Below, in pieces: positions 1 to 30,969 of a DNA stretch of 30,969 nucleotides. How positions within the stretch are numbered: the first letter of the stretch is position 1; the number at the start of each line of letters is the position of its first letter. The stretch comes from a virus. The DNA is taken from IMG/VR virus record IMGVR_UViG_3300017788_000107, positions 1 to 30,969 of that record. One strand, 5' to 3'. The notes beneath the pieces are model-generated. The model had not been told where the DNA came from and ran no database searches. It worked only from the letters and a program-made list of their open reading frames with translations. The translations under genes and the position numbers were made by a program.

Positions 1-1368
1 AGTGGAACCTCGGGTACGAGTGGCAGATCTGGTACAAGTGGAATAAGCGGTACACCTGCTCCGGGTACAATTAATTATAACGCATATCAGTATTCTCCAT
101 CAAACGTTGCACCAACAACTGTTGAAACTGGTTCATTGAAGTTTTTGAATAATAGTACGGGCACCGGTCACATGTATATATCATACTATGACGTTAAAGG
201 AACTGATTATTACACATGGCTTGCTGCCGTTTCTCAAGTGGACAATGCTGTAAAAGGTATTGGTGCGGTCACAAGTATTGCGGATCCAACTTCGTTTACT
301 ATTTTTGAAATAAATGACTTGACGTCTATTAGTGGCAGTCCATGGTTTGATGTTACTATCACCGATATAGCAGCTGGTCCGGGTGATACAATATATGGGA
401 ATGTATCATGTTCTCTATCAATAACACTATCCGCTAACAGTGGTTCAGTTGGTGCAGCAGGTACTTCTGGTACAAGTGGTAGATCTGGAACTTCAGGTAC
501 TTCGGGTACATCTGGTACAACAGGAACCTCGGGTACGTCAGGTACAAGTGGAACTTCGGGTACATCAGGCACAAGTGGAACTTCGGGTGCAAGCGGAACT
601 TCGGGTGTACAAGGTGCACAGGGTGCTGCTGGCACGACTGGAACTTCAGGTACAAGCGGAACTTCGGGTGTACAAGGTGCACAGGGTGCTGCTGGCACGA
701 CTGGAACTTCGGGTACATCAGGCACAAGTGGAACTTCAGGTACAAGCGGAACTTCGGGTGTACAAGGTGCACAGGGTGCTATTGGTACGAGTGGAACCTC
801 GGGTGCAAGCGGAACTTCGGGTAATGCTGGCACAAGTGGAACTTCGGGTGCTCGAGGCACATCGGGTACGAGTGGTGTTGCTGGTACTTCGGGTGTAAGT
901 GGCACTTCTGGTGTAAGTGGCACTTCGGGTGTAAGTGGTACTTCGGGTGTAAGTGGCACTTCGGGTGTACGTGGTGCTCAAGGTGATACTGGTGCACAGG
1001 GTGCTGCAGGTGCTGGTGGTAGTGGAGACGTAACAGGACCAGCAAGTTCACGTGATAACGCTGTGGTTGTGTTTGATGGCACATCGGGTAAAGCAATTAA
1101 GCAGTCAGATTGGACAGCAAGTACGTCTGGAGATTTATATGGTACTTCCGGAAGCATAGGAATGCAGAACGGATTTGTTTACATTCCATCGGGTGCTCAA
1201 GCTGGACCACCAAGTAATACTCCAAGTGGTTATAGCACTTTAACGGGTGGAGACTCCGGGGGAGGACGTGCTCCATTGTATTATGATCGTTTTGCAAGTC
1301 CAAGTAGACTCTATGTCTTTAACGGCAATACTGCATCATGGTGGTATGTTGAACTGACTGAGGTGTGA
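1..1368 (+). CDS. Collagen-like tail fibre/adhesin, 3' part (5' end outside window)
   Basis: The frame is open from base 1, so the gene enters from the left and no true start is visible. The N-terminal residues are Gly-Thr-Ser repeats. They are followed by a globular beta-rich segment (about residues 20-147), a long collagen-like G-x-y tract (about 148-342) and a C-terminal tip of about 113 residues starting GSGDVTGP. That tip opening, followed by a segment like VFDGTSGKAIKQ, is common in phage fibre and short-fibre proteins. The C-terminus is rich in Tyr and Trp. The protein is inferred to be a virion fibre that contacts the host surface. The tract is extremely rich in Ser and Thr, and two glycosyltransferase genes follow directly. 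Fibre identity is well supported by composition and context; the exact T4 counterpart is unknown. Confidence 0.85.
   Translation, partial: SGTSGTSGRSGTSGISGTPAPGTINYNAYQYSPSNVAPTTVETGSLKFLNNSTGTGHMYISYYDVKGTDYYTWLAAVSQVDNAVKGIGAVTSIADPTSFTIFEINDLTSISGSPWFDVTITDIAAGPGDTIYGNVSCSLSITLSANSGSVGAAGTSGTSGRSGTSGTSGTSGTTGTSGTSGTSGTSGTSGTSGTSGASGTSGVQGAQGAAGTTGTSGTSGTSGVQGAQGAAGTTGTSGTSGTSGTSGTSGTSGVQGAQGAIGTSGTSGASGTSGNAGTSGTSGARGTSGTSGVAGTSGVSGTSGVSGTSGVSGTSGVSGTSGVRGAQGDTGAQGAAGAGGSGDVTGPASSRDNAVVVFDGTSGKAIKQSDWTASTSGDLYGTSGSIGMQNGFVYIPSGAQAGPPSNTPSGYSTLTGGDSGGGRAPLYYDRFASPSRLYVFNGNTASWWYVELTEV
442..1026 (+). repeat. Collagen-like GTSG / VQGAQGA coding repeat tract
   Basis: About 195 codons of G-x-y triplets dominated by GTS, with GVQGAQGA blocks starting near 604, 667 and 757. 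At DNA level, 592-654 and 655-717 are 63-bp direct tandem copies differing at one base (21 residues per unit). The tract should be prone to length change by recombination or slippage, and to assembly collapse. Confidence 0.9.
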
Positions 1369-1381
1369 ACTGACTGAGGTG
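1350..1381 (+). repeat. Perfect 16-bp tandem duplication across the fibre stop codon
   Basis: TGAACTGACTGAGGTG occurs at 1350-1365 and again at 1366-1381. The stop codon TGA (1366-1368) is the first three bases of the second copy. The unit length is not a multiple of three, so the second copy is read as a stop. This looks like a recent slippage duplication. Confidence 0.85.
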
Positions 1382-1405
1382 GTGTGACCGTAAAATAAAA
1401 GTTAT

Positions 1406-1455
1406 GATCGTCAACAATAAGTGAGAATTAAAATAAATCTTATTTGTTGGCGATC
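1406..1455 (+). other. Imperfect inverted repeat between fibre and glycosyltransferase genes
   Basis: GATCGTCAACAATAAG (1406-1421) faces CTTATTTGTTGGCGATC (1439-1455). The arms pair with one G-T wobble and one bulged base around a 17-nt AT-rich loop. No T-run follows, so a classic intrinsic terminator is not supported. It could be an mRNA-stabilising or regulatory hairpin about 15 nt before the next start codon. Confidence 0.5.
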
Positions 1456-1470
1456 ACTATTATATAGTAA

Positions 1471-3948
1471 ATGAGTTATAAGATATTATTTGTTACACCG
1501 CATCTATCAACTGGTGGATGTCCTCAATATTTGTTGAAGAAAATACAATTGTTGAAGGACATCCACCAAGTTTACTGTGTAGAGTATCATGATTATGGAG
1601 AATGGTTCAATGTACAAAAGACACAAGTGCGTGATACATTGAAGTCCAACTATTTTGTTTTGAAGGACAATAAGCTTGAGTTGGTGAACATAATAAGCAC
1701 TGTGCAACCCGACATTATTCATTTTGAAGAAATGCCGGAATATTTTATGTCGGACGATGTTACACGTAAGATATATGTGAATGACCGCAAGTATTTTATT
1801 GTTGAAACGTCACATGATAGCAGTTTTAATGTAGGATCCAAACGATTTTTTCCTGATAGGTTTGTGTTTGTGAGTGAGTATCAAAAGCGTGCGTTGAGTT
1901 CGTTGCAAATATCATCGCATGTTGTGGAGTATCCTATTTTAAAGAAATCACGAGCAATTGATAGAAATAGTAAGTTGGTTGAAATGGAGTTGAACCCCGA
2001 TTTGTTTCATGTGGTTAATGTGGGATTGTTTTCTCCTAGAAAAAATCAATCGGAAATTATTGAATATGCTCGAAAGATGATCAAAGAACCGATTCAGTTT
2101 CATTTTGTTGGCAATACTGCTGGTAATTTCAAGGATTATTGGGAACCGTTGTTGAAAGATTTGCCAAGCAATTGTAAGGTGTGGGGTGAACGTAAAGATG
2201 TGGATCGTTTTTATGAATGTATGGATTTGTTTTTGTTTACCAGTCGTGGACACAACAATGACAAAGAAACCAGTCCTATTGTAATACGAGAAGCTATTAG
2301 TTATCAGATACCGTCGTTGATATATAATTTGCCGGTATATTTGAATATGTATGACAAATATAAAAACATATCATATTTGAACAATGATTTGAATGTGAAT
2401 GTTGATACAATACGTTCGTATTTAAAAAAAAATGAAATAAGTTCGAATGCGGTGATTAAAAACAATGTTGCGTTGCATGCTTATGTAGTATCAGCATATC
2501 CCAACACCAATGTTGGTGAATCTACTACTATACAGTGTTTAAATGCGTTACAAAACTCGCATAAAATACTAACCACACATTATAAAGAAAACCATGAAAA
2601 GTTTAATAATGTTGCTGACACTGTTGTTTTTGATGAAAACAATCCTATAATCAAACATACATTTTATTGCAACTATTGGTATACCGGAGCAAATTTTCGT
2701 TGTGATTTGAATTTGAGAGCCAATAACAACAACAACTATCATGGACTTGCTGTGTGGACCAATTATCAAAACGGCATTCGTAAATCCAAAGAATTTGGAT
2801 ACAAATATAGTGTATGTTTAAATTACGATATTGTTTTGCATTCAGATGATGTAAAGAGTGTTGAAGAAATGGTGAATCAATTGGAAACCAATCAACGCAA
2901 AGGATATTTTATACATGAGAAAAAGGACGAGGGAGATACATTAAAGACCGTATTTTTTATAATTGACAACGATTACTTTTTATCAAAGTTTGATGTTGTA
3001 ACAAACGAACAACAATATAATGCTAGTATCAAAAAGAACGAAAGTCCGTCAAATAGTCTTGAAAATTATGTGTATTATTGTTTGAAATCGTGTTTGAACG
3101 ATTTGCAACTTACTACACAAACTGAAGATATATTGTTTCCCAAAAGCAATTTGAATTCATTTTCTTGTGTTGAATATTTTTCTGTGATACCAAATTCAGA
3201 CAACAAAACTTTTGTGGTATGGAAGAGTTCTAGCAACACAAACGACAATAAAAATGTGGTAATTGATATATCTGAAAACGATAAGGTTATAAACAAAATA
3301 GGATACTTACAAAGAGATTCTTATTGTTTTTATCATACAGTTGATTTTAAACCAAATTGTTCTTATGCAGTTAATTTGCGTGAATATAATTCCAATTGTG
3401 AATTGATCAACAAAAATGTTGTTGAGTTTGATAATATATCAAAGTTGAATGATGCTGGAAAATTTACGATGTTAAACACAAATGTTTCTTTATCTATAAA
3501 GACATCATCCAAGTTCAATTTGCATCATTATAACTTTAAAAACGAATCATTGGCATATGTTTCCAACTTAGTGGAAAAGGGTTTGATATATAGATCGCAT
3601 TTGAATTGCAATGAAGTTGATATTTTTAAAACGATAAACAATTATAATGAAAGTCATATCATTTTTAAAAATGTTAAGTTATCTGTGACGGTGGATGAGT
3701 TTATGTGTACTATACATAATGCAAGAGAATATATGTATGATAACGATTTGATACTTGTTGCATTAGAATCCTCTGGAGGTGCTGTTGGTGGTATTTCTAA
3801 TTTTTATAAGTCAAAAGGTCACAGACCGGTATCTGCATATTTAATCAACAACAACTATCTTTCTACATTTAAAACAATTGGTTCTATGAGTGAACTGAAT
3901 AGTTATTTGAAAGGATATTGTGTAAATTCAGTTATTAATATATTATGA
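1471..3948 (+). CDS. Large multidomain glycosyltransferase (GT4-like N-terminal domain)
   Basis: 825 residues. The N-terminal half (about 1-315) looks like a GT-B, GT4-family glycosyltransferase. It has an opening like KILFVTPHLSTGG, a nucleotide-sugar domain beginning VVNVGLFSPRKN (about 181-192), and an E-x7-E motif at E266 and E274 in KETSPIVIREA. A second region starts near residue 332 (VALHAYVVSAYPNTNVGES) and has an acidic NYDIVLHSDD segment at about 451-460 that could be a GT-A-type site, but I cannot assign it to a family. The C-terminal ~265 residues are beta-rich and unrecognised. The start has no Shine-Dalgarno. The stop overlaps the next gene's start by four bases (ATGA), so the two are coupled. 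The acceptor is unknown; the upstream repeat-rich fibre is a natural candidate. Confidence 0.75.
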   Translation: MSYKILFVTPHLSTGGCPQYLLKKIQLLKDIHQVYCVEYHDYGEWFNVQKTQVRDTLKSNYFVLKDNKLELVNIISTVQPDIIHFEEMPEYFMSDDVTRKIYVNDRKYFIVETSHDSSFNVGSKRFFPDRFVFVSEYQKRALSSLQISSHVVEYPILKKSRAIDRNSKLVEMELNPDLFHVVNVGLFSPRKNQSEIIEYARKMIKEPIQFHFVGNTAGNFKDYWEPLLKDLPSNCKVWGERKDVDRFYECMDLFLFTSRGHNNDKETSPIVIREAISYQIPSLIYNLPVYLNMYDKYKNISYLNNDLNVNVDTIRSYLKKNEISSNAVIKNNVALHAYVVSAYPNTNVGESTTIQCLNALQNSHKILTTHYKENHEKFNNVADTVVFDENNPIIKHTFYCNYWYTGANFRCDLNLRANNNNNYHGLAVWTNYQNGIRKSKEFGYKYSVCLNYDIVLHSDDVKSVEEMVNQLETNQRKGYFIHEKKDEGDTLKTVFFIIDNDYFLSKFDVVTNEQQYNASIKKNESPSNSLENYVYYCLKSCLNDLQLTTQTEDILFPKSNLNSFSCVEYFSVIPNSDNKTFVVWKSSSNTNDNKNVVIDISENDKVINKIGYLQRDSYCFYHTVDFKPNCSYAVNLREYNSNCELINKNVVEFDNISKLNDAGKFTMLNTNVSLSIKTSSKFNLHHYNFKNESLAYVSNLVEKGLIYRSHLNCNEVDIFKTINNYNESHIIFKNVKLSVTVDEFMCTIHNAREYMYDNDLILVALESSGGAVGGISNFYKSKGHRPVSAYLINNNYLSTFKTIGSMSELNSYLKGYCVNSVINIL

Positions 3949-6053
3949 GAATTTGTCAAGTTACACCGGGATTGATTTCTATTCCTCCAAACGGATGGGG
4001 TGCTATTGAAAAGATTATTTGGGAATACAAATTGTGTTTAGAAAAAGCAGGTCACACATGTGATATTTTGTATTTGGATCAAGTAAAGTCTGCTGATTAT
4101 GATGTGGTTCATATACATGTTGCTAATCTTGCATTATTGGCACACGAACGTGGTATACCATATGTATTTACCATGCACGATCATCATACAGAGGTATATG
4201 GCAACACATCTGCATTATATAAGCAGAACCGTGATGCTATGGAAAAGTCGTTAATATCGTTTGTACCCGCACAACATTTGGTACCATATTTCAACAGTAA
4301 ACGCGTAAAGTATTTGCGTCACGGTGTCAATAGTTCATTTTTTACATATGGAACACCACATAATAAAAAGCACAAACTATTGTGTGTTGGGCGAAATGGT
4401 TTGTCACAAAATATGTCATTTGACCGTAAGGGTTTTGTGTATGCTATTGAAGCTGCACGTAAACACGATTTGGAAATAACGATTGCTGGTCCAAGTGCTA
4501 ACAAAGAATTTTTTGAAAAGAACAGTGACTATAAACCATATGACAAGTTGAATTTTATTTATGATTTGAACGAAGAACAACTTGTTAAGGTGTATCAGGA
4601 TCATACCATCTTTTTGCATCCATCTTCAGTTGAAGCTGGTCATCCCAATTTGACATTGATGGAAGCATTATCATGTGCTCTTCCCGTTGTAGCTACATAT
4701 GATGCAGATGCATTGCCTGGCATGGTCAAGATTGAACGTAGTGTAGATTCGGTGTATGATGGAATACATACTGCGATGCAGAATTACGTAGAATTGCGTA
4801 GACTGGGTGTAGAGTATGCTCAAAACAATGACTGGAACAATGTGGTTGCTGATATAATAAGTGAGTATCGTCGAGTTGATGAATATCGTATGACCAATGA
4901 ATTGAATGAGATATATGATATTACAACCGGTGGCAATAAACAAAAACAAAATGCTAGAATAGAGTTGGATTGTACGGCCGGTTGTCAGGTTACTATTACT
5001 GGTGGAGATCCTTCATTAAAGTATAATTTCAATTTTATTGATGATAGTACCGGCGATAGTTTGTTTTCTGGTACCATGAATACCAATGAATGGTCACGTT
5101 GTACAATCAAACGTTATGTGCCATATCGTGTCAAAATCAATTGTTCGGAAAATGTAATTTTGGATGAAAAAATCAATTTAAAAGACAAAAACGTTCTTAT
5201 TTGTTTGGATACTAAGTCGTTGGGTGATTGTTTGGCGTGGTTTCCGTATGTTGAAGAGTTTCGTAAAACACATCAATGTAAGATGTTTTGTTCAACCAAC
5301 TGGGACGAGTTGTTTAAAAACAATTATCCAGAAATAACCTTTTTGCCGTTGAATTGGTCGGGTAATTTTTTTGCAATTTACAACATTGGCTGTTATCCTG
5401 ATAAACAACGTTCGTTGTTTTCGTATAAAGAAGTTACGTTGCAACGTTTGGCATCATCTATATTGGGATTGAATCATGTGGAAGTTGTGCCCAATACAGT
5501 TGTTTTGAATAAAGATCGAAGAATAGCTGAAAAGTATGTGTGTTTTGGTACACATTCTACGTCACAGGCTAAGTTTTGGAACAATCCCAATGGTTGGCAG
5601 GATGTATGTAACTATTTGAACAGTATTGGTTTGAAGCCGGTATTGGTTCAAAAAGAATCACATCCGGGATTTGAAGGTTGTATCAACATGTCTGGTGAGG
5701 CGAGCATACATGATACTATAAATTTATTGTATAACAGTGAATTTTTCATAGGGTTAGGGTCTGGATTATCATGGTTGGCGTGGTCGTTACGTAAGCCGGT
5801 GATATTGGTTAGTGGATTTAGTTTGCCTATGAGTGAGTTTTATACTTCATATCGTGTTATTAATACAAATGTATGTCATGGTTGTTGGAATAGTCATGAT
5901 TTTGACAAAGGCAACTGGAATTGGTGTCCAAAACATGAAAATACACCGCGCATGTTTGAATGCAGTGCGCAAATTTCTTCACAGATGGTGACGAATCAAA
6001 TTGATAAATTGGTTGTAAACGAAAAGATATTTACAGACAAACAAAATCAGTAA
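3945..6053 (+). CDS. GT4 glycosyltransferase fused to a TibC/AAH-like autotransporter heptosyltransferase
   Basis: 702 residues in two enzymatic parts. Residues 1-330 are a GT4 domain: N-terminal MRICQVTPG, a GWGAIEKI loop, and EAGHPNLTLMEALSCALPVV at 230-249. Residues about 335-692 match the bacterial autotransporter heptosyltransferase family (TibC, AAH). A beta-rich N-terminal piece is followed by LDTKSLGDCLAWFPYVEEFR (421-440), FCSTNWDELF (448-457), FGTHSTSQAKFWN (534-546), FIGLGSGLSWLAW (601-613) and LVSGFSLPMSEF (621-632). Cysteines 644, 647, 661 and 673 reproduce the C-x2-C...C...C cluster that binds iron in TibC. Known family members transfer heptose from ADP-heptose to Ser/Thr of repeat-containing autotransporters. 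The gene overlaps the preceding glycosyltransferase by 4 bp. Family call is strong; donor and acceptor in this phage are inferred. Confidence 0.85.
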   Translation: MRICQVTPGLISIPPNGWGAIEKIIWEYKLCLEKAGHTCDILYLDQVKSADYDVVHIHVANLALLAHERGIPYVFTMHDHHTEVYGNTSALYKQNRDAMEKSLISFVPAQHLVPYFNSKRVKYLRHGVNSSFFTYGTPHNKKHKLLCVGRNGLSQNMSFDRKGFVYAIEAARKHDLEITIAGPSANKEFFEKNSDYKPYDKLNFIYDLNEEQLVKVYQDHTIFLHPSSVEAGHPNLTLMEALSCALPVVATYDADALPGMVKIERSVDSVYDGIHTAMQNYVELRRLGVEYAQNNDWNNVVADIISEYRRVDEYRMTNELNEIYDITTGGNKQKQNARIELDCTAGCQVTITGGDPSLKYNFNFIDDSTGDSLFSGTMNTNEWSRCTIKRYVPYRVKINCSENVILDEKINLKDKNVLICLDTKSLGDCLAWFPYVEEFRKTHQCKMFCSTNWDELFKNNYPEITFLPLNWSGNFFAIYNIGCYPDKQRSLFSYKEVTLQRLASSILGLNHVEVVPNTVVLNKDRRIAEKYVCFGTHSTSQAKFWNNPNGWQDVCNYLNSIGLKPVLVQKESHPGFEGCINMSGEASIHDTINLLYNSEFFIGLGSGLSWLAWSLRKPVILVSGFSLPMSEFYTSYRVINTNVCHGCWNSHDFDKGNWNWCPKHENTPRMFECSAQISSQMVTNQIDKLVVNEKIFTDKQNQ

Positions 6054-6303
6054 TTTGTCAACAAAATCGACCTATTTTTAACAAAAATCGTCAAAAATTT
6101 GAGTTTTTGATACATCTATTTGTTTTTTTATAATAACTTGTATGCACAAAAATAATTTCGATTGTTGATTAACAACGCAAACTTTTTTTAAAAAGTAGCC
6201 TTAAAATATAAATATCTAGTCTTTCAAATTTTTAGAAATATTTATATTTAGAGTTTTTTGTACGCGTAGTACATAAAACAATCAATTGAAAGGAATTTAG
6301 CAT
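6054..6303. other. AT-rich promoter region upstream of tail sheath
   Basis: 250 bp with no convincing gene. It contains an exact late-promoter octamer and a perfect 12-bp inverted repeat, AAATATAAATAT (6204-6215) against ATATTTATATTT (6238-6249), with a 22-nt spacer. The octamer lies in the left arm and its reverse complement TATTTATA (6239-6246) in the right arm. An AAGGA Shine-Dalgarno precedes the sheath ATG, one of few in this window. Confidence 0.7.
6207..6214 (+). promoter_or_regulatory. T4-type late promoter (TATAAATA) for tail sheath
   Basis: Exact match to the T4 late-promoter octamer TATAAATA, 90 bp upstream of the sheath start. In T4 this element is used by the sigma-like gp55 with gp33 and the gp45 clamp. 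No copy of those proteins is visible here, so use by an equivalent factor is inferred. Confidence 0.65.
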
Positions 6304-9300
6304 ATGCCAATTACAGAAGGGGGTACGTTTACTCCACACGACAATATTGTAAGTCCAGGCGTTTTCAGCAGAGAAAACGATTTATCGGGACTCGCTCAGG
6401 GCGTTGCTGATATTGGTGGTGCAGTAGTTGCTCCCTTCCCAAAGGGGCCCGGCTTTGCACCTACAATTGTCACCAGTGTAGCTGAGTTGGAAGAAAAATT
6501 CGGTGTAGCGGACGGTGTTTATTACGGTCCATACACAGCCAAAGAATACTTAAAGGAACAAGGTTTAGTAACGGTGTGCCGTGTAGGCGCATTGACCGGA
6601 TACAAACAAGACAATCCATTTGTCATTTACGCAATCCCCGGTTACTATGATCGTGAAACCGAAAGCGGTTCATTTACTGCTTTAGAAACTAGCGACTCAT
6701 CATATCTCGCTCTTGATCCAAACGACGTTACTGTGAACGTTCAATATGTTAGTTCCAGTGGTGTCGAAACATTAACACTCACCGGTAGTTTGTACGCAAA
6801 CTTCGAAACATGTTCGTTTTCACAATACGATCCTCCAGGCACAACCGGCAACAAAACATACACCACACGTTATATAGGTGATGTACATCTTGATTTCGGT
6901 TCTTCGGAATTTGTTATCAGCTCCAGTTTGCAGGGTGATAATACACTATCAGCTGAAACCAAATTGTTGCGTGCTCTTGCTGAACAAGATGGTGAATTCT
7001 CTGGCAGTTTAGCATCTGGTACATTGGTTAAGTTGAGTGACGACTTTCCAGTATCAGGATTAGCTGTTGATGTGATACTTGAAAATATTGAGTTCAAGAA
7101 GTATCGTCCAGCTGGTAGTTGCGGTGTTCAAATTCAAATTACTTGTGACATTACAGGTAGTTTTGGTAAGTTTACTACGTTCAATGCTACTGACATCAGT
7201 GGCGGTGATCCGTGTGCACCTGCTGCAACACGTGAAAGTGTGGTTCTTGCTGTATTGGCAAACACACAAAACGCAACTATACAATCTGATGCAAACAATA
7301 AGTTGGCACAACTTGTATACGGTTTTGAAGGTTCAGTGTTGAGCAAAAAGGTTGCAACTTCTGGATTGTATAGTGGTAGTGTAGATCCAACCGCACAAGA
7401 TTATGTTCTTGATTTGCGTTACAACATTAACGGTAGCAGTGGAAGTTATGGTATCTATGAGTTTTCTTTGGATCCAGCAAGTTCCAACTATATTACCAAC
7501 GTGTTTGGTTCAATTGCAACCGCAGGTGATCCAACCAAACAAGTTGCTGGTCAAAAGATTGAAGCAGCTTATTTGTACAATATCTTCCAAGATACAATTG
7601 CTCGTATTGTACAAGAAGCAACTGATCCATCTGATGGTTGGTTGATTGTTGGCAGCGAAGCACCATATACACCATCTGTGGGTGCAAACAAACTCACATT
7701 CTATGGAAATCCAATGAAGTTGACCGACGACTATGGATACGCACCAACAACTGGTGATAGTGATTTCAGTTTGAAGTGGGCAACAACACCTTGGGTAAAT
7801 TCTCAAAAGGTTGCTCCATTCCAAGGTTCAACTGACCTTACCGCAACACCACAACGTTTTCCATTGTTCCGTGTACACACATTGTCTGATGGAACCAATA
7901 CAAACACTTCCTACAAGGTTGAAATTAGCGACGTTAAACTCGCTGGAACCGTGCCAGGCAGTGATTACGGTTCATTTACGTTGAGTGTACGTAAGTTCAG
8001 TGATACAGACAAGAGTCCAAAGTATTTGGAACGTTTCCAAAACTTGAATCTTGATCCAGACAGCAGCAATTTTATTGCTCGTCGTATTGGTGATCGTTAC
8101 AACTATATTGCTTACTCTGGCAAGATTATTGAGTTCGGTACTTACAACAACTTGAGTAAGTATATTCGTATCGAAATGACTGAAAACAACTATCCAGACA
8201 GCGCAGTACCATATGGTTTTGACGCACTTGCCACACCAATGGGTGGCAATTTGGGTGGATATTTGCCACCAGTTCAATATAGTCGTGCTTCAACATACAC
8301 TACGGCTCCGGGTAAATATTCATCGGGTATTGTATTTGGTGAACCGCCAGTGGGTGCAGATGATGATTTGTTGGCATTGTATCCAACATCATCTGTAGAC
8401 ACTTACAGTGTGCATCGTGACAATCTTCAGTATTTTGCACCGCTACCTGCTTATGAAGGATTTACTTCAATTGGCAATAACGTGGTGTTTGACCTTGAAG
8501 AAGGTGATGCATACAATCCAACAGGTTCAAAACATCCAGACGTTCAAAACGATAGTGGTGGTGTTCCATCAACATACGAAGCTGCATACGAATCAACACG
8601 TGTGAAGATGCGTAAGTTTATCTTTGGTTTCCAAGGTGGATTTGATGGTCAATCACCAGCAATTCCAATCAATGTTGGATCTGATATCATTCCGGGTAAC
8701 ACCCAAGGTTTGAACTGTACCAATATTACAAGTCCAGGCAGTGTTGCTTATAGACAGTGTATTGGTGCGTTGGGTAATGCTGACGAGTTTGATATCAACA
8801 TGATTGTAACTCCGGGTATTTTCTATCAACACCACAGTTATGTGGCACAGTTGGTAATTGATACCGTCGAAGCACGTGGTGATTGTTTCTACATCATGGA
8901 TAACGTGGTGTTCCCTAAGAGCAATCAAAGTACCGGCTTGATTGATGCTGCAGTAAACATTGCTGCAAACATCGACAGCAGTTACGTCGCAACATACTAT
9001 CCATGGATCAAGATTCTTGACACTAATTTGAACAAGATTGTTAGTGTACCACCTTCAGTAATCTTGCCAGCAGTTTATGCTGCCAACGACAAGGCTTCTG
9101 CTGAATGGTTCGCTCCGGCTGGTTTGAATCGTGGTGGTATCACACAAGCTGTTCAAGTTCTTGACAGAACCACACACGCTGAACGTGATACGTTATATGA
9201 AGGTCGTGTCAACCCTATCGCAGCATTCCCCGGTCAGGGTATTTGTGTATGGGGTCAAAAGACTCTTCAAGTTGCACCAAGTGCGCTTGACAGAATCAAT

Positions 9301-9606
9301 GTACGTCGTTTGTTGATCAATTTGAAGAAGTTTATCGCAAGTTCTTCACGTTTCTTGGTCTTTGAACAAAACGTAGCATCAACACGTAACCGTTTCTTGG
9401 GTATTGTAAATCCTTACCTTGAACAGGTTCAACAACGTAGTGGTTTGTACGCCTTCCAAGTGAAGATGGACGAAACTAACAACACTCCTGACTTGATTGA
9501 TAGAAATATCCTGTATGGACAAATTTATCTACAACCAACCAAGACTGCTGAATTCATCGTGCTTGATTTCAACATCTTGCCAACGGGTGCATCGTTTAGT
9601 GCTTAA
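6304..9606 (+). CDS. Contractile tail sheath protein (T4 gp18-like)
   Basis: 1100 residues. The N-terminus has the sheath signature SPGVFSRENDLS (about 16-27). The C-terminal ~150 residues have the conserved sheath fold: NPIAAFPGQGICVWGQKTL, then RINVRRLLINLKKFI, FVFEQN-like FLVFEQNVASTRNRF, and a final beta strand FIVLDFNILP. Subunits form the outer contractile cylinder around the tail tube. The protein is much longer than T4 gp18 (659 residues); the extra length lies in the middle, about 100-850, where inserted surface domains are expected. It has its own late promoter upstream and a strong terminator directly downstream, so it may be made as a separate abundant transcript. The ATG is preceded by AAGGA at suitable spacing. 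Confidence 0.95.
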   Translation: MPITEGGTFTPHDNIVSPGVFSRENDLSGLAQGVADIGGAVVAPFPKGPGFAPTIVTSVAELEEKFGVADGVYYGPYTAKEYLKEQGLVTVCRVGALTGYKQDNPFVIYAIPGYYDRETESGSFTALETSDSSYLALDPNDVTVNVQYVSSSGVETLTLTGSLYANFETCSFSQYDPPGTTGNKTYTTRYIGDVHLDFGSSEFVISSSLQGDNTLSAETKLLRALAEQDGEFSGSLASGTLVKLSDDFPVSGLAVDVILENIEFKKYRPAGSCGVQIQITCDITGSFGKFTTFNATDISGGDPCAPAATRESVVLAVLANTQNATIQSDANNKLAQLVYGFEGSVLSKKVATSGLYSGSVDPTAQDYVLDLRYNINGSSGSYGIYEFSLDPASSNYITNVFGSIATAGDPTKQVAGQKIEAAYLYNIFQDTIARIVQEATDPSDGWLIVGSEAPYTPSVGANKLTFYGNPMKLTDDYGYAPTTGDSDFSLKWATTPWVNSQKVAPFQGSTDLTATPQRFPLFRVHTLSDGTNTNTSYKVEISDVKLAGTVPGSDYGSFTLSVRKFSDTDKSPKYLERFQNLNLDPDSSNFIARRIGDRYNYIAYSGKIIEFGTYNNLSKYIRIEMTENNYPDSAVPYGFDALATPMGGNLGGYLPPVQYSRASTYTTAPGKYSSGIVFGEPPVGADDDLLALYPTSSVDTYSVHRDNLQYFAPLPAYEGFTSIGNNVVFDLEEGDAYNPTGSKHPDVQNDSGGVPSTYEAAYESTRVKMRKFIFGFQGGFDGQSPAIPINVGSDIIPGNTQGLNCTNITSPGSVAYRQCIGALGNADEFDINMIVTPGIFYQHHSYVAQLVIDTVEARGDCFYIMDNVVFPKSNQSTGLIDAAVNIAANIDSSYVATYYPWIKILDTNLNKIVSVPPSVILPAVYAANDKASAEWFAPAGLNRGGITQAVQVLDRTTHAERDTLYEGRVNPIAAFPGQGICVWGQKTLQVAPSALDRINVRRLLINLKKFIASSSRFLVFEQNVASTRNRFLGIVNPYLEQVQQRSGLYAFQVKMDETNNTPDLIDRNILYGQIYLQPTKTAEFIVLDFNILPTGASFSA

Positions 9607-9625
9607 TTGAACTAATACAACAATC

Positions 9626-9655
9626 AAACCTGCCTTTCACAAGGCAGGTTTTTTT
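9626..9655 (+). terminator. Rho-independent terminator after tail sheath
   Basis: Ten-base-pair stem AACCTGCCTT (9627-9636) / AAGGCAGGTT (9641-9650), loop TCAC, then a continuing T-run to 9655. It starts 20 bp after the sheath stop codon. Confidence 0.93.
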
Positions 9656-9666
9656 ATTTTAAAAAC

Positions 9667-9695
9667 TTGACATTTTTATTGTTTTGTGATATTTA
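9667..9695 (+). promoter_or_regulatory. Candidate sigma70-like promoter before endonuclease gene
   Basis: TTGACA (9667-9672), 17-bp spacer, then TATTTA (9690-9695, three of six matches to TATAAT). Initiation would fall near 9702, just before the GAGGAG ribosome binding site. The -35 is perfect but the -10 is weak. The region lies between the sheath terminator and the endonuclease, so a private promoter is sensible. Confidence 0.4.
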
Positions 9696-9717
9696 TCAAT
9701 CAGATGAGGAGTATTGT

Positions 9718-11220
9718 ATGACTGAAAGAGGTAAAAAAATTAGAGATGCGTTTTTTAAAAAGTATGGAGTTTATCATCCGTCACAACTTCCTGAAGTTAA
9801 AGCTAAAATTAAAGAGAAGCGTGCAAATGGTTCATATGACAATATGGTGGATAATATGAAAAAGACGCTCCAGAGTAAATACGGCAGTGAAAGTTATAAT
9901 AACATTGAAAAAAGTAAAAGAACTAAGTTAGAAAAGTACGGTGACGAAAACTATAACAATAGAGAAAAAATGGTTGAAACTAACCTTTCAAAATACGGAA
10001 TGAAAGTTTCACCAAATACTTTGAAGTGCACCAAAGAAAGATCTGCATTTGGCTCAATTGGTTTCAAATCAAAAAAATTCAAAAATTTTCTTGATGTTAA
10101 TGGTGTAAAAAATGTTTCTCAATTGAAAGATGTTAAAAAAAGTCTTCGTGATAAAAAAATACATCAAATGTTGACGAGTATTTTTGATGGTTCTCGTCTT
10201 GCTGGTGTTGTGACGCCGTTATTTAACAAAGAAGAATATACAGGCAGTGAATATGATAAACTGTATAAGTTTAAATGTTGTACGTGCGGTTCTGAGTTTT
10301 GTGATAATTTATATTCTGGCAATATACCACGTTGTTTGACTTGTTATCCGCATAATAAATTTAAATCTTCAATTGAAACTGAGATATTGGAGTTTTTTAC
10401 TTCACATAACATTGAAGTTAAACAACATGATCGAACAATTTTAGATGGATATGAGGTTGATTTGTATATTCCGTCTTTAAGTTTAGCAATTGAATGTGAT
10501 GGTGTTTACTGGCACAGTGAAATTGCAGGCGGTAAAAATAAAAAATATCATTTAGATAAAACACAGCGTTGCTCTCAAAAAAACATACAATTGTTGCATA
10601 TATGGGACTGGGAATGGAGATGCAAAACCAATATTGTGAAAAGTATTTTTCTGAGTAAAATTGGTAAATCCAGAAAAATTTATGCTCGAAATTGTTCGAT
10701 TGCAACCATTTCAGATTTCGATAAATCTTCTTTTCTTATTGATAATCACATACAAGGAGACGATAAATCATCGATAAAAATTGGGTTGTTTCATGAAAAC
10801 AAATTGGTTTCTGTTATGACGTTCGTCAAATCAAGATACGATAAAAAATATGAGTTTGAACTTTCAAGATTTTGTACTTTAACCGGAACAAACATAATTG
10901 GAGGAGCATCAAAGATGTTTAAGTTTTTTATCAAAAACTATAATGCAAAATCTGTAGTCACATACAGCGATAAACGTTTGTTTTCTGGAAATGTTTATAA
11001 CAATATTGGCATGACACAATTAACTGATACACCTCCGGGTTATCACTATTTTCATAAAAACAATGGAACTCCATTGAACCGCATTCATTTTCAAAAACAC
11101 AAACTTTCAAAATGTTTATCAATTTTTGATCCAAATTTAAGCGAATGGCATAACATGCAAGCTAATGGATATGATAGAATTTGGGACTGTGGGCACTTTA
11201 AATTTGAATATATTAGATAA
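9718..11220 (+). CDS. Vsr-like (EDxHD-type) free-standing homing endonuclease, copy 1
   Basis: 500 residues from the ATG at 9718, chosen because a strong SD (GAGGAG, 6-nt spacing) precedes it. The N-terminal ~95 residues hold four spaced KYG units (KYGVYHPS, KYGSESYN, KYGDENYN, KYGMKVSP), a repeated motif typical of phage endonuclease DNA-binding regions. Paired cysteines at about 187/190 and 206/209 suggest a zinc ribbon. The nuclease core follows at about 220-300: EVDLYIP, AIECDGVYWHSE and LLHIWDWEW, as in Vsr-like homing endonucleases such as I-Bth0305I. Residues about 320-500 form a C-terminal domain ending GYDRIWDCGHFKFEYIR. The gene sits between sheath and tube genes, normally adjacent in T4-like phages. 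It is a paralogue of the minus-strand gene ending at 12711. Nuclease call is strong; its target site is unknown. Confidence 0.85.
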   Translation: MTERGKKIRDAFFKKYGVYHPSQLPEVKAKIKEKRANGSYDNMVDNMKKTLQSKYGSESYNNIEKSKRTKLEKYGDENYNNREKMVETNLSKYGMKVSPNTLKCTKERSAFGSIGFKSKKFKNFLDVNGVKNVSQLKDVKKSLRDKKIHQMLTSIFDGSRLAGVVTPLFNKEEYTGSEYDKLYKFKCCTCGSEFCDNLYSGNIPRCLTCYPHNKFKSSIETEILEFFTSHNIEVKQHDRTILDGYEVDLYIPSLSLAIECDGVYWHSEIAGGKNKKYHLDKTQRCSQKNIQLLHIWDWEWRCKTNIVKSIFLSKIGKSRKIYARNCSIATISDFDKSSFLIDNHIQGDDKSSIKIGLFHENKLVSVMTFVKSRYDKKYEFELSRFCTLTGTNIIGGASKMFKFFIKNYNAKSVVTYSDKRLFSGNVYNNIGMTQLTDTPPGYHYFHKNNGTPLNRIHFQKHKLSKCLSIFDPNLSEWHNMQANGYDRIWDCGHFKFEYIR

Positions 11221-11398
11221 TAACAGCAAAGCAATTGATGCGCTTGATGAAAAACAAACAAAAAGTAATATAAATAAAATAAAAATAAGATATTAATAAT
11301 ACAGAGAAACAGCTTGATGAACTTGATGCGCTTATTTGCTTATAGTTTTTTTATTGTTTTGTCAAGTTATTATCGAAATTTTTAGATATTTATATTGT
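11221..11398. other. Intergenic region with possible decayed coding remnant
   Basis: 178 bp. A short open stretch at 11222-11295 reads as a heptad-like peptide containing AIDALDEKQ, and a second at about 11310-11343 reads QLDELDALICL. Both contain TTGATGCGCTT (11235-11245 and 11323-11333). They look like two degraded copies of a coiled-coil coding repeat, without a start codon. The region also contains TATAAATA (11269) and its reverse complement TATTTATA (11387-11394). Confidence 0.4.
11269..11276 (+). promoter_or_regulatory. T4-type late promoter octamer before HAD nucleotidase
   Basis: Exact TATAAATA, 123 bp upstream of the next start codon. The surrounding DNA is very AT-rich, so a chance match is possible. 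It is placed to drive the nucleotidase and nucleotidyltransferase genes. Confidence 0.45.
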
Positions 11399-12019
11399 AT
11401 GATTTTATTGAAACAAGCGCTTTCTGAGGTTTTTGATCACAATTTGTTGGAAACTGATATTACGCACAAACGAACTATCTATTGTGATATGGATGGTGTG
11501 CTTGTAGATTTTGATACGGGGTTTTTAGAAATATCAGGCGGTAAATCAGCTGAATATTTTGATCAAATAGGCAAAAGCCAAGAAATATGGAGGTTGATTG
11601 CAAGTCAACCAAACCAAGGCATTGATTGGTGGGCAAATTTGCCAAGAACATCAGATGGACCAACATTATGGAAATATTTAACAACTCACTATAATATTGT
11701 TAATATATTGAGTAGTACCGGTTCTAGAAAATCAAAAAGCAACAGTGCTGAGATTGGTAAAAGAACATGGTTACGAACCAATTTAACGCCAACACCCAAC
11801 GATAAAAACATATTTTTGGTTGATAGTTCAGAAGCAAAACAAAAATATGCAAATAATACCGACGATATTTTAATCGATGATTTGCCAGCAAATATTCAGC
11901 AATGGAGAGCTGCTGGCGGCATAGGAATATTACATGTTAGTGCACAAAACACAATCAACCAACTCAAAAGACTACAACCAACACAAGAAAGTTACGGATA
12001 CAGTTGGTCGAATGTATAA
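11399..12019 (+). CDS. HAD-superfamily 5'(3')-deoxyribonucleotidase-like phosphatase
   Basis: 206 residues from the ATG at 11399; an upstream in-frame TTG gives a longer, implausible N-terminus. HAD motif I is YCDMDGVLVDF, with the nucleophile and general acid at D30 and D32. Motif II is probably the Ser/Thr in ILSSTGS. The acidic motif IV is DDILIDDLPANIQQW near residue 158. The DMDGVLVDF form with a short cap and the DDLPANI ending match phage and bacterial 5'-nucleotidase-like enzymes that dephosphorylate (deoxy)nucleoside monophosphates. The N-terminus MILLKQALSEVFD resembles T4 capsid-targeting leaders (see findings). No SD is visible. The stop is 5 bp before the nucleotidyltransferase start, so the two are probably co-transcribed. 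The substrate is not certain. Confidence 0.75.
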   Translation: MILLKQALSEVFDHNLLETDITHKRTIYCDMDGVLVDFDTGFLEISGGKSAEYFDQIGKSQEIWRLIASQPNQGIDWWANLPRTSDGPTLWKYLTTHYNIVNILSSTGSRKSKSNSAEIGKRTWLRTNLTPTPNDKNIFLVDSSEAKQKYANNTDDILIDDLPANIQQWRAAGGIGILHVSAQNTINQLKRLQPTQESYGYSWSNV

Positions 12020-12024
12020 AAAAT

Positions 12025-12708
12025 ATGATTACAAGAATATACAATGAAACATTGAATCCCGCACTTTGGGATTTAAATTCAAACACATTGAAACCAGAAG
12101 TGCGTGAAAAATTGTTGCAAATAGCTCAAGAATTTTATGAGGAAACAGATCTTAAAGCACCAATTGAAGACATTTATGTGTTGGGTAGTGCTGCCAATTA
12201 TAATTGGAATTCAGTAAGTGATATTGATTTGCATGTGGTAGTTCAAATGAAGTTGATCAATGCTGATGTTGAAATTGCAAAACAATTGGCGGATCAATTA
12301 AAAATAAACTGGAATCAAAATCACAATGTAACAATAAAAACTCACAGAGTTGAATTGTATATTCAAGATGTTAATCACCCAACACGTGCACTAGCAATAT
12401 ACAGTGTTTTGAACAACAAATGGGTCAAAACTCCACAAAAATTGAATTTAAACCTTGATAAACAAGCAATTCAGAACAAATATACTGACATGTTTAATCA
12501 AATTAAAGCTGCAATACAATCCAACAATTTGGATCGTTTGAAGCGGGTATTAAAAGCCTTGTATGACATGAGAGAATCTGGTCTTAGCAAAGGTGGTGAG
12601 TTTAGTACAGAAAATATTGTATTCAAACTGCTTCGTACTCGTAATCACGTGGACAATTTGAAAAAAGCAGTTAATAAAGTTTACGATGCGCAAAACTCAT
12701 TAAAATAA
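12025..12708 (+). CDS. Nucleotidyltransferase (polymerase-beta-like fold)
   Basis: 227 residues from the ATG at 12025. The catalytic signature is VLGSAANYNWNSVSDIDLHV: G54-S55, ten residues, then D66-x-D68, the hG[GS]...D-x-D motif of minimal nucleotidyltransferases. A third acidic residue may be in RVELYIQD near 110. The C-terminal part contains GLSKGGEFSTENIVFKLLR, seen in nucleotidyltransferase-like proteins of large myoviruses. Such enzymes transfer NMP to a protein, RNA or small molecule; the target here is unknown. It lies directly after the HAD phosphatase and ends two bases from the convergent endonuclease stop. MNT-type antitoxins have this fold, but no HEPN partner is present. No SD is visible; AAAAAAT precedes the start. 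Confidence 0.75.
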   Translation: MITRIYNETLNPALWDLNSNTLKPEVREKLLQIAQEFYEETDLKAPIEDIYVLGSAANYNWNSVSDIDLHVVVQMKLINADVEIAKQLADQLKINWNQNHNVTIKTHRVELYIQDVNHPTRALAIYSVLNNKWVKTPQKLNLNLDKQAIQNKYTDMFNQIKAAIQSNNLDRLKRVLKALYDMRESGLSKGGEFSTENIVFKLLRTRNHVDNLKKAVNKVYDAQNSLK

Positions 12709-12710
12709 TA

Positions 12711-14279
12711 TTATGTTATAAAGCGCCATTTTCCGTTGCCACAGTCCCAAATACGATCATAACCATTGTTTTTCATATTTTGCCATTCTGTTATATTTTC
12801 GTCATAGGTTGGCAAAATAGTTTTCAACTTATGCTTTTGAAATCCCATACGATTTTTTAATGAACCGTAAGAATCAAAAATATACCAGTAATTTGGGCTT
12901 GTGCATTCAACAAATGCAAAGCCCAACTTAGAATATATCTTACCGGAAAAATATCGTTTATCGTTATAAGAAACAATACTTTTAGGATGATAATTTTTAA
13001 TAAAATAACTGAACATTTTTGAAGCTCCGCCTATGATAGAATGATTCAACTTGTTACAATAGCGGACCATTTCCCATTGATATTTTTTATCAAATCTAGA
13101 TTTTCCAAATGTCATCAAAGAAATTAGATCGTTGTTATAAAACAAGCCAATTTTTATAGAACTACTTGACATTCCTTGCATATGATTGTTAACAAGAAAA
13201 TTTTCAATTGTTTTATTGCATGTTATTAGTTTGAGTTCACATTGACGTGCATATACTTTAATACCGTTGACACCAAGTGTATTTTTCAAAACAGACTTTA
13301 CAATTTCTTGTTTTTGATACCATTCATTTTCAAAAATATGAATCAATGAAATATTCTTTGATTCACAGTTCACTGTTTTGTTATAATGATAAACTTTGTT
13401 TTTTGCTCCCATTATTTCACTGTGCCAATACAAACCGTTACATTCAATAGCAAGATTTGCTGAAGGTATATAAATGTCCAGTTCTTTAGGTTTCAAAACA
13501 GTTTTATTGTTTGTTTCGACCAAAACGTTTTCACCAACCAACGATTTAACATAATCATATATTTCTTTTTGAAAATATGACATGTTTTGTTTATCACAAT
13601 TTACGCAACGCAATGGATTGCCATTGTTTAGATTGTAAGAATCTACATTATTACAGCGTTTACATTTGAATTTATATTTTACAATTGACAAATCCTTTAA
13701 TACTCCAAAATAATTGTCGGGTTTAAACATTGGAATAAAATTAACAAATCTGTCATGTGACAATATTCTATCAAACATGGTTTTTACATGTTCCAATTTA
13801 AAGTTAGTTGACTGTGATGCATGTGATTTTCCGTATTTTGCCAAACATGTTTGTTTATATTGCACTTTATATTCGTCAGTTTTAACAAAATTATCTACAC
13901 CATATTTGTTTAAACATGTTTGTTTCATCTGCGATGTATTTCTGTAGTTTTCATCGCCATGACGACTTTTTGTTGTTTTTTTACCTTTTTCAACAAATTC
14001 TTCTTTTTGTAGAGCATGTTCAACGCCGTACTTTTCCATCATTGATTTTTTAAAGTTGTTGACCACCGATTGTGTTTTCATAGGATGATCAACACCGTAT
14101 TTTTCAAAAAAAGATTTGAGTTGTGAGTCTTTTGCCAACAATTTTACAGACGGTGAGTTTTGACTACATTTAACTGAACAAAACCGCTGATTTCGTTTTG
14201 CATACTTTACAGAAAACGTAACCGAACATTGTTCACACACGTTGTCAACCGCAATTGGATTTTTTCTTGGACGAGCCAT
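12711..14279 (-). CDS. Vsr-like (EDxHD-type) free-standing homing endonuclease, copy 2
   Basis: 522 residues, the only clear minus-strand gene. It opens with a zinc-finger-like element (C15, C18, C34, C38). KYG/RHG units follow at about 60-151 (KYGVDHPM, KYGVEHAL, RHGDENYR, KYGVDNFV, KYGKSHAS) and a second zinc ribbon (C206, C209, C225, C228). The nuclease core is ELDIYIP (266-272), AIECNGLYWHSE (277-288) and LIHIFENEW. The C-terminal domain (about 340-522) parallels copy 1, down to the ending GYDRIWDCGNGKWRFIT. The two proteins are clearly paralogous but diverged. The copies face each other and bracket the nucleotidase and nucleotidyltransferase genes. The orientation opposite to the late genes suggests its own promoter, and a candidate is seen upstream. 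Confidence 0.85.
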   Translation of the reverse strand: MARPRKNPIAVDNVCEQCSVTFSVKYAKRNQRFCSVKCSQNSPSVKLLAKDSQLKSFFEKYGVDHPMKTQSVVNNFKKSMMEKYGVEHALQKEEFVEKGKKTTKSRHGDENYRNTSQMKQTCLNKYGVDNFVKTDEYKVQYKQTCLAKYGKSHASQSTNFKLEHVKTMFDRILSHDRFVNFIPMFKPDNYFGVLKDLSIVKYKFKCKRCNNVDSYNLNNGNPLRCVNCDKQNMSYFQKEIYDYVKSLVGENVLVETNNKTVLKPKELDIYIPSANLAIECNGLYWHSEIMGAKNKVYHYNKTVNCESKNISLIHIFENEWYQKQEIVKSVLKNTLGVNGIKVYARQCELKLITCNKTIENFLVNNHMQGMSSSSIKIGLFYNNDLISLMTFGKSRFDKKYQWEMVRYCNKLNHSIIGGASKMFSYFIKNYHPKSIVSYNDKRYFSGKIYSKLGFAFVECTSPNYWYIFDSYGSLKNRMGFQKHKLKTILPTYDENITEWQNMKNNGYDRIWDCGNGKWRFIT

Positions 14280-14303
14280 AATTCTGATTTCTGGTTCAAA
14301 GAC

Positions 14304-14312
14304 AGTATACCA
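14304..14312 (-). promoter_or_regulatory. Candidate extended -10 promoter for the minus-strand endonuclease
   Basis: On the minus strand the sequence reads TGGTATACT, an extended -10 (TGnTATACT), 25 to 33 bp upstream of the endonuclease ATG. A good -35 at normal spacing is not obvious, which extended -10 promoters can tolerate. A second TATAAT lies further upstream (plus-strand 14321-14326). Confidence 0.35.
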
Positions 14313-14387
14313 GATTAAATATTATAAGAAATGCAAAATACATTTTTTATTTTTTTATATGTATTACCAACAACATAACTAAAATAT

Positions 14388-14879
14388 ATGGCAGACATAC
14401 TTACCCCAAACGAAATGTTCTACACTGTATTTGAACCAAAAGTTCAAAACAGATTTATCTTCTCAATCGACGGCATTCCCGCTTTCATTATTAAGAAGAC
14501 CGATAGACCAAAGCTCACACAAGAAAAGAGGACTATTGATTACATTAACGTACAACGTTACTACAAAGGTAAGAGCGTATGGAACGATATAACCGTTGAA
14601 CTTTACGACCCAATCGTACCAAGTGGTGCTCAGGCTGTAATGGAATGGGTACGTTTGCACCACGAAAGCGTAACTGGCCGTGACGGTTATCTTGACTTTT
14701 ATAAGAAAGACGTAACCATCAACGTACTTGGACCCGTGGGTGACAAGGTAGAAGAATGGCAGTTGAGAGGCGCATTTATCAGCAATGCTGAATTCGGTAG
14801 TTTGGATTGGGGAAACGGCGGTGATTCTCTCAACATTACCATGACGCTTGTGTACGATTACGCTGTGCTTCAATATTAA
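14388..14879 (+). CDS. Tail tube protein (T4 gp19-like)
   Basis: 163 residues, the same length as T4 gp19. The N-terminus runs from MADILTPNEMFYTVFEPKVQNRFIFSIDGIP into PAFIIKKTDRP. The rest alternates short strands: YKGKSVWNDITVELYDP, a helix with AVMEWVRLHHE, and the strand LNITMTLVYDYAVL at the end. This is the tube-protein fold shared with Hcp and phage lambda gpV. Monomers form stacked hexameric rings inside the sheath. The start has no SD; ACTAAAATAT lies before the ATG. The sheath gene is normally adjacent, but here about 4.8 kb separates them. A strong hairpin terminator lies about 60 bp after the stop. Confidence 0.95.
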   Translation: MADILTPNEMFYTVFEPKVQNRFIFSIDGIPAFIIKKTDRPKLTQEKRTIDYINVQRYYKGKSVWNDITVELYDPIVPSGAQAVMEWVRLHHESVTGRDGYLDFYKKDVTINVLGPVGDKVEEWQLRGAFISNAEFGSLDWGNGGDSLNITMTLVYDYAVLQY

Positions 14880-14937
14880 CATCATCATATGATTACGCAA
14901 GTAGGGCGTTATCGAACAATAAACTTAAAGGGTTTGA

Positions 14938-14970
14938 AAATCTCCCAACTACTTATGTTGGGAGATTTTT
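14938..14970 (+). terminator. Tail-tube terminator that also contains the SD of the HNH gene
   Basis: Perfect 12-bp stem AAATCTCCCAAC (14938-14949) / GTTGGGAGATTT (14957-14968), a 7-nt loop, and a T-run ending at 14970. The start codon of the next gene is at 14971. The only SD-like sequence for that start, GGGAG, is inside the 3' arm, so folding should hide it. Confidence 0.88.
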
Positions 14971-15765
14971 ATGTATACATGCATTCGTTGTAAAATGGAA
15001 TTTAAATCGTATGATGCTTTACGTCGTCATGTTGGAAGAATTCATAAAGTTGCGTCTGTTGATTTTTACGTAGAGAATAATTTAAATGGACAATGGCCAG
15101 AATGTAAATGTGGGTGTAAACAACGAGTTAAATGGTCACATGGTAAAAAAGGATTTGTAGATTATTGTCAAGGACATCAATCCAGAGTAAATAATAACTG
15201 GGGACATAATAAAAACGCACAGTTGAAATCAGCTGAGACTCGTAGACAACAATATCAATCGGGTGATAGAAAGGTGTGGAATGACGGACAAACCAAAGAT
15301 ACAGATGATAGAGTAAAAAAGTATGGACGTATCATATCTGAACGTTTTTCTATAGGTCGAAAAATTGAATATTCTCAAAGGATGACTAATAATAGGTTAA
15401 ATGGAATAATTCCTACACTAACAAAGTCTGAACACCCTCAATGGAAAGGTGGAATCTCTGAAATTAACGTGTTAGCCAGATCTTCCACTAAATTATATAA
15501 AGAGTGGAAATATCCTATTTTAATTCGTGATGGGTTCAAGTGTACTAAATGTTGTAGCACCGAACAATTACATGTACATCACGATGACGAAACAATGAGT
15601 AATATCGTTAAAAAACATGTTTTGATAGATGTAGATGTAATAGATTTTGAGTTAAAAAAGACAATAACAGAAAAAATTGTAGAATATCATATAACTAATA
15701 ATGTATCTGGAATTACATTATGTTTAAAGTGTCATGGCGAACTACACCCATCTTTAAATTTCTAA
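14971..15765 (+). CDS. HNH homing endonuclease with N-terminal C2H2 zinc finger
   Basis: 264 residues. The N-terminus is a C2H2 finger: C4-x2-C7, 12 residues, H20-x4-H25. A second Cys-rich patch (PECKCGCKQRV) follows at about 48-58. The middle is basic and contains SEHPQWKGG, typical of phage HNH homing enzymes. The C-terminal nuclease is FKCTKC, then QLHVHHDDE, then ITLCLKCHGELH, giving two zinc-ligand CxxC pairs and the catalytic HH of the beta-beta-alpha-metal fold. It lies between the tail tube gene and a small coiled-coil gene, and it reads out of the tail-tube terminator. Translation probably depends on melting that hairpin. It is likely mobile; the cleavage target is probably in or near the tail-tube gene of related phages. 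Confidence 0.85.
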   Translation: MYTCIRCKMEFKSYDALRRHVGRIHKVASVDFYVENNLNGQWPECKCGCKQRVKWSHGKKGFVDYCQGHQSRVNNNWGHNKNAQLKSAETRRQQYQSGDRKVWNDGQTKDTDDRVKKYGRIISERFSIGRKIEYSQRMTNNRLNGIIPTLTKSEHPQWKGGISEINVLARSSTKLYKEWKYPILIRDGFKCTKCCSTEQLHVHHDDETMSNIVKKHVLIDVDVIDFELKKTITEKIVEYHITNNVSGITLCLKCHGELHPSLNF

Positions 15766-15782
15766 TGAGAATTAACTCATTA
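15763..15782. repeat. Short inverted repeat at the end of the HNH gene
   Basis: TAATGAG (15763-15769) and CTCATTA (15776-15782), perfect arms around AATTAA, beginning with the HNH stop codon. No T-run follows. It may mark the boundary of the inserted gene or a weak hairpin. Confidence 0.5.
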
Positions 15783-15798
15783 CACTATTTATTAACAA

Positions 15799-16152
15799 AT
15801 GAAAATCACCAAGGCTGAACTAAAATCACTTATCAACGAAGTATTGATGGAAGTTGTTGACTCTGATAAATTTACAAAAGCGTTGGAAACGTTGAATAAA
15901 AAAGCACATGGTCAAAATGTCGCTCTTCAACAAACAAGAGTTGCTATTGCAAAAGTAAAAGAACAACAAGCACAAGATCGTACACAACGAGCGTCAGATG
16001 CGGTGGATGCCGCAGAAGGACGAGGAAACAATAGTGGCAATGAACAAGATGCATTGAATAATGCAAAAAAAGCAGAGAAAAGTGCTGAAGATAATGTAAC
16101 TGCTGCGGAGAACAATTTGAAAGCTGCTCAAAAAGGTGGATCAGGAACTTAA
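15799..16152 (+). CDS. Small charged coiled-coil protein with LKSLINE-type N-terminus
   Basis: 117 residues, family not recognised. The N-terminus is MKITKAELKSLINEVLMEV, an amphipathic helix. From about residue 25 the protein is a low-complexity helix rich in Ala, Lys, Glu and Gln (for example KKAEKSAEDNVTAAENNLKA), without cysteines or membrane segments, ending in GGSGT. It is likely to be an elongated coiled coil. The leader contains an I-N-E tripeptide that fits the L/I-x-E cleavage preference of T4 prohead protease, so an internal head or core protein is possible but unproven. It sits between HNH and gp26-like genes. No SD is visible; TATTTATTAACAA precedes the ATG. Confidence 0.6.
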   Translation: MKITKAELKSLINEVLMEVVDSDKFTKALETLNKKAHGQNVALQQTRVAIAKVKEQQAQDRTQRASDAVDAAEGRGNNSGNEQDALNNAKKAEKSAEDNVTAAENNLKAAQKGGSGT

Positions 16153-16209
16153 TTAAAATAACCAAAAAATTTAAAGACGGTATATATATTGTTATACTAA
16201 AAAGTTATT

Positions 16210-17082
16210 ATGGAAAACGATCAAACAATTCCTATTACGCGTCCACAAACCATTGTTGGTGGACCTCCTATTGCAAGAAATCCTTCAATGTCACAGCCAA
16301 CACCTGTGACTGTAAAGCCTCAAAATACGTTTCCTACCGAAACAATTGGACTACCAAGCGAGGGTCATTTTTATCCATCGGATCATCCACTATCAAGTGG
16401 ACAGATTGAAATCAAGATGATGACGGCCCGTGAGGAAGATATTCTTACCAATCAAAACCTTATCAAAAAAGGTATTGTTTTGGATAAACTGTTGGAATCT
16501 TTGATTGTTACACCATGTAAGTTGGATGATCTTCTAACAGGTGATAAAAATGCAGTGTTTTTTGCCGCTAGGCGTCTTGCCTACGGTGATTCGTATGGTC
16601 CCGTGACGGTTACATGTCCCAAGTGTCAAACAGAGTGTGATCGAAAAATTGATTTATCGTTGATGCAGTCAAAAGAAGTTGATGTATCACAATATGCGAA
16701 GGGTCAAAATGAGTTTGAGTTTACGCTTCCTTATACCAAGAAGACGATCAAGTACAAGTTGTTGAATCATCGTGATGAAGGTTTGATTGATGCGGAGCTT
16801 AAAGCTATGGCAAAGGTCAATAAAACTGGAAGCAGTGAAGTTACAACTCGTTTAAAGTATATGATTGTGTCGGTGGACGGCAATACCGATAAAAACGTTG
16901 TGCGCAAGTTTGTAGATCATGAGTTGCCATCCCGAGATAGTTTGGCATTCAGAACACATGTACGAGAACACAGTCCTGATTTGGACATGAGTTTCGAATT
17001 TTCGTGTGATGAATGTGGAAACGAGGAAAGGATGCAGGTGCCTTTGACGGCACAGTTTTTTTGGCCTGACGCCGGAAGATAA
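16210..17082 (+). CDS. Baseplate hub protein, T4 gp26-like, probable frameshift donor
   Basis: 290 residues. After a Pro/Thr-rich N-terminus it has LPSEGHFYPSDHPL (48-61), EIKMMTAREEDILTNQNL (67-84) and FFAARRLAYGDSYGP (117-131). Cysteines follow at C136/C139/C143 and C266/C269, forming a probable zinc site. This arrangement is that of the T4 gp26 baseplate family, longer here than in T4 (208 residues). The protein would act in assembly of the baseplate hub. The zero-frame ending is QFFWPDAGR. The codons for F283-F284 are part of a seven-T run, and the +1 frame is open from there for 66 further codons (next entry). The tape-measure gene follows, the usual place for frameshifted tail-assembly genes. 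No SD is visible at the start. Confidence 0.85.
   Translation: MENDQTIPITRPQTIVGGPPIARNPSMSQPTPVTVKPQNTFPTETIGLPSEGHFYPSDHPLSSGQIEIKMMTAREEDILTNQNLIKKGIVLDKLLESLIVTPCKLDDLLTGDKNAVFFAARRLAYGDSYGPVTVTCPKCQTECDRKIDLSLMQSKEVDVSQYAKGQNEFEFTLPYTKKTIKYKLLNHRDEGLIDAELKAMAKVNKTGSSEVTTRLKYMIVSVDGNTDKNVVRKFVDHELPSRDSLAFRTHVREHSPDLDMSFEFSCDECGNEERMQVPLTAQFFWPDAGR
17056..17062 (+). promoter_or_regulatory. Seven-T slippery site near the end of the gp26-like gene
   Basis: TTTTTTT read in zero frame as TTT TTT T-GG. A tRNA-Phe moving +1 keeps perfect pairing (TTT to TTT at 17060-17062). A -1 move would place the first Phe tRNA on GTT, a mismatch, and would lead to the wrong frame. The site therefore favours the frame that is open downstream. 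Confidence 0.6.
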
Positions 17083-17263
17083 AATACATCTTCACACACA
17101 AATCTTCGAATTATCTTACTATTCAGAGGGTGCATTTACACAAGAAATTGCGTATAATTTACCCACGCACATGCGTTTATTCTATTTGAAAAAGTTGGCT
17201 GATGCCAAAAAGAAAGAAAATGAACAAATGGAAAAGGCGTCTGAATCATCACGTAAGAAATAA
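17063..17263 (+). CDS. Frameshift extension of the gp26-like protein (no own start codon)
   Basis: In the +1 frame relative to gp26, codons run uninterrupted from the T-run to TAA at 17261-17263. The peptide begins GLTPEDKIHLHTQIFELSYY, then has GAFTQEIAYNLPTHMRLFYL and a Lys/Glu-rich tail ending SSRKK. The NLP...R-FY-KKL pattern looks like a genuine small tail-assembly domain. The only in-frame ATG (17171) lies inside this domain, lacks an SD and would give about 30 residues, so independent initiation is unlikely. Read through the slip, the fused product would be about 350 residues. An alternative is that the genome really has six Ts and one continuous gene, with a homopolymer error in this sequence. 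Confidence 0.65.
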   Translation, partial: GLTPEDKIHLHTQIFELSYYSEGAFTQEIAYNLPTHMRLFYLKKLADAKKKENEQMEKASESSRKK

Positions 17264-17279
17264 ACCCCCAAAAACTGAA

Positions 17280-17287
17280 TATAAATA
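17280..17287 (+). promoter_or_regulatory. T4-type late promoter (TATAAATA) for tape measure
   Basis: Exact TATAAATA followed by C, 35 bp upstream of the tape-measure ATG. By analogy with T4, initiation would fall about 6 bp after the octamer, near 17293, inside the left arm of the hairpin described next. Confidence 0.65.
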
Positions 17288-17321
17288 CGTTATTTGTATA
17301 TTTATAATGAAATAACGTATT
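17284..17321 (+). other. Perfect 12-bp hairpin ending at the tape-measure start codon
   Basis: AATACGTTATTT (17284-17295) and AAATAACGTATT (17310-17321) are perfect inverted copies around a 14-nt loop; ATG begins at 17322. The left arm overlaps the late promoter. Readthrough RNA could fold and occlude the start, whereas RNA begun at the late promoter would lack most of the left arm. Confidence 0.7.
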
Positions 17322-20300
17322 ATGGCCGATGAAGAACTATTAAAAGATGCTGCAAAGATGTTGCAAAACGCAACTGCGGAATCTGAAAAAACAGGAAAGA
17401 GTATAGCTTTTGCCACCGATCAATTAAAAAAGCTCGGAAAGGCGTTTAGCATAATGTCAAATCAATCCAAGGCTGCATATGAACAAGTTCGTAATGCAAG
17501 TGAGACAGCAAACAAATCAATGCAGAGAACTCAGGATGTGTTGTTCAACATGGGGGACCAAACCATATCAACTGGAGCGAAATTACACGAAATGTTCGAT
17601 GCGTTGGTACGTCTTCCAATGGACAGTATAACAGAGCAAATTGAACTTCAAAATGAAGCATTGGAAGAAACAATGTTAAAAGAAAGTAAGTTGTACAAAA
17701 CAGGTTCTGATTTAAAAAAACAACAAGAAGACAAGTTAAAATTATTGGAAGATGAAATATCAAAACAAAAAGATTTAGCAAAAAAAACCGGAATAGATAA
17801 TAAGTCTATAATAGCTGATTTAGACAAACAAATTGAGAAGAAAAAAGAGGCTGTTAAATATGCCGAAAAAGTGATGGAAAGAACTAAACAAAGTCTTTTA
17901 ACTAACAATGAAAACGTTAAAGCTATAGCAAAAACAACGGAAAAGTTGAAAGGCACCGGTAAAGTTCTTGAGTCGCTTGTAGGACCAGCTATAAAGTTTT
18001 TGTCTAAGTTTACAGAAGCATATGATCGTTTTGTACAGTTGGATGCAGCTGCGTTATCTTTCAGAGAAACCACAGGACTTCTTATCAGTCAAATGGTTCA
18101 ACTTGAAAAAGCAGCATTAAACGTAAATCAAGAATTAATAACACAGGGTGTTACTATTGGAAAAGCGTATGATGCAGCTGCTGCTTTAACAAAAGAGTTT
18201 TCAAATGCTTATTCTGTAACTCAAGATCAAATACGTGCAGTTGCACAATTGAACGCCAACTTGGGAGTCACAGAATCAGTTGGTGCAGGATTTCTTCAAA
18301 AGATGGAGAGTGTTGGTGGATTAACTGAAAAACAATCTATCGGCATGGCCGGACTTGCTACAAATGCAGCCAAAGCTGCCGGAGTACCAATCAATAAAGT
18401 GATGCAGGATGTTGCTAATGCATCTGGAGAAACACTTGCGATGATGAGAGGCAATGTTCGTCAAATGACATTGGCAGCAATTCAAGCAAATCGTTTGGGT
18501 GTTGACCTTCAAAAATCTGCAAATGCTGCAAAACAATTGTTGAGTTTCACCGAAAGTGTTGATGCTGAAATGGAAGCAAGTGTATTGCTTGGCAAGAATC
18601 TCAATTTGAATCTTGCAAGACAACTTGCTTTCCAAGGTGATATAGCTGGATCACAAAAGGAAATCTTGAGACAAGTGAAATCGATGGGTGATTTCAACAA
18701 GATGAATATGTTCCAACAAGAGGCACTTGCAAAAGCATCTGGATATACCGTAGAGGAACTATCCAAGATGATCAAGAATGAGGAACGTTTGTCCAAGTTG
18801 AAGCCTGAACAGTTGAAGGCATATGAAGATGCTACCAAAGCACTCAAAGAACAAAAAGAAGAAACGGGTGAACAAATTCTTCAACAAGCACAAATGCAGA
18901 GTGCGATGCAACAATTGAGCAACACATATGCTGCATTTAAACAAATTCTTGCAGACATATTGACTCCAGTTGTTAATGTTGCGGTCAAAATATTGATTCC
19001 AATATTGAAAATGGTATTGGCTGCTTTCAACCTTTTGTTGATACCTGTTAAAGTATTGGCCAAAGGTATTCAAGCAGCTTTTGAACCATTTGAACCGGTA
19101 TTGCAGTTGGCATCAGATTTTTTTGATAAGAGCAATGCTGCAATTGAAAAATTGGTACAGGGATTGGTTGATTATGGAAAACTTGTGATAAAGTTGGTTC
19201 CGGGCTGGTCGTTGATGTTGGCGGTAATCAGAGGAATTGGCACAGCAATAACAGCGATAGGACGAGGAGTAAGCATCATTGGAGCTGGGTTAACAACTGC
19301 AAGCAGAGTTGCGTCAATATTGTTTGGAGCACTCAGCCCAATTACCAGAGTCATTTTTGGTATTAGTTCAATTATTGGATCTCTAATCAACGTAGTAGGA
19401 CGTGGAATACAGATGATCGGCGGACTCGCCTCTACTATTGGTAATTCTTTTAAATTGGTTGATATTTTCGTAAAACCGGTGATTGGTGCTTTTAATTTAA
19501 TTTCTAATTTAGCGACAAGAATAATATCACCAATACGTGGTATTATATCATTTTTCGGTACCGCTGGAGGCATGGTTGGACGACTTGTATCCGGACTCGG
19601 TGCTGTAGGAAGAGTCGGTAGAATACTTGGTGCATTTAGTAAAGCTGTACCTGTTGTTGGATGGATTATAGCGGGTCTTCAGGGTATTGTATCAATGTTC
19701 ACAAAGTTGAAGAGTGGAACCGGAGTCTTCAAAGCTCTGGGTGAGACACTATATGAAATTTTTGTGGAACCATTTAGAATGTTGTTTGAATTATTGGGCA
19801 AAATACCAGTTATTGGTGGATTGTTCAGAGCTATATTGCCTGTTTTTGATGCATTAAAATCAATTATTGTTGGTACATTTGAATTAATAGGATCATTATT
19901 TGGTACAATATGGGACATCACCAAAGGATTGATGAAAGGAATTTATGACATTGGTGCAGCAATTATGTCGGTAATCGCATTGCCGTTCAAAATGTTATTT
20001 GCTGGATTCAAGTTGATTTGGACATTGGCCACAGATGTATTTACATCGGTGAAAAATCTAATAATGGGGGTGTTTAAGGATTTAATGGGTGGAAACATTA
20101 TGGGTGCTATATCAAAAGTGTTTTCATTTATTCCAACTCTGTTTGCAAAGATGTTTTCAAGTGTAAAATCATTTATGATGAACATTTTTGGTATGATGTT
20201 TTCAACTGTAGCTAAAGTATTTGATTCTATATTTTCGATACCAAGAAAATTGATTGGAGGACTTATAAACATACTAGCAAAACCTTTTGTGTCAATTTTC

Positions 20301-20906
20301 AACATGGCACAATCAGTGTATGACAAAATTGCATCATTCTTTTCTGGTGGTGGAGGATTGTTGAGTGGTATTGGTTCAACGATATCATCAATTTTTGGAT
20401 TTATTTTTTCTCCATTAGCATCAATACCGAAGTTATTGTTGGGTTCTATTTTCTCGTTTGTATCATCTGCTAACCAAGCAATATCAGGTTTATTTGACAA
20501 TGTGGCTGGTTTTTTTGACAGTTTGATACAAAACATAATAGGATCTATTGTGTCGGTAATATCGGTTATAACTGAAAAGGTGGGTAGTGCAATAACCGCT
20601 ATTTGGAGTGGCATTAAGTCAATTGCATCTTTTATTGGTGGAATATTTGGATTTTTTGGATTTGGCGGTGATACTCCTTCTATCGACGACCAATCAAAAC
20701 CATTAGAAAACGTACCTTCACCAGCACCCGCACCAAATGTTAATGGACCAGCTGATACACAAACTGTTAATATGATTGCTGAAATTCAAAAAACCAATGA
20801 AAAGTTGGATGAATTGATAAGATTGATGGCCAACGGCGGATTGGTTGTGAATCTTGATGGTAGAAAAGTAAGTGAACAACTCGCTTTAGCTAGTGCTAAT
20901 GTATAA
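17322..20906 (+). CDS. Tail tape measure protein
   Basis: 1194 residues, the longest tail gene in the window. The N-terminal ~220 residues are charged coiled coil (for example DKQIEKKKEAVKYAEKVMER). A mixed helical region runs to about 510. From about 540 to 1110 there is a long series of hydrophobic helices rich in Ile, Phe, Gly and Ser (ILADILTPVVNVAVKILIPI, MLFAGFKLIWTLATDVF, IFSIPRKLIGGLINILAKPF). The C-terminus has NEKLDELIRLMANGG followed by VVNLDGRKVSEQLA, a common tape-measure ending. It sets tail length as an extended rod in the tube and may help DNA cross the inner membrane. It follows the gp26/frameshift pair, as chaperone genes precede tape measures elsewhere. It has a late promoter and a hairpin at its start and no SD. 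Confidence 0.92.
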   Translation: MADEELLKDAAKMLQNATAESEKTGKSIAFATDQLKKLGKAFSIMSNQSKAAYEQVRNASETANKSMQRTQDVLFNMGDQTISTGAKLHEMFDALVRLPMDSITEQIELQNEALEETMLKESKLYKTGSDLKKQQEDKLKLLEDEISKQKDLAKKTGIDNKSIIADLDKQIEKKKEAVKYAEKVMERTKQSLLTNNENVKAIAKTTEKLKGTGKVLESLVGPAIKFLSKFTEAYDRFVQLDAAALSFRETTGLLISQMVQLEKAALNVNQELITQGVTIGKAYDAAAALTKEFSNAYSVTQDQIRAVAQLNANLGVTESVGAGFLQKMESVGGLTEKQSIGMAGLATNAAKAAGVPINKVMQDVANASGETLAMMRGNVRQMTLAAIQANRLGVDLQKSANAAKQLLSFTESVDAEMEASVLLGKNLNLNLARQLAFQGDIAGSQKEILRQVKSMGDFNKMNMFQQEALAKASGYTVEELSKMIKNEERLSKLKPEQLKAYEDATKALKEQKEETGEQILQQAQMQSAMQQLSNTYAAFKQILADILTPVVNVAVKILIPILKMVLAAFNLLLIPVKVLAKGIQAAFEPFEPVLQLASDFFDKSNAAIEKLVQGLVDYGKLVIKLVPGWSLMLAVIRGIGTAITAIGRGVSIIGAGLTTASRVASILFGALSPITRVIFGISSIIGSLINVVGRGIQMIGGLASTIGNSFKLVDIFVKPVIGAFNLISNLATRIISPIRGIISFFGTAGGMVGRLVSGLGAVGRVGRILGAFSKAVPVVGWIIAGLQGIVSMFTKLKSGTGVFKALGETLYEIFVEPFRMLFELLGKIPVIGGLFRAILPVFDALKSIIVGTFELIGSLFGTIWDITKGLMKGIYDIGAAIMSVIALPFKMLFAGFKLIWTLATDVFTSVKNLIMGVFKDLMGGNIMGAISKVFSFIPTLFAKMFSSVKSFMMNIFGMMFSTVAKVFDSIFSIPRKLIGGLINILAKPFVSIFNMAQSVYDKIASFFSGGGGLLSGIGSTISSIFGFIFSPLASIPKLLLGSIFSFVSSANQAISGLFDNVAGFFDSLIQNIIGSIVSVISVITEKVGSAITAIWSGIKSIASFIGGIFGFFGFGGDTPSIDDQSKPLENVPSPAPAPNVNGPADTQTVNMIAEIQKTNEKLDELIRLMANGGLVVNLDGRKVSEQLALASANV

Positions 20907-20915
20907 TTATAGAAT

Positions 20916-23900
20916 ATGCCAGAACCAATTCAAAGAAACTCAATATCGTTTCCGTTAACGAATCGATACAATTCTGCATCATCTTCTCCTTCACCGGGCA
21001 GTGGAGCAGAACCCAAAACCATTGTGGTTCCGCCTATCAACAAAATACCCAGCGACTATCCAATTGGTCCTGCGCCGGGTAAAGTTGAAAAGTTGTATAT
21101 CAGCAACAACAAATCCATATTGAGTAGATACAGTCCAAAAACTGGATATTCCAACGGATTGCTTCGATTTGGTCCGCGTCAACCTTTTGTATGGTTTACG
21201 CCCAATGAAGGCAATAGTGGAACCAATGCTATCAAAAAGTATGATACACGGTTTTTTCCATTAGGATCTGCATTGCAAGATGTAGTTCGTGTTGGTAAGT
21301 TTTTGGTGTCTGGTCCCGGTGTTATGTTCAATATCAAACAATTGGTATTGCAAAATTTACAACCGTTCAATGAAACTGCGCTATACAATCCAGCTGATCC
21401 GTTAGTATCTGCATTTCGTGCCACATCGTTGGGATTGCTTCCAAGAGTTCAACGTCACATTGATTTGGGTGGTGGTCTTTTGGGTGCATTAGCCAGTGTA
21501 GTTGGATTTTCTGTAACATCACAAAGCAACAGTATACCAAGAGGGTCCATAGGCGCTGGTAGTTCAGATACTGCATCTAGTTCGCCTCTTTCAAAACAAT
21601 CAATAGGTACCGGCAAAGGTCTATTGAGAGCTAAAACCGCATCATCGGGATATACATCATTTGCATCACGTTGGGGAGGAAATGCTAGTAAAACAAGTTT
21701 CTTGAGAGCAATGGCTGCGTCTGTGTTTCCGTCTTTGATTAGTGTAAAACAACCGCCTGGCACAAAATACAAGGCTGACGAAGGTTCATATGGTATGATG
21801 ATCAACGACAATCGTGAAAGATTGTCAACAACCAACGTAGTAACTGGTGTTAATTTGCCATTGAATCAAATTTGGATTGCGGGTGCTGATACAATACGAA
21901 AGAAAAAGGAAACACCAAGAAGTCGTGAAATCAAATATGTTGATGGTTCAAGTCAAAAAGTCAATTCGTCTGTAAGCGGTCCATCTATCAATGGATTGGA
22001 AACCGGTTTTACAATTGAAAAAGATCAAGATGATATTGAAAAGTATGGAAAGTCTGTGGGTATTACTGCATACAGAAAAAACTCTGATGCGGATTTCAAA
22101 TACTCCACGATGTTGATCAACTATAAAAAGTTTATTGATAAAACTTCAACGTTTTTAACCAAAATGGACGGTCCACCCGTGGATCTTACCAATGCAGAAG
22201 ATACATACGTAATTAAGCCACAAGAAGATTTCTATAAAAAGTATGGGTTTTCAGCAACACCGTTTCTTGCAACAGTGTTTACACTCAACACTATTCCTAC
22301 AAGACGTGGAAAAGTTGATGTAAAAGCAGCACCATACTTGGTAGATGACACATATTCCAAGAGACACAAAGACAATAACAATGAAGGTGTTCTCAAAGAA
22401 TTTAGAACCAATCTTGATGCAGGTAAAATTGGTAACGTTCCAACTTTATCAAATGATATCAATGAACCGATTAATGCTACATTGGCATTAAAAGATCAAG
22501 ATAGAATTAACAAAGAACGTATTGACAAACAAAAAGCGTTTTATAACGAATACGGTTTTAATGATACACCCACTGTAGCAAAATCTGGAACAATACAAAA
22601 CATTCCAAAACGTGAAGGTGGCGATCTTAACAGAGACGCATATGATGTAGACGGTACATACATCAAAAATGTTATCACCAACAACAACGAAGGTGTATTA
22701 AAATCTATACGTCAAAATGTTGATGCTGATAAAATTGGTAAAATTGACACACGTACCAACGCTGTCAATCAATTGAATAATGCTACGTTGGAAGTTAATG
22801 TCAACGACACCATTCATAAAACACAACTTGAAGCACAAACCAATTTTTACAAACAACGTGGTTTTGATACTACGCCAGATGTAGCTAAAATCAAACAAAT
22901 AACAGACATACCACAACGTGGTGATACCAATACACCACCCACGGATGATGTTAATGTGCCAGGCACATATTCGAATCTTGCAAATCAAACAGGCGACTCA
23001 AGCGTTTTGTCAGATTTAAAAAACAACATGGAGCAAGATAAGTTTCAAAATGTACCTTCTGCAAAAAACCATGTTAATCAGCCTATTAATGCTACGTTGG
23101 CATTGAAAGATCAAGATCGAATCAATCAAGAAATAGCAGACACACAAAAGAAGGTGTATACTGATTTGGGATTGGCAGATACGCCCGAAATATCCAAGAT
23201 CAAAAAACTAAATCAAATACCAACACGTGAAGGCAGTGGTGATTTAAATCGTGATGCATATTTGGTTGATGGCACGTATTCAGCTACACGTAAAAACGAT
23301 GGTATTAATAGTAATCTTGTCAATATTAGACGCAATTTGGAAGACGGTAAAATTAGTGATACTGTATCCACAGCAACTATTGATATCAAAGGCGATCCTA
23401 CTGATAAAAACAATGCGACACTACAGTTGAAGCAAGACGATATTGTAGTTTTGAATCGTACTGCGATGTTGAAGAAAGTTATAGACAACATTCGTGCTAG
23501 TGGATATCAAGTTGCGTTCAACAATGTCAATACTAGAGTGATGTCGAGTCCGGATGCCACTGTTTTTGGTATACAAACACTGACGTTTAGAAACATCACA
23601 GACAACAAATATAGTAAAGATTATGCTGATAGTTCACAATTGGTTGATGGATTGGAACACAGTCGTTTGAACAGCAAAAAGTTTGCAGGTGCACGTTATG
23701 GTGATGAACTAAACAAATTGACCATACTTGGTCCGGATAAAGATATTTTGGATGAAACGGATGTAAATGGATGGAGCGTATATGATCCTATCAAAGATGA
23801 TTTGATTGCATTTTATTTTGTTGATATGGTCAATGATCGTTATATACCGTTTAGAGCCACTGTAACTGGTATACAAGACAGTTTTCAAGTTGATTGGAAC

Positions 23901-24470
23901 AACTACAAGTATATTGGTCGTGCAGACAAACTATACACATATGAAGGTTTTACAAGACAGTTGAGTTTTACTTTCAAAGTGTATGCATCCAGTATCAAAG
24001 AATTGCTTCCTATGTGGAAGAGAATCAACTATTTGTGTGGATTTGCAATGCCTGCCAATTATACATCGGCTACAAGCAATGGTGATGGTAGTGAAAGTCA
24101 GTTTTCGGTTCCTCCATTTGTTAAATTGAATTTGGGAGATATGTATAAAGATCAACCTATTTTGATTAACAGAGTAGGTTTGTCCATACCAGAAGGTGCT
24201 GCGTGGGAAACATTATCTGAAAATTCAGAAGCTAATTGGTCATATTTGAATGGTATTATACAATGGCCAAATTCTGATGGCAAGTATGCACAATTTCCAA
24301 GAGAAGTAGAAATATCATTGGATATTACGGTGTTGCAAAAAGAAAGACCTGTTGTGGGTGCTGCAAACTTTGGAAATGCCACAAGAGATCAAGTGAACAA
24401 TGCGATAATTGCCGGCGATGACAATAAGTTTTCCAAACAACTGATAACTTATGTTCAGAACTACGAATAA
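20916..24470 (+). CDS. Large baseplate/tail-tube junction protein with four internal repeats
   Basis: 1184 residues. The N-terminal region (1-180) contains YSPKTGYSNGLLRFGPRQPF and NPADPLVSAFRATSLGLLPR, seen in large baseplate proteins of related phages. Residues 439 to about 850 form four tandem repeats. The C-terminal ~270 residues form a separate structural domain: NGWSVYDPIKDDLIAFYFV, DSFQVDWNNYKYIGRADKLY, TRQLSFTFKVYAS, and KLNLGDMYKDQPILI. This domain resembles proteins that cap the tail tube or join it to the baseplate (T4 gp48/gp54 region), but I cannot assign a T4 number. Position between tape measure and gp53-like genes agrees. No SD is present. The 16 bp spanning the upstream stop, spacer and ATG recur exactly before the next gene. 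Confidence 0.8.
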   Translation: MPEPIQRNSISFPLTNRYNSASSSPSPGSGAEPKTIVVPPINKIPSDYPIGPAPGKVEKLYISNNKSILSRYSPKTGYSNGLLRFGPRQPFVWFTPNEGNSGTNAIKKYDTRFFPLGSALQDVVRVGKFLVSGPGVMFNIKQLVLQNLQPFNETALYNPADPLVSAFRATSLGLLPRVQRHIDLGGGLLGALASVVGFSVTSQSNSIPRGSIGAGSSDTASSSPLSKQSIGTGKGLLRAKTASSGYTSFASRWGGNASKTSFLRAMAASVFPSLISVKQPPGTKYKADEGSYGMMINDNRERLSTTNVVTGVNLPLNQIWIAGADTIRKKKETPRSREIKYVDGSSQKVNSSVSGPSINGLETGFTIEKDQDDIEKYGKSVGITAYRKNSDADFKYSTMLINYKKFIDKTSTFLTKMDGPPVDLTNAEDTYVIKPQEDFYKKYGFSATPFLATVFTLNTIPTRRGKVDVKAAPYLVDDTYSKRHKDNNNEGVLKEFRTNLDAGKIGNVPTLSNDINEPINATLALKDQDRINKERIDKQKAFYNEYGFNDTPTVAKSGTIQNIPKREGGDLNRDAYDVDGTYIKNVITNNNEGVLKSIRQNVDADKIGKIDTRTNAVNQLNNATLEVNVNDTIHKTQLEAQTNFYKQRGFDTTPDVAKIKQITDIPQRGDTNTPPTDDVNVPGTYSNLANQTGDSSVLSDLKNNMEQDKFQNVPSAKNHVNQPINATLALKDQDRINQEIADTQKKVYTDLGLADTPEISKIKKLNQIPTREGSGDLNRDAYLVDGTYSATRKNDGINSNLVNIRRNLEDGKISDTVSTATIDIKGDPTDKNNATLQLKQDDIVVLNRTAMLKKVIDNIRASGYQVAFNNVNTRVMSSPDATVFGIQTLTFRNITDNKYSKDYADSSQLVDGLEHSRLNSKKFAGARYGDELNKLTILGPDKDILDETDVNGWSVYDPIKDDLIAFYFVDMVNDRYIPFRATVTGIQDSFQVDWNNYKYIGRADKLYTYEGFTRQLSFTFKVYASSIKELLPMWKRINYLCGFAMPANYTSATSNGDGSESQFSVPPFVKLNLGDMYKDQPILINRVGLSIPEGAAWETLSENSEANWSYLNGIIQWPNSDGKYAQFPREVEISLDITVLQKERPVVGAANFGNATRDQVNNAIIAGDDNKFSKQLITYVQNYE
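22230..23451 (+). repeat. Four tandem ~102-residue protein repeats inside the baseplate gene
   Basis: Units start at residues 439, 542, 644 and 747, with FY-KYGF-like openings (FYKKYGFSATP, FYNEYGFNDTP, FYKQRGFDTTP, VYTDLGLADTP). Each then has a short I-x-x-IP-x-R segment, DGTYS or similar, an R-x-N-L/V-D/E-x-x-K-I segment and a NATL-x-L-K-DQDRI-like end. Units 1, 2 and 4 are closest; unit 3 is most diverged. DNA identity is low enough that the duplication is old. Confidence 0.85.
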
Positions 24471-24479
24471 TTATAGAAT

Positions 24480-24776
24480 ATGAGATATGATACGTCTGTT
24501 AATATAAAAAAGAGATGGGATGGCAAAAGATATTTTGGCACACGAATATATCCATCTATACCATTGGATTCCAGCGACATATATATTGTATCCAATGAAA
24601 CAGATTCGCTGGACAATCTTGCGTTTAAGTATTATAAGAATCCATCGTTGTGGTGGGTGATTGCGCAAGCCAACAACATTGGAAAAGCCAGAATGGCGGT
24701 TGAACCGGGATTGCAATTGAGAATACCGACAAAAATAAATTCAATTGTCAATAACTACAAGTTGTTGAATACATAA
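24480..24776 (+). CDS. Baseplate wedge protein, T4 gp53-like with LysM-like fold
   Basis: 98 residues. The N-terminus has YFGTRIYPSIPLDSSDIYIV, then DSLDNLAFKYYKNPSLWWVI, AQANNIG, and a final PGLQLRIP. This is the LysM-like pattern (Y-x-x-P-x-LWW-x-IA-x-AN-x-I...P-G-x-x-L-x-IP) found in short baseplate proteins at this position. T4 gp53 is longer, so this is a compact form consisting of the LysM-like core. It probably joins wedges around the hub rather than binding peptidoglycan, although LysM folds can do so. The start follows the previous stop by 9 bases, with no SD. Confidence 0.85.
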   Translation: MRYDTSVNIKKRWDGKRYFGTRIYPSIPLDSSDIYIVSNETDSLDNLAFKYYKNPSLWWVIAQANNIGKARMAVEPGLQLRIPTKINSIVNNYKLLNT

Positions 24777-24780
24777 TGTT

Positions 24781-27333
24781 ATGGCGACAAAATTTATAGC
24801 ACCGTTTGAGTTACAACCTTTTACCTCATTTATTCGTGAAGAATTGAATCGTCGTGAACAAGACGTTGGATTTCAATATACGAAAAATGATACTGCAAGT
24901 TGGGATGACAATGGTGATTGGAACACCTATAAGGGACCATTGCGTTGTTGGGTTCGTATTTGTTCCAATGGTATTGGTAGTGAAAAGTATGGATCCAAAG
25001 AAGGATTTGTGATGGGCGGAATAAATGGTTTTTATAAAGACTATGGTTTTGATCCTGTAACTAATGCCAAAAAAGAAACTGTTTTGGGATACACACCGTC
25101 TGGTGAAGAACACAAAATTGAGGGAGAGTATGCAGTTGATAGCACAACTATTAGCAAACATGTACCACCACCTGGCATTATTAGTGTAGATGCGGTGATG
25201 CAAAAGTCATTGTATCGTCAAGTAACAATCAAGTGGAAGTGTTATTCTAAAGATCATTTGAACTATTTGACGCCGTACATGATGACGCCCGGTGTAAGTA
25301 TGTTTATTGAATGGGGATGGAACCATTACAATCCAAAATGTTTATTAAACTTGATGGACATAGGTCGTCCTGCATTGATGAAAAAGACGATGGATGATAA
25401 AACACCGGGACCATCTGGCGATCCTGATGATCCACGAACAGATTCTGGGCATGGTCTTTTAGGATTGTATACAGATCCGTTGTTGCAACAAACTCATATT
25501 GAACAAGGTAAAGGAATGTATGAACTGACATGTGGAATTATCAGCAGTTTTGATTTTTCGGTTCAGGCGGATGGTTCGTATGACTGTACTACCGAAGTGA
25601 AAAGCAACAGTTTTATTTATAGTGGTACACAAGTTAAAAGCAATGCTTTGGCATCAACATCAACTGCTGATAGTCAAGGAAACAAAAAGCCAGAACCGGT
25701 TAAATCATTAAAAGCGTATATTGATGGACAGTTTAAAGAAATACCAAAAGTTGTGTTGAATAATTTGGACAACAACGAACCATTGTTTCCAAATTCTGGG
25801 TTTCCGGGACCAGAAACCAGAGTATTTATTCCAAGAAATCTTGATACGTCCAAAGATCCACGTACCAAACAAGACAATGTAACCAAGTTTAGTTTCGATA
25901 GTGGTGCAACCGATGATTTTTGGATTACGATGGGATTGTTTATTGATATTGTAAACAAGTTTTGCGAAGGTACATCAGAAAAAACAGGTGCAGCTTTTAG
26001 CAGAATTGACATATCATCATCTTGGATTGGTGGACACAAAAATTTGATTAGCACCGACGGCAAAGTGTTGTTGATTCCAAATGCAGTTGCACCAAATATT
26101 TCTCCTGACGTTGAAGATCGTGGTAAATCAACGTTATATCAAACGCCACCAACTCAACAAACTGGTGCGTTACCACCTGCAAAATCAGAGGCTGACAAAA
26201 CACTTGAATCTGTGTTTAATGTTGCGCAACGACAAGATTTGAATGAGATTATCAATTATTTTAGAATCAACTATGGTGGAAAACAACCAGAACAAGTTGC
26301 GTTTCCAACCGCATCATATGATTATTATACAGGAAAGCTGGAGAATTTGTATGTTCATAAAGATGTTATTATTGCGGCTCTACAAAAATCTGAGACTATA
26401 ACTGATGTATTGAACTATGTGTTGAACAAAATCAATGAAGCTGCAAATAACATGTGGCAGTTTAACATTATTCAATATGGTCCGTCCAATTCATTGTTGA
26501 GTATTATTGATCTTAAATCGATGAGTATAAAAAGATTGCAAGACTTGGGAGGAGGTTTTAGACCATTTTTATACTTCTTCAAAAATCGTGCAAGTAAAAA
26601 CACAATTATTAGTTTGAGTATGAGTGTTAAATTGAGTGACAAAGTTGCTACTCAAGTTTTGTACAATTCTCCCAAAGACAATAAAAGTGTGGTACCTATA
26701 TCCAATCCATTTAAGTTTACCATCAAAGATAGATTTTTTAAGAAAACGTTGGATGACTCTTATTTGAAACCATCAGATAGAGAAACGTTGTTGAAACAAC
26801 AACAAAATCCTGAAAAGGAAAGAGAACGTGAAGATCAAAAGAAATTGATTCAAAAAGAAAAAGATGTAAAGTCCGGAGCGTTTGTTGTGGGTATAATAAA
26901 AAAAGAGACAGTATCACTTGATACGCTTTCACCAGAGGCATTTGATCAATTGCCTCTGCCATCGAGGCTCGCGCTCGTCGATCCGTTTAATTTTTCACGA
27001 ACAATAACACTTGAACAGACATATATAAGAAAACTTGTATTGAGACAAAAAGATCTTTTGAATTTGTTGGTTAACGATCAAGATCCGTATAACATGTCTG
27101 TTAATGGAATGCCGCAGCCGGATTTCAAGGTAGAAATTTCATTATTGGGCATTGCGGGTTTAAAGACATTTCAAATTTTTGGTATTGATAATTTACCAGA
27201 ACCATATGACAAAGACATTTTGTTTCAAGTAAACGACGTAAAACACAGTCTTCAAAGCAAAGGTATGTGGACAACCACAATAACTGCTAGTCTACGACCT
27301 GTTAAAGCGTTGAATTTGGCAGCAGCAATTTAA
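24781..27333 (+). CDS. Large baseplate hub-like structural protein
   Basis: 850 residues. The N-terminal 200 residues contain RCWVRICSNGIG, then PPPGIISVDAVMQKSLYRQV and LTPYMMTPGVSMFIEWGWNH. This PGI-x-x-V and MTPG...EWGW pattern recurs in large baseplate proteins of environmental T4-like phages. The middle is polar, with a Glu/Lys-rich stretch (about 680-705). The C-terminal ~80 residues have FKVEISLLGIAGLKTFQIFG, NLPEPYDKDILFQVNDVKH, and WTTTITASLRPV, a typical hub-type ending. It probably forms part of the hub beneath the tube, like T4 gp27/gp5, but no lysozyme domain is visible. It starts 4 bp after the gp53-like stop. Confidence 0.75.
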   Translation: MATKFIAPFELQPFTSFIREELNRREQDVGFQYTKNDTASWDDNGDWNTYKGPLRCWVRICSNGIGSEKYGSKEGFVMGGINGFYKDYGFDPVTNAKKETVLGYTPSGEEHKIEGEYAVDSTTISKHVPPPGIISVDAVMQKSLYRQVTIKWKCYSKDHLNYLTPYMMTPGVSMFIEWGWNHYNPKCLLNLMDIGRPALMKKTMDDKTPGPSGDPDDPRTDSGHGLLGLYTDPLLQQTHIEQGKGMYELTCGIISSFDFSVQADGSYDCTTEVKSNSFIYSGTQVKSNALASTSTADSQGNKKPEPVKSLKAYIDGQFKEIPKVVLNNLDNNEPLFPNSGFPGPETRVFIPRNLDTSKDPRTKQDNVTKFSFDSGATDDFWITMGLFIDIVNKFCEGTSEKTGAAFSRIDISSSWIGGHKNLISTDGKVLLIPNAVAPNISPDVEDRGKSTLYQTPPTQQTGALPPAKSEADKTLESVFNVAQRQDLNEIINYFRINYGGKQPEQVAFPTASYDYYTGKLENLYVHKDVIIAALQKSETITDVLNYVLNKINEAANNMWQFNIIQYGPSNSLLSIIDLKSMSIKRLQDLGGGFRPFLYFFKNRASKNTIISLSMSVKLSDKVATQVLYNSPKDNKSVVPISNPFKFTIKDRFFKKTLDDSYLKPSDRETLLKQQQNPEKEREREDQKKLIQKEKDVKSGAFVVGIIKKETVSLDTLSPEAFDQLPLPSRLALVDPFNFSRTITLEQTYIRKLVLRQKDLLNLLVNDQDPYNMSVNGMPQPDFKVEISLLGIAGLKTFQIFGIDNLPEPYDKDILFQVNDVKHSLQSKGMWTTTITASLRPVKALNLAAAI

Positions 27334-27343
27334 GTTAGTTAAT

Positions 27344-27697
27344 ATGATTGATTTAAACAAATATACAAAGTTGAAAGGAAACATTGTACCTCCATTGTTT
27401 CCCAGAGCGTATATTTTTGCATCTGAACCGTTGGATTATACCATACAGTATGCACGTCGATATTTTGTTAAAAAAGCCAACGACAACGAAATATTTGAAG
27501 TAAGTTCAAAAAACTATAAAACGTTGCCCGGAAACATTTATATTAAGTTGTCACTTCAGTGGCAAATTGGTGGTGAAAATGCGACTGAGCACAACAAACA
27601 ACAAGTTCAAATGGCAGAAAAGAAAATGAATGGTATTTCTGCCAAAGTGACCAACTATCTTTTGGGTTATGAACTGACCCCTACGCTAAAGACGTAG
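27344..27697 (+). CDS. Small conserved-looking virion-region protein, unknown function
   Basis: 117 residues, not recognised. It starts 10 bp after the hub-like gene and is probably cotranslated with it. Visible sequence: IVPPLFPRAYIFASEPLDYT, a basic YARRYFVKK, a strand-rich GNIYIKLSLQWQIGG and a charged helix near 88-105. There are no cysteines, signal peptide or membrane segments. Its stop codon TAG (27695-27697) lies in the right arm of a terminator hairpin, and the last codons (LTPTLKT) are encoded by the stem and loop. A small baseplate or tail accessory protein is a reasonable guess from position only. Confidence 0.6.
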   Translation: MIDLNKYTKLKGNIVPPLFPRAYIFASEPLDYTIQYARRYFVKKANDNEIFEVSSKNYKTLPGNIYIKLSLQWQIGGENATEHNKQQVQMAEKKMNGISAKVTNYLLGYELTPTLKT

Positions 27698-27704
27698 GGG
27701 TTTT
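27677..27704 (+). terminator. Rho-independent terminator overlapping the end of the small gene
   Basis: Nine-base-pair stem ACCCCTACG (27677-27685) / CGTAGGGGT (27693-27701), 7-nt loop, then TTTT. It closes the tail/baseplate block. The upstream stop codon sits inside the stem, so a translating ribosome would reach into the hairpin. Confidence 0.85.
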
Positions 27705-27809
27705 CTGACGATTCCAGAGATAAAAGAGGATCCATTTCACAAGATATTAATCACATATCCAATTACAAATAACGAATGGAAAAGAAACTCTCTGTTACAA
27801 GAAAGTTTA

Positions 27810-28133
27810 ATGTTATACATCAAAAACGTCACCAAGTCAGACCGTTTGAATAAAAAGTCATTGAAAATATGCATGGATTGTAGCAACGTGCATAACTTTT
27901 TTATACGAGAACGATCTACCCAAGATTCACAACGTTTAGATCCATGGTACAGAACATTTCCAATGTTTCCGGGAATACAAAGCAATCGTATGGTAATTGA
28001 ACAGAATACAAACATAGAATACGACTGGCATCCTATTATAAATTATGACAACTCAAAGACATATAACTTCATCTATGTGACTTCGCTTGATAGAATTAAA
28101 ATATACTGTATTGATACGTTAAACCATATGTAA
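27810..28133 (+). CDS. Unknown small protein, start uncertain
   Basis: 107 residues from the first ATG, with weak AAGAAAG before it. The frame is open upstream back to 27690, and the extra 40 codons look protein-like (for example PFHKILITYPITNNEWKRNS), so the true start may be a non-ATG codon such as CTG 27705 or ATT 27711, or the product may be joined to the preceding gene by recoding. Visible features are CMDCSNVHNFF with a CxxC pair, and LDPWYRTFPMFPG. The family is not recognised. It lies between the terminator and the tyrosinase gene, and its function is unknown. Confidence 0.5.
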   Translation: MLYIKNVTKSDRLNKKSLKICMDCSNVHNFFIRERSTQDSQRLDPWYRTFPMFPGIQSNRMVIEQNTNIEYDWHPIINYDNSKTYNFIYVTSLDRIKIYCIDTLNHM

Positions 28134-28241
28134 AATTATAACGTTTATTGATCACAAACTATGTTAAATCTCAACCCTATAAAAAAATAACAAATAAAGA
28201 GTGTTTAGTTAGTTTAGATCCAAACGAAACCACAATAATTT
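28134..28241. other. Intergenic region before tyrosinase
   Basis: 108 bp of AT-rich DNA. CTATAAAAAAATAAC lies around 28179-28193 and is only a loose relative of the late octamer. No SD precedes the tyrosinase ATG (ACCACAATAATTT). I see no convincing promoter, hairpin or RNA gene. Confidence 0.5.
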
Positions 28242-29726
28242 ATGACAAATCGACGTAATTTTTTTATACAATCCGGTCTACTTAGCACCGCTTCGTTTGG
28301 ATTAGATTCATTTGCAGTCAACCACAAACATCAAACGCCAGTTGAAAAGGTATTCCTTAAAAACAAGTTTGACCCAACTAAAGATCCTAAACGTATTCGT
28401 AAGAGTTTTTATGATTTAACAGACGAAGAACTTCGTAACCTATGTAAGGCAATTGGCTATATGCGTAATGACATGCCTACCGACAGTCCTCTCCATTGGG
28501 AGAACTATGGTAGACAACATGCACATCATTGTACCGAAGCCGGTGACGGTAATCCTCAGGTTCATTGGAGTTGGCACTTCCTCCCATGGCATAGAGGGTA
28601 TGTCTATTTCCTAGAACGTATTCTTGCCAATATTCTCACCACCAAACTTAACATCGACGGTTCCAAGTTTGCATATCCATACTGGGATTGGAGCACGCAT
28701 CCTGAAATTCCAAACACTCGTCTGCGTCAACAGGCTGGACTTGCAAGTCCATTGTTTGGTTATGACCTAACTCAGGAAGATATGGTCAACGTTGATAATC
28801 TAGGGTTTGACAACACAGCATTGTATGATGGTAATCGTGGACCCACCATATTGAAACCCAAGATGGATCCTGATAATGAATTGACCCAAGATTCTAAAGA
28901 TCACATTAAGGAAGCATTGTATTATACCAGTGCGTCGTACATTAACCAGATTCTAATGGCTCCGTTTGAACAGTTTGGCGGGGGATCAACAATCGACAGA
29001 AAGACGGGCCAAGGTCTTTTGGAACAAGGACCACACAACGACGGTCATGATTGGGTTGGAACCCGTATTGGCAAAAACAGAACCATGGGAACATTACGAT
29101 ATGCTGCTCTTGATCCTATTTTCTACATGCACCATGGTAACATTGATCGTATATTCTCATTGTATACACAACCAATGCCGGATCTTGATGGTCCGTGGGG
29201 TCAACAAGTTTATGAATACACTGACATTGACGGTTCGTGGGTCAGGGTCAGCGTCAAAGATATCATGACTGGTATCAGCAATAATATCAGCTATGGTGAA
29301 TCTCCATTGATGGCCAAGATTGCACACCGTCCAAGTAATGTAACCAGAAACATTGTGGTTCCAGTTCAAAAGGTTATTGAAAACGATCCTGTTAGCGTCA
29401 CAATTTCGTCCACCATTGTGAAAAAGATTATTACAAGCAAACTTGCTTTGATGGATGTTAAATTAGGTACGATTAACTACACTGGAAAGTATAAAATTAA
29501 TATCACATTGAAAGATGCAAATGGAGTTGATACAACCGTTGGACGTATCAGAATGTTGGAAGGCGAACATCGTAAAGATATACAGCCAAATTCGGAACAC
29601 GTTTTCAGTGTGGCATTGAAGACCATCACTGCCCCTCCGACTGGAGAAGTGGTATTAACATTTATTCCTCCAAAAAAGAATGTTAAACTTAAAATAAAGA
29701 CGTTGGAATTTATGTCAGTTGAGTAA
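28242..29726 (+). CDS. Tyrosinase / polyphenol oxidase with twin-arginine-like leader
   Basis: 494 residues. Copper site A: H93 with C97 (H-x3-C, as in the His-Cys thioether of plant polyphenol oxidases), then H108 and H117 in VHWSWHFLPWHRGYVYFLER. Copper site B: H265 and H269 in GPHNDGHDW, and H297/H298 in DPIFYMHHGNIDRIF. All six ligands are present, so the enzyme should oxidise phenols or o-diphenols to quinones. After the core comes a DWL-like segment (DIDGSWVRVSVKD) and a beta-rich C-terminal domain like the KFDV domain of plant enzymes, which can cover the active site. The N-terminus MTNRRNFFIQSGLLSTASFG resembles a Tat leader. Codons look richer in C-ending forms than the neighbours. 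Enzyme call is strong; its role in a phage is unknown. Confidence 0.93.
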   Translation: MTNRRNFFIQSGLLSTASFGLDSFAVNHKHQTPVEKVFLKNKFDPTKDPKRIRKSFYDLTDEELRNLCKAIGYMRNDMPTDSPLHWENYGRQHAHHCTEAGDGNPQVHWSWHFLPWHRGYVYFLERILANILTTKLNIDGSKFAYPYWDWSTHPEIPNTRLRQQAGLASPLFGYDLTQEDMVNVDNLGFDNTALYDGNRGPTILKPKMDPDNELTQDSKDHIKEALYYTSASYINQILMAPFEQFGGGSTIDRKTGQGLLEQGPHNDGHDWVGTRIGKNRTMGTLRYAALDPIFYMHHGNIDRIFSLYTQPMPDLDGPWGQQVYEYTDIDGSWVRVSVKDIMTGISNNISYGESPLMAKIAHRPSNVTRNIVVPVQKVIENDPVSVTISSTIVKKIITSKLALMDVKLGTINYTGKYKINITLKDANGVDTTVGRIRMLEGEHRKDIQPNSEHVFSVALKTITAPPTGEVVLTFIPPKKNVKLKIKTLEFMSVE

Positions 29727-29742
29727 AATATTGAACTTTTTG

Positions 29743-29771
29743 TTGACAAACGATATGAAAACCAATAAAAA
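29743..29771 (+). promoter_or_regulatory. Candidate sigma70-like promoter before DNA polymerase
   Basis: TTGACA (29743-29748), 17-bp spacer, TAAAAA (29766-29771; four of six matches to TATAAT). Initiation near 29778 would give a short leader that begins just before the hairpin over the polymerase start. Placement fits an early gene after a block of late genes. Confidence 0.45.
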
Positions 29772-29785
29772 AACTTGATGATGTG

Positions 29786-29812
29786 ATCAACATGATATAT
29801 TGTTATGTTGAT
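29786..29812 (+). other. Inverted repeat containing the DNA polymerase start codon
   Basis: ATCAACAT (29786-29793) and ATGTTGAT (29805-29812) are perfect 8-bp inverted copies around an 11-nt loop. The right arm begins with the likely start ATG (29805-29807). It may act as a translational operator. Confidence 0.5.
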
Positions 29813-30969
29813 GATAAAGTTGTTGACAGAAATTGAAAAGCACATAGTTCGTAGAGACATAATATTGGATATTGTGCCGTTGTCTAATGATTTTCATGTT
29901 GCATCTATTGGTTTGTGTTTGGTTTTGATATATTGTGTTGATGATCAACAGTTTTTTTCAATACCTATTGATTCAACGGATCATGGTTTGAATTACAACA
30001 AAGACGATGTGTGTAAAATGTTGAACAAAGTGCGTGGACGTATATTTTGCATCAACAAAAAGAAAGTGTTGCATCAGTTTGAGTTACAAAAACTGTATGA
30101 TTTGTCGGTCATTATGTTTTTTGAGACCGGTGAAATTGTAGAAGATGACGAATACAACACGACATCACATACTTTTTTCAAACACAAGTATCACAATCAT
30201 AAAGAATTAAACAAAATTATACCTAGCAACAATCACATTTCCAAGTTTTTGGATATATGTAAAGATGTTGTGGTGTATATTCGTAAAAATTATGAAGCTG
30301 CATATTACGATATCAACAATTTGCTGGTAGAAACGTTGCAAAACATTGAAAAACAAGGAATATATGTCAATATTGATCAATTCAATCAACATTTTTCTGA
30401 TAAAACGCATTTGGTGTCAGAAAATAGGGTATATACTGAATACAATATTTTTACTTCGACCGGAAGACCTAGCAATCGTTTTGGCGGTATCAATTTTTCA
30501 GCACTAAACAAAGAAAATGGGTGTCGAAAGAGCTTTGTTTCACGACATGGTGACGATGGTGTATTGATAATGTTTGATTATAGTGCGTATCATCCACATA
30601 TTATTGCAAAACTGGTCAATTATGTGTTTCCAAACAAGGTAAACATATATCAGTATTTGGGCCAATATTACTTCAAAACCGAAAATCTTTCCGAAGATCA
30701 GTTGAAGAAGTCGAAAACGTTAACGTTTCAACAATTGTACGGTTCTATCTCGGAAGAATACCTAAAAATACCGTATTTTGCGAAGATTTCTGAATATCTT
30801 GATCATCGGTGGAAGTTTTTCAACGAATATGGATATATTGAAACGCCAATTTTCAAACGGCGTATTACCAACAAGCATTTGGTAAATGCAAATCCGGCCA
30901 AATTGTTCAATTACATACTTCAAGCGTCTGAAACTGAGTATTCGATGGAAAGTTTGATTGATGTAAACA
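29805..30969 (+). CDS. Divergent family A DNA polymerase, 5' part (3' end outside window)
   Basis: 388 residues to the window edge, still open. The start could be the ATG at 29805 or 29811; an in-frame stop at 29793-29795 limits it. Family A motifs: FTSTGRPSNRFGGINFSAL (216-234), motif A FDYSAYHPHIIAKL (257-270) with catalytic D258, motif B KKSKTLTFQQLYG (301-313), and an ILQASETE segment (371-378) equivalent to QGTAAD. The N-terminal ~150 residues are where a 3'-5' exonuclease should be, but no DxE is visible (LDIVPL at 21-26), so proofreading may be lost. Motif A has H263 where E. coli Pol I has the Glu steric gate, and H265 in place of the usual Arg. Role: phage genome replication. Confidence 0.85.
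   Translation, partial: MLMIKLLTEIEKHIVRRDIILDIVPLSNDFHVASIGLCLVLIYCVDDQQFFSIPIDSTDHGLNYNKDDVCKMLNKVRGRIFCINKKKVLHQFELQKLYDLSVIMFFETGEIVEDDEYNTTSHTFFKHKYHNHKELNKIIPSNNHISKFLDICKDVVVYIRKNYEAAYYDINNLLVETLQNIEKQGIYVNIDQFNQHFSDKTHLVSENRVYTEYNIFTSTGRPSNRFGGINFSALNKENGCRKSFVSRHGDDGVLIMFDYSAYHPHIIAKLVNYVFPNKVNIYQYLGQYYFKTENLSEDQLKKSKTLTFQQLYGSISEEYLKIPYFAKISEYLDHRWKFFNEYGYIETPIFKRRITNKHLVNANPAKLFNYILQASETEYSMESLIDVN

Follow-up and report, generated by a model that had tools for sequence, protein, structure and literature searches.

A 30,969-nucleotide stretch of viral DNA, here called the window, carries a gene for a tyrosinase beside the tail genes of a contractile-tailed phage, and relatives of this gene are found on 19 further viral contigs. 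Tyrosinases are phenol-oxidising copper enzymes, like the one that browns apples. We read the gene as single-gene phage cargo, mobile across phage lineages, whose product would be an exported, lid-inhibited pro-tyrosinase that oxidises phenols outside the cytoplasm; we put the probability of this reading at about 0.6. The enzyme class itself is well supported. There are no expression, activity or localisation data.

Enzyme family, active site and domain plan

The tyrosinase ORF opens with ATG and has no internal stops, and in a Pfam scan PF00264 covers residues 86–310 and scores 122.5 bits (cut-off 22.6; Table 1). Its GC (0.41) and GC3 (0.37) lie inside the range of the remaining window genes. 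Upstream is a block encoding tail sheath, tube, hub, tape measure and a gp25-like wedge, and the giant tail sheath gene marks the contig as that of a contractile-tailed phage. The tyrosinase gene is flanked by an ORF of 107 aa that matches no PHROG and by a DNA polymerase gene. The initial annotation had described a phage-encoded, full-length tyrosinase of plant-PPO-like kind, situated after the baseplate and before the replication genes, and both the gene and its place are borne out. No copper chaperone or phenol pathway adjoins the gene, and therefore the substrate cannot be read from the neighbours. A scan for promoters and terminators around the gene gave nothing above chance level.

Table 1. 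Positions of the tyrosinase gene, its parts and the phage genes around it in the window.
Feature	Position	Strand	Basis
Phage pro-tyrosinase gene	28242..29726	+	494-aa ORF; PF00264 E 4.2e-35; relatives in 19 viral contigs
Putative Tat export leader, residues 1 to about 27 (MTNRRNFFIQSGLLSTASFGLDSFAVN)	28242..28322	+	RR motif in relatives; cleavage site inferred
Tyrosinase core, residues about 43–345	28368..29276	+	PF00264 86–310; profile match to aurone synthase, residues 37–381
CuA site H93, H108, H117 and C97	28518..28592	+	Clade-invariant; three His also in seven outgroup tyrosinases
CuB site E261, H265, N266, H269, D270, L285, H297, H298	29022..29135	+	All clade-invariant
C-terminal beta jelly-roll domain (putative lid), residues about 366–494	29337..29723	+	Model; Foldseek match to MdPPO1 C-terminal domain
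Downstream DNA polymerase gene, runs off window	29805..30969	+	phrog_17, E 2.8e-7
Giant tail sheath gene, 1100 aa	6304..9606	+	phrog_23, E 2.8e-70
Baseplate wedge gene, upstream structural block	24480..24776	+	phrog_7145, E 8e-12

Alignment showed no variation at the copper ligands H93, H108 and H117 together with H265, H269 and H298, either among the viral copies or in seven bacterial tyrosinases used as outgroup, while C97, E261, N266, D270, L285 and H297 are invariant within the clade. The full set of ligands and the H-x3-C pair, completed by C97, had been recognised at the outset, when a non-functional copper site was named as grounds for abandoning the assignment; the site is intact in sequence. 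C97 is predicted to form a Cys–His thioether. By analogy (PMC10526336, PMC11608171), E261 would be the water keeper, N266 and D270 the activity controllers, L285 the residue at the gatekeeper position and H297 the seventh histidine. A polar residue at HisB1+1 and the water-keeper Glu have been proposed to activate the water that deprotonates monophenols, and CgAUS1 gained tyramine activity when Asp was introduced at HisB2+1 (PMC11608171). Because the clade has Glu, Asn and a small Leu, as in the tyrosinase of Verrucomicrobium spinosum (vsTyr), and Asp at HisB2+1, these residues favour a genuine tyrosinase over an enzyme that is only a catechol oxidase, with catalysis itself an inference.

A twin-arginine motif (R4-R5 in the window copy) and a hydrophobic stretch open all full-length viral relatives, so that the twin-arginine-like leader first noticed in the window proves to be no peculiarity of that copy. 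Among the 372 ORFs of the compared contigs, the Tat-like pattern was matched by tyrosinases only. Export of the tyrosinase through Tat is well supported as a prediction, on the strength of the motif alone; export in vivo is inferred. In one relative (L013, 9872–11368) the Tat leader ends with a possible lipobox (GTTAC), so that this copy may be a membrane-anchored lipoprotein.

A first structural model (11 rows, pLDDT 44.5) was too poor to use and was replaced by a second, whose confidence is moderate (pLDDT 57.6 on average and mostly 55–86 in the C-terminal part). Over its whole length this second model matches latent plant PPOs and the Ralstonia and Hahella tyrosinases with Z of 11.8–12.7 (12.7 to 6els, 12.6 to the bacterial zymogen 7xio, 12.1 to 4z14). 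Foldseek gave E 7e-14, with matches to latent PPOs and also to the isolated C-terminal domain of MdPPO1 (6elt/6elv), and the clade profile aligns residues 37–381 continuously to residues 37–375 of latent aurone synthase. The C-terminal part had no Pfam match, neither PPO1_DWL nor PPO1_KFDV was found at E<=1 in the viral and MAG copies, and a sequence profile of the C-terminal domain had no matches in the PDB; this domain is linked to latent PPOs through structure only. The C-terminal domain proposed in the initial annotation is thus present as a beta-rich domain in the model. The DWL-like segment claimed with it fails as a Pfam assignment and stands only in so far as the aurone synthase alignment and the matches to whole latent PPOs uphold it. 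The domain carries an invariant H453-x-F455. F453 of V. spinosum tyrosinase has been termed an 'outsourced gatekeeper' (PMC10526336), and by analogy F455 is a candidate for the same role, as a plug. That the domain is an inhibitory lid, and hence that the enzyme is latent, is inferred.

These features can be set against known tyrosinases. vsTyr (8BBQ/8BBR) shares with the phage enzymes the Tat leader, the core and an inhibitory C-terminal jelly-roll extension, works without a caddie protein, and has the water-keeper Glu, Asn at HisB1+1 and Leu at the gatekeeper position; it differs in being encoded by a cellular gene and in having Asn at HisB2+1 (PMC10526336), where the phage clade has an invariant Asp. 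The phage proteins qualify as vsTyr-type zymogens by Tat motif and C-terminal jelly-roll extension, export and proteolytic activation being inferred. Under the clade profile vsTyr scores 61 bits, below the plant PPOs, so that its membership in the phage clade is not shown.

Latent plant PPOs (aurone synthase 4Z11–4Z14, apple MdPPO1 6ELS, tomato 6HQI) provide the best whole-length structure matches (Z about 12–12.7) and the best single-domain sequence matches in the PDB, and have the H-x3-C topology in common with the phage protein, but are only about 13–25% identical to it in structural alignments. Plant PPOs have chloroplast targeting and the Pfam DWL and KFDV domains. These two domains are not matched in the phage clade, which therefore falls outside the plant PPOs so defined while possessing a structural equivalent of the C-terminal domain. 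Plant PPOs carry a bulky Phe gatekeeper (PMC10526336), where the phage clade has Leu. 

'Plant-PPO-like' does not mean plant-derived, because bacterial zymogens such as vsTyr share the plan of leader, core and lid and a Verrucomicrobiota MAG holds a member of the clade. The tyrosinases of Ralstonia (7XIO) and Hahella (8B74) are full-length structural matches (Z 12.6 and 11.9); they are cellular and show 16–19% identity in structural alignments. Streptomyces MelC1/MelC2 and Bacillus-type tyrosinases have the type-3 copper core in common with the phage enzymes but lack the lid domain. The clade reaches only 37–44 bits under the MelC2 NCBIfam model, against a cut-off of 450, and no caddie gene was seen adjacent to the phage tyrosinase gene, so that the MelC-with-caddie type is not met on either count.

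Viral carriers and cellular relatives

Pattern-plus-tblastn scans of IMG/VR with a growing alignment returned 6, then 12, then 19 further contigs with tyrosinase relatives, about 46–73% identical and lying in at least five gene contexts. An independent scan with the CuB region only found 18 contigs, all within the 19, and the clade set therefore looks near complete in IMG/VR. Once near-copies are collapsed, about 14 distinct sequences are left, the window's included. Most records are fragments. By ORF comparison the carriers were sorted into unlinked contexts: the window (A); L002, L003, L008 and probably L006, with PhoH, a small nuclease and outer-membrane-like barrels, and in L002 and L003 baseplate genes as well (B); L004, with a clamp loader (C); L005, L009–L012, L030, L031, L033 and L034, of which L034 lies on a contig of 297 kb (D); L007 and L013 (109 kb), with a common primase-like protein and ribonucleotide reductase (E); and L028 and L032 (F), L029 being a possible further context. 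Tail sheath genes occur on three records (window, 109-kb and 297-kb), Terminase_6C on the 109-kb record only, and baseplate wedge genes on the L002 contig. The sheaths of the window and the 297-kb contig are 48% identical over 1113 positions, from which the two phages would be distant kin; among named phages, the nearest sheaths to that of the window are those of Microcystis phage Mel-JY01 and a 484-kb uncultured phage. GC ranges from 0.31 to 0.52 across the viral groups, and groups that differ in GC may have different hosts.

The tyrosinase is the sole gene common to all contexts. The window and L002 tyrosinases are 71% identical, yet no other window gene compared matched the L002 contig, and seven window structural genes gave nothing there even at E below 1. 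This is best read as movement of the tyrosinase gene between phages, with the qualification that both contigs are fragments. In five tyrosinase pairs dN/dS was 0.09–0.21 (Nei–Gojobori), which demonstrates purifying selection; dS is saturated for distant pairs, so the exact strength of selection is not shown. The gene accordingly fits the description of phage cargo, a host-type gene in bona fide phage genomes that is kept by selection, its effect on host metabolism being inferred.

Cellular relatives were sought with one genome-contig pattern scan and with profile searches of 388 Verrucomicrobiota genomes, 293 genomes of the order to which the MAG belongs and 398 Pseudomonadota genomes. The only full-length cellular member found is that of the Verrucomicrobiota MAG (L014), one genome of the 388. 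Its contig is apparently cellular, given the cytochrome c/HEAT and alpha/beta-hydrolase neighbours and a GC of 0.62. The 293 genomes of its order held no further member, bar one weak distant match, and the 398 Pseudomonadota yielded only a fragment (L015) and weak distant matches. Tyrosinases of any kind were present in 2 of 195 Verrucomicrobiota, and plasmid tyrosinases are only 22–34% identical. We provisionally regard the clade as rare in cells, since profiles covered those groups only and divergent genes may escape the pattern scan. The L015 fragment (533–829 of Fonsibacter MAG contig JALRAW010000008.1) comprises 78 N-terminal residues, is 91% identical to L003 and abuts ordinary chromosomal genes; it probably reflects chimeric assembly of this public MAG, or else is a recent remnant.

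A phylogeny against bacterial enzymes, among the checks first suggested, was built from 15 viral tyrosinases and L014, with eight further tyrosinases of bacteria for comparison. With 100/99 support it separates the viral sequences together with L014 widely from these eight. The inner order and the root are unresolved, and we therefore make no claim on the direction of transfer between phages and the MAG. One carrier (L009, 7407–7751) encodes a PEP-CTERM protein (VPEPSTYALFAG...) that scores above the cut-off, so that a cell-surface sorting signal of host type is here borne by a virus. The PEP-CTERM signal occurs in Verrucomicrobiota, among others. That the hosts are Verrucomicrobiota-like is a lead and not proof, resting indirectly on one MAG relative and this one protein.

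None of 50,697 named phage records contained a tyrosinase, PHROGs has no family for that of the window, and the BFVD viral structure library holds no viral tyrosinase fold, its matches reflecting the beta domain only. In the open-licence literature we found no published phage or viral tyrosinase or PPO, which does not exclude an earlier report; a 2024 tyrosinase review leaves viral tyrosinases unmentioned, and the passages on polyphenols in PMC12724203 and PMC6784887 report no viral tyrosinase. The enzyme family is old; the virus-borne, exported and mostly viral clade appears to be new.

Proposed role and alternatives

We propose that the carriers, large tailed phages, make a type-3 copper oxidase as a pre-pro-enzyme. 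The Tat machinery of the infected, probably Gram-negative, host would carry the protein, folded and inhibited by its lid, out to the periplasm or the cell surface, where displacement or cleavage of the C-terminal lid would free the dicopper centre. With O2 this centre would convert monophenols and catechols to o-quinones, both within the infected cell's envelope and, once the cell has lysed, around it. Substrate and benefit are inferred: the likely gain would be a changed chemistry outside the cytoplasm, through detoxification or polymerisation of phenolic or humic compounds or through protection that melanin-like products give the infected cell, with surface modification against other phages and pigment or redox protection as further options. 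The gene probably came from, and would serve in, Verrucomicrobiota-like hosts. The lack of a conserved partner gene fits an enzyme that requires no caddie protein and nothing beyond copper, O2 and a phenol. It is a more tentative idea, and one we hold to be doubtful, that this is a virus-dedicated clade of exported pro-tyrosinases with which large phages quinone-tan, melanise or detoxify the infected cell's envelope and what lies around it, an undescribed extracellular phenol chemistry.

Other uses of an active enzyme can be imagined. Tyrosinases are able to oxidise protein tyrosines, and the window gene adjoins the tail and baseplate block, so that the enzyme might oxidise tail or capsid tyrosines to DOPA and quinones and cross-link the particles during virion maturation. 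The Tat leader of every full-length copy would, however, take the enzyme out of the cytoplasm, where particles assemble, and several of the other contexts are non-structural, with genes for replication, for nucleotide metabolism or for outer-membrane-like proteins. The initial annotation had listed three possible roles, namely oxidation of phenolics in humic-rich water, pigment or quinone production in the periplasm and cross-linking of virion proteins; the last of these has become improbable because of this conserved leader. The export signal also agrees with a use in which quinones formed in the lysate or at the cell surface would alter receptors or envelope proteins, or would be toxic to neighbours or rival phages. 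Mobility from phage to phage would suit such a contested trait, and in two groups proteins predicted to resemble outer-membrane barrels are encoded a few kb downstream, only one of these proteins having a porin match, a weak one; but these adjacent proteins are conserved in some groups and not in all, direct evidence is absent, and we consider control of superinfection or competitors unlikely, if less so than virion maturation.

It might also be asked whether there is a phage enzyme to explain. A host contaminant or chimera had been named from the start as what would overturn the assignment, and misassembly around a tyrosinase does occur, since the MAG fragment L015 is itself probably chimeric. 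At the level of contigs this possibility was rejected: there are 19 further viral contigs from several lineages, with sheath, terminase and baseplate genes among the phage hallmarks on several of them. Contamination and decay into a passenger gene are alike opposed by GC and GC3 in the window range, the intact site and dN/dS of about 0.1–0.2, and we give them hardly any credence. The protein could instead be a non-catalytic, hemocyanin-like binder of O2 or copper, in that mollusc hemocyanin units have the same fold and produce strong matches by summed repeats; single-domain scores, the structure match and the architecture nevertheless favour latent PPOs, the catalytic Glu/Asn pair is intact and the gatekeeper position holds a small Leu, which makes this very improbable.

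If the exported pro-tyrosinase works as we propose, phages would directly drive an O2-dependent oxidation of phenols beyond the cytoplasm, and this reaction has ties to wetland carbon storage (PMC9454253) as well as to the formation of pigments. From the conserved leader and lid follow clear predictions of export, latency and activation. A mostly viral clade, rare in the cells searched, also raises the question of why viruses keep a gene that is mostly missing from their hosts.

Other features of the carrier genomes

In two phage groups the region a few kb downstream of the tyrosinase gene encodes signal-peptide-like, beta-barrel-like outer membrane proteins (L002 3129–3878, L003 5066–5776, L008 9757–10515, L005 7056–7775, L009 15316–16032, L034 14757–15470); only that of L009 matches the TorF porin family, and weakly. 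The window tail sheath far exceeds the 496 positions of its PHROG, and phrog_23 aligns, as separate stretches, to its two ends only, which implies a large internal insertion; the insertion is also present in the similarly long sheath of the 297-kb phage. Three HNH/homing-endonuclease-like genes (window 9667–11220, 12711–14279 and 14971–15765) lie between or within the tail genes from sheath to hub, an unusually high load. Near the tail genes, window positions 3945–6053 encode a two-domain glycosyltransferase with GT1-type and heptosyltransferase-like matches, which perhaps serves surface or virion glycan modification.
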